Position numbers and translations under genes: made by a program
Source: Comamonadaceae bacterium
GTDB lineage: Bacteria > Pseudomonadota > Gammaproteobacteria > Burkholderiales > Burkholderiaceae_C
NCBI GenBank assembly: GCA_947445115.1
Contig: CANFCG010000011.1
Span: 1 to 64,000, forward strand
Direction: 5' to 3'
Length of the DNA stretch: 64,000 bases
Shown here: piece by piece, positions 1 to 64,000 of the stretch
How positions within the stretch are numbered: position 1 is the stretch's first letter
How the letters are laid out: each line of letters starts with the position of its first letter
Notes under the pieces: generated by a model
The model's input: the letters and a program-made list of their open reading frames with translations, nothing else
Database searches by the model: none
What the model was told of the DNA's origin: nothing

Positions 1-12
1 TACATCACTCAT
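1..12 (-). CDS. nusG: start of nusG (partial, runs off the window)
   Basis: Only the first four codons are visible, reading Met-Ser-Asp-Val. The ATG overlaps the TAA stop of secE by one base (TAATG), which implies translational coupling. The identification rests on position: secE is followed by nusG in nearly all proteobacteria, where NusG links RNA polymerase to Rho or the ribosome. The sequence itself is too short to prove it. Confidence 0.5.
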
Positions 13-395
13 TATTTTCTCCATCCCAAAATAAGGTCATAGAGCACCCACTCTAAAGTTTTGTCCGTAATCCATAGCATCAAAGCCATAAGAACCACAA
101 ACCCAAATACGTAAAGCGTCAGTTGAATTGCTTCTTTGCGGCTCGGCCAAACCACCTTTTTTAGTTCACGCCACGAATCACGAAACAGCGCAACCAGTTC
201 TTTACCAGACTCAGACAGCAGATACAAAACAACAGCAACTGCAAGCCCTACAACCAACACAAGCCACTGGACGAGCACGCCCTGTTTACCCAACAGGTAA
301 AAACCTGCGATGGCCGCAAGCGCCAAAAGCAAGGCTCCGTAGACCTTACCCTTATCCGCGAACGTGTTGACAGTTTGTACTGGTTGATTGGCCAC
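12..395 (-). CDS. secE: SecE preprotein translocase subunit
   Basis: SecE is the small clamp subunit of the SecYEG channel in the inner membrane. The 127-residue product has three hydrophobic segments (about residues 18-36, 42-59 and 93-111), the long form typical of proteobacteria. The conserved SecE core, with the motif RDSWRELKKVVWPSRKE, lies just before the last membrane segment. The start is GTG. It sits directly downstream of tRNA-Trp and tuf on the same strand, and its stop codon overlaps what should be the nusG start. The identification is secure. Confidence 0.95.
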   Translation of the reverse strand: MANQPVQTVNTFADKGKVYGALLLALAAIAGFYLLGKQGVLVQWLVLVVGLAVAVVLYLLSESGKELVALFRDSWRELKKVVWPSRKEAIQLTLYVFGFVVLMALMLWITDKTLEWVLYDLILGWRK

Positions 396-442
396 AAATT
401 CTTTCTATTTACTTCATAAAACCACGAAACAGGATTGAATCG

Positions 443-518
443 TGGCAGGGGCGGAGGGCCTCGAACCCCCAACCTTCGGTTTTGGAGACCGACACTCTGC
501 CAATTGAGCTACGCCCCT
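443..518 (-). tRNA. trpT: tRNA-Trp (anticodon CCA)
   Basis: Read on the minus strand, the 76-nt sequence starts AGGGGCG and ends CGCCCCT-G-CCA, so the acceptor stem pairs over seven bases and the CCA tail is encoded. The D arm, a CCA anticodon in the context CTCCAAAA, and a T arm with GGTTCGAG are all present. It lies between tuf and secE, as usual for tufB-trpT-secE, and is probably processed from the same transcript. Confidence 0.96.
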
Positions 519-531
519 ACTTTTATTTCCT

Positions 532-1722
<1,191 letters not shown>

Positions 1723-1750
1723 GATGGGCATCCTTTAAATAATAAGAGCA

Positions 1751-1808
1751 GTGCCTGTGGGTGGGTTTAATGTCTGCATCGCACTCGTGATTCTTTTTGC
1801 ACAGGCAC
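1751..1808. repeat. inverted repeat in the fusA-tuf spacer
   Basis: GTGCCTGTG at 1751-1759 is matched perfectly by CACAGGCAC at 1800-1808, leaving a 40-nt loop. There is no U-run after it in the direction of transcription, so it is not a classical terminator. It could be an RNA processing or stability structure between fusA and tuf. The function is unknown. Confidence 0.35.
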
Positions 1809-1838
1809 AAAAAGCGGCACGATCGCAGACAACTGAAA

Positions 1839-3941
1839 TTACTTAGCGCGCGCCGACATGATGGCTTCCGACACATGCTTCGGCGCTTCCGAATAATGCT
1901 TGAATTCCATCGTGTAAGTAGCGCGACCTTGCGACATCGAGCGTAGCGTGGTGGAGTAACCAAACATTTCGGATAGCGGCACTTCGGCTTTAATCGCCTT
2001 GCCGCCACCAATCATGTCTTCCATACCTTGCACCATGCCGCGACGCGAGGACAAATCACCCATCACGTTGCCCGCGTAGTCTTCTGGCGTCTCCACCTCA
2101 ACCGACATCATCGGCTCCAAAATCACTGGGCTAGCTTTGCGGCAACCCTCTTTAAAACCAAAGATGGCCGCCATTTTGAAAGCCAATTCATTCGAGTCAA
2201 CGTCGTGGTATGAACCGAAATGCAGCGTGACCTTGACATCTACCACAGGGTAGTTCGCCAAAACACCCTGAGTGACGGCCTCCATGATGCCTTTTTCCAC
2301 CGCAGGGATGTATTCACGCGGCACCACGCCACCTTTAATCGCATCAATAAACTCTATACCTTTACCCGGCTCGTTCGGCTCAATCTTGAGTACGACATGT
2401 CCATATTGACCCTTACCACCAGATTGACGCACAAACTTACCCTCTGCGTCTTCAATCGTTTTGCGAATGGTTTCGCGGTACGACACTTGCGGCTTACCAA
2501 CGTTAGCCTCCACACCGAATTCGCGCTTCATACGGTCAACAATAATCTCAAGATGCAACTCACCCATACCGGCAATGATGGTCTGACCCGATTCTTCATC
2601 AGTCCGTACACGGAACGACGGATCCTCTTGCGCCAAGCGATTCAGGGCAATACCCATCTTCTCTTGATCGGCCTTCGTTTTTGGCTCTACGGCCTGCGCA
2701 ATCACAGGCTCAGGGAATACCATCCGCTCCAGCATGACGATGTGATCTGGATCGCACAGAGTTTCGCCCGTAATCACATCTTTGAGTCCGATACAAGCAG
2801 CGATGTCGCCAGCCACAATTTCATCCACCGACTCGCGCTCGTTCGCGTGCATCTGCACGATACGCCCGATGCGTTCTTTTTTTCCCTTTATCGGGTTGTA
2901 AACGCTGTCGCCAGATTTCAAAACACCCGAGTACACGCGCACGAAGGTGAGTTGGCCCACAAACGGATCAGTCATCAACTTGAATGCGAGCGCCGAGAAT
3001 TTCTCTTTGTCGTCTGCGCGGCGAGTTGTCGGCTGCTCATCTTCATCCATGCACTTCACAGGAGGAATATCCACCGGGCTTGGCATGTACTCAATGACCG
3101 CATCCAGCATGGCTTGAACGCCCTTGTTTTTGAACGCAGAACCGCAAAGCATTGGCTGGATTTCGCTGGCAATCGTACGCTGACGAATCGCCGCCTTAAT
3201 TTCCGACTCGGTCAGCTCAACGCCTTCTAAATACTTGTTCATCAGCTCTTCAGACGCTTCGGCAGCGGCCTCGACCAATTTCTCGCGGAACTCATTGGCC
3301 TTATCAACCAAATCCGCAGGAATGTCGCCATAGGTGAAAGTTACGCCTTTATCAGCCTCACTCCACAAAATCGACTTCATCTTAACAAGGTCAACCACGC
3401 CAGCAAAGCCTTCTTCGGCACCGATTGGGATTTGAAGCGGCACCGGATTCGCTTTCAAGCGCAATTTCATTTGGTCATAGACCTTGAAGAAGTTAGCGCC
3501 CGTGCGGTCCATCTTGTTTACAAAAGCCAAACGCGGCACTTTGTATTTGTTAGCCTGACGCCAAACCGTCTCGGACTGCGGCTGCACGCCACCCACAGCG
3601 CAATACACCATGCACGCGCCGTCCAGCACACGCATCGAGCGCTCAACTTCAATCGTGAAGTCAACGTGCCCAGGAGTGTCAATGATGTTAATACGGTGCT
3701 GGTCAAAGCTTTTGCTCATACCAGACCAGAAGCAAGTGGTTGCAGCAGACGTGATCGTAATCCCGCGCTCTTGCTCCTGCTCCATCCAGTCCATGGTGGC
3801 TGCGCCATCATGCACTTCGCCGATTTTGTGATTCACGCCCGTGTAGAAAAGCACACGTTCGGTTGTAGTTGTTTTGCCTGCATCAATGTGCGCAGAGATA
3901 CCGATATTGCGGTAGCGTTCAATGGGGGTGGCGCGTGCCAT
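1839..3941 (-). CDS. fusA: elongation factor G
   Basis: EF-G is the GTPase that drives ribosomal translocation and, with RRF, ribosome recycling. The 700-residue product has the P-loop AHIDAGKTT near residue 17, the DTPGHVDF motif near 88 and the NKMDRTGA motif near 142, followed by domains II-V to the expected length. The start is set at [12 protein letters not shown], with AAAGGA upstream; seventeen further in-frame codons upstream do not resemble EF-G. It is the third gene of the rpsL-rpsG-fusA-tuf order. Confidence 0.97.
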
Positions 3942-4012
3942 AATTTTTTCCTTTAAAGCTGCAAACAACCCAGATGGGTTGCTTGCAATCAAGTGGTTTA
4001 GAAACGAGTTTC

Positions 4013-4483
4013 TTAGAAGCGGAAATGCGAGAACGCCTTGTTGGCCTCAGCCATGCGGTGAACTTCGTCACGCTTCTTCATGGCGCCGCCACGGCCTTCG
4101 GTGGCTTCGAGCAACTCATTGCACAGACGCTGCGCCATAGATTTCTCGCTACGCTTACGCGCAGCCTCTTTAATCCAACGCATAGACAAAGCCAAGCGAC
4201 GCACAGGACGCACCTCGACAGGAACCTGGTAGTTCGCACCACCAACGCGGCGAGACTTCACCTCAACCATTGGCTTGACGTTGTCAATAGCCAAGGCAAA
4301 AGCCTCCATTGGCGGCTTGCCAGTTTTCTTTTCCATTGCCTCCAGCGCGCCATAGATGATGCGCTCTGCGACTGCTTTTTTACCGCTTTCCATAATCACA
4401 TTCATGAATTTAGATAGCTCGATATTGCCAAATTTTGGGTCCGGCAAAATAATACGCTTAGGGACTTCGCGACGACGTGGCAT
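4013..4483 (-). CDS. rpsG: 30S ribosomal protein S7
   Basis: S7 is a primary 16S rRNA-binding protein that nucleates the 30S head and contacts the E-site tRNA. The 156-residue product begins [10 protein letters not shown], the normal S7 N-terminus, and keeps the conserved stretches [16 protein letters not shown] and [20 protein letters not shown] precedes the chosen ATG, and in-frame codons upstream of it are not S7-like. In E. coli, S7 represses its own operon by binding the rpsL-rpsG spacer. A stem-loop lies in the equivalent spacer here. Confidence 0.97.
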
Positions 4484-4600
4484 GGTTTCACCTCTTAAAT
4501 CTTGCTTCAGTGGATGCGCTCTTTGAAAGCACTGCATCAACAGGTCATAAGACCCTCACTTACTCGATTCGCCCCCGACATTGGGAGTTGGAATCACTAC

Positions 4601-4627
4601 GTTATTTCTGCGCCACGCAAAAATAAC
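4601..4627 (-). other. stem-loop in the rpsL-rpsG spacer
   Basis: GTTATTTCTGC (4601-4611) and GCAAAAATAAC (4617-4627) pair over 10 of 11 positions around a 5-nt loop. No U-tract follows on the minus strand, so termination is unlikely. The location matches the E. coli str-operon spacer where S7 acts as translational repressor, but the sequence itself does not prove such a role. Confidence 0.4.
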
Positions 4628-4642
4628 ACCCGAAATACATTT

Positions 4643-5020
4643 TTACTTAGCCTTAGGCTTTTTCGTACCGTACTTGGAACGCGACTGCTTGCGATCTTTC
4701 ACGCCTTGCAAATCGAGCGATCCACGAACGATGTGGTAACGCACACCCGGCAAGTCTTTGACACGACCGCCGCGAACCAACACGACGCTATGCTCTTGCA
4801 AGTTGTGCCCCTCACCGCCAATATAAGAAATTACCTCAAAACCGTTAGTTAAACGGACTTTGGCAACCTTACGCAGTGCGGAATTAGGCTTTTTAGGTGT
4901 CGTTGTATAGACACGGGTGCAGACACCACGGCGCTGCGGTGAGTTCTGCATCGCAGGACTCTTGGACTTGACGGTTTCCACCTCTCGTCCATGGCGAATC
5001 AATTGATTGATAGTTGGCAT
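4643..5020 (-). CDS. rpsL: 30S ribosomal protein S12
   Basis: S12 sits at the 30S decoding centre and is the target of streptomycin-resistance mutations. The 125-residue product starts [12 protein letters not shown] and is collinear with the family. The lysines in [12 protein letters not shown] and [12 protein letters not shown], where resistance changes usually occur, are both wild type. It is the first gene of the minus-strand translation operon and is divergent from the TAXI gene. A TATAAT hexamer lies about 140 nt upstream. Confidence 0.97.
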
Positions 5021-5158
5021 TGTTAAACGTCCCTAAACGTCATAAATAAATAAAATTGATAGACCCACCTTTTCAAGATAAATCAATCACAATGTCGGCA
5101 CAATCTGCTTCCAAATAGCACCGACGCCTTCACCGCCCCAAAAGCGGGAAAGCCTTCC

Positions 5159-5164
5159 ATTATA
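5159..5164 (-). promoter_or_regulatory. candidate -10 box for the rpsL operon
   Basis: A perfect TATAAT reads on the minus strand about 140 nt upstream of rpsL, inside the short divergent region shared with the TAXI gene. No good -35 hexamer is visible at the normal spacing, so the assignment rests on the -10 match and on the position. Confidence 0.35.
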
Positions 5165-5185
5165 GCCCCTTTACTATTATTCGCT

Positions 5186-6523
5186 ATGCCGCAAGCCATT
5201 CGAAATACTCTTTTCTCCCTCCGTGATCTACTCATCACTTTTGGCCCCTATTTTTTTATAGTTATTTTTTTGCTTGGCCTATCCTATTGGTGGATGAACC
5301 CCACCCCACCCAAGCGCGTGATCTTGGCAACGGGTCCGGCGCAAAGCGCCTACGAAGTGTTTGGACAGCAGTACGCCGCATGGCTCAAGCCATACGGCAT
5401 TAAAGTAGAGCTACGCCAAACAGAAGGGTCTAGCGCCAATCTTGAATTGCTTCGCTCGGGACAGGTCGATCTAGGCTTTGTACAAGGCGGCAGCGGCAGC
5501 CCATTACCCAGCGATGAAGAAAACTTAGCCTCGCTAGGCAGTTTATTTGTTGAGCCCATCTGGGTTTTCTATCGCGAGTCGAGTGCCGACAAACTGCTAG
5601 GGCATCATCACCCCCTTAACTCATTGGCTCAACTCAAAGGGTGGCGCGTCAACCTAGACACCGAAGGCTCTGGTGTGCGCAGCCTAATGATGAAATTATT
5701 TGATATCAGTAAGCTCGATGCCGCCGACCTGCACATTTCCCGACTAGACGATACCCCTGCAGCAGTTGCCCTGCTAGGCGCTGACTTGGATGCTATGGTT
5801 TTAGTCGCAGCGCCAGAGTCTTTAATAGTGCAAATGCTCTTACAGACGCCGGGCATCAAGCTCATGAACTTTGCCCAAAATCAAGCCTATGCTCGCCGCC
5901 TACCGTTTTTGACGCCCATCACACTACCTCGCGGCATTGTGGACCTGGCCAGCAACAACCCCAACGCAGACACCTATTTGGCGGCACCCACGACCTCGAT
6001 GCTCACGCGCTCAGCCACGCACCCCGCGCTTTTGCATCTGTTTAGCATGGCGGCTCACGAACTGCACGACGACCCAGGATGGTTCAACAAATCCCACGAA
6101 TTCCCAAATACGAAATCAGATTTACTGCCTATTGCGCCGGAAGCCGATCGATACATCAAAAACGGCCCGCCATTTTTACAGCGTCACTTGCCATTTTGGG
6201 CCGCCAATTTAATTGATCGCATGTGGGTTGTGATGGGGCTTTTGCTGGCCGCAGTCATACCTCTATCAAAAATACTGCCGCCACTCTACCAATATCGCAT
6301 CCGTCGCCGGATGCTAAAAGCGTATATCGTGCTCCGGCTTATTGAGGATAGGGCTGAAGAAACAACCCCAGAAGACAATACGGTCAGGCAGCACTTATTA
6401 GCCGACCTCAGGCACCTAGAAGCACGCGTAGAACGCATCACTGTTCCCGCAGCTTATGCCAATGAGCTTTATTCGCTACGAAGCAACATCCAGCTTGTGC
6501 GAAAGAAACTATTACAAAAATAA
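5186..6523 (+). CDS. membrane-anchored TAXI-family TRAP solute-binding protein
   Basis: The 445-residue protein has an N-terminal membrane segment (about residues 19-37), then a periplasmic binding domain starting PPKRVILATGPAQSAY. The segments KVELRQTEGSSANLELL and QVDLGFVQGG are hallmarks of TAXI binding proteins. A second membrane segment (about residues 351-372) precedes a charged cytoplasmic tail with coiled-coil character. Classical TAXI proteins are soluble and feed a fused DctQM permease, but no permease gene is nearby. This anchored form may therefore sense a ligand or work with a distant permease. A TATTAT hexamer lies 5 nt before the ATG and there is no Shine-Dalgarno sequence. Confidence 0.8.
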   Translation: MPQAIRNTLFSLRDLLITFGPYFFIVIFLLGLSYWWMNPTPPKRVILATGPAQSAYEVFGQQYAAWLKPYGIKVELRQTEGSSANLELLRSGQVDLGFVQGGSGSPLPSDEENLASLGSLFVEPIWVFYRESSADKLLGHHHPLNSLAQLKGWRVNLDTEGSGVRSLMMKLFDISKLDAADLHISRLDDTPAAVALLGADLDAMVLVAAPESLIVQMLLQTPGIKLMNFAQNQAYARRLPFLTPITLPRGIVDLASNNPNADTYLAAPTTSMLTRSATHPALLHLFSMAAHELHDDPGWFNKSHEFPNTKSDLLPIAPEADRYIKNGPPFLQRHLPFWAANLIDRMWVVMGLLLAAVIPLSKILPPLYQYRIRRRMLKAYIVLRLIEDRAEETTPEDNTVRQHLLADLRHLEARVERITVPAAYANELYSLRSNIQLVRKKLLQK

Positions 6524-6526
6524 ATG

Positions 6527-6554
6527 TGGATTCCCGCCTTCGCGGGAATGACAA
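6527..6554. repeat. REP-like palindrome, copy 1
   Basis: ATTCCCGC and GCGGGAAT face each other around CTTC, flanked by TGG and GACAA. It sits between the convergent TAXI and ABC ATPase genes and could act as a bidirectional transcript end or an mRNA-stabilising hairpin. Near-identical units occur near 13661, 17615, 55497 and 60610. Confidence 0.8.
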
Positions 6555-6569
6555 GCTGACAAAAGCACT

Positions 6570-7637
6570 CTAAATCCGTTTTTCGCTGACGCCATCAAAC
6601 AGATGCACTCTATCGGTTTTGATGAGAAGGCCAACGATGTCGTCAGGCTGAGCATCTGTACGCCCGTGGAGGACCACAACCAATTTTGACTCCCCCACTT
6701 GCACCAAGAGCTCAGTCTCGGCGCCAGTAGGCTCTACAACAACGACTGTTGCGGGTACGCCCTCCCCAGCAGCGCCAAGGCTAATATCCGTTGGACGAAT
6801 GCCATAGTGAACGCGCTGCCCCTCATTCAAGGTAACCGTCTGCGACACAGGCCACGTTTGACCTTCAGCCATCACAGCGCCCTTGCTGGCTGTGCCTTGC
6901 AAGACATTCATAGATGGCGAGCCAATGAACTGGGCCACAAACAAGTTTTGAGGGTGGTCAAATAACTCCAGTGGCGTACCGATTTGCTCAACAATACCGT
7001 CGTGCATCACCACAATGCGATCCGCCATCGTCATAGCTTCGATTTGATCGTGCGTGACATAAACCGTTGTGGTTTTGAGGCGCTGGTGCAAGGCTTTAAT
7101 CTCGGCACGCATCGCTACGCGCAACTTAGCGTCCAGATTGGAGAGCGGCTCGTCAAATAAAAACACTTTAGGGTCACGCACAATGGCGCGCCCCATAGCC
7201 ACACGTTGACGCTGGCCACCCGAGAGCTCGCGCGGGAAGCGGTGCAAAAGCGGATCTAAATTCAAAATTTTTGCCGCACGGTTCACGCGTTCATCCGTCT
7301 CTGACTTGTCGGCCTTGCGCAGCTTCAAACTGAACGCCATGTTTTCGCCAACAGTCATGTGCGGATAAAGCGCATAGCTTTGAAACACCATGGCAATGTC
7401 GCGATCTTTCGACTCCATGTCGTTGACGACCGTGCCATCAATGGATATTTCTCCGCCTGTAATTTCCTCTAAGCCAGCCAGCATACGCAGCAGCGTCGAT
7501 TTTCCGCAGCCAGAGGGGCCAACCAGCACTACAAACTCACCATCAGCAATATCAAACGAAATGCCATGAATGATCTTGGTTACAGACTTGCCAGTTCCAA
7601 ATGATTTTTGAATATTGTTAAACGTTAGCGATGCCAT
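6570..7637 (-). CDS. carbohydrate ABC transporter ATP-binding protein (UgpC/MalK-like)
   Basis: This 355-residue cytoplasmic ATPase should power the importer encoded just upstream. It has Walker [10 protein letters not shown] near residue 39, the signature [14 protein letters not shown], Walker [12 protein letters not shown] and the switch histidine in [11 protein letters not shown]-terminal MalK-type TOBE/regulatory domain of about 120 residues follows. It is the last gene of an SBP-permease-permease-ATPase operon. The substrate cannot be read from the ATPase; UgpC, MalK and MsmK proteins share this architecture and some serve several importers. Confidence 0.92.
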
Positions 7638-7665
7638 GAGTTTTCTTCCTAAATTCTTAAATCGC

Positions 7666-8514
7666 TTAGCTCTTCACAGCGCCTGCTGTGAGTCCTGCGA
7701 CCATATAGCGTTTGAAGGTGTAATAAATCGCGGCGGGTGGCAATGCATAGACGCAGCCCGTTGCCATTAGCACTTCCCACGGCGAATCATCGGAGCCCAA
7801 AAAATTACCGAGCGCAACTGAAAGCGTCAAATCAGACTCTTTAGAGAGTAATAAAAATGCGTACAAGTACTCGTTCCACGCCAGTAGCAGCGAGTAAATG
7901 CCAACAGCCACCATTGATGGAACCATCAGCGGCAAGTACACCAAGCGAAACAGTTGCAGCGGTGTTGCGCCGTCCATACGAGCGGCCTCATCCAGCTCGA
8001 AAGGCAGTTTGTCAGACGCTTGCTTGAGCACCCAAATGCAATAGGGCGAAGCGATTGTGACCATCGCCAAAATGAGCGACCAATGATTGTTCAACAACCC
8101 ATAAGTCGCCATGGTTTTGTACATAGGCACAGCCAAAAATGCCGCAGGAATAAAGTAGGTGAACAGCGCCAAATTAAGAACCGTCCTGCCACCACGGACC
8201 TTTAATCGGCTAATCGCGAAGGCCGCCAGCGTAGAGACAAACAGCGTGATGAACCCCACCGAAAGCGCAATGATGAATGAATTGCCGAGTTGCTGCCAAA
8301 AGTGATTGAGATAAAAGTGTCCTTGGGTAAACACCGTTTCAAAATTTTTCAACGTTGGCTCTTTAGGCCAGAGCCGCCCCGAGGTTGCCGAGTCCTTGCT
8401 GGAAATGGCAAACAAAAACATGTGATAAACGGGAATCATCGTCCACAAAAAGACGGGGATCCCGATAAGCAACAGCTTGGCCTCTGTTGTGACCGCTTTT
8501 AAGGTCTTGTTCAT
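7666..8514 (-). CDS. ABC sugar transporter permease (MalG-like)
   Basis: This 282-residue inner-membrane permease has six predicted membrane segments. The cytoplasmic coupling loop [21 protein letters not shown], near residue 185, docks on the ATPase. The C-terminus ends in the [10 protein letters not shown] tail typical of the MalG/UgpE branch. Its start overlaps the stop of the other permease gene by 4 bp, which indicates coupled expression. Together the two permeases form the translocation pore. Confidence 0.9.
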
Positions 8515-9335
8515 TTTGAGAGCCTTTTCATCATCACATAGACCAAAGGCAGCACCAATGGCAGCGCCACAACAATAGACGCCATCGCCACATCCATCTG
8601 GTCAAGCCTGAGGTAACGGATACCCAGCGTTGCCAGCACATGCGTCAAATCTGCAGGCCCACCGCCCGTCAGCAAGTACACACTATTAAAGTCGCCCAAT
8701 GTCCAAATCATCGACAAAATCGTGGATGTGAAATACATTGTCTTTACCGATGGCCAAGTGATAAACCTAAACTTTTGCCACGATGTTGCGCCATCTACCG
8801 ATGCCGCCTCGTATTGCTCAATTGGAATAGAAAGCCGCGCAGAGATCAAAATCAAAGTCCAAAATGGCAACGACTTCCACACATGCATCACCATCGAAAA
8901 TGTGAGCGCAAGCGCTGGGTCATTCAACCAATTAGGACCATCCATGCCCGTCAACTTAAAGATCGTGGTGTTGATGACGCCCCATTCGGGGTTCAGCATA
9001 AAGCGCACCGACAAAATTGTTGGAATGGAAGGCACAGCCCAAGGCAAAATAAAAAGCACCGAGAGCACTTTAATCCACCACCGCGTTTTGATGAAAAACC
9101 CTGACAGCACCAGCGCAATCAGCATCTTGACGTTGATTGCCACGACAAGAAAAATAATCGTATTAACGACCGTCCGATAAAAAATCGGATCCGCAAACAG
9201 TGTTTCATAGCTAGATGGGTGACGCGCCAGCCAAAGCCCATACCCAACCGGATAAAGAACAAAAATTAAAAAGAAAAGTAAGTAGGGGACGACGAACAGC
9301 CGCCCCCACACTTGCCATGATTGGTTACGAGCCAT
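8511..9335 (-). CDS. ABC sugar transporter permease (MalF/UgpA-like)
   Basis: This 274-residue partner permease has six predicted membrane segments and the coupling motif YEAASVDGATSWQKFRFITWP near residue 176. It lies 14 nt downstream of the binding-protein gene and overlaps the next permease gene by 4 bp. The short N-terminus and single large periplasmic loop resemble UgpA rather than the longer MalF. Confidence 0.9.
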   Translation of the reverse strand: MARNQSWQVWGRLFVVPYLLFFLIFVLYPVGYGLWLARHPSSYETLFADPIFYRTVVNTIIFLVVAINVKMLIALVLSGFFIKTRWWIKVLSVLFILPWAVPSIPTILSVRFMLNPEWGVINTTIFKLTGMDGPNWLNDPALALTFSMVMHVWKSLPFWTLILISARLSIPIEQYEAASVDGATSWQKFRFITWPSVKTMYFTSTILSMIWTLGDFNSVYLLTGGGPADLTHVLATLGIRYLRLDQMDVAMASIVVALPLVLPLVYVMMKRLSK

Positions 9336-9349
9336 TCGTCAAAAACCTA

Positions 9350-10729
9350 TTAGTTACCAGCAACTGTTTTAATACGCGCAATCAACTCATCCACGGCTTT
9401 ATCGACAGGCCATTTTTCGCTCAGCACACGATTCATCGCTTTAGCCCATACGTTTTCATTATTGAGAGTGGTGAACTTGTAGTTTTTAGTAAATTCAAAC
9501 GGTGTCGTTCCCGCCATGAACTGGTTGTAAACCGCTACGCGGTGCGCATCTTTTTTCCAAAACGCACTTTGCTGACCGCCCTTGGTAACTGGGAACCAAC
9601 GGCCAAGCGAAGCCTCTACATACGGCGTCAAATTAGCGTCTTCCAGCAAGAATGCAACAAACTTCTTCGCACCTTCTTTGTTTTTAGCCGCATCAAAAAT
9701 TACCCCCACTTTGACAGCTGAGCGGTAAGTCATCTTGGTGCCATCGGGCTTGGTCGGAAAACCAGCAGTAGCAATGTTTTGCTCGTAATTTTTCTTGGCA
9801 GTTTCGCGCTCAGCGGCCGATAGCTGAGTATTGTTTGCATCATCCAACCACTTGGCAGCGATCGAAATCGTCGCGTTATGCGTCATGATGATGGTCTTGT
9901 TATGGAACGCGACGTTGTTATCAGGGTCTTTCCAGGTCGTGCTAGATGGCGGTGTGCAGCCCTTGCCGTAACCACTAGTGTAGTCCGACACTGCGTTAAT
10001 CAAACCTTGGCGAACCGAGGGATCGTCGACCAAGAGCTTGCCCGAATCATTCACCAGCTTGACGTTATGCGCGTCCATGAAAGTCAAGAATGAAAAGAAC
10101 GAGTCGCTGGAGTCAACGCCCATAGGAAAACCCGTGCCGAAGGTGCGTGAGCCCGTTTTTTGACGGTAACCCGTTTGCACCTTGTCGCACCAAAAACTCC
10201 AATAGCCTTTCCAGTCCTTAGGAATGTCCGACTCTTTATACCCAGAGGTCACCAGCATGTCTTTCCAATACTGGATATGCATGGTTTGCTGCTTGATAGG
10301 GAAGGCAAAGTAAGCGCGTTTTTGCGTCACGTTGTCATAGAGGAAAGTGGTTGCCAGCGCCTGCGGCTCAAACTTGGCACGCATCGGGTCAATGATGGAG
10401 CTGATGTCAGCCAGTTTGTTTTCATAAGCCCATTTCGCCGCCACCTGAAAGTCTAAGACGTCACCGTAAGCAACGTCTGGTGGATTCTTCGCATCCAAAG
10501 CCGCGACCAGCTTAGGCACCGTTTCTTGCGGCGCATAAAGCGACAAATCAATTTTGTACTTCGGGTTCTTTGCCTCAAACTTTTTGATCGCATCGTACAT
10601 GCCCTGGTCTTCTTGCGGGTAATAACCCTTAGCCCACCAGATGGTCACTTTTTCTTGCGCAAAAGCGCTGCTTGTGACCACAGCGCCCATTGCGAGCAAG
10701 CTAGCGGTCAAAATCAATTTCAACTTCAT
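9350..10729 (-). CDS. extracellular solute-binding protein, family 1 (sugar ABC importer)
   Basis: This 459-residue periplasmic protein begins with a clear Sec signal peptide (residues 1-24, cleavage after SSAFA). The mature part starts EKVTIWWAKGYYP and has the family-1 fold of MalE/UgpB-type binding proteins, with two cysteines (FWCDK and GKGCTPP) that could form a disulfide. It heads the four-gene importer operon. The Shine-Dalgarno AGGAGA precedes the ATG, and a LacI-type operator candidate lies about 20 nt upstream. The ligand is unknown; the neighbouring sugar-acid enzymes suggest a sugar, sugar acid or polyol. Confidence 0.9.
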   Translation of the reverse strand: MKLKLILTASLLAMGAVVTSSAFAQEKVTIWWAKGYYPQEDQGMYDAIKKFEAKNPKYKIDLSLYAPQETVPKLVAALDAKNPPDVAYGDVLDFQVAAKWAYENKLADISSIIDPMRAKFEPQALATTFLYDNVTQKRAYFAFPIKQQTMHIQYWKDMLVTSGYKESDIPKDWKGYWSFWCDKVQTGYRQKTGSRTFGTGFPMGVDSSDSFFSFLTFMDAHNVKLVNDSGKLLVDDPSVRQGLINAVSDYTSGYGKGCTPPSSTTWKDPDNNVAFHNKTIIMTHNATISIAAKWLDDANNTQLSAAERETAKKNYEQNIATAGFPTKPDGTKMTYRSAVKVGVIFDAAKNKEGAKKFVAFLLEDANLTPYVEASLGRWFPVTKGGQQSAFWKKDAHRVAVYNQFMAGTTPFEFTKNYKFTTLNNENVWAKAMNRVLSEKWPVDKAVDELIARIKTVAGN

Positions 10730-10747
10730 GGATATCTCCTATAAAAA

Positions 10748-10761
10748 TGGTAGCGCTATCT
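10748..10761. promoter_or_regulatory. candidate LacI/GalR-family operator
   Basis: The sequence TGGTAGCGCTATCT has a perfect 8-bp core palindrome (TAGCGCTA) with one further matching pair. This resembles sites bound by LacI/GalR regulators of sugar genes. It lies about 20 nt upstream of the binding-protein gene, between promoter and start, where repressor binding would block transcription. No LacI-family gene lies in the window. Confidence 0.4.
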
Positions 10762-10824
10762 TAAAACGCTTTACATCTGGTTGGCATAGGTGTTTACCTG
10801 AACCCCCATGCTTCTCTTATGTTT

Positions 10825-11802
10825 TTATTGGCATTCAGGCACAACGGTAACAAGTGGCTTGCTCGCGTAGAAATTAGCCAGATTGAGTAAGGCCAAGTCC
10901 GCCATCGCCTTGCGCGTGGCATTGGTCGCACTACCCACGTGCGGCGCCAGCGTGACGTTATCCATACCAAAAAATGCTTCGGGCACTGTCGGCTCGCCAT
11001 CAAACACATCAAGCCCCGCGCCAGCAATGATGTTATTTTGCAAAGCATGAATCAGCGCCGGCTGATCAATCACCGTACCGCGCGCCACATTGATCACATA
11101 GCCCTCGCCACGGCCTTTGCCAAGCGCCGCCAGCACCTCGGCGTTAATCATGCCTTTGGTTGCCGCACCGCCTGGCGTGATGATGATTAAAAAATCCACG
11201 TTTGCCGCCAGATCTGTGGCCGACGCAAAAAACGTGAAAGGTAAATCCGCCTTGGTACTGCGAGCCGTGTAGCTAATCGGCATATCAAACGCCGCGCAGC
11301 GCTTGGCAATCGTCTTACCAATGCGCCCCATCCCCACAATTCCAACGCGCGAACCCGACACTTTGCGAGCCAACGGCATGGGGCCTTTGGCCAACCACTG
11401 CCCTTGGCGGACGTACTGGTCCGCCTGCGGCAGCTTGCGTGCAGCGCACAGCATCAGCCCTAGCGCCAAGTCGGCCACGTCGTCATTCAGCACATCGGGC
11501 GTATGCGTGACTTTGATACCGAGTTCGTTCGCTGCGATAGTATCCACGCCGTCGTACCCCACGCCAATGACCGACACCATTTTGAGATTCGGCATTTGCG
11601 CCATCAAACTACGCGGCACTTTAGCCTCGCCAGAACCCACAATGGCACGGATGCCAGAAGCCACGCCAGCAAAGGCCTGCGGGTCTGTTTGATGAATACG
11701 GTCATGGACGATGTAGTGCAAATCTAGCTGCGCCCGCGCATAAGGCGGCAAGGGCATGACGACGAGGATTTCGGGCTTAGTAGTTTGGCTAGTGATGTTC
11801 AT
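10825..11802 (-). CDS. D-isomer-specific 2-hydroxyacid dehydrogenase (GhrB/GyaR-like)
   Basis: This 325-residue NAD(P)-dependent dehydrogenase reduces 2-oxoacids such as glyoxylate or hydroxypyruvate, or oxidises the corresponding D-2-hydroxyacids. The Rossmann motif VGIVGMGRIG lies near residue 153. The catalytic Arg, Glu and His are seen in NVARGTVID, AGLDVFDGEP and APHVGSAT. It lies between the importer operon and the divergent dehydratase, which fits sugar-acid catabolism. The exact substrate is inferred, not shown. Confidence 0.88.
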   Translation of the reverse strand: MNITSQTTKPEILVVMPLPPYARAQLDLHYIVHDRIHQTDPQAFAGVASGIRAIVGSGEAKVPRSLMAQMPNLKMVSVIGVGYDGVDTIAANELGIKVTHTPDVLNDDVADLALGLMLCAARKLPQADQYVRQGQWLAKGPMPLARKVSGSRVGIVGMGRIGKTIAKRCAAFDMPISYTARSTKADLPFTFFASATDLAANVDFLIIITPGGAATKGMINAEVLAALGKGRGEGYVINVARGTVIDQPALIHALQNNIIAGAGLDVFDGEPTVPEAFFGMDNVTLAPHVGSATNATRKAMADLALLNLANFYASKPLVTVVPECQ

Positions 11803-11873
11803 GTCGAGACAGTGCGGAGTTGAAAAGTTTTGAGTATGCCCATAATCGAAGCACTATTTATTGAAAGCGACAC

Positions 11874-13649
11874 ATGACGGACAGCAACTCAAGCAAACCC
11901 AACCAGCCAAAAGGCATGAGCCACAACCCCAACGTGGACTCCCCTCTGCGGAGCCAAGCCTGGTTTGGCCGCCAAGACCGCGATGGCTTTGCGTACCGCA
12001 GTTGGGTCAAGGGTAAGGGCGTGCCGCACGACCAGTTCGATGGCCGCCCCGTCATTGGTATTTGCAATACGTTCTCCGAACTAACCCCCTGCAATTCGCA
12101 CTTTCGCACGATTGCCGAGCAGGTCAAGATTGGCGTGTACGAAGCAGGCGGGTTTCCTCTTGAATTCCCCGTGATGTCATTGGGTGAAACGCTGCTCCGC
12201 CCCACCGCCATGCTGTACCGCAACCTCGCGTCGATGGATGTGGAGGAGTCCATCCGCGGCAATCCGATTGATGGTGTCGTACTCTTGATGGGTTGCGACA
12301 AAACCACGCCGAGTTTGGTGATGGGTGCGGCCAGTGCCGATTTACCCACCATTGGCGTGAGTGGCGGCCCGATGCTCAACGGCAAATGGCGCGGCGGCGA
12401 ACTAGGTAGCGGTACAGGCGTATGGAGCATGAGCGAACAAGTCCGTGCGGGCACACTCAAGCTGGAAGAGTTTTTTGAAGCCGAGAGCTGCATGCACCGC
12501 AGCCACGGACACTGCATGACGATGGGCACAGCGTCGACGATGGCCTGCATGGTCGAAGCGCTAGGCCTTGGCCTGCCTGGCAATGCGGCATATCCCGCAG
12601 TGGACGGACGGCGCAATGTGCTAGCGCGTATGGCGGGGCGGCGCATTGTGGACTTGGTCAAGCAAGACATCAAAATTTCACAAATTCTCACGCGCGAAGC
12701 ATTTGAAAACGCCATCAAAACGCTGGCCGCCATTGGTGGCTCAACCAACGCCGTGATTCACTTGATTGCCATGGCCGGGCGCTTGGGTGTGGATCTGAAA
12801 TTAGAAGACTTCGACCGCCTTGGCAGCGACCTACCTTGCCTAGTCAACTTGCAACCTAGCGGCAAGTATTTGATGGAAGATTTTTGCTATGCAGGCGGCT
12901 TGCCCGTGGTGATGAAAGAGATCGCGCAGCACTTGCACTTGGATGCGATCACAGCCAACGGCTTTACGGTGGACGAAAACTTAGCGGACGCGGTGAACTA
13001 CAACACCGACGTCATCATGCCGCTCGATAAGCCATTCAAAGACAAAGCGGGCATCGTGATTTTGCGCGGCAACCTCTGCCCACGCGGTGCAGTCATTAAG
13101 CCCAGCGCCGCCACGCCAGCACTCCTCCAGCACACAGGCCGTGCAGTGGTGTTTGAAAACATCGAAGAGTTCCACGCCACGGTGGATAACGAAGACCTAG
13201 ACATCGACGAGAACTGCGTGATGGTGCTCAAAAACTGCGGCCCCAAAGGGTACCCTGGTATGGCAGAGGTCGGCAATATGCCGCTGCCACAAAAGATTTT
13301 GCGCAAAGGCATTACCGACATGGTGCGCGTATCTGACGCCCGCATGAGCGGCACGGCGTATGGCACGACAGTGCTACACACCGCCCCGGAAGCCGCAGCA
13401 GGCGGGGCTTTGGCGATTGTGCAAAACGGCGACTTGATTACGTTGGATGTGGCAGGTAGATCACTTCATCTGCACGTGAGCGACGAAGAGATTGCACGAA
13501 GACTGGCTTTGTGGAGGCCGCTAGAACCCAAGCTCACCTCGGGTTACTGGAAGCTCTATACCGACACCGTGCTGCAGGCCGATGAAGGTGTTGACTTGGA
13601 CTTTTTACGCGGCAAGCGCGGCGCGTTTGTGCCAAGAGACAACCACTAA
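11874..13649 (+). CDS. IlvD/Edd-family sugar-acid dehydratase (L-arabonate dehydratase-like)
   Basis: This 591-residue enzyme belongs to the iron-sulfur dehydratases that turn aldonic acids into 2-keto-3-deoxy acids. The cluster cysteines lie in GICNTFSELTPCNSH, LLMGCDKTTPS and HGHCMTMGTAST. The DARMSGTAYGT segment near residue 485 belongs to the active site. The sequence GRQDRDGFAYRSW and overall form fit the pentonate/hexonate branch better than dihydroxyacid dehydratase (IlvD proper). It is divergent from the hydroxyacid dehydrogenase gene and near a sugar importer. The ATG at 11916 is an alternative start; neither has a strong ribosome site. Confidence 0.87.
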   Translation: MTDSNSSKPNQPKGMSHNPNVDSPLRSQAWFGRQDRDGFAYRSWVKGKGVPHDQFDGRPVIGICNTFSELTPCNSHFRTIAEQVKIGVYEAGGFPLEFPVMSLGETLLRPTAMLYRNLASMDVEESIRGNPIDGVVLLMGCDKTTPSLVMGAASADLPTIGVSGGPMLNGKWRGGELGSGTGVWSMSEQVRAGTLKLEEFFEAESCMHRSHGHCMTMGTASTMACMVEALGLGLPGNAAYPAVDGRRNVLARMAGRRIVDLVKQDIKISQILTREAFENAIKTLAAIGGSTNAVIHLIAMAGRLGVDLKLEDFDRLGSDLPCLVNLQPSGKYLMEDFCYAGGLPVVMKEIAQHLHLDAITANGFTVDENLADAVNYNTDVIMPLDKPFKDKAGIVILRGNLCPRGAVIKPSAATPALLQHTGRAVVFENIEEFHATVDNEDLDIDENCVMVLKNCGPKGYPGMAEVGNMPLPQKILRKGITDMVRVSDARMSGTAYGTTVLHTAPEAAAGGALAIVQNGDLITLDVAGRSLHLHVSDEEIARRLALWRPLEPKLTSGYWKLYTDTVLQADEGVDLDFLRGKRGAFVPRDNH

Positions 13650-13660
13650 AGCTCACAGAT

Positions 13661-13689
13661 TTGTCATTCCCGGGAAGGCGGGAATCCAA
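13661..13689. repeat. REP-like palindrome, copy 2
   Basis: GTCATTCCCGGGAAGGCGGG followed by AATCCA is a slightly degenerate copy of the 6527 unit in the opposite orientation. It separates the convergent dehydratase and membrane-protein genes and ends 4 nt before the latter's stop codon. Confidence 0.75.
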
Positions 13690-13692
13690 ACA

Positions 13693-14121
13693 TCAGGCTT
13701 CAGGTCTGACCAACTGCCAGCCAGTAAGTTTTCCACCCACAAACGTGCAGTCCACATACGAGTTGCCGTTGTCCGCCCAGCGGAAAACTTCGGGCTGCGC
13801 ATCCTTCTCGGACTGCAGTGCGCCTAAGCTTTTGGTCAGTGCCACGAGGTGTAGCAGCGACCAGCCCGTCTTCAGCCTCACGCTCAGCATCACAGCGCTG
13901 TCGATATAACCTATCGGACGATTGGCAGCGCGCTTTAAGGCTTGCATAAGCCGTGTGAAGTGCAGCATCAACCAAAAGACGAGTCCAGTGACGATCAGGG
14001 CGACGCCCTTCCATTCGTAGGCGCGGTAGGCGGCGGCGATTAAAAAGGCGCCGCCTATCCAAAGGATGAGCGTTTTGACGGCGGGCGGGAAGTTGAAGGC
14101 GTTAAGCGTTGGCAGATTCAT
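13693..14121 (-). CDS. small membrane protein of unknown function
   Basis: The 142-residue product has two hydrophobic segments (about residues 15-32 and 38-56), then a soluble C-terminal part ending FVGGKLTGWQLVRP. Its ATG overlaps the yggS stop codon by 4 bp, so the two are co-translated. I do not recognise a named family. The C-terminal domain probably faces the cytoplasm or periplasm alone; no catalytic motif is visible. The reading frame stops right beside a REP-like palindrome. Confidence 0.7.
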   Translation of the reverse strand: MNLPTLNAFNFPPAVKTLILWIGGAFLIAAAYRAYEWKGVALIVTGLVFWLMLHFTRLMQALKRAANRPIGYIDSAVMLSVRLKTGWSLLHLVALTKSLGALQSEKDAQPEVFRWADNGNSYVDCTFVGGKLTGWQLVRPEA

Positions 14122-14837
14122 GAGGTGTATTGTCGCTCGCCAAAAATGGCACTGCCCACCCGCACCATCGTCGAGCCAGCCGCGATCGCCGCTTCGAAAT
14201 CCGCACTCATGCCCATAGACAAGGTATCGAGTTGATGACCCGCATCTAAATTTACGTTTAAAAAGTCGAACGCCCTCCGCACTTTGGCAAATACGGCATG
14301 TTGCTTGGTTGGGTCAGACTCCGGCTCTGGTATAGCCAGTAGCCCACGCAGAGTAAGCCTTGGCAGAGTACCCATCTGGCGAGCCATATCTAATAAGGGC
14401 TGCAAGGACGATGTACAGTCAACGCCTGACTTGGTCTTGCCTCCATCCACATTGACTTGAATGCACACTTGCAGCGGCGGCAAATGTGCGGAGCGCTGGT
14501 CGTTCAGTCGCTGGGCAATTTTGAGGCGATCAACGGTTTGCACCCAATCAAAGTTTTCCGCCACAAGGGCTGTTTTGTTGCTTTGCAGTGGGCCAATCAA
14601 GTGCCATTCGATGTTACCTTTTAGAGCTGCGAGCGCACCGATTTTGGCAATGGCTTCTTGCACATAGTTTTCGCCAAATGCTCGCTGACCCGCATCCCAT
14701 GCGGCTTGCACATGACCCACGCCAAATGTTTTGCTAACCGCGAGCAGTTGCACCACATCCGCGGCACGCCCAGCCATACTGGCGCTCAGCTTCATTTGGG
14801 CATTCACGGCTTGGACTTGCTGGGCGATCGTGGTCAT
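14118..14837 (-). CDS. YggS-type pyridoxal phosphate homeostasis protein
   Basis: The 239-residue protein belongs to the PLP-binding YggS/PROSC family, which buffers free PLP and affects amino-acid metabolism without known catalysis. The PLP lysine lies in LLAVSKTF. Family motifs FGENYVQEA, WHLIGPLQSNK and the closing MGMSADFEAAIAAGSTMVRVGSAIFG are present. I chose the ATG at 14837 rather than a TTG three codons upstream. A TATGAT hexamer lies 8 nt before this ATG and no Shine-Dalgarno is seen. The divergent pilT gene uses an overlapping -10-like element. Confidence 0.92.
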   Translation of the reverse strand: MTTIAQQVQAVNAQMKLSASMAGRAADVVQLLAVSKTFGVGHVQAAWDAGQRAFGENYVQEAIAKIGALAALKGNIEWHLIGPLQSNKTALVAENFDWVQTVDRLKIAQRLNDQRSAHLPPLQVCIQVNVDGGKTKSGVDCTSSLQPLLDMARQMGTLPRLTLRGLLAIPEPESDPTKQHAVFAKVRRAFDFLNVNLDAGHQLDTLSMGMSADFEAAIAAGSTMVRVGSAIFGERQYTS

Positions 14838-14861
14838 GGTTTGCAATCATAATCTGACGCT

Positions 14862-15938
14862 ATGGAAAACACACCCGCTCCTACCCTAGACATCAAGCAG
14901 CTCATGGGCTTCATGGTTGCGCAGAAAGCATCCGACTTGCATTTGTCAGCGGGGCTGCCGCCCATGCTTCGGGTACATGGTGACATCGTTCGCATTAACC
15001 TACCGGCTATGACGCATGAAGTCGTACACGCCATGGTCGCGGGCATCATGACCGACAAGCAGCGCCAAGCTTATGCCGAGCATCTGGAGTATGACTTTTC
15101 CTTCGACGTGCCTGGACTGTCACGCTTTCGTGTCAACGCCTTTCACCAAAGCCGTGGTGCTGCCGTGGTGCTACGTGCGATTCCATCAACCGTGCAGTCT
15201 TTGGAGCAGCTGGGTGCACCCTCCATTTTCGCCAAATTAGCAACCAAACCGCGCGGACTGGTATTGGTGACCGGGCCAACGGGCTCTGGCAAATCCACCA
15301 CATTAGCGGCCTTGGTCAATCACTTAAATGAAAACGAGCCGGCACACATTTTGACGGTGGAAGATCCCATTGAGTTTGTCCATCAACCCAAGAAAAGTCT
15401 GATTAACCAGCGCGAGGTGAGCACACACACCCACAGCTTTGCAGCGGCGCTCAGGTCCGCACTACGCGAAGACCCCGATGCGATTTTGGTGGGTGAGCTG
15501 CGCGACTTAGAGACCATTCGATTGGCATTAACTGCCGCGGAGACGGGGCACTTGGTATTTGGCACACTGCACACGTCCAGTGCCGCCAAAACCATTGACC
15601 GCATCGTGGACGTATTCGATGCGGCTGAAAAAGATTTGATCCGCAGCATGCTGTCCGAATCGATGGAAGCCGTCATTACGCAAACGCTTTGCAAAACCAA
15701 AGAAGGCACAGGACGCATCGCTGCGCACGAAATCATGCTGGGGACACCTGCCATCAGAAATTTGATTCGAGAAAATAAAATTGCCCAGATGTACTCCACC
15801 ATTCAAACCAGCAACGGGGTCGGCATGCAAACGCTTGATCAATGCTTAAATGAATTGGTGAACACGGGGCGTATCACGGCTGCCGAAGCACGGAGCAAAG
15901 CCAAATTCCCAGAAAACTTTAGAGTCGTCAATTTATAA
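14862..15938 (+). CDS. pilT: type IV pilus retraction ATPase PilT
   Basis: PilT is the hexameric ATPase that depolymerises type IV pili for twitching motility and DNA uptake. The 358-residue product has the N-terminal ASDLHLSAGLPPMLR motif, Walker A GPTGSGKST near residue 139, the Asp box ILTVEDPIEF, Walker B AILVGELRDLETI and the His box TGHLVFGTLHTSSA. Length and order are typical. It is divergent from yggS, as in many Burkholderiales. The paralogue pilU, which often follows pilT, is not present here. CATAAT lies 8 nt before the ATG. Confidence 0.95.
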   Translation: MENTPAPTLDIKQLMGFMVAQKASDLHLSAGLPPMLRVHGDIVRINLPAMTHEVVHAMVAGIMTDKQRQAYAEHLEYDFSFDVPGLSRFRVNAFHQSRGAAVVLRAIPSTVQSLEQLGAPSIFAKLATKPRGLVLVTGPTGSGKSTTLAALVNHLNENEPAHILTVEDPIEFVHQPKKSLINQREVSTHTHSFAAALRSALREDPDAILVGELRDLETIRLALTAAETGHLVFGTLHTSSAAKTIDRIVDVFDAAEKDLIRSMLSESMEAVITQTLCKTKEGTGRIAAHEIMLGTPAIRNLIRENKIAQMYSTIQTSNGVGMQTLDQCLNELVNTGRITAAEARSKAKFPENFRVVNL

Positions 15939-15954
15939 AACCACGAGAGTCACT

Positions 15955-16878
15955 ATGTCTACGCCCAGCATCAACGCCAAAACCTACGAAACATCCACCC
16001 CCACGCAAGTCGCTTTTTTAGGCCTCGGTGTGATGGGCTACCCCATGGCGGGGCATTTAGCCACCACGGGTCATAGTGTCACGGTCTATAACCGCTCACC
16101 TGCCAAGGCGGATGGCTGGCTTGCCGAGTTCAAAAACACGGCCGGCGCACATGCCGCGCAGGCCACGCCAGCATTGGCCTCCAGAAGTGCCGATATCGTG
16201 TTTTGCTGTGTCGGTAACGATGACGATTTGCGCTCGGTCACGCTAGGCCAGAACGGCGCCTTTGCCGCCATGAAAAAAGGTTCCATTTTTGTTGACCACA
16301 CCACCGCATCAGCCAGCATTGCGCGTGAGCTTGCAACGGCTGCCAAAGCCGCTGGCATTCACTTTATTGATGCCCCGGTCTCGGGTGGCCAGGGCGGCGC
16401 GCAAAACGGACTGCTCACCGTGATGTGCGGCGGTGACGCGGATCAGTTTGAGTTTATTAAACCCGTGGCAATGGCGTTTTCGCGGGCGGTAACGTTATTG
16501 GGCGAGAGTGGCGCAGGCCAACTGGCCAAGATGGTCAATCAGGTGTGCATTGCAGGCTTGGTGCAAGGCCTGTCAGAAGCGATTGCGTTTGGGCAAAAAG
16601 CAGGGCTAGATATGAGCCAAGTGCTAGACGTGATTGGCAAAGGCGCAGCGCAAAGCTGGCAAATGGACAATCGCGGCAAAACCATGGTGGCTGATAAGTT
16701 TGACTTTGGCTTTGCCGTCGATTGGATGCGCAAAGATTTGGGGCTAGTCATGGACGAAGCCAAACGCAATGGCGCTCGGCTACCCGTGACGGCGCTAGTC
16801 GATCAGTTTTATGCTGACGTGCAGCACATGGGCGGCAATCGCTGGGATACGTCCAGCCTGATCAAACGATTGAAGTAA
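15955..16878 (+). CDS. NAD(P)-dependent beta-hydroxyacid dehydrogenase
   Basis: This 307-residue enzyme belongs to the 3-hydroxyisobutyrate/tartronate-semialdehyde reductase family. It has the Rossmann motif FLGLGVMGYPMA near residue 22 and the family motif DAPVSGGQGGAQNG near 140. The catalytic lysine lies in GQLAKMVNQ near 189. Substrates in this family are small 3-hydroxyacids or semialdehydes; the exact one cannot be told. It starts 16 nt after pilT and is probably co-transcribed, without an obvious functional link. Confidence 0.88.
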   Translation: MSTPSINAKTYETSTPTQVAFLGLGVMGYPMAGHLATTGHSVTVYNRSPAKADGWLAEFKNTAGAHAAQATPALASRSADIVFCCVGNDDDLRSVTLGQNGAFAAMKKGSIFVDHTTASASIARELATAAKAAGIHFIDAPVSGGQGGAQNGLLTVMCGGDADQFEFIKPVAMAFSRAVTLLGESGAGQLAKMVNQVCIAGLVQGLSEAIAFGQKAGLDMSQVLDVIGKGAAQSWQMDNRGKTMVADKFDFGFAVDWMRKDLGLVMDEAKRNGARLPVTALVDQFYADVQHMGGNRWDTSSLIKRLK

Positions 16879-16904
16879 GCCTCTGCCTAGGTTGGGCGGC
16901 TGGC

Positions 16905-17591
16905 TTACTTCGGTGAGCTCGTCGTCAACGGCGTACCTGATCCAGTCATCACGGGAGTAGATGTCATTTCTTGCACGGGGGCGGGCGCTGGCAGCAGGCG
17001 CTTGAGCTCTTCGTCGCTGATGATCTCCAACAAGCGAACAACTTTTTGCACGCCGCTTTGGCCACGCACGACCGTGGTCGCCAAGTCCGCTTCCCGCTTA
17101 GACACCCGACCCATCATGTAGACCGTACCGCGCTCGGTCACAATTTTGAAAGCATTGGCATAGAGCTCTTTATCGTCCACCAATGCCGCTTTCACACGAC
17201 TCGTCACGAGCGAATCAGATGAGCGCGCAGTCAAGGTCGAATTGCCCAGCACAGCAAGCTCATTCACCACCGATTTGACGTTTTCAACCTTATTTGCAAT
17301 TTGCTCAACTGCAGCCTTATCTTGTTCAGTTGGCACCTCGCCCGTGAGGAGCACTTGGCGGTTGTAGCTATTGATATTGACATGCGCACGCTCAACCAGC
17401 GCTTCGCGCACCCGGCTTGCAGCTCGCAGCTCAATACCCTCATCCTCAATCTGAGCGCCCGATGTGCGTCTATCAGTTGCCATCAGCACACCACCGGCAA
17501 ATGCCCCGCCAATAAAAAGCGGAGCAGCGCAGCCCGCCAAGGCAGACGCAACAAGGCTTGCAGCCACGGCGGTGAGAAGATTTTTATTCAT
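16905..17591 (-). CDS. BON-domain outer-membrane lipoprotein (DolP/YraP-like)
   Basis: The 228-residue protein has a lipoprotein signal with lipobox LAGC (Cys about residue 20), then two BON domains (about residues 50-120 and 130-195) and a Pro/Thr/Ser-rich tail. In E. coli, DolP sits in the outer membrane, supports envelope integrity and is encoded after diaA. The same yraN-diaA-dolP order is present here. I start at MNKNLLTAVAAS; the longer frame upstream would be translated from a REP-like palindrome. Confidence 0.9.
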   Translation of the reverse strand: MNKNLLTAVAASLVASALAGCAAPLFIGGAFAGGVLMATDRRTSGAQIEDEGIELRAASRVREALVERAHVNINSYNRQVLLTGEVPTEQDKAAVEQIANKVENVKSVVNELAVLGNSTLTARSSDSLVTSRVKAALVDDKELYANAFKIVTERGTVYMMGRVSKREADLATTVVRGQSGVQKVVRLLEIISDEELKRLLPAPAPVQEMTSTPVMTGSGTPLTTSSPK

Positions 17592-17614
17592 GATTATCCT
17601 TATTTCATCAATAC

Positions 17615-17645
17615 TGGATCCCCGCCTTCGCGGGGATGACAAAAG
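17615..17645. repeat. REP-like palindrome, copy 3
   Basis: TGGATCCCCGCCTTCGCGGG followed by GATGACAAAA is the same unit as at 6527, with a compensating change in both stem arms (TCCCCGC/GCGGGGA). Covariation implies that the stem is maintained. It lies between diaA and dolP, which are transcribed in the same direction. Confidence 0.75.
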
Positions 17646-17657
17646 CTAATGCCTCAA

Positions 17658-18248
17658 TTATTCGGTTTCACCTAAGAGCATCGCGTCCACACCATCGCAA
17701 ATACAGTGAATCGTGAGCAAGTGCACCTCTTGGATTCGCGCCGTGCGGTCATGCGGCACGCAAATATGGATATCCGTCTCTTGCAAGGCTTGATTCATCT
17801 TGCCCCCTCCCTTGCCCGTCAAGGCAATCACGGTCATGTCGCGACTATGCGCCGCATCAATCGCAGCCAAGATATTGGCAGAGTTGCCGCTTGTAGTAAT
17901 GGCCAGCAGCACATCGCCAGCTTGACCGAGCGCCCGCACTTGCTTGGCGTAAATCTCGTTAAAGCTGTAATCATTGGCAATCGCCGTAATGATGGATGTG
18001 TCGGTCGTCAGTGCCAACGCCGCTAATTCTGGGCGCTCGCGCTCATAGCGGCCCACAAACTCGGCGGCAAAATGCTGCGCGTCAGCGGCCGAGCCACCGT
18101 TGCCGCAAGCCAAGACCTTGCAGCCATTGGTCACAGCCGTCCACATGGCCTCGATAGCCAAAGAGATAGGGGTTGAGAGCGCTTCGGCGGCTTGATATTT
18201 CAAATCCGCGCTAGCGATGAAGTGTTGGTGGATGCGTTGTTCAAACAT
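17658..18248 (-). CDS. diaA: SIS-domain protein, DiaA-type (phosphoheptose isomerase family)
   Basis: The 196-residue protein is a single SIS domain with LACGNGGSAADAQHFAAEFVGRY near residue 47 and AITTSGNSANIL near 116. The family includes GmhA, which makes D-glycero-manno-heptose 7-phosphate, and DiaA, which binds DnaA and times replication initiation. The yraN-diaA-dolP neighbourhood favours DiaA, but a role as the cell's GmhA is possible. I chose MFEQRIHQHF; the seven extra residues of the longer frame precede the usual N-terminus. Confidence 0.85.
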   Translation of the reverse strand: MFEQRIHQHFIASADLKYQAAEALSTPISLAIEAMWTAVTNGCKVLACGNGGSAADAQHFAAEFVGRYERERPELAALALTTDTSIITAIANDYSFNEIYAKQVRALGQAGDVLLAITTSGNSANILAAIDAAHSRDMTVIALTGKGGGKMNQALQETDIHICVPHDRTARIQEVHLLTIHCICDGVDAMLLGETE

Positions 18249-18265
18249 GGTGCCAATGATACCTT

Positions 18266-18661
18266 TCAAAAACTAGGTGCATCAAAAGCGCCCTGGATCC
18301 ACGCCACGCTGGGCCTACCCTCCAGATCGCCCTCGACGCTGATTACATCAAATCGACAAGGCGGCGTTTTGGATAGGCGCAAAAGGTAATACCGCGCCGC
18401 AAAAATAATACGCCGCTGTTTGGTCGTACTCACACTGGCCGCGGCTCCGCCGTGCGACTGGCTTGCGCGCTGGCGCACCTCGACAAAGACCAGCGTATGC
18501 TCCGCGTCATTCGCCTGCATAATCAAATCGACCTCGCCGCCGCCGCGTCCCGGTGTTTTGTAGTTGCGAGCCACCAGCCGCAGCCCTGCCGCTTGCAAAT
18601 ACGCCAGCGCCAAATTTTCAGCGATTGAGCCTCTTTCAGTCTTATTAACCGTTTTAGTCAT
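18266..18661 (-). CDS. YraN family (UPF0102) endonuclease-like protein
   Basis: The 131-residue protein has the UPF0102 signature: GSIAENLALAYL, then GGGEVDLIM and LVFVEVRQRAS, which form an RecB/Holliday-junction-resolvase-like nuclease core (E, D, ExK/R). GGAAASVSTTKQRRI follows. Cellular function is not established. The ATG at 18661 shares bases with the rsmI start codon on the other strand. An ATG three codons upstream would overlap rsmI further. Confidence 0.88.
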   Translation of the reverse strand: MTKTVNKTERGSIAENLALAYLQAAGLRLVARNYKTPGRGGGEVDLIMQANDAEHTLVFVEVRQRASQSHGGAAASVSTTKQRRIIFAARYYLLRLSKTPPCRFDVISVEGDLEGRPSVAWIQGAFDAPSF

Positions 18662-19613
18662 GTCCGTCATCACATCAGCATACACCGAAGCTCTTGCCGC
18701 TGCCAAACTGGTCGCGGGCGGGCAAACTTATCCGCAAAGCACGCTCTATGTGGTCGCTACACCGATTGGAAATTTGGCTGACACTAGCCTGCGAGCCCTC
18801 TATTTGCTCGGTCTAGCGGACACCGTGGCCTGCGAAGACACGCGCCATACGGGGCAACTACTGCACGCGTATGGATTGCACAAGCCCCTAATGGCTCTGC
18901 ATGAACACAACGAGAGCGAAGCGGCGCAAGCCGTGATTGCAAAACTACAAGCGGGCGAGCGCGTGGCCTACGTCAGCGACGCGGGAACGCCTGCGGTGAG
19001 CGACCCGGGGAGCCGATTGGTTGCGCTAGTCGCTGCCGCAGGACTGCGCGTGATGCCACTGCCAGGCGCCAGTAGTGTGACGACGGTGCTGTCCGCTGCT
19101 GGCTGCGTCTCCACCGACGAGTCACGCGCCAGCTTGGTCTCGGGATTTTTATTTGTTGGGTTTTTACCGCCTAAAGGGGCAGATCGCGCGGCGGCGCTTA
19201 AGCAGTTGACAGAGGCAACGCGTGCTGTCGTCGTTTTAGAAGCGCCGCATCGCATTGAAGCGCTCCTCAAAGAGCTGGCCACCTTGGGCGAGCGACGCGT
19301 CACGGTGGGGCGTGAACTGACCAAACAATTTGAATCGATCGTCACAATGGCCGCATCAGAATTGCCTATATGGTTAGCGGCCAAAGCAGACAATGCTCGC
19401 GGTGAGTTTTCCTTGGTGATTCACCCGCAGACCTTAATGGATAAGACCTCTGGCAGTGCTGCCGACGAGATGATTAGCACCACAGCAACGACGCTACTCA
19501 AACGACTCTTGCAAGAGCTGCCGCTCAAAACGGCAGTTCAAGTCGCCACAGATATCAGCGGGCTAGCCAAGAATTTTTTGTATGAGTTGGCGCTTCAGTT
19601 GAAGTCCCATTAG
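18660..19613 (+). CDS. rsmI: 16S rRNA (cytidine-1402 2'-O) methyltransferase
   Basis: RsmI methylates the 2'-OH of C1402 in the ribosomal P site using SAM. The 317-residue protein has the tetrapyrrole-methylase fold: LYVVATPIGNLADTSLRAL near residue 32, EDTRHT near 60, YVSDAGTPAVSDPGSRLV near 104 and GFLPPKG near 165. The ATG is the first after the end of yraN and lies within a CATG shared with the yraN start. The divergent arrangement matches E. coli yraL. Confidence 0.92.
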   Translation: MSVITSAYTEALAAAKLVAGGQTYPQSTLYVVATPIGNLADTSLRALYLLGLADTVACEDTRHTGQLLHAYGLHKPLMALHEHNESEAAQAVIAKLQAGERVAYVSDAGTPAVSDPGSRLVALVAAAGLRVMPLPGASSVTTVLSAAGCVSTDESRASLVSGFLFVGFLPPKGADRAAALKQLTEATRAVVVLEAPHRIEALLKELATLGERRVTVGRELTKQFESIVTMAASELPIWLAAKADNARGEFSLVIHPQTLMDKTSGSAADEMISTTATTLLKRLLQELPLKTAVQVATDISGLAKNFLYELALQLKSH

Positions 19614-19746
19614 CTCTTACTGCAGCAGCATCTTGTTGTGGCGCAAGGTAATGACTGGCCAAGCTGTGCTGAACAAGAAAAAAGCTAAGCGTCAGCGTCA
19701 ATATTGAAATGGCAGCGATGATGCCAATTTTGAGTTCGAGATTCAT
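19555..19746 (-). CDS. possible small single-span membrane protein (63 aa)
   Basis: This 63-residue frame has an N-terminal membrane segment (about residues 8-26, IIAAISILTLTLSFFLV), then a polar tail rich in Ala, Gln and Thr. AGGGGA stands 6 nt before the ATG and a perfect 18-bp palindrome is centred about 22 nt upstream, which favours a real, regulated gene. Against it, the 3' end overlaps rsmI by 59 bp on the other strand, and no family is recognised. Confidence 0.45.
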   Translation of the reverse strand: MNLELKIGIIAAISILTLTLSFFLVQHSLASHYLAPQQDAAAVRANGTSTEAPTHTKNSWLAR

Positions 19747-19759
19747 AGAAGTCCCCTAG

Positions 19760-19777
19760 AAAGTATTGCAATACTTT
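19760..19777. promoter_or_regulatory. perfect 18-bp palindrome, candidate operator
   Basis: AAAGTATTGCAATACTTT equals its own reverse complement over all 18 bases. It lies just upstream of the Shine-Dalgarno of the 63-aa frame and downstream of argC. The size and symmetry fit a dimeric helix-turn-helix regulator. It is too short and loop-free to be a good terminator. The regulator is unknown. Confidence 0.5.
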
Positions 19778-19839
19778 TAATTCTCTAGAGTTCTCAGTGC
19801 CCGTCCTTAAAAAAAACTGAAACAATCTGAAAGATCAAG

Positions 19840-20769
19840 CTAGCCTAAACCCAGCATCAACTTCAAATTTTGTACAGCCGCGCCACTCGCGCCTTTGCCG
19901 AGGTTATCGAGTTTCGCAACCAAAACGGCTTGCCCCAGCGCATCGTTGCCGTACACGCTGAGCTCCATGTTGTTGGTGCCATTTAGCGCTGTGGGCTCCA
20001 TCCGCCCCGTCGCAAGCGGCGATACCACGCGCACGAACTCGCTACCCGCGTAGTGGGCACGTAGCGCGTCCTCTAGTTGCTGCGCGTTTTTGACGCCAGG
20101 CATCAAATCAAAATGCACACTGATTTGATCGAGCATCCCTGTGTGGAAGTTACCCACCGCTGGCACAAAAATCGGGCGGCGCGTGAGGCCTGCGTATTTT
20201 TGCAGCTCGGGAACGTGCTTGTGCGCGAGGTTCAATCCGTAGATTTCTAGCGGCGGCGCGTTTTTAGTCACCTCGTAGGCTTCAATCATTTGCCGCCCAC
20301 CACCCGAATAACCCGAAAAACCCTGCATCGCCACTGGATAGTCTCGCGGCAACAAGCCCGCATCCACTAAGGGACGCAGGAGCGCAATGCCGCCTGTGGG
20401 GTAGCAGCCAGGGTTGGCGACGTAGTTCGCGTTTCTAATGGCATCCGCTTGACTGGTGCAAAGTTCGGCAAAGCCGTAAGCCCAACCGTCTGCCGTGCGG
20501 TGCGCCGTGGACGAGTCAATGACCTTTGGTTTTTTGCCTGGCAGCGACTCAATCATGGCAACGGATTCTTTTGCGGCATCATCGTGCAGGCATAGCACCA
20601 CCAAATCAGCCTCGGCCATTAAATCTCGCTTGGCCGACACGTCTTTGCGCAGCTCAGGCGCAATACTGAGCAACGCCACGCTAGGCATGGCCTGCAAGCG
20701 CTCGCGGATTTGCAAACCCGTGGTTCCCGCTTCGCCATCAATAAAGATTTTTTTAGCCGCTTGCGTCAT
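19840..20769 (-). CDS. argC: N-acetyl-gamma-glutamyl-phosphate reductase, type 2
   Basis: ArgC reduces N-acetylglutamyl phosphate to the semialdehyde in arginine synthesis. The 309-residue product is the short, type-2 form. It has [12 protein letters not shown] at the nucleotide-binding start, the catalytic Cys122 in NPGCYPTG, and HKHVPEL and [13 protein letters not shown] in the second domain. GGGAA precedes the ATG. It is alone on its strand; other arg biosynthesis genes are absent here. Confidence 0.93.
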
Positions 20770-20882
20770 ACGTATTTCCCGTCAGTTTTGGTGCAGTGCA
20801 ACATGATACATTACGCGTTTTCCCGTTGCGGGTGTCGCCAAGGCGGCAGCTGCATTATTTTTAACATTCCTCAAAGACTTGC

Positions 20883-22046
20883 ATGAAGATTCACGAGTAT
20901 CAAGCCAAAGATTTATTGCGCCAATTTGGCGTTCCCGTACCCAAGGGCATCCCTGCATTTACGGTGCAAGAAGCGGTAGAAGCCGCACAAAAGCTGGGCG
21001 GCCCAGTATGGGTTGTCAAAGCGCAAATCCACGCAGGTGGACGCGGCAAGGGTGGTGGCGTGAAGCTGGCTCGCTCGATTGACGAGGTCAAAAAGATTGC
21101 TGGCGAAATCTTGGGCATGCAACTCATCACGCATCAAACCTCCGCAGAAGGTCAAAAAGTTCGCCGCTTACTCATCGAAGAAGGCGCGGACATCAAAAAA
21201 GAATATTACGTGTCACTGGTCACGGACCGTGCCTCACAAAAAGTTGCGTTCATCGTCTCGAGCGAGGGCGGCATGGACATTGAAGAAGTGGCGCATTCCA
21301 CTCCTGAAAAAATCTTAACCGAGCTGGTTGATCCAGCACTAGGACTCACCTCAGCACAAGGCCAAAAATTGGCCGACGCGATTGGCGTACCTGCGGGTTC
21401 TACCGCCCAGTGCATTGATATCCTGACCAAGCTCTACAAGTGCTACATGGACACCGACGCATCGCTGGTTGAAATCAACCCGATGATTTTGGAAGGTAAT
21501 GGCGGCGTGAAATGTATCGATGCGAAATTCAACTTTGACCCGAACGCACTGTTCCGTCACCCAGAAATCGTGGCTTACCGCGATTTGGACGAAGAAGACG
21601 CAGCTGAAGTGGAAGCCTCTAAATTTGACCTCGCCTACATCAGCTTGGATGGCAACATTGGCTGCTTGGTCAACGGCGCAGGCCTTGCGATGGCAACGAT
21701 GGACACCATCAAACTGTACGGCGCAGAGCCCGCCAACTTCTTGGACGTAGGCGGCGGCGCCACACCAGAAAAAGTGACCGAAGCTTTCAAAATCATGCTG
21801 AAGAATCCTAAAGTGAAGGCCATCATGGTCAACATTTTTGGCGGCATCATGAAGTGCGACACCATCGCTACGGGCGTGATTACAGCTTGCAAAGCCACCA
21901 ACCTTTCCGTGCCGCTGGTTGTGCGCATGAAAGGCACGAACGAAGAGTTGGGCAAAAAAATGCTGGCCGAATCGGGTTTGCCGATCATTAGCGCCGATTC
22001 GATGGCTGAAGCCGCCGAAAAAGTTGTTGCCGCACTGAAAGGTTAA
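20883..22046 (+). CDS. sucC: succinyl-CoA synthetase, beta subunit (ADP-forming)
   Basis: SucC with SucD interconverts succinyl-CoA and succinate with substrate-level phosphorylation in the TCA cycle. The 387-residue product begins [20 protein letters not shown], carries an ATP-grasp domain with [16 protein letters not shown], and a C-terminal CoA-ligase domain with FLDVGGGA and [12 protein letters not shown]. Length is typical. It is followed 5 nt later by sucD. The 2-oxoglutarate dehydrogenase genes are not in the window. Confidence 0.97.
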
Positions 22047-22051
22047 TTTAA

Positions 22052-22945
22052 ATGTCTATCTACATCAATAAAAATACACGCGTTATCACCCAAGGCATTA
22101 CCGGTAAAACGGGTCAGTTTCATACTGAAAAATGCCAAGAGTACGCCAACGGTAAAGAATGTTTCGTTGCAGGCGTGAACCCGAAAAAAGCGGGAGAGTC
22201 GATTTTTAACATCCCAATTTACGCATCGGTTAAAGAAGCGGCTTCTGAGACTGGCGCAACGGTTTCCGTGATCTACGTGCCACCAGCAGGCGCAGCAGCA
22301 GCCATTTGGGAAGCCGTTGAGGCTGACCTCGATTTGGCCATTTGTATTACCGAAGGCATCCCTGTCCGTGACATGCTCGAGGTGCGCAACCGTATGCGCG
22401 CCAAAGAAGCGGCCGGCGGCAAAAAGACACTCTTGCTTGGACCTAACTGCCCAGGTTTGATTACGCCTGATGAGATCAAAATCGGCATCATGCCAGGTCA
22501 CATTCACCGCAAAGGCCGTATCGGCGTGGTCTCGCGCTCAGGCACATTGACATACGAAGCCGTTGCACAGCTCACTGAAATTGGCCTTGGCCAATCTTCA
22601 GCTGTCGGCATTGGCGGCGACCCAATCAATGGCCTCAAGCACATCGACGTGATGCGCGCCTTCAACGACGATCCTGATACCGATGCGGTCATCATGATTG
22701 GCGAAATTGGCGGTCCAGACGAAGCCGAAGCCGCGATGTGGTGCAAAGCGAACATGAAAAAGCCTATCGTCGGCTTTATCGCTGGCGTCACGGCTCCTGC
22801 GGGCAAGCGTATGGGACACGCTGGCGCTTTGATTAGTGGCGGCGCGGACACAGCGGATGCCAAATTGGAGATCATGGAAGCCTGCGGCTTTACCGTGACG
22901 CGTAACCCATCCGAGATGGCAAAGCTACTAAAAGCCCTGCTCTAA
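22052..22945 (+). CDS. sucD: succinyl-CoA synthetase, alpha subunit
   Basis: The 297-residue alpha subunit carries the CoA-binding domain with QGITGKTGQFHT near residue 14. The phosphorylated histidine is about residue 256 in KRMGHAGALISGG. The motif GPNCPGLI near residue 130 is also conserved. It starts 5 nt after sucC and both are followed by a strong Rho-independent terminator. Confidence 0.97.
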   Translation: MSIYINKNTRVITQGITGKTGQFHTEKCQEYANGKECFVAGVNPKKAGESIFNIPIYASVKEAASETGATVSVIYVPPAGAAAAIWEAVEADLDLAICITEGIPVRDMLEVRNRMRAKEAAGGKKTLLLGPNCPGLITPDEIKIGIMPGHIHRKGRIGVVSRSGTLTYEAVAQLTEIGLGQSSAVGIGGDPINGLKHIDVMRAFNDDPDTDAVIMIGEIGGPDEAEAAMWCKANMKKPIVGFIAGVTAPAGKRMGHAGALISGGADTADAKLEIMEACGFTVTRNPSEMAKLLKALL

Positions 22946-23010
22946 CGAAGTCTGGGGGAAACTACTACCCAAATCGGCGTCATTTTTCGGTAAGATTGCT
23001 CTTACCCAGA

Positions 23011-23046
23011 ACCCCTCTGGCCACAAGCTTGAGGGGTTTTTATTTT
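23011..23046 (+). terminator. Rho-independent terminator after sucCD
   Basis: ACCCCTC and GAGGGGT form a perfect 7-bp stem with a 13-nt loop, followed by TTTTATTTTT. It lies between sucD and the TerC gene, 22 nt before the latter's start, so terC either has a promoter downstream of it or depends on readthrough. Confidence 0.85.
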
Positions 23047-23067
23047 TAAGATTTTGAGGAACGAGAT

Positions 23068-23763
23068 ATGGAATTGCTATCAACCCCCGCCTTTTGGCTG
23101 GCACTGGGATCCATCATTTGGATCAATATTATTTTGTCCGGCGACAACGCCGTGGTGATTGCTTTGGCAGCACGCTCGCTGCCACCTGCACAGCAAAAAC
23201 AAGCGGTGATGTGGGGCGCTGGCGCTGCAGTGATTTTGCGCATCGGCCTGACTTTTATTGCCGCCAAGCTTTTAGAGTTTCCTTGGTTGCAAATCATTGG
23301 CGGCTTGCTGCTGCTTTGGATTGGCGTCCAGCTCATGGCCGAAGAAGATGAAGAAGGTCATGGCGAAGATAAGAATTCTCTTAGCTTTGGCGCGGCCGTC
23401 CGCACCATTTTGATTGCCGATTTGGTGATGAGCTTAGATAACGTGATTGGTGTTGCGCTGGCGGCAAAAATTGATGGTGTTATCAACTATCCACTGCTGG
23501 TTATTGGCCTTGTCATTAGCATACCGCTTGTTGTGTTTGGCTCTACATTCATGATTAAGCTTATGGAAAAATTCCCCGTCATCATCACACTTGGCGCCGC
23601 TTTAATTGGCTGGGTTGCAGGTGATGCACTCACGCACGACCCTGTCTTTAAAGACGCGTTCGGAAGCGCTCCCGCTTTGGTTTATGGCATCAAAATCGCT
23701 TGCGCTATTTTTGTAATCGCTGTGGGCACTTGGCTCTCAAAGCGCTCTCAAGCAGCCAAATAA
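23068..23763 (+). CDS. TerC-family integral membrane protein (YjbE-like)
   Basis: The 231-residue protein has about seven membrane segments. Both family repeats are visible: IILSGDNAVVIALAARSLP near residue 21 and LVMSLDNVIGVALAAK near 119, each with the conserved Asp-Asn pair. TerC/Alx relatives export manganese or handle metal ions, and several are controlled by an Mn riboswitch. Here the short leader looks only like a terminator plus a ribosome site (GAGGAACGAG). The role is inferred from the family. Confidence 0.9.
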   Translation: MELLSTPAFWLALGSIIWINIILSGDNAVVIALAARSLPPAQQKQAVMWGAGAAVILRIGLTFIAAKLLEFPWLQIIGGLLLLWIGVQLMAEEDEEGHGEDKNSLSFGAAVRTILIADLVMSLDNVIGVALAAKIDGVINYPLLVIGLVISIPLVVFGSTFMIKLMEKFPVIITLGAALIGWVAGDALTHDPVFKDAFGSAPALVYGIKIACAIFVIAVGTWLSKRSQAAK

Positions 23764-23782
23764 CTCAACCGCCCCACTCATC

Positions 23783-25783
23783 ATGCAGGGCGGCATCAGG
23801 CAGCGACTCTTTGCAGCGCTGCCTGTTTTTTCGCATCATCTGGCAATTATTGCCATCGCCATCGTCTTTGTTTTGCATGGTCTGCACTTTTGGCGTATTC
23901 CCTATTTAGATCGCCTTGACGCTTGGATTTATGACGCAAGGCTGCTATCTGGCGCCAAGCAAACCGCGCACCCTGATATCGTTATCGTGGATATTGACGA
24001 ATCCAGTCTCACAGCCTTTGGACGCTGGCCTTGGGCGAGAGACACCACGGCAGCGCTAGTCAAGCGACTAACGGTGCATCAACAAGCGGCTGCCGTTGGT
24101 TTTGATATGGTGTTTGCAGAAGCAGAGAGTCCTGTAACTGACTTAGCACTCGCCACGGCCATTCAAGGCCAACCTGTGGTGCTAGGCTATTACCTCACCA
24201 GCGACCGATCAAGCCATACTAGCGGACAATTACCCTCACCCGTCTTAACAAAATCAAACCGCGATTTTCAAATTACGAGCTGGTCAGGTTACGGCGCAAA
24301 TCTAGCCCAGCTCACAGAGTCAGCGCCTCAATCCGGCTTTTTTAATGCCATTAGCGATCCCGATGGCGTCATCAGGTCCGCGCCTTTGCTGGCCGAATAT
24401 CAAGGTCAGTACTACGAGTCACTCTCCCTCGCCTTGTACCGTCGCTACCTCACCAGTACAAGCACTAAAGCCGAGCTGCCCAGCATCTCCCCACACTTTG
24501 CCTCCGACGATCCACAGTATCGGCACTTAGATGCCGTCCGCCTCACTACGGGACAGCGCACGCAAGATATTCCTGTTGACGATACCGTGACTAAACTTAT
24601 TCCTTACCGAGGTGCAGGCGGCTATGGCGATGGCAGTGGCCGCTCGTTTCGCTATATTTCAGCAGCAGATGTTTTGCTTGGCAAACTGCCTGCTGGCTCG
24701 CTTGCGGGTAAGGTTGCCCTGATTGGCAGCTCTACACCTACGCTAGAAGACTTGCGAGTCACGCCTTGGGGAGGAGCATTTCCTGGCGTTGAAGTGCAAG
24801 CCAACGCCCTGGCTGGCTTGATGGATGGGCGAGGACCTGGGCGCCCCGACTACGCACTCGGGTTTGATCTCTTCCAGCTGAGCGTTCTGGCACTCATTTT
24901 GCTGATATTCCTTCCTAGACTCTCAGCGCTATGGTCCGTTGCACTTGCCGTTTTTCTATCCAGCCTAGTTTGGTTCACGCACCGCTACTTATTTACGAGC
25001 CATGATTTAGCTTTGCCCTCTGCCGCCAGCTTTGCACTGATTGCCTGCGCATTTGTTGTACGCGTCAGTGAAGGCTTTTTTATAGAGGGGCAGCGCAGAC
25101 GTAAGCTCACGCGGCTTTTCGGCAGCTACGTTGCACCCAAATGGGTTAGCCGTATGGTGAGGTCAGGCGATGACTACTCCATGCAAGCCAACAACCAAGT
25201 ACTCACCGTGATGTTTTGCGATATGCGTGGCTTCACACGACTAGCGGGCACCCTACCACCGATCGCATTGCAAGCACTGCTCAACGACATCTTTAATCGC
25301 CTCTCCCACGTCATCCAGGCGCATGGCGGCACGATAGACAAATACATGGGCGACTGCGTCATGGCTTTTTGGGGTGCCCCCGAGGTGCAACACGACCACG
25401 CCTTGCGCGCCGTGCGCTGTGCCGTGGCGCTTCAAGCCGCCATTGCTAGCTACAACACCGAGCGCGCAAACTCTGCACTGACGAGCGACACGCTCGTCGA
25501 AATGGGCATTGGCCTCAATACGGGCCTCATGTGCGTGGGCGATATGGGATCCAGCATTCGGCGCAGCTACACCGTGGTCGGCGAAGCCGTTAATTTAGCC
25601 TCGCGACTAGAGGGGCTCTGCAAAACTTACAATCAAGCTTTTATCGTTAGCGCGGCAACCAAAGCTGCGGCCACTGAGCAAGGCTTTAGTGGTCTTTGGC
25701 TAGAGCTTGGCCTAGCCAAGGTCGCTGGCAGCGATGTTCCTATTCCTATTTTTACGATGTCTCCATCACCCTCATCTGTATGA
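23783..25783 (+). CDS. CHASE2-domain adenylate/guanylate cyclase
   Basis: The 666-residue membrane protein starts with a membrane segment (about residues 20-34), followed by a CHASE2 sensor (about 45-345, with IVIVDIDESSL and GRWPWAR) outside the membrane. Two or three membrane segments follow (about 360-435). The C-terminal class III cyclase domain (about 465-640) has VMFCDMRGFTRLA, the KYMGDCVMAFWGAP loop and GEAVNLASRLEGL. The two metal Asp residues are present. It lies 19 nt after terC and overlaps a 44-codon frame by 4 bp. Whether it makes cAMP or cGMP is unclear. Confidence 0.9.
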   Translation: MQGGIRQRLFAALPVFSHHLAIIAIAIVFVLHGLHFWRIPYLDRLDAWIYDARLLSGAKQTAHPDIVIVDIDESSLTAFGRWPWARDTTAALVKRLTVHQQAAAVGFDMVFAEAESPVTDLALATAIQGQPVVLGYYLTSDRSSHTSGQLPSPVLTKSNRDFQITSWSGYGANLAQLTESAPQSGFFNAISDPDGVIRSAPLLAEYQGQYYESLSLALYRRYLTSTSTKAELPSISPHFASDDPQYRHLDAVRLTTGQRTQDIPVDDTVTKLIPYRGAGGYGDGSGRSFRYISAADVLLGKLPAGSLAGKVALIGSSTPTLEDLRVTPWGGAFPGVEVQANALAGLMDGRGPGRPDYALGFDLFQLSVLALILLIFLPRLSALWSVALAVFLSSLVWFTHRYLFTSHDLALPSAASFALIACAFVVRVSEGFFIEGQRRRKLTRLFGSYVAPKWVSRMVRSGDDYSMQANNQVLTVMFCDMRGFTRLAGTLPPIALQALLNDIFNRLSHVIQAHGGTIDKYMGDCVMAFWGAPEVQHDHALRAVRCAVALQAAIASYNTERANSALTSDTLVEMGIGLNTGLMCVGDMGSSIRRSYTVVGEAVNLASRLEGLCKTYNQAFIVSAATKAAATEQGFSGLWLELGLAKVAGSDVPIPIFTMSPSPSSV

Positions 25784-25914
25784 AAAAACCAACGCCTTAT
25801 TCACCTAACTCAAAAATTCGCATCACCCTGTTGCAAATGCTTGGCACCATTGGCGCCTTCGGCTTGCTGGGCGCATGGCTTTTCCCCATCATCCTAGCGT
25901 GGGTGCGCAAGTAA
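25780..25914 (+). CDS. small membrane protein (44 aa) coupled to the cyclase gene
   Basis: This 44-residue frame starts at the ATGA overlapping the cyclase stop and ends one nucleotide before the TTG start of the O-oligosaccharyltransferase. It has one membrane segment, ALFGLLG-like (MLGTIGAFGLLGAWLFPIIL, about residues 20-39), flanked by basic residues. Close packing on both sides supports real translation. No family is recognised. Confidence 0.55.
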   Translation: MKKPTPYSPNSKIRITLLQMLGTIGAFGLLGAWLFPIILAWVRK

Positions 25915-25915
25915 A

Positions 25916-27520
25916 TTGCCTGCGCTGCAGCGACAGCATCTAAGCATTGCGCTTGCTGCCATCGTTTGGCTTTGCCCGCTGTGGCTGGGGCCCACGGCCA
26001 TCGTACCAGCGCTGCTTTGGGGTGCTGCAGGACTTGGCGCATTACTGATACTAGATGTAACGGCCACAGCCCAAGCACAGCCAGCGTCACTGCAAAAGCT
26101 GTTCTCGGCACTCTTGCTCAGTCTAGGGCTGATGATTGCTTGGTGTAGCCATAGTCTTCAAAACACACTAGCCGCCTCGCTAAGCCTTGCCAGTATTGGC
26201 CTTGCAGCCACTCTCACCGCAAAAATCGATCAGACAAGCCCTGCCAGAATCATGGCATGGGGATGGTTAGCAGCCGGGCTTTTCAATGCGGCATGTGGAC
26301 TCATGCAATACTTTGGCTGGACGGATGAGCCGCTTGGCACAGCTTTTGGGTTTTTGCGTCAACGCAATAATTTTGCAACGCTTTGCAATATCGCATTAAT
26401 TGCGTTGATTTATTTATGGCATCAAAAACAGCTTCGTACTGCGCTGGCCGCAAGTGCGGGGTTACTGGTGTCTGCTGGTTTGGCGGCAACGACGTCTCGC
26501 GCAGGTTTGCTAGGGCTAATCGCGATCTCGCTTGCAATGAGTCTGTCCAAAAATCTTCGCAAAGCGGCAGCCCTGCTGGTTCTCGCTTACGCCTTTTTTG
26601 CGTGGGCACTGCCGCAAATCAGCCATTCGCCCGAAACCATTGTGGCCCGCGTGAGCAGCACCGCCGACGGCGGGCAGTTTCAGGACAGTCGGCGCATCAT
26701 GTGGGACAACACGCTGACCTTGATTCGTCAACAGCCCATACTGGGTGTGGGTTGGCGAGAGATAGACCACGCACTGCATCTCACCGATTTTGGCGCAACC
26801 GCGCGCTTTCCAGGGCAGGTCGATAACGCACACAACTTGCCGTTGCAATTTGCGGCTGAGCTTGGTGTGCCATTTACGGCAATATGGCTTTTCGCTTTGG
26901 CATGGCTGATTTTGCGCAATAAGCCTTGGCGTACCCGCGTGCCCGAGCAACTGCTGGGCTGGGGCATATTACTTGTCATTGGCATTCACAGTCTGCTGGA
27001 ATATCCGCTGTGGTACGCCCCCTTTCAAATCGCAGCAGGACTGGCTTCTGGGCTTGTTTTTATTCAGAAAAAATCCGTCTTCCGTGCCTCTACAGCCCAT
27101 ATGACATATGGCTTAGCGGGCGCTGCTTTATTGATTTTTGTAGCCTACGCGGCATTTGATTACCACCGCGTACGGCAGCTTTTTATTCCTGATGCCGAGC
27201 GATCGCCACTCTACCGTTCAGACACGCGAGCGCAGGCCGAGCAAAGCTGGCTATTTGCGGCGCAAGTACGCTATGCGCGGCTGAGTACCATGACCAAATC
27301 AGCAGATAATGCACCCGCGGTTTATGCACTAGCCCAGGAAGTGCTGCATTTCAGCGCTGAACCTTGGGTCTTCAAAATCCTGATCGATGCAGGCGATCAG
27401 CTAGCGCCGCACGACGCCCAAATTGCCGCAGCCGTTGCCGTGTACAAACGTCAATTACCCGCCATCTTGGCAGCGGATACCGTTCTGACGGCTCCGCCTC
27501 CTGACTCAGCCGTAAAATAA
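25916..27520 (+). CDS. PglL-like O-oligosaccharyltransferase / Wzy_C family protein
   Basis: The 534-residue inner-membrane protein has about 12 membrane segments. FGFLRQRNNFATLCN, DNAHNLPLQFAAELGVP (with the key histidine of Wzy/WaaL/PglL enzymes in the large periplasmic loop) and GIHSLLEYPLWYAPF are features of the PglL branch. That branch transfers glycans from lipid carriers to serines or threonines of proteins such as pilins. The start is TTG, 1 nt after the preceding stop. O-antigen ligase activity is an alternative. No glycan-assembly genes adjoin it. Confidence 0.82.
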   Translation: MPALQRQHLSIALAAIVWLCPLWLGPTAIVPALLWGAAGLGALLILDVTATAQAQPASLQKLFSALLLSLGLMIAWCSHSLQNTLAASLSLASIGLAATLTAKIDQTSPARIMAWGWLAAGLFNAACGLMQYFGWTDEPLGTAFGFLRQRNNFATLCNIALIALIYLWHQKQLRTALAASAGLLVSAGLAATTSRAGLLGLIAISLAMSLSKNLRKAAALLVLAYAFFAWALPQISHSPETIVARVSSTADGGQFQDSRRIMWDNTLTLIRQQPILGVGWREIDHALHLTDFGATARFPGQVDNAHNLPLQFAAELGVPFTAIWLFALAWLILRNKPWRTRVPEQLLGWGILLVIGIHSLLEYPLWYAPFQIAAGLASGLVFIQKKSVFRASTAHMTYGLAGAALLIFVAYAAFDYHRVRQLFIPDAERSPLYRSDTRAQAEQSWLFAAQVRYARLSTMTKSADNAPAVYALAQEVLHFSAEPWVFKILIDAGDQLAPHDAQIAAAVAVYKRQLPAILAADTVLTAPPPDSAVK

Positions 27521-27524
27521 CACC

Positions 27525-28370
27525 ATGGCAAACTATATTCTTACCCTCGCCTGCGCAGACCGTGCCGGTATCGTTCATGCCATCTCGGGCTTTTTGTTTG
27601 AGCAAGGCAGCAACATCGAAGAAGCGCAGCAGTTTTCAGATTTAAAAACAAATCGCTTCTTTATGCGCATCCGCTTTAGCTGCGACCGCGTGCCCAGCGA
27701 AGACTTAGACACGCTGCTCATGGCGTTTGCGTCGGAAAACAAAATGCAGCTCAGCCTGCATGCCGCCCATCAGCCCATGAAGACCGTGCTGATGGTTAGC
27801 AAAGAGGGGCACTGCCTCAACGATTTACTGTTCCGCTGGAAAAGTGGCCTGCTTAATTTGGACGTTCGCGCCATTGTCAGTAATCACCGCGAGTTCTATC
27901 AACTGGCCGCCAGCTACAACGTGCCCTTCCATCACATCCCCGTCACCAAAGATGGCAAGGCTGCAGCAGAAGCCAAGGCATATGAAGTGATCCAATCGGA
28001 AGGTGCCGAACTGGTCATTTTGGCACGCTACATGCAAATTTTGTCAGATGATTTGTGCAAAAAATTGTCAGGCAAGGCCATCAACATTCATCACAGCTTT
28101 TTGCCCAGCTTCAAAGGCGCCAAGCCTTATAGCCAAGCGCATGAGCGGGGCGTCAAACTGATTGGCGCAACGGCGCATTACGTCACCGCCGAGCTGGACG
28201 AAGGCCCCATCATCGAGCAAGATGTGGCTCGGGTCGACCACAGCCGCACAGTAGAAGACCTCACCAGCATTGGCCGTGACACCGAAAGCCAAGTGCTCGC
28301 CAGAGCCATCAAATGGCACAGCGAACACCGTGTGCTGATGAATGGTTCGCGCACCATTGTTTTTAAATAA
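27525..28370 (+). CDS. purU: formyltetrahydrofolate deformylase
   Basis: PurU hydrolyses 10-formyl-THF to formate and THF, balancing one-carbon pools. The 281-residue protein has an N-terminal ACT domain (YILTLACADRAGIVHAISGFL). The formyltransferase-like domain follows, with NIHHSFLPSFKGAKPYSQA near residue 187 and GATAHYVTAELDEGPIIEQD near 210, which hold the catalytic His and Asp. It follows the PglL gene by 4 nt, probably in the same operon without a clear functional link. Confidence 0.95.
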   Translation: MANYILTLACADRAGIVHAISGFLFEQGSNIEEAQQFSDLKTNRFFMRIRFSCDRVPSEDLDTLLMAFASENKMQLSLHAAHQPMKTVLMVSKEGHCLNDLLFRWKSGLLNLDVRAIVSNHREFYQLAASYNVPFHHIPVTKDGKAAAEAKAYEVIQSEGAELVILARYMQILSDDLCKKLSGKAINIHHSFLPSFKGAKPYSQAHERGVKLIGATAHYVTAELDEGPIIEQDVARVDHSRTVEDLTSIGRDTESQVLARAIKWHSEHRVLMNGSRTIVFK

Positions 28371-28397
28371 GCACAATGCTCGGCTGAAATTTTCAAA

Positions 28398-30389
28398 ATG
28401 GATATTTTTAAAAATAAAAAAAAACAGCTGCTTCGTGCTTTTTGGCGCTGGTCTTTTTTTATTACCACCAGTGGTTACTTGCTGGGCATCGCGGGCATCT
28501 ATTGGTATACCACCAAGACCACTCAGAGTTTGGTACTGAGCACGACGCAAGAGGCGATTGCAAATGAAGCGGGCGTAATTGCTAAGTTCCGAAATTTTTA
28601 TTCTGCTGAAGTCGTCTCCCGCGCTCAAACGCATGGCATGAGTATCTCCCACGATTACAAAACAACCCCGCATACGCTACCACTCCCCGCGACATTAATG
28701 ATTGATTTTGGCCAGTATTTAGGTCAATTTGAAATTAATACCACACTCTCTTTGTACAGTGGCTATCCTTTTCCTTGGCGCATCCAAGAGCGTGCGCTTG
28801 ATAGTTTTCAAAAAGAAGCCCTTGCACATTTAGCAAAAGATCCTTCGACGCCGTATGTGCGCCAAGACATTCGCAACGGACAAATGATTTTGCGTTATGC
28901 GCAGTCCGATCGTATGCAGACATCATGTGTCAACTGTCACAACAATCATCCTGCGTCCCCTAAAAAGGACTGGCAAGTTGGCGATGTCCGCGGTGTTTTA
29001 GAACTGTCGGCGCCTCTGACTAGCTTAAATGCGACTGCCACTAAATTAGTCAACCATCTCTTTTATTTATTTGCCGGATCGTCACTGCTTGGATTGCTGT
29101 TTGTCTGGCTGGGATTCAATCGCTTACGAAAACTCGCGGGGCGTGATCGCTTGCAAGCCAAACGGCTTCAGAGCAGCAATAACGACCTTGAGTCTGAAAT
29201 GCAAAAACGCGAGCTCTCAGAGCAGGCGTTAAGGCTCAGCCAAGCCGAATTAATTGAATCCCGCGACAAAGCCGAATCTGCCAATCGTCTGAAGGATCAA
29301 TTTCTAGCCAACATGAGTCATGAAATCCGCACACCGACGAATGGCATTATGGGGATGACAACGTTAGCGCTGCAAACAGAACTCACTCCGACGCAACAAG
29401 AGTATTTAAAATTAGCGCACAGTTCAGCAGAGCATTTGGTGAGCATCGTTGCGGATGTTTTAGACTTTTCTAAAATTGATGCCGGGCATTTGACACTACG
29501 CTCTGAGCGCATGAGCCCCATGCACATCATAAAAAGCACGATCAGTAGCCTGTCTGCTCGCGCGGAGTCTGTCCATTTACCGATCCAAGTTTCAAGTTCT
29601 GATAATTTTCCAACTTACATCCTTGCCGACCCCGTTCGTTTTAGACAAATCACCACCAATCTAGTTGGCAATGCCATCAAATTTACGCACCACGGCCATA
29701 TTCACATCCATTGCGATGTGCCTCAACCGCAAACCATTCAAATAACCATTACGGATACAGGCATTGGTTTTGATCCACAACAAGCGGAGTCTCTCTTTGC
29801 CCCCTTTGTGCAAGCCGATAGTTCCGTGACTCGCTCCTATGGTGGAACGGGACTTGGTTTAGCCATTACGCGTAGCCTTGTCGAGCTCATGGGGGGGCAT
29901 ATTCATGCCAGCAGCGTGCAGGGCGAAGGCTCTACTTTCACGTTCACCATTCATGCGCCCGAAGCGCCTCTTGAACCTGCACACGCACCAATTGCCGAAG
30001 TGCAGACAACCGCACCACTCAAATCGTTGCATATTTTGATTGCCGAAGATCACACTATCAACCAAAAATTAATCGCTGTTTTATTAGAAAAAATGGGGCA
30101 CACGTTTGTGTTAACTTCAGATGGTGCACAAGCATTAGCGGCGCTCAAACAAGAAATTTTCGATATCGTGCTCATGGACGTCATGATGCCCGGTATTGAT
30201 GGCCTCACCGCTTTGACGCAATGGCGGGAGGTTGAAAAAACTATCGGTACGCGCACACCCGTCATCATGGTCACGGCACATGTCATGAAAGGCGATGAAG
30301 ACCGCTTCATCGCCTCTGGTGCCGATGGGTATGTCGCCAAGCCGATCTCTGTCGCTAGCTTGATTAAGGAAATGGCGCGCGTCCTATGA
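28398..30389 (+). CDS. hybrid sensor histidine kinase with haem-motif DUF3365 sensor
   Basis: The 663-residue protein has a membrane segment (about residues 18-37), a periplasmic DUF3365-type domain with a c-type haem motif C177-V-N-C180-H181, and a second membrane segment (about 218-236). A coiled linker leads to a HisKA domain (His308 in NMSHEIRTPTNGIMG), an HATPase domain (FTDTGIGF-like DTGIGFDP, GGTGLGLAI) and a receiver domain with Asp594 in LMDVMMPG. Covalent haem suggests sensing of redox state, oxygen or NO. No DNA-binding response regulator is adjacent. It overlaps the GlcD-like gene by 4 bp. Confidence 0.88.
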   Translation: MDIFKNKKKQLLRAFWRWSFFITTSGYLLGIAGIYWYTTKTTQSLVLSTTQEAIANEAGVIAKFRNFYSAEVVSRAQTHGMSISHDYKTTPHTLPLPATLMIDFGQYLGQFEINTTLSLYSGYPFPWRIQERALDSFQKEALAHLAKDPSTPYVRQDIRNGQMILRYAQSDRMQTSCVNCHNNHPASPKKDWQVGDVRGVLELSAPLTSLNATATKLVNHLFYLFAGSSLLGLLFVWLGFNRLRKLAGRDRLQAKRLQSSNNDLESEMQKRELSEQALRLSQAELIESRDKAESANRLKDQFLANMSHEIRTPTNGIMGMTTLALQTELTPTQQEYLKLAHSSAEHLVSIVADVLDFSKIDAGHLTLRSERMSPMHIIKSTISSLSARAESVHLPIQVSSSDNFPTYILADPVRFRQITTNLVGNAIKFTHHGHIHIHCDVPQPQTIQITITDTGIGFDPQQAESLFAPFVQADSSVTRSYGGTGLGLAITRSLVELMGGHIHASSVQGEGSTFTFTIHAPEAPLEPAHAPIAEVQTTAPLKSLHILIAEDHTINQKLIAVLLEKMGHTFVLTSDGAQALAALKQEIFDIVLMDVMMPGIDGLTALTQWREVEKTIGTRTPVIMVTAHVMKGDEDRFIASGADGYVAKPISVASLIKEMARVL

Positions 30390-31861
30390 TAAACACACCC
30401 ACTTTACCCATACCCGGCATCCTCAAAGTACAGCTGCTTGCCGTGCTACCCCCCCATGCGCTCTTATGGCAATCCGAGGACACCGTGCCCTATGAATGCG
30501 ATGGCCTAACCGCTTACCGCCAGCGCCCGATGGCCGTGGCGCTGCCTGAGACCGAAGAGCAAGTGCAAGGTGTATTGCGCGTTTGCCATGCGGCTGGCGT
30601 GCCCGTGGTGGCACGCGGTGCAGGCACAGGGCTCTCGGGCGGCGCGATGCCGCTTGCCAACGGCGTGACGCTATCGCTTGCCAAATTTAATAAACGCATC
30701 GCTATTGATATCGACTCTTGCACAGCCCTTGTTCAGTCTGGTGTGCGCAACCTCGCCATCTCGGAAGCCGCAACCAGCTTGGGTTTGTACTACGCCCCCG
30801 ACCCCAGCAGCCAAATCGCCTGCACCATTGGCGGCAACGTCGCCGAGAACTCAGGCGGCGTGCATTGCCTCAAATATGGATTGACCTTGCACAACGTCTT
30901 AAAAGTGCGCGGCTTTACGGTCGAAGGCGACCCGATTGAAATTGGCTCAGATGCACTCGACACCGCTGGCTTCGATCTACTCCCCGTACTCGTCGGCTCG
31001 GAGGGTATGCTTGCCGTTACGATGGAAGTAACGGTCAAACTGATTCCAAAACCCAAACTCGCACGTTGCATCATGGCCAGCTTTGACGACATGCGCAAAG
31101 CGGGCGATGCGGTGGCGTCGGTCATTGCCGCAGGCATCATTCCCGCAGGCCTAGAGATGATGGATAAACCCATGACCGCTGCCGTGGAAGCCTTTGTTCA
31201 TGCGGGTTACGACCTGACTGCCGAGGCGATCTTGCTATGCGAAAGCGACGGCACACCTGAAGAGGTCGCGGAAGAAATTGAGCGCATGACCGCAGTTTTG
31301 CAAGGTTGCGGCGCAACGGCCATTGCCGTATCGCGTGACGAAGCCGAGCGGCTCAAATTTTGGAGTGGCCGCAAAAACGCCTTCCCCGCATCGGGCCGCA
31401 TTAGCCCCGACTACATGTGCATGGACTCCACCATTCCACGCAAGCGCTTGGCCGACATCTTGCTGGCGATTCAAGGCATGGAAAAGAAGTACGACCTCAA
31501 ATGTGCCAACGTTTTCCATGCAGGAGACGGCAATTTGCATCCACTGATTTTGTTTGATGCGAACGATCCCGATCAACTCCACCGCTGCGAACTCTTTGGC
31601 GCGGACATCCTAGAGACCAGCGTCGCCATGGGCGGCACGGTCACGGGCGAGCACGGCGTGGGGGTCGAAAAACTCAACTCCATGTGCGTGCAGTTCACCG
31701 CCGCAGAAAACGAATTTATGTTTGCCGTCAAACGCGCGTTCGATCTGAAGGGCACACTCAACCCCGGCAAAGTCATCCCCACACTGCAACGCTGCGCCGA
31801 ATACGGCAAGATGGTGATTAAAGGCGGTGCGATACCATTCCCCGAGTTAGAGCGTTTTTAA
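30386..31861 (+). CDS. FAD-linked oxidase, GlcD-like (glycolate/D-lactate oxidase subunit)
   Basis: The 491-residue protein has an FAD_binding_4 (PCMH) domain with PVVARGAGTGLSGGAMP near residue 72 and GGNVAENSGGVHCLKYG near 149. The FAD-oxidase C-terminal domain carries NVFHAGDGNLHPLI and GTVTGEHGVGVEK. This is the GlcD/D-lactate dehydrogenase family that oxidises 2-hydroxyacids. The usual partners GlcE and GlcF are missing, so they may be elsewhere or the enzyme may act alone. Its ATG overlaps the kinase stop, which suggests a shared transcript. Confidence 0.88.
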   Translation: MINTPTLPIPGILKVQLLAVLPPHALLWQSEDTVPYECDGLTAYRQRPMAVALPETEEQVQGVLRVCHAAGVPVVARGAGTGLSGGAMPLANGVTLSLAKFNKRIAIDIDSCTALVQSGVRNLAISEAATSLGLYYAPDPSSQIACTIGGNVAENSGGVHCLKYGLTLHNVLKVRGFTVEGDPIEIGSDALDTAGFDLLPVLVGSEGMLAVTMEVTVKLIPKPKLARCIMASFDDMRKAGDAVASVIAAGIIPAGLEMMDKPMTAAVEAFVHAGYDLTAEAILLCESDGTPEEVAEEIERMTAVLQGCGATAIAVSRDEAERLKFWSGRKNAFPASGRISPDYMCMDSTIPRKRLADILLAIQGMEKKYDLKCANVFHAGDGNLHPLILFDANDPDQLHRCELFGADILETSVAMGGTVTGEHGVGVEKLNSMCVQFTAAENEFMFAVKRAFDLKGTLNPGKVIPTLQRCAEYGKMVIKGGAIPFPELERF

Positions 31862-31915
31862 GCAGCAAACAATTGGGGTCGGGTACGGCTTCATGGCTTA
31901 CCAGAAAGGAACCAA

Positions 31916-32692
31916 ATGTCCACACCATTAGTTTTCATCACCGGCGCGTCCAGCGGCATCGGGCAAGCCATGGCCGAGCGCTTTTATGCAGCAGGTTATT
32001 CGCTGGCTTTAGTCGCAAGGCGCGGCGAAGTGATTGAGCAGTGGACCGAGTTAAAAGGCTTGCAAGCCAATCGATATAAGGTCTACAGCGCAGACGTATC
32101 CAACATTGACAGCATCATCGCCGCTGCCAATGCCTGCATCGCAGCGCAAGGCGTGCCCGATGTGGTGATTGCCAACGCAGGCATCAGCATCGGCATCGAC
32201 ACAGCAGAACGCGCCGACTTAGACGTGATGCGGGATGTGTACGCCACCAACAACATCGGCCTCGCGGCAACCTTCTCCGCATTCATTCGCCCAATGCAAG
32301 AGCGAGGCAGTGGCAAGCTAGTCGGTATCGCAAGCGTCGCAGGCATCCGGGGCCTGCCAGGGCACGGCGCGTATAGCTCCAGCAAAGCGGCAGTGATTAG
32401 TTATTGCGAAAGTCTGCGCGGCGAAATGAAAGAGTACGGCGTGCCAGTGCTCACCATCTTGCCCGGCTACATCGCCACGCCGCTCACCAGCAAAAACAAA
32501 TACTCCATGCCCTTCCTCATGCAGCCAGAAGCCTTTGCTGATAAGGCTTACCAAGCAATTGAGGATAGCGTCAGCTACCGCGTGATTCCGTGGCAAATGG
32601 GCGCCGTAGCAAAGCTGCTACGCCTGCTACCGAATTGGCTATTTGATAAAGCGTTTAAGGGTAGGCCGAGGAAACATCGGGGCGTGGATTAA
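31916..32692 (+). CDS. SDR-family oxidoreductase
   Basis: The 258-residue protein is a classical short-chain dehydrogenase: nucleotide motif [12 protein letters not shown] near residue 8, NAG near 87, and the catalytic YSSSK (Tyr about 155, Lys about 159). AAAGGA precedes the ATG. The product is similar in form to DltE-like enzymes that act on lipids or steroids, but the substrate is unknown. Its TAA shares the bases TTAA with the stop codon of ssb on the other strand. Confidence 0.88.
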
Positions 32693-33183
32693 AAAGGAAT
32701 ATCGTCATCCATATCATCAAACCCGCTACCTGCGGGCTTTGCGGCGGGTTTGGCTGCTGCAGGAGCCGCTCCAGCCGCCGCTGCTGGGCGAGGTGCTGGC
32801 TTGCTGTAGCCGCCTGTCGATGCGCCGCCTTCTGGTGCGCCTGCGCCTTGGCGTGAGCCTAAAAGCTGCATTTCGTTCACGGTGATGTCTGTGGTTTGGC
32901 GCTCGATGCCGTCTTTGTCGGTGTACTTGCCGTAGCGCAGGCGACCTTCAACGTAAATCTGTGTGCCTTTTTTGACGTACTCACCGCAAATTTCTGCCAA
33001 GCGGTCAAAAAAGTTGAGTCTGTGCCACTGGGTCTCTTCGACCATTTCACCGGTGGCTTTATCTTTGCGGCGGGTGCTGGTGGCCAGCGTGACGGTTGCC
33101 ACTGCTGCGCCTGATGGCAGGTAGCGAACTTCGGGATCGCGCCCGCAGTTGCCCATGAGAATGACTTTATTGACCGATGCCAT
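32689..33183 (-). CDS. ssb: single-stranded DNA-binding protein
   Basis: SSB coats single-stranded DNA in replication and repair. The 164-residue product starts [20 protein letters not shown], has the OB fold to about residue 110, a Gly/Ala/Pro-rich linker, and the acidic tip DDMDDDIPF that binds partner proteins. GGAG lies upstream of the chosen ATG; an in-frame start further upstream is not SSB-like. It follows an MFS gene on the same strand. Confidence 0.96.
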
Positions 33184-33244
33184 GTGAGTGCTCCAAATAT
33201 AAAAGTTAAGTGAGTTTGAAATGAAGATTATCACCTTTCAAAAC

Positions 33245-33292
33245 CACCCCTTTGTCGCTTCGCGACATTTCCCCTACTTCGCAGGGGCAATC
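33245..33292. repeat. single arm of the mpl/MFS palindromic element
   Basis: The unit reads ACCCCTTTGTCGCTTCGCGA then CATTTCCCCTACTTCGCAGG then GGCAATCG. It contains two small hairpins (GTCGCTTCGCGAC and CCCCTACTTCGCAGGGG). It matches the right arm of the 155-bp element at 34491-34645 and the insertion in recG at 57832. It overlaps the last codons and the stop codon of the MFS gene. Confidence 0.75.
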
Positions 33293-34485
33293 GAAACCTT
33301 CATGCCCCACGCCATCGCCAACCACGCCAACATGACAACGGCTGCCACGCCAAACACCGCTTGGTGCCCACCCCATTTAACGAGCGCCCCGCCTAAAAAT
33401 CCACCCGCAAACAGCCCTAGTGACTGCAACGTGTTGTACACGCCCAGCGCCGTGCCGCGCAGCTCGGGCGGCGCAACTTTGGTGACTAAGCTTGGCTGCG
33501 TGGCTTCGAGCACATTGAAGCCGCAAAAGAAAACGAAGAGCACCGCGCCTAAAAAGTAAAGTTCTGCGTTCGATTGAAAGTAATGCCTATCAAGCGATGC
33601 GCCGTTGGTGTACATCAGCAAAGCAACTTGCACGACCAGCACAAGGCTAATCGCCGACAAAAATACGCCGCGCAAATAGCCTCTGCGCTCTAGCGGGAAC
33701 ACGCCCCCCATCAGCACAAAAGACGCGAGCACCGCTGGCAAGTAAACATGCCAATGCTCGGCTTTGGCAAGGCCTGCCGCCACCAACATAGACGGCAGCG
33801 ACACCCACATGGAGAGCTGCACCGCATGCAGCGCAAACACGCCAAAATTAAGCCGCGCCAGCGCAGGCTGTTTGAGCACCGCAAGCAAAGGCGCTCTCGT
33901 AGAAGCCTTATGCAGCAAGGGCTCGGGAGGTGTCCACCACTGCACCACGCCCATCGCCAGCACGGTCAGCACGCCTGTGAGCGTGAACAAACCCGCGAGT
34001 CCAATGTGGCTCACCAAGATCGGCGCTACAACCAGTGAGAGCGCAAACATGAGGCCAATGCTCATGCCAATCAGCGCCATCGCCTTAGTACGCACTTCAT
34101 CACGCGTGAGGTCAGCCAGAAGCGCCGTCACCGCTGCGGAGACCGCACCCGCGCCTTGGATGGCACGGCCAATCATCAGCCCCGTGAGGCTATCCGCCGC
34201 TGCCGCCACAAAGCTGCCAATGGCAAAAACCACAAGACCAAACAGAATCACGCGCTTACGCCCCAGCTTGTCAGAGGCCATGCCAAATGGAATTTGCAAG
34301 ATGCCTTGCGTCAGGCCATAGATGCCCATGGTGAAACCGACCCAAGCAGGATCATTGCCGCCAGGGTATTTGGCAGCCTCTAGCGCAAAGACGGGGAGTA
34401 CCAAAAAAAGTCCCAGCATCCGCAAGGCGTAAATGCTGGCGAGCGAGACGGTAGCGCGGCGCTCGGTGGAGGTCATAAAAGTCAT
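33274..34485 (-). CDS. MFS transporter
   Basis: The 403-residue inner-membrane protein has 12 predicted membrane segments. It has the start form STERRATVSLASIYALRMLGLFLVLPVFA common to a Burkholderiales drug/metabolite MFS group, and the loop motif GMASDKLGRKRVI between segments 2 and 3. The substrate is unknown. I start at the ATG at 34485; the ATG at 34476 is nearly as likely. TACAAT lies 6 nt upstream and no Shine-Dalgarno is seen. The final residues (SIAPAK) and stop codon come from a repeat arm. Confidence 0.85.
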   Translation of the reverse strand: MTFMTSTERRATVSLASIYALRMLGLFLVLPVFALEAAKYPGGNDPAWVGFTMGIYGLTQGILQIPFGMASDKLGRKRVILFGLVVFAIGSFVAAAADSLTGLMIGRAIQGAGAVSAAVTALLADLTRDEVRTKAMALIGMSIGLMFALSLVVAPILVSHIGLAGLFTLTGVLTVLAMGVVQWWTPPEPLLHKASTRAPLLAVLKQPALARLNFGVFALHAVQLSMWVSLPSMLVAAGLAKAEHWHVYLPAVLASFVLMGGVFPLERRGYLRGVFLSAISLVLVVQVALLMYTNGASLDRHYFQSNAELYFLGAVLFVFFCGFNVLEATQPSLVTKVAPPELRGTALGVYNTLQSLGLFAGGFLGGALVKWGGHQAVFGVAAVVMLAWLAMAWGMKVSIAPAK

Positions 34486-34490
34486 AGGGT

Positions 34491-34645
34491 GATTGTAGGA
34501 GGCAGACCCCCCTGCCCTTCGGGCATCTCCCCTACTTCGCAGGGGCGATTCAGCTGCATTGATTGCCCCTATGCAATAGGGGAAATGTCTCGCAGCGACA
34601 AAGGGGTTGTATTCGGGAGGGCAGAGGGGTCTGCCTTCTACAATC
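34491..34645. mobile_element. 155-bp palindromic MITE-like element
   Basis: The ends are 27-bp inverted repeats (34491-34517 and 34619-34645, starting GATTGTAG) that match at 25 of 27 positions. Inside, both halves carry the unit CATnTCCCCTAnTnC followed by GCAGGGGC, so the whole sequence can fold into one long branched hairpin. It has no coding capacity. It fills the gap between the divergent MFS and mpl genes, ending 5-6 nt before each start codon. Each end presents TACAAT as a possible -10 box. No clear target duplication is visible. Confidence 0.7.
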
Positions 34646-34651
34646 TCATCC

Positions 34652-35989
34652 ATGCACATACATATTCTCGGCATCTGCGGCACATTCATGGGTGGACTTG
34701 CCGCTCTCGCCCGCGCAGCAGGTCACAAAGTCACGGGTTGCGACACGGGTGTTTATCCGCCCATGAGCGACCAACTCCGCGCCCTGGGCATCGAACTGAT
34801 TGAAGGCTACGACGCATCGCAACTTGATCTCAAGCCCGACGTGTGGGTGGTAGGCAACGTGGTGTCCCGCGCACGCCTGCCCGATGACTCTGCCAGATAC
34901 CCCCTCATGGAGGCCATACTAGATAAGGGCTACAGCTATTCCAGTGGTCCGCAGTGGCTATCGGAACATGTGCTGCAAGGCAAGCATGTGCTGGCGGTTG
35001 CAGGCACACACGGCAAGACCACGACGAGCACGATGCTGGCTTGGATTTTGGAGTGTGCTGGTCTCAACCCTTCGTTCTTAATCGGCGGCGTACCTCTTAA
35101 CTTTGGCGTATCGGCACGGCTGACGGACTCGCCCTACTTCGTGATTGAAGCCGACGAATACGACACCGCTTTTTTTGACAAGCGCAGCAAATTTGTTCAC
35201 TACCGCCCACGTACCGCCGTGCTGAACAACTTAGAGTTTGACCACGCGGACATCTTCCCTGACCTTGCCGCGATTGAGCGCCAATTCCACCACTTAGTCC
35301 GCACCGTACCAAGCCAAGGGTGCGTGGTGGTGAATGCAGATGAACCCGCCCTGACCCGCGTTTTGGCGCAAGGCTGCTGGAGCGAAGTGGTGCGCTTTTC
35401 AAAAGCGGATGCACTCATCAACCAAATCGAATGGAGTCTCTCGGGTCAGCACAACCGCATGAATGCACTGGCAGCCATTGCCGCAGCGGCACATGTGGGG
35501 ATCAATAAGGACGTGGCTTTGCGGGCGTTATCAACATTTGAAAATGTCAAACGTCGCATGGAAATCAAAGGCACTGTGCAAACGCCTAACGGCACGATCA
35601 CCGTGATTGACGACTTCGCGCATCACCCCACCGCCATCGCGACCACCATTGATGGACTGCGCCGCCAACTGAACGCGTCAGGCAAACAAAACGATCGCAT
35701 CCTCGCCGTGTTCGAGCCACGCTCCAACACCATGAAGCTGGGCGCCATGAAGGCGCAACTGCCAGAGTCGCTGAAAGATGCAGACTTGGCGTTTTGTCAC
35801 AGCGGCGGCTTAGATTGGGATGCCGCGCAGGCCTTATCTAGCATGGGTTCCCGAGCATTTATCTCAAACAATATCGACGATTTAACCCGCGCCGTGACCA
35901 CCGCTGCGAAAGCTGGTGATCACATCCTTTGCATGAGCAACGGCGGGTTTGGCGGCATCCATCAAAAGCTGCTGGATGCGCTTGCCTGA
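34652..35989 (+). CDS. mpl: UDP-N-acetylmuramate:L-alanyl-gamma-D-glutamyl-meso-diaminopimelate ligase
   Basis: Mpl recycles murein tripeptide by ligating it to UDP-MurNAc in the cytoplasm. The 445-residue Mur ligase starts MHIHILGICGTFMGGLA, has the ATP loop GTHGKTTTSTMLAW near residue 113, EADEYDTAFFDKRSKF near 168 and DDFAHHPTAI near 320, which identify Mpl rather than MurC. TACAAT stands 7 nt before the ATG and no Shine-Dalgarno is present, so the transcript may be leaderless and driven from the palindromic element. Confidence 0.94.
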   Translation: MHIHILGICGTFMGGLAALARAAGHKVTGCDTGVYPPMSDQLRALGIELIEGYDASQLDLKPDVWVVGNVVSRARLPDDSARYPLMEAILDKGYSYSSGPQWLSEHVLQGKHVLAVAGTHGKTTTSTMLAWILECAGLNPSFLIGGVPLNFGVSARLTDSPYFVIEADEYDTAFFDKRSKFVHYRPRTAVLNNLEFDHADIFPDLAAIERQFHHLVRTVPSQGCVVVNADEPALTRVLAQGCWSEVVRFSKADALINQIEWSLSGQHNRMNALAAIAAAAHVGINKDVALRALSTFENVKRRMEIKGTVQTPNGTITVIDDFAHHPTAIATTIDGLRRQLNASGKQNDRILAVFEPRSNTMKLGAMKAQLPESLKDADLAFCHSGGLDWDAAQALSSMGSRAFISNNIDDLTRAVTTAAKAGDHILCMSNGGFGGIHQKLLDALA

Positions 35990-35992
35990 CCA

Positions 35993-36943
35993 TCAAGCCG
36001 ACAACGCCCTTTTGACTTCTGCGGCGCACATCGCAACCGCCAAATTCGCCTCGTCCAACACCCGACCCATGGTAATAAAGCCGTGGATTTGGCGATCAAA
36101 ACAAACATAACGGCACGGTGTGCCTGCTGCACTCAAAACATCCGCGTATTCCAGTCCTTCGTCGCGCAGGGGATCGAAGCCCGCAGTGATCACCAAGGCT
36201 GGTGGCAAGCCAGCAAAGCTTTCAGCTAAAAGCGGCGATGCACGCCAATCAAGATGCTGCGCTTTGTCGGCGAGGTAATGGTTTTGAAAATAATCCATGG
36301 TGTCAGACGTCAACAGATAGCCTTGACCATTGGTAACGTGTGAGGCATGGCCGCGGCGCTGATCAACACAAGGGTAAATCAGCAACTGAAACTGGATTGG
36401 CAAGTCAATGCCCAAGTAGCGATCCCGCGCCAGCAGGCTCACCACCGCCGCCAAATTGCCACCTGCACTGTCGCCGCCTATACCCATGTGCGCTGCGTCT
36501 AGCCCCAGAGCCGCTGCGTTGTCCTTCACCCAGCAGGTGGCGGCCCAGCAATCGTCCACGGCTGCTGGAAAGGGCTGCTCTGGCCCCATGCGGTAATCCA
36601 CCGCCACCACCGCACAGCCTGAACCGTTGGCCAACTCGCGGCACAAGGTGTCGTGGGTGTCCAAATCGCCAATCACCCAGCCACCGCCGTGGTAATACAC
36701 CAGCACAGGCAAAGCCTGCTCGGTAGATTTAACCAAGGGTTTGTAGAGGCGCAAAGGGATGGCGCCGTGCGGTCCATTCGCCTGCAAGTCCTGCACCAGC
36801 GCGACATCTGCCGTGGCGGGCTGGCTAAAAGCGCGCCTATCACGGTACATTTTTCTAGCCTCCACAGGGGCGAGCGTATGAGTTGCAGGCAGACCGCTTT
36901 TTGCGATCAAATCTAGCAAGGCGCGGGCTTGCGGGTGCAGCAT
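35993..36943 (-). CDS. alpha/beta hydrolase (HSL-family esterase)
   Basis: The 316-residue enzyme has the hormone-sensitive-lipase oxyanion motif YYHGGGWVIGDLDTHD near residue 83, the nucleophile Ser in GGDSAGGN near 157, and likely Asp (DPLRDEG) and His (QIHGFI) of the triad. Such enzymes hydrolyse short acyl esters. It has no signal peptide. AGGAG lies before the ATG. It converges with mpl, leaving only 3 nt between their stops. Confidence 0.88.
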   Translation of the reverse strand: MLHPQARALLDLIAKSGLPATHTLAPVEARKMYRDRRAFSQPATADVALVQDLQANGPHGAIPLRLYKPLVKSTEQALPVLVYYHGGGWVIGDLDTHDTLCRELANGSGCAVVAVDYRMGPEQPFPAAVDDCWAATCWVKDNAAALGLDAAHMGIGGDSAGGNLAAVVSLLARDRYLGIDLPIQFQLLIYPCVDQRRGHASHVTNGQGYLLTSDTMDYFQNHYLADKAQHLDWRASPLLAESFAGLPPALVITAGFDPLRDEGLEYADVLSAAGTPCRYVCFDRQIHGFITMGRVLDEANLAVAMCAAEVKRALSA

Positions 36944-36975
36944 GGTGACTCCTAATTATTTGTTTGTCGCCTAGC

Positions 36976-38085
36976 TTAACCTCTTCTCGCCACCACCGCA
37001 TCCGACAAAATTTGTAGCGCAGCTACGCTGTCATCCCAGCCCAAGCACGCATCGGTGATGCTTTGTCCATATGCCAACTTGGACACACTATCTTTGCCTG
37101 GCGTGAACTTTTGAGCGCCTGCGACCAAGTGGCTCTCAATCATCAAACCGAACACCTGCTTGGAGCCACTGGCAACTTGCGCCGCGATGTCGCGCGTCAC
37201 GTCTAACTGCTTTTCGTGCTGCTTAGAGCTGTTGGCGTGGCTGCAATCGACCATCAGGGTTTGCGGCAGTTTGGCTTTGGCTAAGTCGCTGCAAGCCTCG
37301 TCCACACTGGCTTTGTCGTAGTTGGGCGCTTTACCGCCGCGCAAAATCACATGGCAATCGGGGTTGCCATTGGTTTGCACAATCGCGACTTGACCATTTT
37401 TGTGAATCGACAAAAAGTGATGTCCGCCTGCCGCAGCTTGAATCGCATCGGTCGCAATTTTGATATTGCCATCGGTGCCATTTTTAAAACCAATCGGCGC
37501 GGAGATACCGCTAGCCAATTCGCGATGCACTTGCGACTCCGTCGTGCGCGCGCCAATCGCGCCCCAGCTAATGAGGTCGCCAATGTATTGCGGCGAAATC
37601 ACGTCCAAAAATTCGCTGCCTGCGGGCATGCCGAGGCGATTGATTTCGATCAGCAATTGGCGTGCGATACGCAGGCCTTCGTCGATGCGGCAGGATTCAT
37701 CTAAGTACGGGTCGTTAATGAGCCCCTTCCAGCCCACCGTGGTGCGTGGCTTCTCAAAGTACACACGCATCACAACCTCTAACGTGCCTTTGAACTGCTC
37801 GCGTACCGCCATCAACTGCTTGGCGTAATCGACGGCAGCAGCTGGATCGTGAATCGAGCACGGGCCCATGACGACCAGCAAGCGATCGTCCTTGCCTTGC
37901 ATGATGTTGCGAATGTTTTGGCGCGTGTCAGCAATGAGGCCTTCAACGGGCGTACCGCCAATAGGGAAGAAGCGAATCAAATGTTCAGGAGGTGGTAACA
38001 CGGTGATGTCCTTAATGCGGGTGTCGTCGGTTTGGCTGGTGCGGTCTGGCTGGGGACGATCCGTTAGATAAGCTGTCGTGGTCAT
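36976..38085 (-). CDS. aroG: 3-deoxy-7-phosphoheptulonate (DAHP) synthase, class I
   Basis: DAHP synthase condenses phosphoenolpyruvate and erythrose 4-phosphate, the first step of aromatic amino acid synthesis. The 369-residue enzyme is of the AroF/G/H type: VMGPCSIHDP with the metal cysteine near residue 95, EKPRTTVGWKGLINDP near 135, GSEFLD near 180, GFKNGTDG near 223 and VDCSHANSSK near 297. AGGAG precedes the ATG. Upstream on the same strand lies a Phe/Tyr-rich leader peptide and a terminator, so expression should fall when charged Phe-tRNA and Tyr-tRNA are plentiful. Which amino acid inhibits the enzyme itself is not clear. Confidence 0.95.
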   Translation of the reverse strand: MTTTAYLTDRPQPDRTSQTDDTRIKDITVLPPPEHLIRFFPIGGTPVEGLIADTRQNIRNIMQGKDDRLLVVMGPCSIHDPAAAVDYAKQLMAVREQFKGTLEVVMRVYFEKPRTTVGWKGLINDPYLDESCRIDEGLRIARQLLIEINRLGMPAGSEFLDVISPQYIGDLISWGAIGARTTESQVHRELASGISAPIGFKNGTDGNIKIATDAIQAAAGGHHFLSIHKNGQVAIVQTNGNPDCHVILRGGKAPNYDKASVDEACSDLAKAKLPQTLMVDCSHANSSKQHEKQLDVTRDIAAQVASGSKQVFGLMIESHLVAGAQKFTPGKDSVSKLAYGQSITDACLGWDDSVAALQILSDAVVARRG

Positions 38086-38120
38086 GGTGAACTCCTGTAA
38101 AAAATGAACTTGAAAAAGAA

Positions 38121-38150
38121 ATAAAAAAACCGCCTTGGTTAGGGGCGGTT
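38121..38150 (-). terminator. attenuator terminator upstream of aroG
   Basis: On the minus strand AACCGCC and GGCGGTT form a 7-bp GC-rich stem around a 9-nt loop, followed directly by seven T residues. It lies 35 nt before aroG and 27 nt after the leader-peptide stop. The 5' arm (ACCGCC) can instead pair with GGCGGT at 38196-38201, inside the leader-peptide gene. This would be the antiterminator. Confidence 0.85.
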
Positions 38151-38177
38151 CGTTTGGGGTTTGCTAGTTTGATTCGA

Positions 38178-38252
38178 CTACGCAAAAACCTCTCGACCGC
38201 CGTGGCGTGAGAAGAAGAACGTAAAGTAAAAGTAGCTGGTGAATTGATTCAT
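38178..38252 (-). CDS. aroG leader peptide (24 aa, Phe/Tyr attenuator)
   Basis: The frame starts ATG, ends TAG and has 24 residues. Residues 4-14 read F-T-S-Y-F-Y-F-T-F-F-F, giving six Phe and two Tyr codons in eleven; a seventh Phe is residue 23. Codons 18-19 (GGC GGT) are the antiterminator strand. If ribosomes stall at Phe or Tyr codons, this strand is free to pair with the terminator arm. There is no Shine-Dalgarno, but TATTTA (38259-38264) lies 6 nt before the ATG, so a leaderless message is possible. The logic resembles pheL of enterobacteria. Confidence 0.85.
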   Translation of the reverse strand: MNQFTSYFYFTFFFSRHGGREVFA

Positions 38253-38282
38253 GAGAATTAAATAGCGAAGCCCGAATGTACA

Positions 38283-39974
38283 CTAGTTTTTTGTACCAAT
38301 TAGTACCTCCCGTTCCACCAGTAAATGCGCCAAGGCTTTGGCGTCCGTGATGCTGCCCCACGTGACTTCGCCTGGGCTTTGCCTGCCACGCAACACCAGC
38401 CTTGTGGCGATGATGCTGTAGCTCCTCGCATTCTCGGCAGGCTTGGGGATGCCGAGCGGCCTAATGATGACCGCAAAGGGGGCTTGTTGCAAAAGGCTTG
38501 TCGCAGCGATACCTTCGGAGACCGCATAGGGCACAGGCTGCACACACGGCACCGTCGGCAAAGCAAACTGAAAACGCTCAAACTGCGCATTAAAGTTTTG
38601 CGGCACCATCATTTTTTGTCCCGCCACCACGTGCGTCACTCGCGCATCGAAGCGCCCTAAATCACGATCAAAGGGCACAGCCAATGCGCCTAAAAGCGCC
38701 AGCCAAGCCACGGCGCTCGCGGCTGTTAGCATCACACGGAAACGAGCACTCAAAAGTCCGATGCCGCAGCTAAGCAGCAGCACGCCCACTGCTACAAAGT
38801 AGAGCGGCGAGTAACCCAGCCCGACTGGAAAAACGCTATCCAAACTGTGCGCTGCCCAGCCCAAGGCGGCGGTCGCAAACGCAATCAACCACAACGTGAC
38901 CACCCACCAAACACGATGAATTCGGCCTGCATACATCGCGAGCAACACCGCGACAGCCGGCATGGCAGGAATAATGTACCTGCCTGAGCGCTGGCTTGGC
39001 AGCGTGAACACCAGCATCCAACACAGCAGCCAAAGCCAAAGCATTTTTTCGCTAGCAGATATCTGAGAAGCCTTATCACGCATGGCTTGCAAGGCAGCGA
39101 TCAGTAAACCCATCACGAGCGGAAAGAGCAGTCCTGCGTTGACGAGCAACGAGAGCCAAAAGATGAGGATGCTGTCGGAGCGAGCGCCTTCAAATTTACT
39201 GGAAAAATTCTCGCCCACGATGAACTCGCGCCACACGGCGGCGGGATCTGGGTCTACGGCGAGCCACAACGCAAAGCCTGCAAGACCAATAACAACGGCA
39301 ACGGCTGCAGGCAATAAGGCAGCGGGCAAGCTCAGGCCAAACGGGAAGGAGTCATCTTCTTTTTGAGTGATCCACAGTGACAGGAAAAGCCACAGCCCTA
39401 CGGGGGCAGCCAATACAAAAGATTTTGACAGCAGGGCAGGAGTAATCAGCAAACCCAATACTGCTGCAAGCCTTATGGGGTAAGCCTTCCAGCTCGACTG
39501 CCTTGCAATAACGAGGGCGCAAGCGCCAAATAAAAATAAGCTCTCGATTGACGAGCTGAGCACAGGGCGACCGTAGCGATAGGTTACAAAGAAACCGAGA
39601 TAAAGCGCAGCGGCTAGCCAATTAAATGCGGATCTGACCCTCATTAAATAGCCCGCTAGCCAGCCAACCAATCCTGCCGTGAGCAACGTCTCTAAAACAT
39701 ACGGCAATCGAAGTGTGAATAAGTCCCAGCTCCAGCGGCCTGCCGCCATCACCTGCCAAAACAAAAGCGGCGGTTTGGTGTTGCGCATCTCAGCGCCTGC
39801 GGGTGTCTGCAAATCAGAGACAAGTGGTAACCAGTGCCCGCTCTCATTCGTCAATCTTGCAATGTGCAGATAGACCATTTCATCGCCATTAGTGGGCGCA
39901 TAAAAACTACCCAGATTGAGCAGATACGCGGCAGCTAGCAAAAGCGCCGCGCCAACTGCCCACAGCGCCTTCAC
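38283..39974 (-). CDS. GT39/ArnT-like membrane glycosyltransferase
   Basis: The 563-residue protein has roughly 12 membrane segments and a periplasmic C-terminal part. The first loop has the acidic pair in APTNGDEMVYLHIAR, near residue 31, typical of PMT/ArnT enzymes that use lipid-linked sugars. KPPLLFWQVMAAGR (near 67) and RSGRYIIPAMPAVAVL (near 316) are also family-like. It probably moves a sugar onto lipid A, a glycan or a protein in the periplasm. It is the last gene of a five-gene operon joined by 4-bp overlaps. Confidence 0.85.
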   Translation of the reverse strand: MKALWAVGAALLLAAAYLLNLGSFYAPTNGDEMVYLHIARLTNESGHWLPLVSDLQTPAGAEMRNTKPPLLFWQVMAAGRWSWDLFTLRLPYVLETLLTAGLVGWLAGYLMRVRSAFNWLAAALYLGFFVTYRYGRPVLSSSIESLFLFGACALVIARQSSWKAYPIRLAAVLGLLITPALLSKSFVLAAPVGLWLFLSLWITQKEDDSFPFGLSLPAALLPAAVAVVIGLAGFALWLAVDPDPAAVWREFIVGENFSSKFEGARSDSILIFWLSLLVNAGLLFPLVMGLLIAALQAMRDKASQISASEKMLWLWLLCWMLVFTLPSQRSGRYIIPAMPAVAVLLAMYAGRIHRVWWVVTLWLIAFATAALGWAAHSLDSVFPVGLGYSPLYFVAVGVLLLSCGIGLLSARFRVMLTAASAVAWLALLGALAVPFDRDLGRFDARVTHVVAGQKMMVPQNFNAQFERFQFALPTVPCVQPVPYAVSEGIAATSLLQQAPFAVIIRPLGIPKPAENARSYSIIATRLVLRGRQSPGEVTWGSITDAKALAHLLVEREVLIGTKN

Positions 39975-40465
39975 TCGTCGTCCTCGACTGGCAAAGCGCG
40001 TCTAAAGGTCACGCGGTCGTTAATGACGAAATTGACCAGACTTGCAACAGCAATCGCAATCAAATTGGCAACGCCATAGTGCAGCGCAAAACCTGCGTCG
40101 CTCGCCAAATAACGTGTGAGCACATATTGCAGCGAACTGCCAATCAGCGTGGCAATGACGTATTTGGTGTATTGCGCGGCAACGCCCGCAGACTCGGTAG
40201 CGCGGCGCTCGCGCCATGTCCACAAACGATTCCAAAAGAAGTTGTAGGTGGTCGCAATCGCAATCGCCAGCGGCAACGCATACGGCAGCCGTGCATCTTT
40301 GCTGACGCTGGTAAACAGCCACTCCATGCCCGCGTAAAGCACCGCTTGATTGACAAAAATGCCAGAGCCGCCCACCACGCCAAAGCGAGCAAACCGCCAC
40401 GCCAGACGCGCCCACGGCTGCATCCACGGGGGTAGCTGGGTAATGCGTTTGGCTATGGCACTCAT
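39971..40465 (-). CDS. GtrA-family membrane protein
   Basis: The 164-residue protein has four membrane segments and the GtrA-like form FGVVGGSGIFVNQAVLYAG, FFWNRLWTWRER and NFVINDRVTFRR. GtrA proteins are thought to flip undecaprenyl-phosphate-linked sugars to the periplasmic face, where a membrane glycosyltransferase uses them. The 4-bp overlap with the GT39 gene fits such a flippase-transferase pair. A dedicated GtrB that makes the lipid-linked sugar is not found here. Confidence 0.88.
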   Translation of the reverse strand: MSAIAKRITQLPPWMQPWARLAWRFARFGVVGGSGIFVNQAVLYAGMEWLFTSVSKDARLPYALPLAIAIATTYNFFWNRLWTWRERRATESAGVAAQYTKYVIATLIGSSLQYVLTRYLASDAGFALHYGVANLIAIAVASLVNFVINDRVTFRRALPVEDDE

Positions 40466-41718
40466 GCCGTCCTCTCCGCATTGCCAAGCATCCGCTCAGC
40501 GTGGCCTAGCACTTGCGCAGGCGTGATTTCTTGCAAGCACACGTTGTCGCCATCGCACGAACTGGTGCGGTGGTTATAGGCGGTCAGGCACGGTGAGCAA
40601 GGCGTGCCTGCAAAAAGCGCGACGGATTCACCGCCAAGGCTGGAGGCAAGCGGTGCATACAAACTTGGCGTTTCTGGGCCAAAAAACATGATGGTGTGAA
40701 TCGGGGTGAGCGCCGCAAAATGCCCAGGACCGCCGTCGTTGGTAATGAGTAGCTTGGCGTGAAAAAAGAGGACGAGTAGTTCACGGATATTTTTGGTGTA
40801 GCCCGTCAGGTCAAGCGCCGCCTCGTGCTGGAGCAGTCCAACCAAACTTTGCGCCAGCGGTTTATCCACGGCCAAGCCAATAAAGCCTACCGCGCAACCC
40901 TTGTCGAGCAAGGCTTTGGCCGTGGTGGCGAAATAATTTTCTGGCCATGCGCGAATCGGCAAAATACCGCCGCCAGGATAAAGCAGCACGAGTGGCTTAT
41001 CACCTGCTTGCGGAAAATCGTGTTTAAGTTTGGCGATTGCCTGGGTCAGCTCGCCCTCCCGCAAAGCCAGTGGCTGCAAGACTTCGAGGCGGCGATCCTC
41101 GGCGAAAGTGATGTTTGACTGCTTGCTGCGTGGCAACGCATGGACAGGCCGCTCAAGCGCCCTAGCCAGCGTGATGAATTGATCTTTGATGGCCCGATAC
41201 GGGTTGTAAGGCACCGCGCAGTTGATGAAACTGCCTCGGTACAAGCCTTCTTGTGTGTGCGGCGTAAAGCCCGCCAATCGACTGGCGCCACTCAGGTAGG
41301 CGATGCAGCTACTAATCCGCGCAAACAGTTCACAATCAATCACGGCATCCACACCCGCGCGGCGCAAATCGCAGATCACACGGTACAAACTGCTCACTAA
41401 ATTGAAGAGCGACGAATCATCAATCGCATGCATATGCTCGGGCTTGGCAAAGCCGAGGAGTCGCACAATTTCTTGATTTTTACCTAGCTGTACGACGTGC
41501 AAATCAGCCTCTGGATAACGCTCCTTGAGCAAGGTGACCATCGGCTGTGCCAGCACCATGGAGCCCATTTCAGAAATCATCAAAATAGCAATCGCACGAG
41601 GTTTGAATAAGGTCTCGCGGGCTGTTTCACGTGGCCGAAAGCTATGAATAAGCGACAGCGCCGCGCACAGCATTTGCCCTGCGTAGCGATCGACCATTCG
41701 TTGCGTATTGATATTCAT
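40462..41718 (-). CDS. glycosyltransferase family 9 (heptosyltransferase-like)
   Basis: The 418-residue cytoplasmic or membrane-associated protein has the GT9 fold: ILMISEMGSMVLAQPMVTLLKERYP at the N-terminal domain and LLYPGGGILPIRAWPENYFATTAKAL and TNDGGPGHFAALTPIHTIMFFGPETP in the C-terminal, nucleotide-sugar-binding domain. GT9 enzymes add heptoses or related sugars to lipopolysaccharide core. A cysteine-rich motif (GTPCSPCLTAYNHRTSSCDGDNVC) near the end is an unusual addition found in some family members. It is the third gene of the coupled operon. Confidence 0.88.
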   Translation of the reverse strand: MNINTQRMVDRYAGQMLCAALSLIHSFRPRETARETLFKPRAIAILMISEMGSMVLAQPMVTLLKERYPEADLHVVQLGKNQEIVRLLGFAKPEHMHAIDDSSLFNLVSSLYRVICDLRRAGVDAVIDCELFARISSCIAYLSGASRLAGFTPHTQEGLYRGSFINCAVPYNPYRAIKDQFITLARALERPVHALPRSKQSNITFAEDRRLEVLQPLALREGELTQAIAKLKHDFPQAGDKPLVLLYPGGGILPIRAWPENYFATTAKALLDKGCAVGFIGLAVDKPLAQSLVGLLQHEAALDLTGYTKNIRELLVLFFHAKLLITNDGGPGHFAALTPIHTIMFFGPETPSLYAPLASSLGGESVALFAGTPCSPCLTAYNHRTSSCDGDNVCLQEITPAQVLGHAERMLGNAERTA

Positions 41719-42008
41719 TTTTTGCTTTTAAATTTTTGCCACAGCCCTAAGGCCACGCTCACCACCAAGGTTGGCGAAAGCACCACATCAAAGCCGTTGT
41801 GGTTCGGATAAAACACCAGCCACGCACAGCAAAGAACGAGAGCAATCATACCGAGCCGCGCACTCTCAAGCCGAGAGGCCAAACAACTAGCTGCCACCAC
41901 ACCCAGTGCAAAGTAAAGCGGTTCGCGCCCCCATCCGTACAGGTTCAAGCGAAATCCCGTGAAGAGATCGGCCAACAGCGCCGCATAAATGACCAAGAGC
42001 AGCCTCAT
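41715..42008 (-). CDS. small multi-span membrane protein in the glycan operon
   Basis: The 97-residue product has three hydrophobic stretches (about residues 3-17, 29-45 and 52-66) and perhaps a fourth near 78-90, with the pattern FRLNLYGWGREPLYFALG between the first two. No named family is recognised. The start overlaps the stop of the sialidase-fold gene and its stop overlaps the GT9 start, each by 4 bp, so it is almost certainly translated with them. Confidence 0.75.
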   Translation of the reverse strand: MRLLLVIYAALLADLFTGFRLNLYGWGREPLYFALGVVAASCLASRLESARLGMIALVLCCAWLVFYPNHNGFDVVLSPTLVVSVALGLWQKFKSKK

Positions 42009-43207
42009 GGAGCCGCCTCTTTCTTTGCGCTTTGAGTCTCTATATTTAAAACGACGTGACGGATAAAGTGTTTTTGATAGGTGTAGCTGACATGCAATTG
42101 CGTCCCCACCACCAACGCACTGGGATAGGAGTATTCATTGAACTCGACGCCCGCCAAAGTTTCAGGTTCGTACTCCAGCGTGGCAAGGCGTTTGAAACCA
42201 CGCAAGCCGTCCGCCGAGCCCTCGATCACCAGCCGATGCCGCCCTGAAGTTTGTGGGTTGTGGATGAGTAGCGTCTGTCCCGCCGCCTTGAGTGCGATGG
42301 CTGACGAGTCAGGATTAATCACAAAGTCTGCGCCCGCTTCGCCAATCGAGCCTTGACTGCTAGGTAGGTTGCGCCACGACTGACCGCCATCGGTAGTTTG
42401 GACAAAGCGCAACTTTTTTTCGCCAGAGTTATCACGCAAATAAGCCGTCGCATTCTCTTGGGACGCCACAGCCAGCGAGGGTTGCAGCGAGGCAAGATTG
42501 CCCGCCATAGGCACCACAGCACCTCGTGATTGCACCAAATCACCATTCGCATCTAACCGAATCGCCAATGGATATTTGATGCCCAGCTCAAAATAAGCGG
42601 GCAGTAAAACACCGCCATCTTGCAAAGGCACAGGCCTGCTTCGCACCAAAACGCTCAAATTAAAAAATGGCGAGAGTTGCAAAAAACCAATGGGCTTGAA
42701 AGCCACACCGTCTCCTCGCAAATGCAATATCCGCGAAGCCGCCCAGCCACCCAACCCCGTTGCGACCACGTACAGATGCGTGCGGCCTTGCGCGTCGATC
42801 CATGCCACAGGGTTGCCAAGGCGGCGAATCCAACTTCCCATACCCAGTTCGGCAAAGACAGTGTGCCGATTAACGGCAACCACGGGCGGCGTCCATTTGC
42901 CATTTAAAAATTCACTCGACACGATCTGCACATCAGGACCACTTTCGCGCGTCCCTGCAAACCAAAAAGCTCGGAGACTACCGTCTTTATCAGCTAGCAA
43001 AAACGAAGCGTGTGCAGCAGGCGCATCCACTGGCATCGGGATGTCGTAGCGCGCGACCTCTCGCAAAGCCATACTGGCTGTGGCTTGTACAGGTTCAGTG
43101 ACAAATTTTGAAGGTCCGATGACAGGCCACGCCGTCTGCCGCCACACACCCAGTCCAACAGCCAATACGGCCAGCGCAGCAAAACCAATGCGCGGCAGCA
43201 GCTTCAC
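42005..43207 (-). CDS. sialidase-fold (BNR-repeat) exo-glycosidase-like protein
   Basis: The 400-residue protein has an N-terminal signal anchor (about residues 8-24), then a domain resembling the six-bladed sialidase propeller. An Asp-box-like element is seen in FVQTTDGGQSWRNLP, and AYFELGIKYPLAIRLDANGD resembles the interior of the family. True sialidase activity is doubtful because the arginine triad cannot be confirmed by eye. Being exported, it may bind or trim a surface glycan made by the operon it heads. It begins 1 nt before the end of tldD. Confidence 0.75.
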   Translation of the reverse strand: MKLLPRIGFAALAVLAVGLGVWRQTAWPVIGPSKFVTEPVQATASMALREVARYDIPMPVDAPAAHASFLLADKDGSLRAFWFAGTRESGPDVQIVSSEFLNGKWTPPVVAVNRHTVFAELGMGSWIRRLGNPVAWIDAQGRTHLYVVATGLGGWAASRILHLRGDGVAFKPIGFLQLSPFFNLSVLVRSRPVPLQDGGVLLPAYFELGIKYPLAIRLDANGDLVQSRGAVVPMAGNLASLQPSLAVASQENATAYLRDNSGEKKLRFVQTTDGGQSWRNLPSSQGSIGEAGADFVINPDSSAIALKAAGQTLLIHNPQTSGRHRLVIEGSADGLRGFKRLATLEYEPETLAGVEFNEYSYPSALVVGTQLHVSYTYQKHFIRHVVLNIETQSAKKEAAP

Positions 43208-43208
43208 T

Positions 43209-44681
43209 TTAAGCCGTCCCGCCTACCGTCATGCCCTCGATGCGCAGCGTCGGTTGACCTACGCCCACGGGCACGCTTTGGCCCTCTTTACCGCACACGC
43301 CCACGCCCGTGTCTAAGCGCAGGTCGTTGCCAATCATGGTGATTTTTTTCAGTGACTCGGGCCCCGAACCAATGATGGTGGCGCCCTTCACGGGATATTG
43401 AATTTTTCCGTTCTCCACCCAAAACGCCTCAGAGGCGGAGAACACGTATTTGCCAGATGTGATGTCCACCTGCCCGCCGCCAAAGTTGGTGGCATAGAGT
43501 CCGCGCTTCAGGCTCTTCACAATCTCGGCAGGGTCTTTGTCGCCGCCCAGCATATAGGTATTGGTCATGCGCGGCATGGGCACATGGGCGTAGCTCTCGC
43601 GGCGGCCATTGCCTGTGGGCGCAACACCCATCAAGCGCGCATTCAAGTTATCTTGGATATAGCCACGCAAAATGCCGTCTTCGATCAGCACATTCTTTTG
43701 CGTGCGATTACCTTCGTCGTCGATATTGAGTGAGCCACGGCGGTCTTTAATCGTGCCATCGTCCAGCACCGTCACGCCCTTGGCCGCTACGCGCTTGCCA
43801 ATCATGCCTGCGAAGGCGCTAGAGCCCTTGCGGTTGAAATCGCCCTCCAGCCCATGTCCCACTGCCTCGTGCAACAAAACGCCAGGCCAGCCAGGCCCAA
43901 GCACCACGGTCATTTCGCCAGCCGGTGCGGGACGTGCTTGTAGGTTCATCAACGCGGCATTCACAGCGCTGGTCACGTACTCTTCAATGATCGCGTCATC
44001 AAAATAGCCAAGACCAAACCTGCCGCCGCCGCCGCCCGTGCCCGTTTCGCGGCGCACCTTACCCGCAATCGTTTGCTCGGCGATCACCGTGACCGAGAGG
44101 CGCACCAGCGGACGCACATCCGCCGAGCGTTGCCCATTAGAGCGAGCGATGTAAATAATTTCGTGCTCGGCGGCAATGCCCGCCATCACTTGCTTAATGC
44201 GCGGGTCTTTGCTGCGGGCGAGTTTTTCAACTTTTTCTAGTAGCGCCACCTTTTCAGCGCTACCTTGCGAAGCAATCGGGTCATCCATGCCATAAAGCTT
44301 GCGGGGCAATAGCTTGGCAGCGGCTCTTGTGGAGGTCTTGCTGGATATGGCTTGGCGGCCACTTTGTCCTTGCGCACCAATCGCACGCACCACGCTCGCC
44401 GCATCCATCAGAGAAGCTAGCGAAATATCGTCCGAATAAGCAAACGCCGTCTTCTCACCACTCACAGCGCGAACGCCCACACCTTGGTCGATGGAAAAGT
44501 TGCCCGTCTTAACGATGCCTTCTTCCAAGCTCCAGCCCTCAGAGCGCGTGGTTTGGAAGTACAAATCCGCATCATCCACCGCGTTTTGTTGGATATGCGA
44601 GAGAACCGAGGTAAGCGAGCCCTCGGTCAAACCGAATGGCGCAAGCAGCGCAGCACGCGCTAAAGAGAAATGTGGGGTCAT
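43209..44681 (-). CDS. tldD: TldD metalloprotease
   Basis: TldD, with TldE (PmbA), forms a heterodimeric metalloprotease that digests unfolded peptides and matures some peptide products. The 490-residue protein has the zinc motif HEAVGHGLEGDF near residue 262, and GTGGGGGRFGLGYFD near 210. I start at MTPHFSLARAALLAPFGL; thirteen upstream codons are not family-like. TACAAT lies 6 nt before this ATG with no Shine-Dalgarno. pmbA is not in the window. The sialidase-like gene follows 1 nt later. Confidence 0.94.
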   Translation of the reverse strand: MTPHFSLARAALLAPFGLTEGSLTSVLSHIQQNAVDDADLYFQTTRSEGWSLEEGIVKTGNFSIDQGVGVRAVSGEKTAFAYSDDISLASLMDAASVVRAIGAQGQSGRQAISSKTSTRAAAKLLPRKLYGMDDPIASQGSAEKVALLEKVEKLARSKDPRIKQVMAGIAAEHEIIYIARSNGQRSADVRPLVRLSVTVIAEQTIAGKVRRETGTGGGGGRFGLGYFDDAIIEEYVTSAVNAALMNLQARPAPAGEMTVVLGPGWPGVLLHEAVGHGLEGDFNRKGSSAFAGMIGKRVAAKGVTVLDDGTIKDRRGSLNIDDEGNRTQKNVLIEDGILRGYIQDNLNARLMGVAPTGNGRRESYAHVPMPRMTNTYMLGGDKDPAEIVKSLKRGLYATNFGGGQVDITSGKYVFSASEAFWVENGKIQYPVKGATIIGSGPESLKKITMIGNDLRLDTGVGVCGKEGQSVPVGVGQPTLRIEGMTVGGTA

Positions 44682-44733
44682 GGCGCAATTGTAGGAGTGA
44701 GTTGGAAGGTGATTGGTCAAATAGAATTAGGGA

Positions 44734-46446
44734 ATGCTCCGCGTCCAATCCGAACTCCTCACCGCCCTCCAATCTACCCTCGACCAGCTCCTCACCGAAG
44801 CTGGTCTTGAGGTCAACATCCAAGCCCAATTCGAGTCGCCCAAAGTGGCCTCACACGGCGATTTGGCGATCACGTCTGCGATGCAGCTGTCCAAAACGCT
44901 AAAGGTTAATCCACGCGCATTAGGCGAGACGATGAAGGCGGCTCTTGAGGCCATGCCTGCTTTTGCCAAGTGGGCGGAGCCGTTAGAGATTGCAGGACCG
45001 GGCTTTATCAACATTCGATTGAAACCTGCTGCCAAGCAAACCACGGTGACGGATATTTTGCAAAGCCAAGCTAGCTATGGTTTGCAGGCCAGTACTGGCG
45101 AGCGCTTGTTGGTGGAATTCGTCTCTGCCAACCCCACCGGACCACTGCACGTAGGGCACGGACGGCAAGCCGCACTGGGCGACGCAATTTGCAATTTATT
45201 TGCGACACAAGGCGTTTCGGTTTACCGCGAGTTTTATTACAACGACGCGGGTGTGCAGATCGAGACGCTGACCAAATCGACCCAGCTTCGCGCCAAGGGC
45301 TTTAAACCTGGCGACGATTGCTGGCCGATTGATCCTGCCGACCCTGCATCGAAAGCCTTTTATAACGGCGAGTACATCGCGGACATTGCACGGGACTACT
45401 TAGAAAAATTCGACTCTGATGGCGGCAGTGTGGATGACGCAGAGGCAATTCGTACCTTTGCTGTTGCCTATTTACGCCATGAACAAGATTTGGATTTAGC
45501 CGCGTTCAGCGTTAAGTTTGATAACTTTTATTTGGAGTCCAGCCTCTACACCTCGGGGCGCGTTGATGCGACCGTTGCCAAGCTGGTAGCGGCTGGCAAA
45601 ACCTATGAACAAGACGGCGCGTTATGGCTCAAGTCCACTGAGTATGGCGATGACAAAGACCGTGTGATGCGTAAGTCAAATCCTGAGACCCCAGGCGCAT
45701 CAATCTACACCTACTTCGTGCCCGACGTGGCGTATCACATCGCCAAGTGGGAGCGCGGCTTTACCCGAGTCATCAACATCCAAGGCACCGATCACCACGG
45801 CACGATTGCCCGCGTGCGTGCAGGGTTGCAAGCGGCGAATGTGGGCATCCCCGCTGGCTACCCCGACTATGTGCTGCACACCATGGTTCGCGTGATGAAG
45901 GACGGCGAGGAAGTGAAGATTTCTAAGCGGGCTGGCAGTTACGTCACGCTGCGCGATTTGATTGAGTGGACATCGGCAGACGCTGTGCGCTTCTTTTTGC
46001 TGTCACGCAAACCCGATACCGAGTACACCTTTGATGTGGACTTGGCGGTCAAAAAGAACAACGACAACCCCGTGTTTTATGTGCAGTACGCGCATGCGCG
46101 CATCTGCTCGATCTTGCGGACGTTTGCGGAGGGTGGCGGCAGCGTGATAGCTCTTGATACGGTGGACCTCTTACCACTTGACAGCCCTATTGCGCAGGCG
46201 TTGATGCTCCAGCTCTCCAAATACCCCGCCATGCTGACCGAGGCAGCCAAAGGCTTTGCGCCGCACGACGTGACGTTCTACCTGCGTGACCTCGCCAGCA
46301 GCTACCATAGCTATTACGATGCCGAGCGCATCTTGGTAGATGATGTGCCAACCAAATTAGCGCGTTTGGCGTTAATAGCAGCAACGGCTCAAGTTCTTAA
46401 AAATGGACTGGCGATTTTGGGCGTTTCTGCCCCAGAAAAAATGTAA
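44734..46446 (+). CDS. argS: arginyl-tRNA synthetase
   Basis: ArgS charges tRNA-Arg. The 570-residue class I enzyme has the N-terminal tRNA-binding domain, the HIGH-like motif [15 protein letters not shown] near residue 129, a KMSK-like [12 protein letters not shown] near 391, and the DALR anticodon-binding C-terminus. TAGAAT lies 6 nt before the ATG without a Shine-Dalgarno. It is divergent from tldD and followed by a SPOR protein gene, a common pairing in Burkholderiales. Confidence 0.96.
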
Positions 46447-46457
46447 GGACTTGACTG

Positions 46458-47042
46458 ATGACGACTATCTATCCACAACAACACAAGCAACGCGGTGGCA
46501 CCGTGCTGGGCATCATTTTTGGCGTACTCATCGGCCTTGGGGTGGCACTAGGCGTAGCGATTTATGTCATGAAAGTGCCCACCCCTTTTAACAACAAGAG
46601 CACCAGCCGAACATCGGCACAAGATGCGGCTGAGACCAACAAAAATAAAGACTGGGATCCAAACGCCGCCTTGGGCAACAAGCCCGCCGTCAAGCCTGCC
46701 GACCCCACCGCGCCGCAAGCTGTGCCTGCCACGCCAATTGCACCGTCGCCTGCGGCAGCACCGCCCCCCGGGCCTAGCCCAGTTCCCAGCCCCGTAGCCG
46801 CCGAGAGCATTGACTACTACGTGCAAGTCGGCGCTTATCGCAGCGAAGACGAAGCGAAAGCCATGCGCGCGAAATTAGCGCTGGCGGGCTTTGAAGGAAA
46901 AACAATCGAACGTGAGCAAGCGGGACACACGGTGTACCGAGTCCGCGTCGGGCCTTATGCCAATACCGCCAGTGGTGACAAAGCAAAAGCCAGTTTATCG
47001 GCCGCTGGTTTTGACACCATTGTTGTCCGCAGTCAAAAATAA
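46458..47042 (+). CDS. SPOR-domain membrane protein
   Basis: The 194-residue protein has a short cytoplasmic start, one membrane segment (about residues 15-34), a Pro/Ala-rich periplasmic linker (about 45-115) and a C-terminal SPOR domain (about 118-192, YVQVGAYRSEDEAKAMRAKLA and YRVRVGPY). SPOR domains bind denuded glycan strands at the division septum. The form resembles FtsN, and argS-SPOR-dsbA is a familiar order. It starts 11 nt after argS. Confidence 0.88.
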   Translation: MTTIYPQQHKQRGGTVLGIIFGVLIGLGVALGVAIYVMKVPTPFNNKSTSRTSAQDAAETNKNKDWDPNAALGNKPAVKPADPTAPQAVPATPIAPSPAAAPPPGPSPVPSPVAAESIDYYVQVGAYRSEDEAKAMRAKLALAGFEGKTIEREQAGHTVYRVRVGPYANTASGDKAKASLSAAGFDTIVVRSQK

Positions 47043-47071
47043 TCCGCCCCACATTTTTTGGAGTTTTAGAA

Positions 47072-47749
47072 ATGAATGATCAGACCACCTTCAGTGACAT
47101 CTCTCGCCGCCAATTAGGCGCGTTATCCGTCGGTGCCGCCGCACTGCTTGCGGGCTTACAGGCCACGCCCAGCTTGGCTCAGAAGAAACCGCCCGAAGAG
47201 GGTACGGACTACATCAAGCTTGACAAGCCGGCGATGACCGAAGGCATGCCAGGCAAGATTGAAGTCGTCGAATTCTTTTGGTACCACTGCCCACACTGCA
47301 ACCACTTTGAGCCGACGCTGCAAACTTGGATTAAAAAGCTTCCAAAGGATGTGAACTTCCGCCGCGTCCATGTGGCATTTAGACCTGACTTTGTGCTCGA
47401 TCAGCAATTGTTCTATACGCTAGAAGCTATGGGGCAAGTGGAAAAAATGCACAGCAAGGTATTTGCCGCTATTCATGCTGAGAAATTAGATTTGTCCAGC
47501 CGCGATACCATCATCAATTGGGTGACCAAACAAGGCCTCGACAAAGTCAAATTCACGCAAATCTATGACAGCTTCGCCATTGGCTCCAAAGCCACACGTG
47601 CGACGCAATTGCAAAACGCCTACAACGTCACGGGAGTGCCAGCACTGGGTGTTGCCGGGCAGTTCTATACCGACGGCTCGCTTGCGCAAAGCATGGATCG
47701 TGCACTACAAATTGTGGATTACCTAGTTGCCACGCAACGCAAAAAGTGA
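47072..47749 (+). CDS. dsbA: thiol:disulfide interchange protein DsbA
   Basis: DsbA introduces disulfides into exported proteins in the periplasm. The 225-residue product has the redox site C73-P-H-C76 in [14 protein letters not shown] and the cis-proline in TGVPALGV. The exported part is alpha-helical between them, as expected. The leader ([19 protein letters not shown], cleavage after SLA) contains an Arg pair like a Tat signal, which is unusual for DsbA. GGAG precedes the ATG. Its stop overlaps the GTG start of fmt. Confidence 0.92.
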
Positions 47750-48600
47750 AAATTATTTTTGCAGGCACGCCTGAGTTTGCGGCCGTTGCCCTGCAGGCCT
47801 TGCTGGATAAGGGCTGCAAAGTACCACTCGTGCTCACGCAGCCCGACCGCCCTGCGGGACGCGGTCTCAAACTGCAACCCTCCGCCGTTAAGCAATTGGC
47901 ACTCCAGCACGGCATTCCTGTGGCACAACCGCTTAGCCTGCGATTGGATGGCAAATATCCAGAAGACGCAGCAGTGGCAAAAAAACTCATTGAAGACGCT
48001 CAAGCCGACTTCATGGTCGTTGCGGCTTACGGGCTCATCCTGCCAGAGTGGACGCTCGAGACCCCCATGCACGGCTGCCTCAATATCCACGCTTCGCTAC
48101 TCCCGCGCTGGCGCGGCGCAGCGCCGATTCACCGCGCGATTGAAGCGGGCGACACAGAGACAGGCATCACCATCATGCAAATGGATGCAGGGCTGGACAC
48201 AGGCGCGATGCTGTTGAGCCGCGCCATGGGCATTGCCAACGACGACACCACACAAACGTTGCACGAAAAGCTAGCGGAACTAGGCGGTCAGATGATTGAG
48301 TTCGTACTGCGAAGCTATGCAACCCTGACGCCAACACCACAGCCGGTTGAGGGGGTGACATACGCTGCCAAAATTTCAAAAGCGGAAAGTGCGATTGATT
48401 GGTCGCAGGATGCAGTCGTGATTGAACGAAAAATTCGCGCTTTAAATCCTGCACCAGGTTGCACCACTGAACTCAATGGCGAAACGGTTAAGGTGTGGCG
48501 TGCAGAAGTGGCGGGAAGCAAACTCCATATTCTTGAGTTGCAACGACCTGGCGGCAAGCGGATGGCAATGGCCGACTACCTGCGCGGTTTAAAGACTTAA
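47746..48600 (+). CDS. fmt: methionyl-tRNA formyltransferase (shortened)
   Basis: Fmt formylates initiator Met-tRNA. The 284-residue product has the full catalytic domain: [38 protein letters not shown] near residue 107 and [13 protein letters not shown] near 144. The C-terminal OB-like domain keeps [20 protein letters not shown] and the terminal [17 protein letters not shown]. The roughly 30 residues that usually separate these parts (with an ACG-type strand) are missing, so the protein is about 30 shorter than usual. The start is GTG, overlapping the dsbA stop; the normal def neighbour is absent. Confidence 0.9.
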
Positions 48601-49595
48601 AAATTCTTCTTGAGGTCGAGTCCTGCATACAGCTGCCCCACCTGCGCTTCATAGCCATTAAACATCTCGGTCTTATGGCGCTTAGCAAAGAGGCCACCGC
48701 CGTCGCCAATACGCCGCTCAGTGCTTTGACTCCAACGCGGATGATCGACTTGCGGATTGACGTTGGAATAAAACCCGTATTCTTGCTTAGCCGCTTTGTT
48801 CCACGCCGTGCCGGGCATTTTGTCGGTAAAGCGAATTTTGACAATGCTCTTGGCGCTTTTAAAGCCGTACTTCCATGGAGTGACGATGCGCACGGGTGCG
48901 CCACTTTGGTTGGGCAGCACTTCGCCGTACATACCAAAGGTGAGCAAGGTGAGCGGATGCATGGCTTCGTCTAAACGCAAGCCTTCCACATACGGCCAAT
49001 CGAGCACCGATGAGCTAATGCCCGGCATTTGCGTTTTGTCTGCCAGAGACACGAATTCCACAAACTTCGCACCCGGCAGCGGCTCGACTTTTTTAATCAA
49101 CTCTGACAGCGAATAACCTACCCACGGGATCACCATCGACCAGCCCTCGACACAGCGCAGACGGTAGATGCGCTCTTCCATCGCGCTCAGCTTCATCACG
49201 TCTTCCAAGCCATATTTGGCGGGTTTTTTGACCATGCCCTCGACCTCGATCGTCCAAGGTGTCGTCTTCAACGTGTGCGCGGTTTTGGCGGGGTCGGATT
49301 TATCGGTGCCAAACTCGTAGTAATTGTTGTACGTGCTGGCATCTTTGTAGTCGGTTATTTTTTCCATCGTCATTGCGCCAGCAGCCTTGGAGGGCACGCT
49401 AGCTATGGCTTTGAGCTTGCCTGGCGCTACGGTAGCTGCAAATGCCTCGCGGCTGGCGAAGCTTGCCAATGATGTGCCGGCTGCGCCGCTAGCAAAGAGC
49501 TTGAGTAACTGGCGGCGGCGGACGTAATCGGCCTCTGAGGTGATCTCGGATGAGAACGGATGAATGAATCCAGAAGCGCGGGGTTGAATCAACAT
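48597..49595 (-). CDS. msrP: protein-methionine-sulfoxide reductase catalytic subunit MsrP
   Basis: MsrP (YedY) is a periplasmic molybdenum-cofactor enzyme that repairs oxidised methionine in envelope proteins. The 332-residue product has a Tat signal (RRRQLLKLF from residue 26) and the molybdenum-ligating Cys148 in [30 protein letters not shown] and the closing GRRIGDGG-like TERRIGDGG are family features. Its haem partner MsrQ (YedZ), which normally passes electrons to it, is not adjacent. The stop shares TTAA with the end of fmt. Confidence 0.94.
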
Positions 49596-49663
49596 GGCAA
49601 GTTCCTTAAAAGTTGAAGATCAGTCGCGCCAGCGCCTGATTTCTTACACGACCAGTATGCCTT

Positions 49664-51964
49664 TTATAAAACCGCTAGCGCATCCAAAATGATGGTTTTG
49701 GTCAGCACCTCGGGCAGCAATTGCGGCGAGGTGGCTCCTGGCAAATAAAACGCGTAGACGGGCAAGCCAGAGCGCCCCAATCGAGCCAGTTCGGCGGCAA
49801 TGGCGACGTTAGGTGCCGTCCAGTCGGCACGTAGCAAGAGCACATTTTTGGCTTTAAATGCGGCCTGAATCTCAGCGCTATTCAATGTGGTTGATTTATT
49901 AATTTGACACGTGATGCACCACGCAGCGGTGAAATCTACCAAGACAGGGCGACCCGCGGTTTGGGCATCCGATTGCTTTTGCGCGCTCCAGTCTTGCCAC
50001 GCTTGTCCGTTTAACGGGGCTGCCTGCGCCGCTGGACTTGTTATCGCGTTTGTCATATCAGCCGCGCTATGCCACAGCAAAAATGAAGCGAACAGACTCA
50101 CGCCAAAAACGCATGTAACCACCGTGCGCAAACCACCGCGCTTTAAGTGCAGCGACCATATCAGCGCCATGCCGACTAAAAACGACAGCATCACCGCAAA
50201 CAAGCTGTGGATGCTGGTTTGCTGAGCATAGACCCACAAAAGCCAAACAACCGTGGCAAACACAGGCCAAGCCAGCAAATGGCGCATCACTTGCATCCAA
50301 GCACCCGGCTTTGGCAGCACGTTGAGTAGCCACGCACCAATACTTGGGAATAGCGCCATCAAGATAAATGGCAACGCCATGCCAACACCAAGCGTCGCAA
50401 AAATAAGCAGCGCTTGTAAGGTTGGCAGCGTAATCGCTAAGCCTAGCGACGCGCCCATAAACGGGGCGGTACAAGGCGTGGCAATCAAGACCGCCAATGC
50501 CCCGCTCGCCAGTGCTTCGATGCTGGGGTTTTTAGATTGAAAGTTAGTCAGGCCTGCTGGCAATAAGAACTGGACATCGAAAGCGTCAAATAAATTAAGT
50601 CCAATAAGTAAAAACAGCGTCGCGAGCGCCACCACCATGCCTGGGGACTGCAATTGGAAACCCCAGCCAAAACTTTGACCCGCCCCGCGAAGCGCGAGCA
50701 GCATAGCGCCCAAGAGCACAAAAGAGCTGATCACGCCCACAGCAAACAAGCCACTGGACGAGCGAAACGCGAGCGTATCGTCTGATTGCACGATGGCCGA
50801 GCCCGCTGCGTCCAGCTTCACCACTGCAACACTGGATTTGGTATCCAGCGTATGTTTAGGAGTCAAACTAAGCAACTTAATCGCCAGCACGGGTAAGACG
50901 CAAGGCATTAAATTTAAAACTAAACCACCCAACAGTGCACCCAAAATAGCCAGCCAATACGCGGTGCTTAACCAGCTAGTCACAGCCAAGGTCGAATCCA
51001 CCTCAAGCGCGACTATTTTATTTTTCGCTAATGCCGCTTCTAGTGCAGGGCTTACGGGTACTGGGCTGACGATAGGTGCCGGTGGCCAAGCCCCATCCAG
51101 ATTGGCCTCTACGCGCACAGCAGGATTATTTTGTCCGCCCGCAATTTTGACTAGCCACGCCAGCCTAGGTGGACCAGCGGCACGCTGCGCACTTAAGGGC
51201 ATAGCTGCCGTCCATTGCCCATTAGCCCATGACTGGTCTAACTTGGCGGCTGTCTCAATGATGTCAGCGTTTTCTGGAAATGCGTCCAATTGTTTGCCTT
51301 GCCACTGGGTGGGCAAGCCAGAGACCGAGAGTCTCAATAACGAACCTTGCGACACAAAAGTGGCTTTGCCAACGTGAGCTTTGGGTAAGTTGCTTTGCGT
51401 ACTGTCAAACAGTGGGCGACTCAAAGCCGTCGAGCCACGCACGGGCAGCTTGAGTGTGAACTCACCCTCTTCGGGGACGCACTCGGTTTTGCAAACCAGC
51501 CACCGCGCCTTCAAACTCACCGTTATGTCAGCGCCCACGGCTTGAAAGCCGCCGGATACCACTACGGGCACAGGTAGTAGCACAGCGCCTTCGTAGCCAT
51601 AGTTTGCTAATTGCGCGATCGGGATTTTTTTAGGCGTAGGCCACTGGATATTGCCCGCCGTGACGCCCGCAGGCAGTGTCCACGTCAGCTGCGTTGGCAA
51701 GCCCGAATCGCCAGGATTTTTCCAGTACGAGTGCCAGCCCGCTTGATGCTGCAATTGCAAGCCCAACCAGAGCGGCTTCCCCACCTGCACGCCATCAGGT
51801 GCATAAGCCATGAGTTCCGCCCGAACGCGCGGCGTGGTAACGACAGCGCTGGTCGACTTGTCAGCCCCAGTGAACAAACTGGAGGCTGGAGGCGTTTGCG
51901 CCTGTGCAAAGCTGCACACTAAAAAGAAACTAACTAGCCACCGATAAAAAATGTAAATCGTCAT
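49664..51964 (-). CDS. DsbD/ScsB-like thiol:disulfide reductase
   Basis: The 766-residue protein has a signal peptide (residues 1-22) and a large N-terminal domain (about 35-330) with the Cys pair in WLVCKTECVPEEGEF. The membrane domain of about eight segments has the redox cysteines in LNLMPCVLPVLAIK and ATPCTAPFMG. A C-terminal thioredoxin-like domain carries AAWCITCQ. The long N-terminal part is more ScsB-like than DsbD-like. It should relay cytoplasmic reducing power to periplasmic proteins. TATACT lies 8 nt before the ATG without a Shine-Dalgarno. Confidence 0.9.
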   Translation of the reverse strand: MTIYIFYRWLVSFFLVCSFAQAQTPPASSLFTGADKSTSAVVTTPRVRAELMAYAPDGVQVGKPLWLGLQLQHQAGWHSYWKNPGDSGLPTQLTWTLPAGVTAGNIQWPTPKKIPIAQLANYGYEGAVLLPVPVVVSGGFQAVGADITVSLKARWLVCKTECVPEEGEFTLKLPVRGSTALSRPLFDSTQSNLPKAHVGKATFVSQGSLLRLSVSGLPTQWQGKQLDAFPENADIIETAAKLDQSWANGQWTAAMPLSAQRAAGPPRLAWLVKIAGGQNNPAVRVEANLDGAWPPAPIVSPVPVSPALEAALAKNKIVALEVDSTLAVTSWLSTAYWLAILGALLGGLVLNLMPCVLPVLAIKLLSLTPKHTLDTKSSVAVVKLDAAGSAIVQSDDTLAFRSSSGLFAVGVISSFVLLGAMLLALRGAGQSFGWGFQLQSPGMVVALATLFLLIGLNLFDAFDVQFLLPAGLTNFQSKNPSIEALASGALAVLIATPCTAPFMGASLGLAITLPTLQALLIFATLGVGMALPFILMALFPSIGAWLLNVLPKPGAWMQVMRHLLAWPVFATVVWLLWVYAQQTSIHSLFAVMLSFLVGMALIWSLHLKRGGLRTVVTCVFGVSLFASFLLWHSAADMTNAITSPAAQAAPLNGQAWQDWSAQKQSDAQTAGRPVLVDFTAAWCITCQINKSTTLNSAEIQAAFKAKNVLLLRADWTAPNVAIAAELARLGRSGLPVYAFYLPGATSPQLLPEVLTKTIILDALAVL

Positions 51965-51994
51965 GAGTGATTAGTATAGGTTGCGTACATTGGC

Positions 51995-53239
<1,245 letters not shown>

Positions 53240-53245
53240 CTAAAT

Positions 53246-55360
53246 TTAATGAATATCGAAGGCAAAAGAAACAGAATTGACCCGTCCTTTACTATCTGTC
53301 GCCAAAAGACCTAACGAATTGATTTGATCACCGGCAAAAGGCGTACCGCCAGAAACCAAATAATTTGAACCATTACAGTGTGCATCCGATGTGCTGCGCG
53401 ACGTGCACGGAATTTTGGCGCTTCGTATCGTCGTTTTGACAATCACGGCATCGTCAAAACCCGTCGCAGTCGTAGAGCCAGATGCATAATAATTACCGAA
53501 CAATTTCACAGTGGTGGGCGTCCATGCGCCCGTAGGAACTGACCAGCCTGCCCCGCCAGATGCCGTGCCATCTGCCGTGAAATAAAACGGCGCCAACGTT
53601 GTGGGAACAAAATATCCAGTCGTCTTTGTGAGAGACGTCAGGGTTGAACTCATTCCTGAAGTCAGCTGAGGCCAGACACTACTTGTAGTGATTTCAGATA
53701 AAGTTGGTGCCCTGCCTATCGTGCGTCGGTACTCTGTTTGCGCCGGCGCTGAGTCGGTTGCATTGGTATACAAATCAAATTTCCAAACGCCTTGGTTAGG
53801 AATCGACGCAATTTGGGTGTCGCTCCATTGGCTCGCAGCCCAAGCCATCCCGGGGACAACATTTTGAGGCGTGGTGTATGCGGCGTTGACTACCGGCAAT
53901 TGTGAAGCACTCAGAAATTGTCCAGCAAGCCTCAACATGGTGCCAGCATTTTGAGTTGTGCCCGTTGTAATGCCACTATACGAATACCCAGCAGGCGTAT
54001 TTAATGTCACAAAGCCATTACTGCCAGGAGGTGTCACAATTATTTTTGCAAATTTATCGCCCGTTGAACTATGAAAACCACCCACATTATTGACAAGTAA
54101 TTGATACCCCGTACTCACAAAACTATATTGCGGCATATTAATAAAATTAAGGCTGTCTGTAGCGCCATATACCGACAAACTATATTTGGATTGATTTCCA
54201 ATAAGGTTTAATCTACCATTGCTGTCAAGCCTAGCAACCAAAAGCTGAACGGAGGTATCGCCTGTGCTGACGGATCTTCTAGCAGACAAAGAAATATCAC
54301 CATTGGGCTTCGTATATAAATAAGTGGGCGCACTCCAAGCAACAGTGACTCCCGTAGGATTGGTAAAAATACTACTGAATGCAGTGTTCCATTGCTGATC
54401 ATTCCCTACAGCCATACCATTATCTAAGTAAGCTGCTGGATTATTCCCATAAAAAATCCCCAAGCAGTTTGCACTAATAATCCCTGCTGCTGTCGTCGCA
54501 CCCGTACTGACTCTAGTTGATGGTGCATCGGCAAAACAAGCGGTCATTCGTGAAAGCAAATCAGCGATCAAAACTGCCCCACCACTAGTCACCAAATTGC
54601 TTGCCACTATTGGAGGCAAGACATTCGCCGTAAGCGTGTTGATCGGCATGCTGCTAGAGACACCCGTTATTTGAATAACGGATGCTGGAGCCGACTCAGT
54701 TGTGGCGGCTAGTTTGACGCCAATTTCCACATTGCTACCCGCGGACGTGGGCGTCACTTGAATGTTCAGAGAATCTAGGATCCGATCGTAGCCGGCACCA
54801 TTCGCAATAAATGAGCCTGTCATGAGGTCAGTCGTATTACTCAATGCCGAGTTGATTGGCGCAAGAATGGTATTGACCGCTGCTTTTGCGGTATTTAAGG
54901 TCGAAGTCGATACGGTGGCTAATCCAGATTTAATTTCACTCGCTAAGTTAATCGGATTTCCAGTTGGCGAAAGAATAGCGGCAATCAAGTTTGTGACCGG
55001 CGTGATATTCAGTGTGCCGTTTGCTGCGCTAGAGCTGACACTCACCATCGGGGTTAGAGAGCCATCCGACATTGAGGCAACCAAAACCAATGGAGGCACA
55101 GAATTTGTAGCAAATGCGACGGCGCCCGTTCCATCACTACTGGCAATCGTACTCGTCCCAACTACGGCGCCCGTGCTATCCGTCACGGTGACAGTGGCAC
55201 CTTTTGGATATGGGGCGCCTGCTGCGACGGTATAACTCAACTGAGCCGTTGGGGCGCTGGTTCCAGCCCCGCCACCACCACCACAAGCCGTCAAAATTAA
55301 ACCCATAAACAATGGGCTTGTCTTTAGCAGGCGTTTTTTAATCGGCAACAGGACTCGCAT
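53246..55360 (-). CDS. large lipoprotein of unknown function
   Basis: The 704-residue product has a lipoprotein signal with lipobox LTAC (Cys about residue 26), followed by a glycine run (GGGGGAG) and a Thr/Ser/Val-rich region resembling a carboxypeptidase-like Ig module (about residues 40-110). The rest is rich in small polar residues, with six or so cysteines including the CTSRSTSDAHC pair near the C-terminus. I do not recognise a family. AAAGG lies before the ATG. The gene is visibly more A/T-rich than its neighbours and lies between queA and tgt, which are usually adjacent, so it looks inserted. Confidence 0.85.
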   Translation of the reverse strand: MRVLLPIKKRLLKTSPLFMGLILTACGGGGGAGTSAPTAQLSYTVAAGAPYPKGATVTVTDSTGAVVGTSTIASSDGTGAVAFATNSVPPLVLVASMSDGSLTPMVSVSSSAANGTLNITPVTNLIAAILSPTGNPINLASEIKSGLATVSTSTLNTAKAAVNTILAPINSALSNTTDLMTGSFIANGAGYDRILDSLNIQVTPTSAGSNVEIGVKLAATTESAPASVIQITGVSSSMPINTLTANVLPPIVASNLVTSGGAVLIADLLSRMTACFADAPSTRVSTGATTAAGIISANCLGIFYGNNPAAYLDNGMAVGNDQQWNTAFSSIFTNPTGVTVAWSAPTYLYTKPNGDISLSARRSVSTGDTSVQLLVARLDSNGRLNLIGNQSKYSLSVYGATDSLNFINMPQYSFVSTGYQLLVNNVGGFHSSTGDKFAKIIVTPPGSNGFVTLNTPAGYSYSGITTGTTQNAGTMLRLAGQFLSASQLPVVNAAYTTPQNVVPGMAWAASQWSDTQIASIPNQGVWKFDLYTNATDSAPAQTEYRRTIGRAPTLSEITTSSVWPQLTSGMSSTLTSLTKTTGYFVPTTLAPFYFTADGTASGGAGWSVPTGAWTPTTVKLFGNYYASGSTTATGFDDAVIVKTTIRSAKIPCTSRSTSDAHCNGSNYLVSGGTPFAGDQINSLGLLATDSKGRVNSVSFAFDIH

Positions 55361-55496
55361 AGTAATTGGCCTTTTGTTGATAACTTAAAAACTGGTATGT
55401 CATTCATACAAAGCAGACAAACAAAGTATAGATGCGGCCATAAAACATCACAAGTGCAAGTGACATTCATTTGAGATTAAAAATGTTGGCGCTTGA

Positions 55497-55524
55497 TTGT
55501 CATTCCCGCGCAGGCGGGAATCCA
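55497..55524. repeat. REP-like palindrome, copy 4 (forms the end of queA)
   Basis: TTGTCATTCCCGCGCAGGCG followed by GGAATCCA is the same unit as at 6527. It overlaps the 3' end of queA, so the last seven codons and the TGA stop of QueA are read through the palindrome. Confidence 0.85.
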
Positions 55525-56573
55525 CGCTTCGCCAGCAGCATCGCATCGCCGTAGCTAAAAAATCGATATTGATTTTTGATGGCGTGCTGGTACAGCGACA
55601 TCACACACTCGTAACCCGAAAAAGCGCTGACCAGCATCATCAACGTGCTTTTGGGTAAATGGAAATTGGTCAGCAGCAAATCCACCATTTGAAACTCAAA
55701 CCCTGGCGTGATGAAGATGTTGGTGTCGCCCGATAGTTGTTTTGTTTTGGCATATGTCTCTAACGTACGCACAGTCGTGGTGCCCACTGCCACAAGCCTT
55801 CCCCCGCGTGCCTTGCAGGCCGTTATGGCTTCCAACGTCACGTTTGGTATGGCGTAGCGCTCGTAGTGCATCACGTGATCTGCAATTTTTTCGGTCTTCA
55901 TTGGCTGGAACGTCCCTGCACCCACATGCAGCGTCACGCTGGCGGTCTGCACGCCTTGCGCTGCAAGGGCGGCGAGCACGCTCTCATCAAAATGCAATGC
56001 TGCGGTTGGCGCTGCTACTGCGCCTGGGTGTTTGGCAAACACGGTTTGATACCGCGACTCATCATCCGCATCGTCGGCGTGCTCAATATACGGCGGCAAC
56101 GGCACATGGCCATGTGCCGCCATCAGCTTGTAGGGATCGTCCGAGAAGGCGAAGTGAAATAGCTCGTCGTTTGTTCCCGCACGCCCCAAAAGCGTTGCCG
56201 AAAAGCCGCCGTCCCGTCCCACACCACCCCCCGCACCCACCATGCGCAGCACAGCGCCTACTTGCGGCTTTTTACTCACGCGCATGTGTGCAATCACTTC
56301 GTTTTTGTGCATCGCAGGATCTAACACGCGCTCAACCAAAAGCTCCAACTTTCCGCCCGTCGCCTTCTCGCCAAACAACCGCGCCTTCACGACTTGCGTG
56401 TCGTTAAACACCAGTAAGTCGCCTGCGCGTAGCAAGCTGGGCAACTCGTTAAACACACGATCAATGGGGGGACTAGTTTGTCCATCCAGCAAACGCGAGC
56501 TGCTGCGCACGCTGGCGGGATGCTGAGCGATAAGTTCTGGCGGGAGGATAAAGTCAAAATCAGAAGTATTCAT
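55500..56573 (-). CDS. queA: S-adenosylmethionine:tRNA ribosyltransferase-isomerase
   Basis: QueA transfers the ribosyl part of SAM to preQ1-tRNA to make epoxyqueuosine. The 357-residue protein starts MNTSDFDFILPPELIAQHPA, has GDLLVFNDTQVVKARLFG, HVGAGTFQPMKTEKIADHVMHYE and LLTNFHLPKSTLMMLVSAFSG. Family proteins normally end close to GDAMLL; here AKRGFPPARE follows, the last seven residues being encoded by a REP-like palindrome. The ATG lies 36 bp from the divergent recG start. A much longer in-frame extension upstream has no family similarity. Confidence 0.95.
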   Translation of the reverse strand: MNTSDFDFILPPELIAQHPASVRSSSRLLDGQTSPPIDRVFNELPSLLRAGDLLVFNDTQVVKARLFGEKATGGKLELLVERVLDPAMHKNEVIAHMRVSKKPQVGAVLRMVGAGGGVGRDGGFSATLLGRAGTNDELFHFAFSDDPYKLMAAHGHVPLPPYIEHADDADDESRYQTVFAKHPGAVAAPTAALHFDESVLAALAAQGVQTASVTLHVGAGTFQPMKTEKIADHVMHYERYAIPNVTLEAITACKARGGRLVAVGTTTVRTLETYAKTKQLSGDTNIFITPGFEFQMVDLLLTNFHLPKSTLMMLVSAFSGYECVMSLYQHAIKNQYRFFSYGDAMLLAKRGFPPARE

Positions 56574-56609
56574 GGGGCACGATTCATAGAGAATAAGGAT
56601 TATCCTTTT

Positions 56610-58742
56610 ATGAACACCACACCACCTGCCAAACCACCTCAAACCCACGCGCAACGCGCGCTGGCAAAGCTCGGGTTGCTGCGCGATATTGACTTTTGTC
56701 TGCACTTGCCGCTGCGCTATGAAGACGAGACACACATGACCGCGCTGCGTGATGCGCGGCACGGTGAGACGGTACAAATTGAGGCGATGGTGACGTCGTG
56801 CGAGATTCAATTTAAAGGCAAGCGGCAACTCGTTGTGATCGTGGTTGATGGTGATGGTGTGGAGGAATGCACGCTTCGCTTCTTCAACTTCTATCCTTCG
56901 CACCAGCGCACGATGGCGGTGGGCGAGCAGCTACGGATTCGCGGCGAAATCAAAAAATCTTTGCTCGGCTGGTCAATGCTGCACCCCAGCTTTAAGCCTG
57001 CTGGTGGTGAGCTCTCGCAAGTGCTGACTGCCGTCTACCCCACCAGTGCTGGGCTGCCACAAGGCTACATCCGCAAAGCCGTGTGGGGTGGGCTTTTGCG
57101 GGCGGCGCAGCGCGGGGAGTTAGCCCCGACGGCGGTGATTGCCCACTTGCCCAGCCTTGCGGATTCGCTAGAGCTCCTCCATCACCCCACGCCCGATGTA
57201 TCCGTGACTGAGCTAGAGGACAAATCGCATCCCGCATGGCAGCGCCTAAAAGCTGAAGAGCTCTTGGCGCAGCAACTGTCGCAATTGCAAGCGCGGCGCG
57301 AGCGGGCAAAGATGCAGGCGCATGGATTGTCGCAAAGCGACAGAGGGGTTGTGTTCGAGCTTCTAAAAGTCCTCCCCTTCAAACTCACTACAGCACAAAC
57401 CCGAGTTCAGCGCGAAATTGCCACCGACCTTGCGCTTGCCAAACCCATGAACCGCCTCTTGCAAGGCGATGTGGGATCTGGCAAAACCGTGGTTGCCGCA
57501 TTGGCTGCCGCGCAGTGCATCGAGGCTGGTTTTCAATGCGCCCTCATGGTGCCGACTGAAATTTTGGCGCAGCAGCATTTCGCAAAATTAGTGGGCTGGT
57601 TAGAGCCACTGCTGACCGCACGAGGTCTTTGCGTCGCGTGGCTATCAGGCACACAAAAAGCAAAAGAACGGCGCGAGATGCTTGCCAAAATTGAGTCGGG
57701 CGAGGCCGCGCTAGTGGTGGGTACGCACGCCATCATTCAAAGCAAGGTGACGTTTGCCAAGCTGGCGCTCGTCGTCGTCGATGAGCAGCACCGCTTTGGC
57801 GTGGCGCAGCGTTTGGCGCTCATTCAAAAGACAACCCCTTTGTCCTCTGACGAGGACATTGCCCCTACTGCGCAGGGGCAATCAAATATCAATCCACACC
57901 TGCTGATGATGTCCGCAACGCCCATTCCGCGTACCTTAGCGATGAGTTACTACGCCGACCTCGATGTCTCAACCATTGACGAGCTACCGCCTGGCCGCAC
58001 ACCCATCGTGACCAAAATTGTGGCGATGACCAAGCGTGATGAAGTCGTGCGCCGCATCGTCGATCAGCTCAAGGCTGGGCGGCAGGTGTACTGGGTCTGC
58101 CCCTTGATTGAAGAAAGCGAAGCGGTCGATTTAGTCAATGCCACCGAGACGCACGCTGCCCTGCAAGCCGCTCTAACTGTGGCTTTGCCTAGTGCCAAAG
58201 TGGAGCTGCTGCACTCAAAAATCTCCACGCCCGAGAAAAAATCCATCATGCAAGCGTTTGAAAAAAACGAAGTGCAAGTGCTGGTCTCCACCACGGTAAT
58301 TGAGGTCGGCGTCGATGTCCCTAACGCCACGCTGATGGTGATTGAGCACGCTGAGCGCTTTGGACTGGCGCAGCTGCATCAGCTCAGAGGCCGTGTGGGA
58401 CGTGGCTTGTGGCCTTCAGCCTGCGTGCTGCTTTACGCCACCAATGAGTCGGGGCGGCTTGGCGATGCCGCCAAAGCGCGGCTCAAAGCGATGGTAGATA
58501 CGACGGACGGGTTTGAAATTGCACGGCGAGATTTAGACATCCGCGGGCCTGGCGAATTTTTAGGCGCTCGGCAGTCTGGGGCCCAGATGCTGCGCTTTGC
58601 GGATTTGTCGCAGCCGCAGGATCAGGACTGGTTGAAGTGGGCTCAGGCTACCGCGCCTGTGCTGCTGGACACTAAGCTGGATATGGCTTTGCGGCATGTC
58701 GAGCGCTGGCTGCCCAGTGGGGCATCGTTTATGGGGGCATGA
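56610..58742 (+). CDS. recG: ATP-dependent DNA helicase RecG
   Basis: RecG remodels stalled replication forks. The 710-residue protein has the wedge (OB) domain, Walker A QGDVGSGKTVVA near residue 285, the DEQH box VVDEQHRFG near 390, MMSATPIPRTLAM near 434, STTVIEVGVDVPNA and QLHQLRGRVGRG. Between RFGVAQRLAL and NPHLLMMSATP there are about 14 more residues than in E. coli RecG, and the DNA for them matches an intergenic repeat. A second patch (residues 239-250) also resembles the repeat. The reading frame is open throughout. It starts at an ATG after AAGGA and is divergent from queA. Confidence 0.94.
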   Translation: MNTTPPAKPPQTHAQRALAKLGLLRDIDFCLHLPLRYEDETHMTALRDARHGETVQIEAMVTSCEIQFKGKRQLVVIVVDGDGVEECTLRFFNFYPSHQRTMAVGEQLRIRGEIKKSLLGWSMLHPSFKPAGGELSQVLTAVYPTSAGLPQGYIRKAVWGGLLRAAQRGELAPTAVIAHLPSLADSLELLHHPTPDVSVTELEDKSHPAWQRLKAEELLAQQLSQLQARRERAKMQAHGLSQSDRGVVFELLKVLPFKLTTAQTRVQREIATDLALAKPMNRLLQGDVGSGKTVVAALAAAQCIEAGFQCALMVPTEILAQQHFAKLVGWLEPLLTARGLCVAWLSGTQKAKERREMLAKIESGEAALVVGTHAIIQSKVTFAKLALVVVDEQHRFGVAQRLALIQKTTPLSSDEDIAPTAQGQSNINPHLLMMSATPIPRTLAMSYYADLDVSTIDELPPGRTPIVTKIVAMTKRDEVVRRIVDQLKAGRQVYWVCPLIEESEAVDLVNATETHAALQAALTVALPSAKVELLHSKISTPEKKSIMQAFEKNEVQVLVSTTVIEVGVDVPNATLMVIEHAERFGLAQLHQLRGRVGRGLWPSACVLLYATNESGRLGDAAKARLKAMVDTTDGFEIARRDLDIRGPGEFLGARQSGAQMLRFADLSQPQDQDWLKWAQATAPVLLDTKLDMALRHVERWLPSGASFMGA
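57325..57357. repeat. possible repeat-element fragment inside recG (site 1)
   Basis: GATTGTCGCAAAGCGACAGA then GGGGTTGTGTTCG closely matches the strand at 34590-34615 (TCGCAGCGACAAAGGGGTTG then TATTCGGG). It encodes about GLSQSDRGVVFE, residues 239-250. The protein length here is near that of E. coli RecG, so replacement rather than insertion is more likely, and chance similarity is not excluded. Confidence 0.5.
57832..57883. repeat. repeat-element arm inserted in frame in recG (site 2)
   Basis: CAACCCCTTTGTCCTCTGAC then GAGGACATTGCCCCTACTGC then GCAGGGGCAATC aligns over its whole 52 bp with the unit at 33245-33292 and the right half of the element at 34491-34645. Both hairpins are kept (GTCCTC/GAGGAC and GCCCCTA/AGGGGC). 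It encodes residues 408-425 of RecG, in a loop between the DEQH box and motif III. Confidence 0.8.
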
Positions 58743-58758
58743 GGCTTAAAATTTAGTT

Positions 58759-59730
58759 ATGACTCTCACCGAACTCAAATACATCGTCGCTGTGGCTCGC
58801 GAGCGCCACTTTGGACGCGCGGCGGATAGCTGCCATGTCTCGCAGCCCACGCTGTCGGTGGCGATTAAAAAACTAGAAGACGAACTAGATGTGAAGCTCT
58901 TTGAGCGCAGCAGCGCCGAGATTGCCATCACGCATTTGGGCGAGCAGATTGTGGCGCAAGCGCAGCGTGTGATTGAAGAAGCTTCGCAAATTAAAGAGAT
59001 CGCCAAACGCGGCAAAGACCCGCTGACTGGGGCACTCAGCCTTGGCATCATCTACACCATTGCGCCGTATGTGCTGCCCGCGCTGATGCGCCAAGTGATT
59101 GACCGTACACCGCAAATGCCGCTCATGCTGCATGAAAACTTTACGCACAAGCTACTTGAGATGCTTCGCCAAGGCGAAATCGATTGCGCCATTCTTGCCG
59201 AACCCTTTGATGGCGCAGGTTTGGCGACTGCGCCGCTCTACGACGAGCCTTACCGCGTGGCTGTGCCCAGCACGCATGCGCTTGCCAAGCAAACGTCGGT
59301 CAGCGTGACTGAACTCGAATCCGAGAACTTGCTACTGCTCGGTAACGGGCATTGTTTTCGCGATCACGTACTCGGTGTATGCCCTGAAGGTCAATCAGGA
59401 CGTGGTCTAGCGGGCAGCGCATCCGTAGATGGTATCCGCCGTAGCTTTGAAGGCTCATCGCTGGAGACCATCAAACACATGGTCGCCGCAGGCATGGGCG
59501 TCACGTTGGTGCCGCGCCTTGCCGTGCCGCTAGAGGTACGTCGCAGCAAAACAGATAGTCTCTACGTGAAGTATCTGCCTCTCAAACTGCCCAAGGGCGA
59601 GCTTGAGCCCACGCGGCGTGTGGTGCTGGCGTGGCGACGCAGTTTTACGCGCTATGAAGCCATTGCGGCGCTCAGAAACGCCATCTATGCCTGCGATTTG
59701 CCAGACGTGGCGTGGCTCTCTAAAAAATGA
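58759..59730 (+). CDS. oxyR: hydrogen peroxide-sensing LysR regulator OxyR
   Basis: OxyR activates peroxide-defence genes when a disulfide forms between two cysteines. The 323-residue protein has an N-terminal winged helix ([22 protein letters not shown]) and the redox pair Cys199 and Cys208 in [16 protein letters not shown], the same numbering as E. coli OxyR. TAAAAT lies 6 nt before the ATG, without a Shine-Dalgarno. It follows recG by 16 nt and overlaps ubiA by 4 bp. No katG or ahpC is near. Confidence 0.94.
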
Positions 59731-60605
59731 AACAACGACTTGCTCTTTACCTCGACCTCATTCGCTGGAACCGCCCCGTGGGCTGGCTCTTGCCGCTGTG
59801 GCCATCGCTGGCGGCGCTATGGATTGCGTCTTATCAACAAAGCGGACACATGCCGTCACTGCACTTGCTCTCCGTGTTTTTAGTTGGTACATTCCTGATG
59901 CGATGCGCAGGCTGCTGCGTCAACGATGCCGCCGACAAAGACTTCGACGCACACGTCAAGCGCACGGCAAATCGCGCCGTCGCCAGCGGCAAGCTCTCGC
60001 AAAAGGAAGCTGTGATCGCGGGCAGCGTACTTGCATTCTTAGCGTTCTTATTAGTGCTCACCACCAACGCGGCCACGATAGCTTGGTCATTCGCGGCACT
60101 CGCCATCGCTGTTGCCTATCCATTTTCCAAGCGCATCATCTCCATGCCGCAAGCCGTGCTGGGCGTGGCTTTTAGCTTTGGTATCCCGATGGCGTTTGCC
60201 GCGGTGCAAGGCCATGTGCCGCCGCTGGCTTGGTTGCTTTTAATTGGAAATTTGTTTTGGGTGTTGGCTTACGACACCGAGTACGCCATGGTCGATAGAG
60301 ACGACGATTTGAAGATTGGCATGAAAACATCCGCCATCACACTCGGGCGTTTCGATGTGGTCGGCATCATGCTTTTTTACACCTTGTATTTAGGCATTTG
60401 GCACTGGCTAATCGTCTGTAGCCCTTACCAAATAAGACTCACGAGTCCTATGCTTTGGTATGCTGCGCTGATTGTGGCTTCGGGGCAAGTGATCTGGCAT
60501 TTTTTACTGATTCGACAGCGAGAACGGATGAGCTGTTTCAAGGCATTTCGGGTCAATCACTGGCTGGGGTTTACGCTGTTTCTTGGAATCGTTTTGGCGT
60601 TGTAA
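59727..60605 (+). CDS. ubiA: 4-hydroxybenzoate polyprenyltransferase
   Basis: UbiA attaches the polyprenyl tail to 4-hydroxybenzoate in ubiquinone synthesis at the inner membrane. The 292-residue protein has eight to nine membrane segments and both Asp-rich motifs: [15 protein letters not shown] near residue 69 and [16 protein letters not shown] near 189. [14 protein letters not shown] at the start is typical. Its ATG overlaps the oxyR stop. A REP-like palindrome follows. Confidence 0.95.
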
Positions 60606-60609
60606 CCTT

Positions 60610-60637
60610 GTATTCCCGCATTCGCGGGAATGACAAC
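60610..60637. repeat. REP-like palindrome, copy 5
   Basis: ATTCCCGC and GCGGGAAT face each other around ATTC, with GACAAC following. It separates the convergent ubiA and DUF3567 genes, ending 3 nt before the latter's stop codon. Confidence 0.8.
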
Positions 60638-60639
60638 GG

Positions 60640-60960
60640 CTAGTGAACCATGATCGGCTGCGTCGCGAGTGCTGCGTAGCCTTCTAGCGTTTTTTCAATC
60701 TCTTCCATCGTTGGCGCTTTGCGCTGCCAGCCGTCTAGTTTTTGCTGGAATAGCTCCGCCCAGGAGCCGTCCAAATACACCTCTTTGCCCGAGCGTTTGT
60801 CCACAATTTCAAAACCATGGCGCAGCATCTTGCCTTTAAACGGGTCGAAGTCGGCGGCGTTAGCCACCAGGGGCTCGTTCAGATTAATAAAAGGCTTGTC
60901 GTAGGGTGGTGCATTCATGTGCATCACCACGTAGGCTTCGGAGTCGTAAATCATTTGCAT
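60640..60960 (-). CDS. DUF3567 (BTH_I0359) family protein
   Basis: The 106-residue cytoplasmic protein begins MQMIYDSEAYVVMHMNAP and has GFEIVDKRSGKEVYLDGSWAELFQ, the form of a small conserved Burkholderiales family of unknown function. TAGAAT lies 7 nt before the ATG and there is no Shine-Dalgarno. Nothing in the neighbourhood tells its role. The family itself is a good marker for the taxonomic assignment. Confidence 0.85.
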   Translation of the reverse strand: MQMIYDSEAYVVMHMNAPPYDKPFINLNEPLVANAADFDPFKGKMLRHGFEIVDKRSGKEVYLDGSWAELFQQKLDGWQRKAPTMEEIEKTLEGYAALATQPIMVH

Positions 60961-60982
60961 AGCGGCAATTCTAGAGCCTCTG

Positions 60983-61951
60983 CTAAAGCTTCTCGCGGCC
61001 TAAGAGCTGCGCATCCGTCACGCCGCTGCTGTCCGACTGCCGAATGCGAACAGGCACATAGCCCAGACTGGGCGCAAGCCAGAGCTCGACTGTTTGATCA
61101 AAGGCTCGCCGTGCGCGGCGCATTAAGTGCACGGCGGGCAGCTCGCCTGCTGGCAGCGCAAGCTGTTCTTCGCCCAGCACCTCAAAACGCCATGTCTCCA
61201 GCTCGTCGGTGCTGGCAACGGGCATCTCAATCACTTGCCCCGCTTGCCACGGGACAGTTTTGGCAGCAAAGAGGCTTACGAGCTGAACCAGCACGCTACT
61301 TCGATCCTGTTCTCCACCAACCAATGGCGCCTCTGGGCGATTGTTAGAAAACGTGATGTGCTGTTTGTCAGCATCAAAATGTGTGGCCTGCTCGGCTTTC
61401 CCGCGCCGTTTATCACCAAAGCGCAAGGGAGCGAGGCCTGCGTCGCCGAGCAATCCCACACTCGTCTGCTTGAGCACAGACACACCGAAATAGGTTGCCT
61501 CATAAATCAGCTCGTAACTGGCTGGCTGGTCGGCATGGCTTTGCGTGCGCCACGTCAAGCTGGCTTTGGCGCTATCGCCGCCCTTGGTCACGGCGTAGTG
61601 CAATCGCATGGATTCTGGCGGCGCAAAGTGATGGGCGTGTGCTCTAGGTAGCAAAGCAAAAGCTGACGTAGGAGCGGGCGCTTGCGCCAACGGCTCTGTG
61701 GGGGCTGCCGCTGGGATAGGCTTGGGTGCGGGTTTTAGTGTGGTCTTTAGGGCGATTTTTGACTCTGGGGCAGGCGCTGGGATTACTGGTAATTGCGGCT
61801 CAAGCAACGTGACTTGGACGCCCCGCGGCGATGCGGATGTGATCATCACAAGCTGCGGCGCAAACGCAAGGTTGATCCACAAAACAAGCAATACATGCGC
61901 CGCTAATACAGCCAAACACAAGCGCCAACTAAAATCATTTTTTATTTTCAA
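60983..61951 (-). CDS. DUF3108-domain membrane-anchored protein
   Basis: The 322-residue protein (TTG start) has one N-terminal membrane anchor (about residues 7-27), a Pro/Ala-rich linker (about 45-105) and a periplasmic DUF3108 domain with YELIYEATYFGVSVLKQTS and ending LGYVPVRIRQSDSSG. The role is unknown. I choose the TTG at 61951 because GGAG stands 5 nt upstream. The GTG at 61957 overlaps that signal, and the longer frame runs into the divergent gene. Confidence 0.78.
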   Translation of the reverse strand: MKIKNDFSWRLCLAVLAAHVLLVLWINLAFAPQLVMITSASPRGVQVTLLEPQLPVIPAPAPESKIALKTTLKPAPKPIPAAAPTEPLAQAPAPTSAFALLPRAHAHHFAPPESMRLHYAVTKGGDSAKASLTWRTQSHADQPASYELIYEATYFGVSVLKQTSVGLLGDAGLAPLRFGDKRRGKAEQATHFDADKQHITFSNNRPEAPLVGGEQDRSSVLVQLVSLFAAKTVPWQAGQVIEMPVASTDELETWRFEVLGEEQLALPAGELPAVHLMRRARRAFDQTVELWLAPSLGYVPVRIRQSDSSGVTDAQLLGREKL

Positions 61952-61963
61952 CTTCACTCCGCC

Positions 61964-62467
61964 ATGAAACTTGCTACTTACAAAGATGGCTCCCGCGACG
62001 GCCAGCTCGTGGTTGTCGCCCGCGACCTGACTTTGGCGCATTATGCGACGGGCATTGCCAACACCTTACAAGCCGTTCTGGACGACTGGAACTTTATGAG
62101 TCCGCAGCTAGAGGACTTATTCGTTAGTCTGAACCAAGGCCGCGCACGGCACGCGTTTGCGTTTGACGCCACGCGCTGTATGGCGCCGCTACCACGTATC
62201 TACCAATGGACGCGGCAAGTTGGCAAAAAACTCGTACAACAAAGCGGTGGCGATGGCTTTTTGCCGACCGACTCGGCCACACACACAGAGGAGCCTGAAT
62301 TGGCGTTTTTGACCGCCGACGTGCCACCGCAGCCCTCGTCTGCTCAATTACGTGATGCGCTGCGCTTGGCTGTTCGCATCACGCAGGACGACACGGGGCG
62401 CATCCGCTTTGCGCCCGTTGCCATCACGCTAGGTGAGCTGGATGATTCTTTGAAGGCATTAGCATGA
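61964..62467 (+). CDS. truncated fumarylacetoacetate hydrolase-like protein
   Basis: The 167-residue product begins MKLATYKDGSRDGQLVVVARDL and LQAVLDDWNF, and continues to CMAPLPRIYQW, exactly the N-terminal domain of a Burkholderiales FAH-family hydrolase of about 330 residues. After that, only shrunken matches appear (LAFLTADVP, FAPVAITLGELDD). The catalytic metal ligands (Glu and Asp of the FAH core) are not seen and the C-terminal half is gone. The frame is open and its stop overlaps the DUF1415 start, so it is still translated. I call it a decayed, probably inactive protein. Confidence 0.7.
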   Translation: MKLATYKDGSRDGQLVVVARDLTLAHYATGIANTLQAVLDDWNFMSPQLEDLFVSLNQGRARHAFAFDATRCMAPLPRIYQWTRQVGKKLVQQSGGDGFLPTDSATHTEEPELAFLTADVPPQPSSAQLRDALRLAVRITQDDTGRIRFAPVAITLGELDDSLKALA

Positions 62468-63003
62468 GCGAACTAGACGAAACACGCGACTGGGTCGAGC
62501 GCGCCGTGATTGGCTTAAATTTATGTCCTTTCGCCAAAGCCCCTCAAATTAAAGGCTTGGTGCGCTACGTCATTTCAAAAACTAAAAGCACCGAAACGTT
62601 ACTTAAAACGCTATCCGAGCAATTGCTATATTTGCAATCCACTGCACCGTTGATTTGCGAGACCGTGCTGATTGTTCACCCCAAGGCATTAACGGATTTT
62701 TTAGATTACAACGATTTTTTGGACGACGCTGACAGCTTGCTAGAGCGTTTGGATTTGGATGGCACGTTTCAAATCGCCAGCTTTCACCCTGACTATCAGT
62801 TTGCAGGATCGGAGGCGGATGACATCAGTAACTACACCAATCGCAGCCCGTATCCGATGTTGCACATTCTTCGAGAAGCCAGCGTGGATAAGGCTTTACA
62901 AGGGTACGACGACCCAGACGCAGCGGCAGATGCCATAGTGCTGCGCAACCAAGAAACATTGCAAAAATTGGGCAAAGAGGGTTGGAGTAAATTGTGGGAG
63001 TAG
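62464..63003 (+). CDS. DUF1415 family protein
   Basis: The 179-residue protein has DWVERAVIGLNLCPFAKAP at the start, ICETVLIVHPKALTDFLDYNDFL in the middle and FQIASFHPDYQFAG near residue 104, with NRSPYPMLHILREASVDKAL after it. These are the family features. Function is unknown. The ATGA start overlaps the shortened FAH gene, and the 3' end overlaps the methyltransferase start by 10 bp. Confidence 0.88.
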   Translation: MSELDETRDWVERAVIGLNLCPFAKAPQIKGLVRYVISKTKSTETLLKTLSEQLLYLQSTAPLICETVLIVHPKALTDFLDYNDFLDDADSLLERLDLDGTFQIASFHPDYQFAGSEADDISNYTNRSPYPMLHILREASVDKALQGYDDPDAAADAIVLRNQETLQKLGKEGWSKLWE

Positions 63004-63893
63004 CAGCCAAGGCAGCCGCCATTTCCAACAAATACGAACCACGCCCCGAGCAATCAACCGAGCTGCTCAAAGAGCTGCACATTCTCACGCAAGATGGCAA
63101 ACTCAATCAAGATACGCGTCGCAAGCTCAAACAAGTTCAGCATTTACTTGGGTTTATCGAGCCACTACTGCGGCAAAGCCAGACTAGTCATGGCTCGGCG
63201 AACTTGGTCGATCACGGCGCAGGCAAGTCATACCTTGGCTTTTTGCTCTACGACGCGTACTTTAAAACGGGACTTACCCATCAAATCGCGGGGACAGTCA
63301 CGGGCGTGGAAACACGCGCCGATCTGGTCACGCGCTCCACCGAACTAGCCACTCGCTTTGGTTTTAATGGCATGCATTTTTTGAACACGTCAGTGTCCGA
63401 GTCCAGCGCATCTGCTTTGCTACCTAGCCGCATCGACATCGTGACCGCGCTGCATGCCTGCGACACGGCCACCGATGATGCGATTGCTTTTGGCATTGCC
63501 CACCAAGCCGAGCACATGGTGCTAGTGCCCTGCTGCCAAGCCGAAATGGCCGCTTGCTTGCGCAGCGCCAAGCCCAGCGCAGAAGCCCTTAAAAACAACC
63601 CACTGGCCGAGCTGTGGCGCAGGCCGATTCACACACGCGAGTTTGGTAGTCAACTCACCAATGTGCTGCGCTGCTTGCAGCTAGAAGCCCACGGCTACCA
63701 AGTCACGGTAACAGAGTTAGTCGGCTGGGAGCACTCGATGAAAAACGAGCTGATTGTGGCTAGTAGGTTTCCTCAAGGCAAATCGAGCCAAGGGGCAAGC
63801 CTTGCAAGACTAAAGGCTCTGCTAGAAATGACGGGGCTGGGCCACCAAAGCGCTATCGGGATGCGGTTTTTAGCAGCGCCGCCAGCGGCCTGA
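62994..63893 (+). CDS. SAM-dependent methyltransferase (Methyltransf_32-like)
   Basis: The 299-residue protein starts at a GTG inside the end of DUF1415. It has the SAM-binding motif I LVDHGAGKSYLGFLLYDAY near residue 72, an acidic motif II VTGVETRADL near 101, the DIVTALHACDTATDDAIAFG segment near 148 and CCQAEM near 182. The HACD plus CCQ motifs resemble GSTCD/Methyltransf_32 proteins. The target is unknown. Confidence 0.83.
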   Translation: MGVAAKAAAISNKYEPRPEQSTELLKELHILTQDGKLNQDTRRKLKQVQHLLGFIEPLLRQSQTSHGSANLVDHGAGKSYLGFLLYDAYFKTGLTHQIAGTVTGVETRADLVTRSTELATRFGFNGMHFLNTSVSESSASALLPSRIDIVTALHACDTATDDAIAFGIAHQAEHMVLVPCCQAEMAACLRSAKPSAEALKNNPLAELWRRPIHTREFGSQLTNVLRCLQLEAHGYQVTVTELVGWEHSMKNELIVASRFPQGKSSQGASLARLKALLEMTGLGHQSAIGMRFLAAPPAA

Positions 63894-63999
63894 CTACATC
63901 CGCACCCAAGGCTTTCTCCAGCTGCGGCAAGAGAGCGTCCAAGTCTGTTAAGTTACTTGCCGTTTGTACCGCAAGATTTAATCTAAAACCGAGCAATCC
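63853..63999 (-). CDS. possible 3' end of a minus-strand gene (partial)
   Basis: A minus-strand frame is open from the window edge to a TAG at 63853 and reads about 48 residues, ending LLPQLEKALGADVVRPLAALLKTASR, an amphipathic helical pattern that looks protein-like. It overlaps the methyltransferase by 41 bp. No family can be named from this end. Confidence 0.35.
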   Translation of the reverse strand, partial: GLLGFRLNLAVQTASNLTDLDALLPQLEKALGADVVRPLAALLKTASR

Positions 64000-64000
64000 C

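Follow-up and report, generated by a model that had tools for sequence, protein, structure and literature searches.

Enterobacterial pheA and trp leaders combine four RNA segments with codons for the end product and a terminator, whereas entry into aromatic synthesis in E. coli is governed by repressors and enzyme inhibition. The leader described here lies upstream of aroG in a 64,000-nt stretch of Comamonadaceae DNA (the window). It shares the four-segment logic, end-product codons and terminator of pheA and trp, but differs from them in its gene and codon mix, and in standing at pathway entry where they regulate terminal branches.

Attenuators of DAHP synthase have been proposed in several lineages. 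In the available passages of PMC2659441, which describe the attenuation mechanism of the enterobacterial pheA/trp kind, Table 3 lists an aroF attenuator sensing Tyr-tRNA in a Shewanella gene, derived from 1980 work in E. coli; the entry resembles our locus as a proposed case of aromatic-tRNA attenuation of DAHP synthase in proteobacteria, and differs (by description) in concerning a gammaproteobacterial aroF. A candidate Phe-Tyr-Phe attenuator of the C. glutamicum DAHP synthase gene aroF (PMC4046766) likewise places a leader peptide with Phe and Tyr codons before the gene, but it belongs to a different phylum and, again compared by description, the available part of that paper mentions no Trp codon and no GGCGG or GAGAG; work cited there concerns an ilvBNC leader peptide that is made with no ribosome binding site. 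The uORFC-13-1 motif of Acholeplasma aroF, a proposed Phe-sensing upstream ORF followed by a terminator ahead of DAHP synthase, is similar in arrangement, but comes from another lineage and has, in the description available in PMC8632094, a ribosome binding site and at least one Phe codon. The accessible text of an Actinobacteria survey reports no Phe or Tyr element.

For the start of the leader, the nearest parallel is the trpL attenuator of Sinorhizobium (S. meliloti), whose RNA, rnTrpL, is described in the passages available of PMC7298713 and PMC7143759 as having a 5' end that coincides with the ATG of its leader ORF. Its leaderless leader is like that proposed below for relatives of the window; it differs in serving the Trp operon and in having reported trans functions, and the −10-like box of the window's genus lies too far from the ATG for the same layout.

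Searches for an earlier description of the element itself gave little. No Burkholderiales aroG leader appeared among the open-access matches listed (subscription surveys such as Vitreschak 2004, Lopatovskaya 2010 and Panina 2001 could contain one), or in the available portions of PMC2965389 and PMC4833913, and the Bordetella S17 sRNA was set aside as a prior description when a term search gave no aroG and no ‘leader’. Rfam returned a single match in the window, a tRNA at 446-518, with no leader family at threshold, and a single match among 20 other loci, an SRP RNA in L125 away from the leader. Identity with RcsR1, described in the text available as an RNA made from the trpL attenuator position, was rejected at 19.4 bits (E 0.09), below the gathering score of 60. 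Attenuators of DAHP synthase have thus already been proposed elsewhere, and what is new, within a known attenuator class, is a widely conserved element of Burkholderiales aroG.

The aroG leader of the window

Direct reading of the minus strand, together with the ORF list, gives a 24-codon leader ORF, MNQFTSYFYFTFFFSRHGGREVFA and a stop codon, at 38252-38178, with Phe at residues 4, 8, 10, 12, 13 and 14, and also 23, and Tyr at residues 7 and 9. The stop codon is separated by 27 nt from AACCGCC (38150-38144), the first arm of a terminator whose second arm is GGCGGTT (38134-38128), with seven Ts at 38129-38123; GGCGGT within the ORF (38201-38196) is complementary to ACCGCC (38149-38144) of the first arm. 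A Shine-Dalgarno-like AGGAG lies between the T-run and aroG, whose ATG is at 38085. These parts and their complementarity are observed directly, as is their conservation among relatives. The features, all on the minus strand, are as follows.

38275-38280, minus strand: likely −10 box of the leader promoter (TACATT), matching by sequence the −10-like box of relatives
38259-38264, minus strand: alternative −10-like TATTTA, weak, present in 2 of 5 congeners (L001, L004)
38178-38252, minus strand: leader peptide ORF, MNQFTSYFYFTFFFSRHGGREVFA plus stop, 24 codons, from reading, conservation and ribosome-placed folding
38209-38214, minus strand: segment 1 (CUUCUC), overlapping Phe codons 13-14, from its pairing with segment 2 in folds and alignment
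38189-38201, minus strand: segment 2 (GGCGGUCGAGAGG), in which GAGAGG pairs with segment 1 and GGCGGU with segment 3
38144-38150, minus strand: segment 3 (AACCGCC), common to antiterminator and terminator, its core co-changing in L222 and L226
38123-38134, minus strand: segment 4 (GGCGGTT) and T-run, intrinsic terminator, from reading, folding and 96.0% of cells paired
36976-38085, minus strand: aroG, type I DAHP synthase (TIGR00034, 520.5 bits), the putatively regulated gene

An initial sequence-only reading had described a 24-codon minus-strand frame with six Phe and two Tyr codons among residues 4-14, ending 27 nt ahead of a 7-bp hairpin with seven Ts, and had noted that codons 18-19 (GGCGGT) are complementary to the 5' arm of the terminator (ACCGCC); our own reading of the sequence agrees on each of these points. 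The 35 nt it gave between hairpin and aroG should be 37 nt, counted from the last T of the terminator to the ATG. The hairpin is absent from the output of a simple terminator scan because its loop is 9 nt and the scan permits 3-8; a folding calculation does form it.

The aroG product scores 520.5 bits against TIGR00034; the other PF00793 match in the genome is KdsA, and PF01474 has no match there. AroG is therefore the sole DAHP synthase found in the genome, the assembly being 97.2% complete, so that an unassembled copy is possible. Upstream lies a glycosyltransferase gene weakly like ArnT, which ends at 38283, 30 nt ahead of the leader. Downstream, a LipP1-like lipase/esterase gene (36943-35993, minus strand) begins 32 nt past aroG, is read the same way and may share its transcript.

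The same genome holds a second leader of like design outside the window (L112, G000:C1:119764-119909, minus strand), ahead of a gene named by eye as leuA-like. Its peptide has five consecutive Leu codons, CAACGGG is complementary to CCCGTTG of its terminator, and TATATT lies 7 nt before its ATG. A third match in this genome (L113, 22 bits, E 0.56) was treated as chance.

Accidental occurrence was gauged with a detector that takes an ATG-initiated ORF of 14-40 amino acids, with at least six F, Y or W within 11 residues, followed by a hairpin and T-run. It passes 94 of 109 real aroG 5' regions. Of dinucleotide-preserving shuffles it passes 0 of 1000 for the window region at threshold 6, again 0 of 1000 in a second run at threshold 8, and 0 of 1090 for all regions.

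Conservation upstream of aroG

Leader and terminator are kept in all 36 sampled genomes of the window's family (L001-L030 and L221-L226), and at 104 of 110 aroG loci. The 110 comprise 30 from the family sample (L001-L030) and 80 others, mostly from Comamonadaceae and other Burkholderiales, and include at least two pairs from the same genome (L012/L055 and L025/L085). Leader-bearing laboratory strains among them are Acidovorax delafieldii DSM 64 (L031) and Comamonas testosteroni (L073). The full element is missing at six loci (L065, L081, L104, L105, L106 and L108), leaving 104 for the counts below: L065 is cut by a contig end, L081 has a leader without a terminator through an apparent deletion in a MAG, and the leader is absent from three Polynucleobacter loci (L104, L105, L108) and one of Cupriavidus (L106). 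Polynucleobacter is itself split, L091 and L095 having the leader, a pattern that may reflect recent loss. As a control within genomes, the same detector was applied to second aroG copies, of which 15, from 14 genomes, were examined out of 20 listed for the family; 15 of 15 had neither a terminator nor an aromatic ORF.

A covariance model of the element (R1) matched in 75 of 300 genomes of the order, 74 of these 75 matches lying ahead of an aroG homologue and being spread over 14 families; the remaining match (L186) is a false positive, with no aroG found within 1.5 kb. Among 44 leaders, a strict terminator finder missed three (L149, L179 and L187), and the ORF finder missed those of L183 and L185, which were read by eye. 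These last two, from family f44, are weak: both have the RNA segments, but the aromatic codons number just one (Phe) in L183 and three in L185, and they look like decaying or re-specified attenuators. Outside the window's family, 24 genomes of the order were sampled, of which 20 have aroG and seven of these an R1 match; in all 13 with aroG and no R1 match, inspection found no leader upstream of the best aroG copy. The leader is patchy at order level, given these 13 genomes, the three Polynucleobacter loci and the one from Cupriavidus.

Beyond the order, a broader model (R2), built on 42 selected matches, hit 3 of 271 genomes of the class, with aroG downstream in two; the third (L205), in whose stretch no aroG was found, was not counted. 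The leader also precedes aroG in a record titled Solimonas (L098), which we take to lie outside the order Burkholderiales, as it does in the two R2-matched genomes with aroG, which belong to family f63 (L203, L204); in these lineages it was perhaps acquired by transfer together with aroG.

The sequence-only reading had proposed aligning Burkholderiales aroG upstream regions. Such alignments show the Phe/Tyr codon runs and the hairpin to be conserved, with second copies lacking them. Orthologues without codon run and hairpin, which it had listed as counting against attenuation, are found in none of the 36 family genomes; some orthologues without a leader do appear further out.

RNA pairing, control codons and the leader start

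Pairing was assessed in an alignment (A1) of 76 of the 104 loci, less than 80% identical to each other, whose conserved columns are the −10-like box, the start codon, the aromatic codons and segments 1-4. The terminator helix is paired in 96.0% of cells across the 76 sequences. The antiterminator helix formed by segments 2 and 3 (2:3) is paired in 80.5%, a value reached by 9 of 500 shuffles. The helix of segments 1 and 2 (UUCUC:GAGAG) is paired in 93.4%, with two-sided changes at three of five pairs, matched by 0 of 500 shuffles (which ignore relatedness); with the partner slid by +2 columns, 90.5% of cells are paired and covariation is 0.115, against 0.107, with fewer two-sided changes. An apparently covarying 1:2 hairpin that overlaps the predicted control codons is an addition to the earlier description of the locus.

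The core itself, GGCGG/CCGCC, is near-constant in A1, which says little, because it is nearly invariant partly through the pattern used for selection. Six loci of the family that had not been selected on the core were therefore read by eye. The compensatory changes that the sequence-only reading had suggested looking for in GGCGGT/ACCGCC are present in two of these relatives, in which GGCGG becomes AGCGG and CCGCC becomes CCGCU: L222 reads AGCGG/CCGCU/AGCGG, and L226 has AGCGG/CCGCU in segments 2/3 with GGCGG in segment 4. In L221, CCGTC faces GGCGG and pairing is held only through a G-U pair. The pair flanking the 2:3 core changes from C-G to U-A between families (Fisher p 7e-10, uncorrected for relatedness; both segments obtained from 167 of 178 leaders). 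Among tree-independent contrasts 2 of 9 are fully concordant, so that tree-corrected compensatory support for this pair appears weak. The segment 2 motif lies outside the usual frame of the leader in 12 of 89 motif-bearing loci, and its conservation is therefore probably at the level of RNA rather than of a peptide tail.

The codons of the run point to the amino acids that may be sensed. Over the 104 loci, a leader has on average 4.5 Phe, 1.6 Tyr and 0.9 Trp codons. A Trp codon is present in 92 of 99 relatives, against one of five in the window's genus (L004 alone keeps it, L001-L003 and L005 being without), and the ancestral sensor therefore probably read all three aromatic amino acids. In the 76-sequence alignment, aromatic positions hold Phe, Tyr or Trp, with the third base switching between T and C where this is allowed, as at one Tyr position with TAC in 40 sequences and TAT in 15. 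Although these bacteria are mostly G+C-rich, TTT fills two Phe positions (A1 columns 59-61 and 68-70) in nearly every sequence (73 of 75 and 70 of 74), perhaps because this codon is read slowly or because the RNA is constrained there. The last Phe position, TTC in 63 of 67, overlaps segment 1 and contributes its C to the pairing with segment 2. In 79 of 102 loci, 9 or 12 nt separate the last aromatic codon from segment 2.

Adding a ribosome to the folding calculation (footprint assumed from −15 to +11) narrows the choice of control codons in the window. The minimum-energy fold is the antiterminator with the A site on Phe12, Phe13 or Phe14, and the terminator with the ribosome on Phe8, Phe10 or the stop codon, or with none. 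Because a ribosome there flips the predicted fold, Phe12-14 would be the likeliest control codons, Tyr7 and Tyr9 being uncertain. The earlier claim that both Phe and Tyr are sensed is thus better supported for Phe, through codons 12-14 of the model, than for Tyr, and most relatives appear to add Trp.

The same calculations indicate what equilibrium folding leaves to kinetics. At full length, with no ribosome, the terminator is favoured in 104 of 104 leaders, and any fold-switching codon is found in only seven of 104; the switch must therefore rest on co-transcriptional timing. When folds are cut before segment 4, the expected boundary does appear: the 2:3 helix is permitted with the ribosome at 432 of 463 Phe codons, 158 of 164 Tyr codons and 96 of 97 Trp codons, but at just 46 of 219 codons for Gly and 15 of 87 for Glu, the Gly and Glu codons lying mostly at or near segment 2. 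The probability of 2:3 in these cut folds also exceeds 0.5 in 54 of 104 leaders with no ribosome (0.99 in the window) and in 86 of 104 with the ribosome at the stop codon, so that the off state lies beyond thermodynamics alone.

A −10-like box stands 6-9 nt ahead of the leader ATG in 95 of 104 loci, and most relatives share TGCTACATT, which resembles the extended −10 consensus. Transcription from a box so placed would start at or beside the ATG, and a Shine-Dalgarno-like motif precedes the leader ATG in just one of 104 loci, a layout that suggests leaderless leaders in relatives. In the five loci of the window's genus the box is 19-22 nt from the ATG (38280-38275 in the window, at 22 nt), from which a short 5' UTR is predicted, without an obvious ribosome site. 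The sequence-only reading had proposed a leaderless start in the window itself from TATTTA; that motif is indeed at 38264-38259, 6 nt before the ATG, but it occurs in two of five congeners, which makes it a weak promoter candidate, and the leaderless-looking layout belongs to the relatives.

Alternative explanations and the proposed switch

The hairpin could instead terminate the upstream glycosyltransferase gene, with the Phe codons an accident of U-rich sequence, in which UUU codons arise easily; the upstream ORF does end just 30 nt from the leader. The element, however, tracks aroG: a C-terminal pattern of the upstream gene, which we take to be TldD-like, turns up in 45 of 109 loci but was not found in the remaining 64, which include those of the window's genus. 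T/C switching at third bases preserves Phe and Tyr, a promoter-like box separates the upstream gene from the leader, and 0 of 1000 shuffles pass the detector, so that we consider this explanation very improbable. Less probable still is a leucine attenuator, in which the overlapping +2 frame, reading HQLLLLYVLLLT, would sense Leu. That frame is open from a GTG in the window and has at least four Leu per 11 codons in 94 of 104 loci, but these codons are a by-product of UUU-UAC runs shifted by two bases, a stop falls inside the run in 25 of 104 loci, the downstream gene encodes DAHP synthase, and the genome has a separate Leu leader before its leuA-like gene.

The retention of segment 2 as RNA, out of frame, in 12 of 89 motif-bearing loci would also suit a protein or small molecule that binds the leader RNA, the ORF being incidental. 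Yet the start codon and the aromatic codons are among the conserved alignment columns, the latter are conserved as codons, and the spacing from leader start to promoter-like box is near-fixed, all of which leaves very little likelihood for such a ligand. More plausible, if still unlikely, is an attenuator whose main role is to supply a trans-acting product, either the short terminated leader RNA or the peptide, like rnTrpL/peTrpL of Sinorhizobium. The leaderless-looking layout of relatives and the weak, sub-threshold similarity to RcsR1 noted above (19.4 bits) point in this direction, whereas beyond the run the peptide is variable and changes frame, which would not be expected if it had a conserved function.

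We conclude that aroG is very probably controlled by a ribosome-mediated transcription attenuator, since the segments are complementary, and the leader and terminator are conserved before aroG and absent from the second copies examined and from shuffles. What follows, from the place of the promoter to the stalling of the ribosome, the readthrough and the choice of amino acids sensed, is our inferred mechanism. RNA polymerase would start a short way upstream of the leader ORF, and translation of the peptide would begin at once. With charged Phe-tRNA plentiful, the ribosome would clear the aromatic codons and move on to segment 2 as segment 3 emerges, leaving segment 3 free to pair with segment 4, so that the terminator would form and transcription would end before aroG. 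Where charged Phe-tRNA runs short (or, in most relatives, charged tRNA for Phe, Tyr or Trp), the ribosome would stall on the run and cover segment 1, breaking the 1:2 hairpin; segment 2 would then pair with segment 3, no terminator would form, and aroG would be transcribed. Since no other DAHP synthase was found in the genome, the whole aromatic pathway would be gated at its entry by this switch.

A broader reading, to which we give roughly even chances, is that these leaders form a burkholderial RNA family, with a leaderless peptide (about four Phe, one or two Tyr and one Trp) sensing Phe, Tyr and Trp at the entry to the shikimate pathway; in the window's genus, where Trp was lost in four of five loci and the box lies further from the ATG, sensing would have narrowed to Phe and perhaps Tyr.

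For anyone engineering these bacteria to make aromatic compounds, the element would be both a practical regulatory part and a point to watch. Loss of Trp, the shift of the promoter and absence from some Polynucleobacter offer a comparative series for how attenuator sensing changes. In many families of a large order, translation of a short peptide apparently sets the entry enzyme of aromatic synthesis; the second copies examined have no such switch.
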